From an uncultured Ruminococcus sp. (GTDB lineage Bacteria > Bacillota_A > Clostridia > Oscillospirales > Ruminococcaceae), in the NCBI GenBank assembly GCA_937880065.1, contig CALFMA010000265.1, positions 1-8,378 on the forward strand: a DNA stretch of 8,378 nt, given 5' to 3'. Positions 1 through 8,378 of this stretch are shown in pieces; positions within the stretch are counted from its first letter, which is position 1; the number at the start of each line of letters is the position of its first letter. A program made the position numbers and the translations under genes. A model generated the notes under the pieces. The model made no database searches, was not told where the DNA came from, and saw only the letters and a program-made list of their open reading frames with translations.

Positions 1-762
1 GTAGAAGATTATTTAATGGATAAAGGTGGTTATTGTTATATAAGAAGAAATAGAAATACTGTTACTGGTTTATTTCATGTAAAACCTATATATGTTCAAT
101 TGATACCAAACTTTAAACCAATATTCAAAGATTATCAAATTTTAGTATTAGGAGAAAATTATTATAAACATGAATTTATAAAACTATTAAGAAATACTAA
201 AGATGGTTCTAGTGGTATTGGATTAACTCAAGAAGTTGGAACAATGTTAGAAACTGCATTTGATACATTACTATGTCAATTAAATATGGTCAAAAGTGGT
301 GGTAACAAAAAAGGATTTTTAAAATCTCAAAGAAAATTAGGTCAAGATGAAATAAATGTACTAAAAAGAGCATGGAACAATCTATTTACTAACAATAAAG
401 AAAATGTTGTAGTTTTAAATAATGGTTTAGAGTTCCAAGAAAGTTCTAATAGTGCAGTAGAAATGCAAATGAATGAAAGTAAAAAAACAATTAATGATGA
501 AATTAATGGTTTATTTCATATATATCCAAATGATTTTTATAGAACATTTAAAGAAGCAATATATCCTATACTTGTAGCATTTAGAACTGCTTTAAATAGA
601 GAATTACTTTTAGAAAAAGAAAAAGGTAAACTATTTTTTGATTTTGATGTAAAAGAAATACTAAAAGCAAATCCAAAAGAAAGAGCAGAAACATATAAGT
701 TATATAAAGAAATAGGATTAAAGACTATTAATGAAATGAGAAGAGAAGAAGATATGAATTAC
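1..762 (+). other. HK97-family phage portal protein segment
   Basis: Portal proteins form the dodecameric ring through which DNA enters the phage head. Family-like features seen here are a GGYCYI stretch near the left edge in the place of the usual GNAY-type strand, FIKLLRNTKDGSSG where portals carry the 'H(I/L)R...DG..G' loop, and KSGGNKKGFLK, where family members have a 'ffk.G..p.g.l' segment. These are followed by W120, NVVVLNNGLEF at 130-140, VEMQMNE, and the closing TINEMRREED at 237-246, which matches the 'lT.NE.R..e.lp' motif near the end of the family core. The N-terminal part lies off the window and the short C-terminal tail is missing. Base composition is far more AT-rich than downstream, fitting a phage or a different genome as source. 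A terminase large-subunit gene would normally lie just upstream. Confidence 0.8.
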
Positions 763-2040
763 ATTTCAAATGCAGTTATTACAATTCCTGCTAAATTTGA
801 AGATATTGAGAGAAATGCAATAAAAGCAGCTGCTTTTGATGCAGGTCTTCAAAAAGTCGAACTTATGGCTGAGCCAACAGCAGCTGCTATAGCCTATGTT
901 AATGAAAGGCCAAATATGGAGGGAAAAACTGTCCTTGTTTATGATTTCGGCGGAGGTACATTTGATATATCGGTTTTAAGCAATAAAAATGGTGTGTTTA
1001 AAACTTTGTATACTGATGGCGTGAAAGATCTAGGCGGCAACAATATTACAAATTCTTTAGTTGAAGACATGACTGAGAAAATCAACAGCTATCTAAAAAA
1101 TGTGGAAAAAAATCACTTTTTTGAAGTTGTATGTAATCCTGCAAAATATGATCCTGAACTTGGTATAGACAAAAAATCGTTTCTTATAAATTATATGAAG
1201 ATCTATAGCGAGTGCAATGAAAAGTTAAAGCATAGACTTGCAAGAAACAGAAAAAAATTTGATGGTGAAATTCCGATTATCGTTCAAAATAATGATGACG
1301 GTACAAATAAGGTAGTATATTTTAAATACAGTTACACTCTTGAAGAACTGGAAGACTTGATAAGGTCGAATATTACGACTACCATTGAAATTACAAAAAA
1401 AGCTTTGCTGAAAACAGTATCATCTGAACCGTCAAATCTGAAAAATGTAAAAATAGACAGCATTATCCTTGCAGGCGGAAGTTCCAAATTACCATTGGTG
1501 AAAAAAATGCTTCAGGAATTGATAATACCTGAATATGAAATAAAATTCAATAGTATGCCTATAATATATCAGGATGATGATGTTTCTACGCTTATTTCCC
1601 GTGGTGCCGCTATAATGGCAAATCGCCATTTTCCTAAACCAGAGGTCGAGGAGATATCAAACGTTGAATATGGTGTTGCAAGTCCGATAGGAAATCTGGT
1701 CGATGGTTTCAAGGTGATCATCGAAGATGATCAGAAGATACCATGTGAAGGCGTAGCATCATTTGAAATCAGTGATAATATATCTGATGAGTTTTGTATC
1801 CGCATATATTCAAGGAACGCAAAGGCATGGGATAAAATTAATGCAACGATCACTTCGCTTGCTGTAAATTATATTGATAAACTTATAATCAATAATATTC
1901 CTGATGGAAAAAACAGGATCCTTATGACAAAATTCACCCTAAAAAAGGACGGAACGCTTTTTATAGAAGCTGATATAATGGCAAATGGTAAGGTGATATC
2001 TAAAAATCATGAAATAAAGAAGGGAAGTAACTTGTTATGA
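1..2040 (+). CDS. Chimeric reading frame: phage portal protein fragment joined to 5'-truncated Hsp70 (Hsp70-A)
   Basis: The frame is already open at base 1, so the gene is cut by the left edge; the first ATG, at 16, is unlikely to be the true start. Numbering from that ATG, residues 1-250 resemble the middle and end of an HK97-type phage portal protein. Residues 251-674 are an Hsp70: connect-1 EPTAAAIAY at 286-294, phosphate-2 DFGGGTFD at 310-317, LGGNN at 339-343, adenosine motif AGGSS at 486-490, then a beta-type substrate-binding region from about 550. The Hsp70 start with the GIDLGTT loop and the Lys equivalent to DnaK K70 is absent, so this product should not be a working ATPase. The stop overlaps the next start (ATGA, 2037-2040), which implies translational coupling. 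Each half is recognisable, but whether they form one gene in a real cell is doubtful. Confidence 0.85.
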   Translation, partial: VEDYLMDKGGYCYIRRNRNTVTGLFHVKPIYVQLIPNFKPIFKDYQILVLGENYYKHEFIKLLRNTKDGSSGIGLTQEVGTMLETAFDTLLCQLNMVKSGGNKKGFLKSQRKLGQDEINVLKRAWNNLFTNNKENVVVLNNGLEFQESSNSAVEMQMNESKKTINDEINGLFHIYPNDFYRTFKEAIYPILVAFRTALNRELLLEKEKGKLFFDFDVKEILKANPKERAETYKLYKEIGLKTINEMRREEDMNYISNAVITIPAKFEDIERNAIKAAAFDAGLQKVELMAEPTAAAIAYVNERPNMEGKTVLVYDFGGGTFDISVLSNKNGVFKTLYTDGVKDLGGNNITNSLVEDMTEKINSYLKNVEKNHFFEVVCNPAKYDPELGIDKKSFLINYMKIYSECNEKLKHRLARNRKKFDGEIPIIVQNNDDGTNKVVYFKYSYTLEELEDLIRSNITTTIEITKKALLKTVSSEPSNLKNVKIDSIILAGGSSKLPLVKKMLQELIIPEYEIKFNSMPIIYQDDDVSTLISRGAAIMANRHFPKPEVEEISNVEYGVASPIGNLVDGFKVIIEDDQKIPCEGVASFEISDNISDEFCIRIYSRNAKAWDKINATITSLAVNYIDKLIINNIPDGKNRILMTKFTLKKDGTLFIEADIMANGKVISKNHEIKKGSNLL
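763..2037 (+). other. Hsp70-A: nucleotide-binding domain lacking its N-terminal lobe start, plus beta substrate-binding domain
   Basis: The Hsp70 similarity begins at SNAVITIPAKF (residues 251-261), which aligns with NAVITVPAYF in Hsp70-C at that paralogue's residue 120 or so. About 120 N-terminal residues are therefore missing, including phosphate-1 and the catalytic Lys. The remaining nucleotide-binding motifs (E286, D310-T315, G487-G488) look intact. Residues from about 550 to 674 form a short beta-rich tail similar in size to the Hsp70-B tail, with no alpha-helical lid. The native gene presumably has a normal start that this sequence does not contain. Composition and codon use from about 840 onward match the rest of the operon. 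Confidence 0.8.
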
Positions 2041-2918
2041 TAAATAGTAAAGAAGAAATTATAACTGTGCGGTTTCTTTCTGAATATCTTCATTTTAAAA
2101 TATTTGAAAAGCAGGAATTGAATAGACTGCTCAAAGAAAAATTTTCTCAGGCTTATGATGAGTCGGAAAACGAAACAATAGTCGGAGCCGATCATGAGAT
2201 CACGACAGATATTGATCAGGAGAGGAATCTGATCAGCATGAATCCGCTTCTGAATGATAAAATGAGGGAACAGTTGAATAGAAATCTGGAATTAATAAAA
2301 AAGTTCTATGTTCCCCAAAAATTTAAAGAACCTGTTTTGAAAAATAAAATAGAAAGTATATCTCAATATTTTGATTCTATATTTGAATATGATGAATTCC
2401 AAAAATTAATAGATTATGTAAACAATAATATCAATATAGATTCATTTGAACTATATAAAAAAACAATTTTGGAATTTGAAGAATGTGTAAAAGAGGAAAG
2501 AAATATAATAATATCAAATTCCAAAGCTTCAGAGGTATCAAAGGATGCAGCTGCTAAAATTATGAAGTGTTTCAGTGATACATTTAAGTCAAGCAATATA
2601 TTGGAAGCCCTTTTTTCCAGATTGAGAAACAATGACAAAAATGCCGATATATATGAAAAACTGCTTATGTATCTAAATAAGTTTTTCAGCAGCATAGGTA
2701 TCTACACACCAATGGATGTTGTATTTGGTGATAAATATGATCCTGATGTACAAAAAGATTATAGTGTAGTTTCTGTTCATACTTCAAATACTAAAATGCA
2801 AAGTATGATTATGGAAATTGAAAGATTGCCATATTCAATTGATTATTATTTCAGAAATACAACAAAGACAAGATGCGTTGTTGGAAATATTTCCGTATTA
2901 AGTGCTAATCAGTGTTAA
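2037..2918 (+). CDS. GrpE-like nucleotide exchange factor candidate (293 aa)
   Basis: The start overlaps the Hsp70-A stop by four bases, with a purine-rich AAGGGAAG just upstream. No signal peptide or membrane segment is visible, so it is probably cytosolic. Residues 1-215 are charged and mostly helical. Residues 218-293 form a compact predicted beta region that recalls the GrpE C-terminal beta-domain: IGIYTP, then GDKYDPDV at 231-238 (compare the 'G..FDP..H' of GrpE), an I-EIERLPY strand (compare 'V..V...GY') and a final RCVVGNISVL strand (compare 'R.A.V.V'). The same domain closes the next gene. In GrpE this domain opens the Hsp70 nucleotide cleft to release ADP, and placement between Hsp70 genes supports such a role. 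Similarity is weak and judged by eye; it could instead be an Hsp70-operon adaptor unrelated to GrpE. Confidence 0.55.
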   Translation: MINSKEEIITVRFLSEYLHFKIFEKQELNRLLKEKFSQAYDESENETIVGADHEITTDIDQERNLISMNPLLNDKMREQLNRNLELIKKFYVPQKFKEPVLKNKIESISQYFDSIFEYDEFQKLIDYVNNNINIDSFELYKKTILEFEECVKEERNIIISNSKASEVSKDAAAKIMKCFSDTFKSSNILEALFSRLRNNDKNADIYEKLLMYLNKFFSSIGIYTPMDVVFGDKYDPDVQKDYSVVSVHTSNTKMQSMIMEIERLPYSIDYYFRNTTKTRCVVGNISVLSANQC

Positions 2919-2935
2919 TGGGAGGTAGGTGAATT

Positions 2936-4303
2936 ATGGCAAAAAAAGATAAAGATTTCCTCGAAAAGTTATTAAATGAATTGGATAACAATAAATCCTT
3001 TAGTATTTTAAAGGATGATGATTATAAATTTATAGGCTTATTTATTCGTTATAGAAATAATCAATATAAAAATAAATTTTACGAAAAATTGAATGAAATT
3101 CGCCGTGAATTTAATAATCAGACTAATGAAACTGTAAAGTTTGAACAGATCATCAAATATATGCAAAGTATGATAATTTATGAAAATCAATTGCGTAGAA
3201 TTTTTGAAGTATCATTAAATAACTGTAAGTGCGGAAATGATAATAAAATAAATATTCTGGCAGATATACTTAAGATTTTGAACAAAAGACCAAAAGCTAC
3301 AGAACCTGAAATATACGATTGGGAAAAAGATGAAAAAATGACCGGTTTGTCCAAGCGTGAGTGTAATGCTGATGAACTAACGAATGAATTTAAAAAAATA
3401 ATAAGTCAATATTCATGTTCCAAAGAGCTATTAACGGATATATTTAATATTTTGCTGAAAGAAATGCCCGGCACTGCTAATACGAGTAATACTCCACCAG
3501 CAGCAAGCACCCACACAACTGCAAATCACACTCAGCAAGCACCAACTACTCCAGCAGCAACTAATCCTACAATTGCAAATAACATTCAGGAAAATGAACC
3601 GCCTAAAACAGGATTTTCTGATTCTGTATGGAGGGGTTACGGAAACATAGACAATAATAAGCATCCTGAACCTTTGAAAAATGCTGAGACTGAGAATATG
3701 TTTTCCCTAATGAAAAATAGGGAGCGACGCTTTCCGACAAGTGAAGCGATATTGGCTTTTTTAAAGAATACAAAACAATCTGCTGAAGTATATCAGAGCG
3801 AACCTTTAAGTGCAATAAATTCTCAAGGCAATTCAACATTTCGGATATTGAAAGAAAGAATGTCGGAATTTGTGTATGATATGTACATTCTTATTGAAGA
3901 AAGCAAGCCGTTTCCTTTAGATAATACGCAAATCAACCGTCTCTTTAATCTTGTGAACGAACATATTATTGACGGGATTCTTAAAATAGCTCGTGATCAT
4001 ATTGATAATAATGATGAGAAAGAACTTTATACAAAATTAGTGTCAGAAATAAACGATTATCTTTCAGAAATCGGTATCTTCACCAAGGAACCGCCGCAGA
4101 AAGGCGTGAATTTCTGCAATTTATCTGATGATGATAAAAACTGTTATAAAGTGGAAACTCTTTATACATCTGATGATGATAAAAACGGAATTATTGCTAA
4201 TATAAAACGTCATGTTTATTGCTTTGAATATTTAGACATTAACCATGAACGTGGCTATATATTCTCAAATGGTATAATAGAAATCCTTTCAACCAAATTT
4301 TAG
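2936..4303 (+). CDS. Second GrpE-like protein with helical N-terminus and Pro/Thr/Ala-rich linker (455 aa)
   Basis: The start is set by GGGAGG at 2920-2925, 10 bases before the ATG; the preceding stop is 17 bases upstream. There are three parts. Residues 1-177 are charged, probably helical, and contain a CKCG pair of cysteines. Residues 178-225 are a low-complexity linker rich in Thr, Ala, Pro and Asn, likely disordered. Residues 226-455 are helical and end in a domain (about 375-455) matching the C-terminus of the preceding gene: EIGIFT against SIGIYT, a YTSDDD segment against HTSNTK, an I-x-x-I-x-R-x-x-Y strand in both, and a last strand ending in I-x-x-L. The GrpE-type FDP motif is not kept. 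I infer a partner of one of the Hsp70s, perhaps a nucleotide exchange factor or scaffold; the N-terminal part matches no family I recognise. Confidence 0.5.
   Translation: MAKKDKDFLEKLLNELDNNKSFSILKDDDYKFIGLFIRYRNNQYKNKFYEKLNEIRREFNNQTNETVKFEQIIKYMQSMIIYENQLRRIFEVSLNNCKCGNDNKINILADILKILNKRPKATEPEIYDWEKDEKMTGLSKRECNADELTNEFKKIISQYSCSKELLTDIFNILLKEMPGTANTSNTPPAASTHTTANHTQQAPTTPAATNPTIANNIQENEPPKTGFSDSVWRGYGNIDNNKHPEPLKNAETENMFSLMKNRERRFPTSEAILAFLKNTKQSAEVYQSEPLSAINSQGNSTFRILKERMSEFVYDMYILIEESKPFPLDNTQINRLFNLVNEHIIDGILKIARDHIDNNDEKELYTKLVSEINDYLSEIGIFTKEPPQKGVNFCNLSDDDKNCYKVETLYTSDDDKNGIIANIKRHVYCFEYLDINHERGYIFSNGIIEILSTKF
4123..4186 (+). repeat. Pair of 19-base direct repeats, in frame, 45 bases apart
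   Basis: The identical 19 bases ATCTGATGATGATAAAAAC occur at 4123-4141 and 4168-4186. Both encode SDDDKN in the GrpE-like C-terminal domain of the 455-aa protein, 15 residues apart. The spacing keeps frame, so a small internal duplication is possible, but the sequence is low-complexity and chance is not excluded. Confidence 0.7.
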
Positions 4304-4307
4304 GAGG
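4302..4307 (+). promoter_or_regulatory. Shine-Dalgarno AGGAGG overlapping the upstream stop codon
   Basis: AGGAGG shares two bases with the TAG stop (4301-4303) of the 455-aa gene and lies four bases before the ATG of Hsp70-B. A terminating ribosome would sit on the initiation site, so the two genes are probably translated in coupled fashion. Confidence 0.75.
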
Positions 4308-4311
4308 AATT

Positions 4312-5934
4312 ATGGAAATTGAGCAAAAAATCGCTGTAAGTATTGACTTAGGATCCTCTAATATTAAAGCAGCTGTATATGATAGTACACGAGCAAATTC
4401 CAAAATAAGAATGCTTACTCTGTCTGATAATCAGTATTATGACCATATTCCAAGTATCATATATATCGGTGAAAAAAGTTTTGAGATAGGTGATTTTGGC
4501 GATCCCGTAAATCAGACTATGATAAGAGGATTCAAACGCCATATCGAAGAAGAAAACTGGAATATATTTATTCCTCACAGAAAAAGATTTATGGATGTAG
4601 ACGAAATACTTCTGAATGAATTTGAATGGATAAAAAAACGAATCGCAGAAGGATGTCCTTGTGAACCATCAGATGTGATAATAACTGTTCCTGTTGGTTT
4701 TTCGGAAATGCAGAAATACAGGATGAAAAAGGCCGGAGAAACAGCCGGTCTGAAAATAAGAGAGATCATTACCGAGCCGTTTGCAGGTATGTTTTTTAAC
4801 TTGAAAATGCTTCAGGAGGATAAGGATGATGATTATAACATTCTTGTCTTTGATTTCGGTGGCGGTACTCTTGATATGAGTCTGTTCAACATCAATAAGA
4901 AGGAAAAATTAAAGATATCTGCTCATGCTGCAATGGGTATAAAATTCGGTGGTGAGGATCTTACAGAAATTATTCTTGAAAAGAAAATAATCAATGATTA
5001 CAGCAATCTGATCGAAGATTGCGTAAATGATGATTTTAAAAGAAATTTTCTCGACAGTGAATTTATCTCTGATGAGGACAAGTCACCAAATTCAGATGCT
5101 TATAAGAAATACTATGCTAAATGTGCTTCAGTGGTGAAAACAAAGCTTTTGAATGAAGTTGAAAAGCTGAAATCAGATGTCTGCACACCCGTACATATGA
5201 AATCAGAACCTGATGAGGAAGAAATATTTTGCTCATCAACTGTCCTGAATCTTAATGATAAGAATATCTCTCTTTCATACAATGAGTTTGTAGAATTTAT
5301 TAAATCTACAGATATAAGAGAAAAGATAGAAAAGGGCATTGAACTTATGTGTGACCATGCAATGCTTGACGTTACAGATATTACAAAAGTTATGGTCATT
5401 GGCGGAACATCTAAAATAGCCTATTTCCGAAATCTTCTCAAAGAAATACTTCAGATCTCTGATGAGGCGGAGAACAAAGCTTTTATTGAAGTAAAGGACA
5501 GAGATAAATTCAATGCAGTAGCATTGGGTGCATTGTCGTATTTTGAATATAACAATGTTGAATTTGAAGCAAAAAATATACTTGCATATGAAATAGGAAC
5601 GATACAGGATGGTGAATATATCAGGCTAAGGACAGATATGACAACGCTTGGTACAACATCACTCATGGTTGGTATAAAACCGACGCTTGATGGTGATGGT
5701 ATATATAAGGCTAAAATGTATCAGATCTTTCCGGGTATCGATGGTGTTCTCACACCTGAAGAAAAGATAAAAAATGGCATCTATATGGGCTATTTCAGTA
5801 TCAGTAAGGATCTGATGCCTGAGAATGGTAGATGTCTTATTGATCTTTGTGCAGACAATAAATGCGAACTTTACGCAAATATTTATAATAATAGCGGTGA
5901 GCGGATACTTGAAAATATTCAGCTGACACATTAG
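4312..5934 (+). CDS. Hsp70-B: lidless DnaK-like ATPase (540 aa)
   Basis: This is a complete Hsp70/actin-fold ATPase, expected to be cytosolic and to cycle between ATP and ADP states. Phosphate-1 is SIDLGSSN (residues 10-17), where DnaK has IDLGTTN, so both threonines are serines. K75 sits at the place of catalytic K70 of DnaK. Connect-1 is EPFAG at 155-159 instead of EPTAA. Phosphate-2 DFGGGTLD is at 181-188, FGGEDL at 212-217, and the adenosine motif IGGTSK ends at 368. A beta substrate-binding-like tail runs from about 425 to 540 and the protein then stops, about 100 residues short of DnaK (638 in E. coli), so the helical lid is missing. ATP hydrolysis looks possible, but client capture must differ from DnaK. 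It directly follows the two GrpE-like genes and precedes two coiled-coil genes. The fold is certain; the function is open. Confidence 0.9.
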   Translation: MEIEQKIAVSIDLGSSNIKAAVYDSTRANSKIRMLTLSDNQYYDHIPSIIYIGEKSFEIGDFGDPVNQTMIRGFKRHIEEENWNIFIPHRKRFMDVDEILLNEFEWIKKRIAEGCPCEPSDVIITVPVGFSEMQKYRMKKAGETAGLKIREIITEPFAGMFFNLKMLQEDKDDDYNILVFDFGGGTLDMSLFNINKKEKLKISAHAAMGIKFGGEDLTEIILEKKIINDYSNLIEDCVNDDFKRNFLDSEFISDEDKSPNSDAYKKYYAKCASVVKTKLLNEVEKLKSDVCTPVHMKSEPDEEEIFCSSTVLNLNDKNISLSYNEFVEFIKSTDIREKIEKGIELMCDHAMLDVTDITKVMVIGGTSKIAYFRNLLKEILQISDEAENKAFIEVKDRDKFNAVALGALSYFEYNNVEFEAKNILAYEIGTIQDGEYIRLRTDMTTLGTTSLMVGIKPTLDGDGIYKAKMYQIFPGIDGVLTPEEKIKNGIYMGYFSISKDLMPENGRCLIDLCADNKCELYANIYNNSGERILENIQLTH

Positions 5935-5938
5935 GAGG
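5933..5938 (+). promoter_or_regulatory. Shine-Dalgarno AGGAGG overlapping the Hsp70-B stop codon
   Basis: AGGAGG shares two bases with the TAG stop of Hsp70-B (5932-5934) and lies nine bases before the ATG of the 63-aa gene. This strong, well-spaced site is the main reason to accept that very short gene as real. Confidence 0.8.
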
Positions 5939-5947
5939 AAATAAGCT

Positions 5948-6139
5948 ATGAGCGAAAAATTAGAAAAACTTCGCCGTGAGTACAATGAGTATATGACCTA
6001 TGCAGGACTTCTTATAGATAAATGTCAGGAAGATAATGATAGGGCAAGGAAAGAATATGAAACTGCAATGAAGATCAGGGAGCGGAGCAAACAATTTGTG
6101 GATGAAATATTTAGTATAGGAGAATCTGATAATGGATAA
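5948..6139 (+). CDS. Small helical, probably coiled-coil protein (63 aa)
   Basis: I recognise no family. The product is highly charged, rich in Glu, Lys and Arg, and free of proline. Residues 1-55 can be read as one or two amphipathic helices with heptad-like hydrophobic spacing; the only glycines are A-G-L near 20 and two close to the end. There is no signal peptide or membrane segment. Support for a real gene comes from an ideal AGGAGG nine bases upstream, tight placement 13 bases after Hsp70-B, and an 8-base overlap with the next gene. It may pair with the 306-aa coiled-coil protein or act as a small adaptor for Hsp70-B or Hsp70-C; this is inference from position only. Confidence 0.75.
   Translation: MSEKLEKLRREYNEYMTYAGLLIDKCQEDNDRARKEYETAMKIRERSKQFVDEIFSIGESDNG
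6118..6123 (+). promoter_or_regulatory. Ribosome binding site inside the 63-aa gene for the coiled-coil gene
   Basis: AGGAGA lies eight bases before the ATG at 6132 and within the end of the upstream coding sequence. It supports that ATG as the start of the coiled-coil gene and makes coupled translation of the pair likely. Confidence 0.65.
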
Positions 6140-7052
6140 TAATCTGGAATTGTTAAAAAATACGATCATACAGATGAATGCTATCAACGAAAAACTATGT
6201 GGTATGGTGAACGAATTGGAAACTTCAAATTCTGACCTTGAACGTGAAAATGCAGAACTTGAACAATTCCGCAATGATATGACGGGGAAGATAGCATCGC
6301 TTGATAATATTTATAACGAACACATGGCTGCAAAGCAGAAACTTGAAGATGACACAGCTACACTCGAAAGAGAAAAAGCAGTTGTTGATGAAGAACGTAA
6401 AAAACAGATTGAGAAAGAGAATAAAATAAAGGAACTCAATGAAAAAATAAAAAATAATACAACAACAATTAACAGTTTGAACGACAAGATCGAAAAAATG
6501 GAACAAGAGAATGCAAAAGCAATCGCTGACGTTGAAAGCAAAAAAACAGTTGCTGAAACAAAATTAAAAACAAAAGAAAATGAATTAGAAAATGCCAATG
6601 CTTTATTAAACAAAATAAAAGATAAACGCACAAAAGCAGAGAACGATCTTAAAGAAGCTAAACAAGAACTTGAGAAAGCTCAAAAAGAACTTAAAGCTGA
6701 AAAAGAAGATAATGTTAATTTGATTCAAATGTACGAAAAGCTTAATGAGAAGCTGAAAAATCAGAACAATCCATTAAATGATGATGACATACAGAAAATC
6801 ACTAAGGAAACATTGGAGGAAATCGAAAAAGAAATTAATGAATTAAAGAAAAGATTAGAAAATCAAGGAGACGAGTTAAAAAAACAAAGAGATTTACTGG
6901 GAAAACAAAAAGTTGTTCTGGAAAAACACAATCTTATGTCTGAAGTTGATGAGGTTGTTTTATCAAAACCTAATGAGTCATCTGCCGTTCAGGACGAAAA
7001 TTCTGATAAATCAATTAATGATGCACCTAAAGAGGAAAATTATGATCAATAA
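6132..7052 (+). CDS. Long coiled-coil protein (306 aa)
   Basis: The sequence is dominated by Glu, Lys, Asn, Gln and Leu. From about residue 10 to 275 it shows nearly unbroken heptad-like spacing of Leu, Ile, Val and Ala, with only one proline (in NNPLNDDD, near residue 217). This predicts a long parallel or antiparallel coiled coil with a break near that point. Residues from about 276 to 306 are acidic and likely disordered. No catalytic motif, signal peptide or membrane helix is seen. The start overlaps the 63-aa gene by eight bases. Database searches would hit myosin- or SMC-like proteins through composition alone, so such names should not be trusted. In this operon it could be a scaffold, the client, or a filament on which the Hsp70s act; none of these is shown. 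Confidence 0.85.
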   Translation: MDNNLELLKNTIIQMNAINEKLCGMVNELETSNSDLERENAELEQFRNDMTGKIASLDNIYNEHMAAKQKLEDDTATLEREKAVVDEERKKQIEKENKIKELNEKIKNNTTTINSLNDKIEKMEQENAKAIADVESKKTVAETKLKTKENELENANALLNKIKDKRTKAENDLKEAKQELEKAQKELKAEKEDNVNLIQMYEKLNEKLKNQNNPLNDDDIQKITKETLEEIEKEINELKKRLENQGDELKKQRDLLGKQKVVLEKHNLMSEVDEVVLSKPNESSAVQDENSDKSINDAPKEENYDQ

Positions 7053-7075
7053 ATTTATAATTGGAGGAATTAATT

Positions 7076-8378
7076 ATGAGTATTAACATTGGAATTGATC
7101 TCGGAACAACAAATACGGTCGTATGTTACTATGATGAACAGGATTATGTTTTCCTTGAGTTCGGCAACTATGATCTTCTGCCATCTGCTGTATATATTGC
7201 TGAAGGCAATAAGATCTATGTTGGTTCAAAAGCTTTAAATATGGGAAATACAGATCCTACACGCCTTATTCGTTCTTCCAAGATCCACATGGGTGACAAT
7301 GGTTTCGTTTACCCCGATTCACAGGCAGGACTTAAATTCGAAAAAAAACTCACTCCTACTGATGTAGCTTGTCTTATCCTTAAAGAGGTAAAGAAAACTC
7401 TTATTATAGAAGAGATATGCAGTGAAGGCGATACGATAAATGCCGTTATCACTGTTCCTGCATACTTCAGCACCAAACAGATAGAGGAAACTACAAGAGC
7501 AGCTAAGGATGCAGGATTAAATGTTAAATCTATTCTTGCAGAGCCTACTGCAGCATCTATCGCTTACATAAATGATCTCATCAAAAAGAATACCCAGATT
7601 TTTGTTGTGGATTTCGGCGGCGGTACTCTTGATCTCACACTTCTTATATATGATGAAAACAATGAGAATAAATATGTACCTCTCGCTATCCACGGAGATA
7701 ACCACCTGGGTGGTGATGATATCGACGAATGTGTAGCTAACTGGATATATGATAATATTAAAAAGGATGTCAACATTGATCTGCGTGATTATAAATCTCT
7801 GAATATAAATAAAACAGACTATTTAGGCATCACAATGAAGATCCTTAATGCAGCTGAAGTAGCAAAGCGTAAGCTCAGCTTTGCTGATTCATATTCTGTA
7901 AAAATCGCAAATCTGTTTATGTTCCCCGGCAAAGAAGTATACGATTTTGAAAAAAGGATCACAGTTGATGAATTCAATAAATACTGTGATCCTGTTTATA
8001 AAAAATTCAAGAACACCATCGCTCAACTTTTTTCTGAAGGAAGAATCGGCAATAGCGGCAAGAGGATAGATGTTTCAGCAATTGACAGAGTTCTTCTTGT
8101 TGGCGGAAGCTGTAATATCCCATACATAAAGCGTATAGTTGAAGAAATGCTTAACAAAAAGACAACCCCCGATGATCTTTCAAATATTGTAGCAAAGGGT
8201 GCCTGCATCAGCTGTATGAATGCAATGAAGGGCGAAAAACAAGTTCAGATGATAGCATATGATCTCGGTATTGAGATCGCTAAGAAAGATAATATCTATG
8301 AAACAGAGTTTGATCCTATCATAAAAAGACAATCTCTTACACCATGTTCAATTACCAAATCAAACTACACTACTATTG
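7076..8378 (+). CDS. Hsp70-C: DnaK-like ATPase, cut by the right edge (first 434 residues)
   Basis: The ATG at 7076 follows GGAGG (7063-7067) by eight bases and gives the classic Hsp70 beginning MSINIGIDLGTTN; no stop occurs before the window ends. Of the three paralogues it keeps the most canonical nucleotide-binding domain: phosphate-1 GIDLGTTN at 6-13, catalytic Lys K69 (DnaK K70), NAVITVPAYF near 120, EPTAAS at 156-161, DFGGGTLD at 179-186, LGGDDI at 211-216, and adenosine motif VGGS ending at 345. The substrate-binding domain begins near YDLGIEI, around residue 395, and continues as in DnaK (PIIKRQSLTPC resembles the 'PLI.RN..iP' strand). It should bind and hydrolyse ATP. Whether it carries a lid cannot be seen. 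It is the last visible gene; the operon may continue to the right. Confidence 0.92.
   Translation, partial: MSINIGIDLGTTNTVVCYYDEQDYVFLEFGNYDLLPSAVYIAEGNKIYVGSKALNMGNTDPTRLIRSSKIHMGDNGFVYPDSQAGLKFEKKLTPTDVACLILKEVKKTLIIEEICSEGDTINAVITVPAYFSTKQIEETTRAAKDAGLNVKSILAEPTAASIAYINDLIKKNTQIFVVDFGGGTLDLTLLIYDENNENKYVPLAIHGDNHLGGDDIDECVANWIYDNIKKDVNIDLRDYKSLNINKTDYLGITMKILNAAEVAKRKLSFADSYSVKIANLFMFPGKEVYDFEKRITVDEFNKYCDPVYKKFKNTIAQLFSEGRIGNSGKRIDVSAIDRVLLVGGSCNIPYIKRIVEEMLNKKTTPDDLSNIVAKGACISCMNAMKGEKQVQMIAYDLGIEIAKKDNIYETEFDPIIKRQSLTPCSITKSNYTTI

Follow-up and report, generated by a model that had tools for sequence, protein, structure and literature searches.

The window, that is, the whole stretch of 8,378 nucleotides analysed here from an uncultured Ruminococcus sp. 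(contig CALFMA010000265.1 of assembly GCA_937880065.1), harbors seven co-directional genes whose neighbors are spaced by -8 to +23 bases, and GGAGG/AGGAG-type sites precede five of the six internal starts (Table 1). Three non-identical Hsp70s, each recognized by the Pfam HSP70 model, are thus encoded in one tightly coupled run together with two helical or coiled-coil proteins of 63 and 306 aa, as the first-pass annotation of this DNA had described. No match of the window DNA to plasmids and phages was obtained by megablast. Only weak matches were returned by PADLOC, which related the window Hsp70s to PDC-M61B and the 306-aa protein to coiled-coil components of various systems, JetC and LmuB among them.

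Table 1. Features of the 8,378-nucleotide window
Feature	Coordinates	Strand	Remarks	Matches
Phage portal protein, C-terminal part	1..753	+	~753 bases	PF04860, 1.4e-27; phrog_12 portal, 6.9e-30
Probable chimeric assembly join	748..765	.		End of L099 similarity and start of the Hsp70-1 ortholog alignment
Hsp70-1	757..2040	+	N-terminal ~126 residues missing	Pfam HSP70, E = 1e-40; 37% to L007 Hsp70-1, E 1e-76
293-aa module protein	2037..2918	+		29% to L007 288-aa protein, E 1e-15
455-aa module protein	2936..4303	+		C-terminal match to L001/L007 counterparts, E 1.5e-10 / 6e-10
Hsp70-2	4312..5934	+	540 aa, complete, most divergent	Pfam HSP70, 1.7e-20; 36% to L007
63-aa helical protein	5948..6139	+		Counterpart in relatives by position and size only
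306-aa helical/coiled-coil protein	6132..7052	+	Relatives have a protein in the same place	L001 396-aa protein, weak, E 0.011
Hsp70-3	7076..8378	+	Cut by the window end	Pfam HSP70, 2.2e-54; 44% to L001/L007

The left edge of the window is occupied by a portal protein fragment that is 90% identical to the IMG/VR viral contig L099 over 251 residues and is joined in frame to Hsp70-1. The similarity to L099 stops at the join, beyond which the L099 sequence is quite different, and the alignment of Hsp70-1 with its ortholog begins only at residue 129. Since L099 continues otherwise and the ortholog sets in so late, these alignments are most simply read as a chimeric assembly join, which probably accounts for the left boundary, the less simple alternative being a real fusion of portal protein and Hsp70-1. 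The portal fragment is outside the Hsp70 system. The GC content is no marker of the join, with values of 0.23-0.26 before it, 0.36 just after it and 0.23 again within the cluster.

The ATP-site motifs are kept in Hsp70-1, Hsp70-2 and Hsp70-3, and the ATP-site residues of Hsp70-2 are invariant in an alignment of ten sequences composed of Hsp70-2 and nine relatives. The DnaK-type LLLDV linker is kept in none of the three, which fits the lack of an HPD protein in the clusters: no HPD motif was found in the seven window proteins or in the checked cluster ORFs of loci L001-L005, L007 and G681, so that the earlier description of a module without a J-domain protein was upheld. A C-terminal vWA domain with the DxSxS motif is present in all five complete orthologs of Hsp70-3 scanned. 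Moreover, the families of the 293- and 455-aa proteins share a common C-terminal domain (hhalign probability 98, E 7e-14), and a query of the protein collection with the 293-aa protein found only itself. These two proteins had been taken for GrpE-like partners, a label that the profile tests do not support: hhalign comparison of both families with 11 GrpE sequences yielded probabilities of 0.03-0.2%, and the Pfam GrpE model, run on 10 genomes, matched nothing at these clusters. Ordinary GrpE and DnaJ matches were detected in each of these 10 genomes. The module therefore resembles the DnaK-GrpE-DnaJ system in the Hsp70 fold and the ATP-site motifs, but differs from it in possessing three paralogs that lack the LLLDV linker, no GrpE by the profile tests, no J-domain protein in the clusters checked, and, as judged from the orthologs, a vWA tail on Hsp70-3.

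At least 14 relatives of Hsp70-2 besides itself were found in the protein collection at E <= 1e-10, nine of which were aligned with it, and scanning of genome contigs with this alignment recovered at least 11 loci. Among those listed, six contain true counterparts, namely L001 and L007 in Ruminococcus, L002, L003 and L005 in Selenomonadaceae, and L004 in Oscillibacter. The other five listed were set aside, L006, L010 and L011 as DnaK genes of ordinary look and L008 and L009 as distant partial matches. In viral contigs, a single-sequence query with Hsp70-2 found no relative, and the alignment query found 27 loci whose best segments are 22-49% identical.

The genes for Hsp70-1, the 293- and 455-aa proteins, Hsp70-2 and Hsp70-3 correspond one-to-one and in the same order to genes of L007 and L001. 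In the relatives, the module is flanked on one side by genes for a predicted sheath, a candidate tube protein, VgrG and two further conserved proteins, and on the other side by a gene for a large ASKHA (Hsp70-fold) ATPase. Genes of a contractile injection system (CIS) adjoin the module in all seven loci found to carry it or parts of it (five complete, two on broken contigs), in L001 across two contig ends that match within the genome and in the other loci on a single contig. In addition, the Hsp70-2 relative P0003 and the sheath relative P0030 are both found on contigs of 37,112 bases, and the Hsp70-2 relative P0009 and the sheath relative P0020 both on contigs of 60,747 bases, which suggests that each pair is linked. 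The placement of the window within a CIS locus, drawn from synteny, is thus regarded as highly probable. Alternatively, the module might serve stress responses or folding in general and lie beside CIS genes by chance; Hsp70s are indeed common and the window itself contains no CIS gene, but the adjacency in all seven loci found and the ordinary GrpE and DnaJ genes located elsewhere in six genomes (G001-G006) make such a coincidence very improbable.

The predicted sheath in the relatives' loci is a single chain of ~740 aa, whose AF2 model gave its best VIA-align scores with phage A-1(L) (20.7), PVC (20.0), the Streptomyces CIS (19.1) and Afp (19.0). On the strength of this predicted model, the ~740-aa protein is assigned as the putative contractile sheath, a call that comes from VIA-align 2 alone and leaves room for families unlisted there. 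Searches of the sheath profiles against the PDB and against Pfam (27 members) retrieved no sheath family, Foldseek searches of the model against the PDB and a viral library returned nothing at E <= 0.001, and an AF2 model built from four sheath sequences was discarded with a pLDDT of 39.6. The best PDB profile match of the candidate tube protein is Hcp1 (E 0.0047), and a spike of the VgrG/gpD-gpV kind was found in the relatives' loci. As regards a baseplate of the TssE/F/G/K kind, the families of 430, 230 and 270 aa gave no significant match to solved structures. The sheath homolog P0033 is a protein named to Ruminococcus flavefaciens.

Pfam and NCBIfam scans, which covered 65 of the 77 and 57 of the 70 ORFs listed for the loci (one scan with 25 of 36 families listed), revealed among these 65 and 57 proteins no AAA+ family at E <= 1e-5, as would be expected of ClpV or an ATPase of the Afp15 kind, and none of the TssJ-TssL-TssM Pfam families; the TssC model PF05943 found nothing in the one genome searched (G003). 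A P-loop pattern occurs in the core spans in a 272-aa ORF of the ~270-aa family (L002) and in a 163-aa J-domain ORF (L095), and both matches are read as chance. The same scans bear on a GAP1-N2 GTPase conflict system, for which Kaur et al. (2020; PMC7159879) describe a theme in Firmicutes that combines HSP70 with GrpE, in some cases plus another HSP70 devoid of the peptide-binding domain. The three Hsp70s recall that theme, but none of the 65 scanned locus proteins matched a GTPase, FNIII, DnaJ or GrpE family at E <= 1e-5, which together with the negative GrpE test largely refutes this explanation and leaves it hardly credible. The CoCoNuTs of PMC11090510 were likewise considered and set aside.

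Those ATPases that were recognized in the core have the Hsp70 fold. Of the 22 loci annotated with in-house profiles, 20 carry the large ASKHA gene, and the two loci without it, G683 and G614, are both cut by contig ends. Eighteen of these 20 ASKHA sequences were scanned, the remaining two being incomplete, and all 18 keep the phosphate- and adenosine-site motifs. An apparent absence of an ATPase from G640 and L004 counts as weak evidence, since the longest-frame ORF calling misses genes in GC-rich loci. The large ASKHA protein resembles SrfB (PF07520) by weak profile matches in L002 (2.3e-4) and L003 (0.0064), but both lie below the Pfam cut-off and none was reported for L007 and L005.

Just 5' of the sheath gene in L003 (read from L043), a gene product combining DUF4280 (PAAR-like, 8.5e-5) with an AHH nuclease (1e-6) is followed by Imm11 (2.8e-13). 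A weaker pair is found in L007 (read from L039; DUF4280 2.9e-4, AHH 0.0017, Imm11 8.9e-8), the in-house profiles also detected the pair in G681 and G550, and no effector gene was seen in the upstream stretch fetched for L005. From their position, we infer that effector and immunity proteins belong together, and the pair upstream of the sheath argues for antibacterial use. The first-pass annotation had named universal conservation as core genome, or a J-domain gene and known effectors sitting just outside the cluster, as findings that would change its reading: the former does not hold, since within the Ruminococcus family five of 297 genomes contain a sheath homolog and across the phylum 13 of 398 do (the centre genome counted in both), and the latter holds in part, effector and immunity genes lying just outside in some relatives.

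Two branches can be distinguished among the 22 loci. The full three-Hsp70 module is carried by five loci (L007, L003, L002, L005 and G681) and parts of it by two on broken or badly called contigs (L001 and L004), and J-domain, FHA and/or PP2C genes are carried by 13 (J-domain in 11, FHA and/or PP2C in 12). G683, with its contig cut, is assignable to neither branch. The G550 locus consists of the core alone, with the ASKHA gene kept and the three-Hsp70 module absent, and neither Hsp70-2 nor Hsp70-3 has a close counterpart in its genome, where a DnaK-like frame of 618 aa and some weaker matches are all that was seen, so that the module is dispensable at least there. The loci that bear the module group together with G550 at a support of 1.0 in the midpoint-rooted trees of both the sheath (21 tips) and ASKHA (19 tips), and this group was not recovered in the BP230 tree (17 tips). 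Because G550 falls within the module-bearing group, adjoining G681, it has probably lost the module.

These patterns also bear on a reading in which the Hsp70s would chiefly regulate or sense, whether as a trigger, in localisation or in the gating of effectors, and would stand in for the FHA/PP2C layer of the sister branch, with sheath turnover not powered by Hsp70s. The swap of the module against FHA/PP2C genes between branches agrees with it, as do the vWA domain on Hsp70-3, the missing LLLDV linkers and G550, which does without the module and yet keeps the large ASKHA; however, the sister branch complements its FHA/PP2C genes with a chaperone part in the form of a J-domain gene, and the ATP-site motifs are kept in the Hsp70s, so that this regulatory role is considered rather unlikely. 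We infer instead that the machine is worked on by an Hsp70 cycle, mainly because each branch adds a chaperone part to the core: the module-bearing branch its dedicated Hsp70s, and the sister branch a J-domain protein.

In type VI secretion (T6SS), as is well established, contracted sheaths are recycled by the AAA+ protein ClpV. Loci of extracellular CIS (eCIS) carry an AAA+ ATPase. The present loci differ from T6SS in that the sheath of the relatives is a single ~740-aa chain rather than TssB plus TssC, that neither ClpV nor a TssJLM family was found among the scanned proteins and the core ATPase is Hsp70-fold, and that they reside in Bacillota, Gram-positive Ruminococcus included. The top structural matches of the sheath link them with eCIS and phage-tail-like systems (Afp, PVC, Streptomyces CIS, R-type bacteriocins), from which they are set apart by an Hsp70-fold ATPase where an AAA+ ATPase was not found and by DUF4280, not a typical eCIS tip. 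A survey of PAAR proteins in 2021 speculated on an "unknown phage-like translocation system" in Gram-positive Firmicutes (PMC8651086). The part of that survey available describes Phage_GPD-type VgrG next to DUF4280 (PAAR_H2) with no recognisable T6SS or eCIS genes around; the present loci fit this description, the likeness being one of description only, but no sheath, tube, ATPase or Hsp70 is named in that part. Searches of the open PMC literature, judged from titles and the starts of abstracts and with preprints and most subscription papers outside their scope, listed no description of such a system.

Taken as a whole, the reading of the window as the chaperone module of a Bacillota CIS, together with the Hsp70-powered machine that it would serve, is favored with some reserve. 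Such a machine would drive its VgrG/PAAR spike, together with the effector, into bacterial competitors. The Hsp70-family ATPases may keep sheath subunits unassembled, aid their assembly or take the contracted sheath apart, and would thereby take over the work done by ClpV in type VI secretion, a role that we put forward tentatively, at somewhat less than an even chance. In this scheme, the large ASKHA protein would be the core ATPase, the three Hsp70s would form a lineage-specific layer along with the partner and coiled-coil proteins, and the vWA tail of Hsp70-3 may act as a protein-binding adaptor. A broader proposal, less likely than not, holds that the energy step throughout this Bacillota class might be performed by Hsp70-superfamily ATPases (the core ASKHA plus a three-Hsp70 or J-domain module) with no AAA+ unfoldase, and that the Hsp70s of the window's branch might take apart or pre-fold the sheath, by analogy with the uncoating of clathrin by Hsc70. 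The dedicated ATP-driven assembly machine suggested at first pass has thus gained support in its direction, the module lying inside a CIS locus in the relatives; its GrpE component fell away, and its left boundary turned out to be a probable chimeric join.

If Hsp70-family proteins do run a contractile machine, they would represent a second energetic solution besides ClpV and would widen the known roles of Hsp70. Meanwhile, the present loci provide a testable parts list, which comprises sheath, candidate tube, spike, effector plus immunity, and ATPase.

The portal fragment of the window found 29 relatives, 61-90% identical to it, among the viral contigs scanned, and is a member of the phage group represented by L099-L127. 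In genome G681, which holds the full three-Hsp70 module, the module's two genes of the 293/455-aa type are separated by a transposase-like gene, and a second ORF with the same starting residues as this gene lies further upstream.

A second contractile injection system (CIS) locus, of the J-domain/FHA/PP2C kind, accompanies the Hsp70 kind in genomes G003 and G002, and a further VgrG with 430-, 230- and 260-aa genes is present on the Selenomonadaceae contig L043. By eye, small genes resembling type VII secretion substrates of the WXG100/LXG kind were observed a few kb upstream of the Ruminococcus CIS loci. A separate Selenomonadaceae cluster comprises one Hsp70-like gene and a protein whose end scores above the Pfam GrpE cut-off, together with PP2C, vWA and kinase genes recognized by eye, and resembles TerY-P-type cassettes.

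Features and their positions on the contigs compared
Feature	Location	Remarks
~1000-aa protein	L043 14382-17480; L045 2290-5490; L158 1-2580; L148/L149	upstream of DUF4280 gene; G681 ORF (L148/L149), 1010 aa
Transposase-like gene	L148 9578-10411	G681; opposite strand; IS30-like by eye
Separate Hsp70-like cluster	L097 11664-17715; L098 8540-15232	two Selenomonadaceae genomes
Small WXG100/LXG-like genes	L050 285-5392; L039 4941-5961	by eye
Second CIS loci/further VgrG	L047, L048; L043 485-9363	
Portal fragment and relatives	window 1-753; L099-L127	

The ~1000-aa protein encoded upstream of the PAAR-like DUF4280 gene was tagged by our own Hsp70 profile in G681 and in G550 (5e-9), the latter holding the CIS core alone, and its L043 representative matched no Pfam family. 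This protein may be one more Hsp70-fold member of the CIS system.
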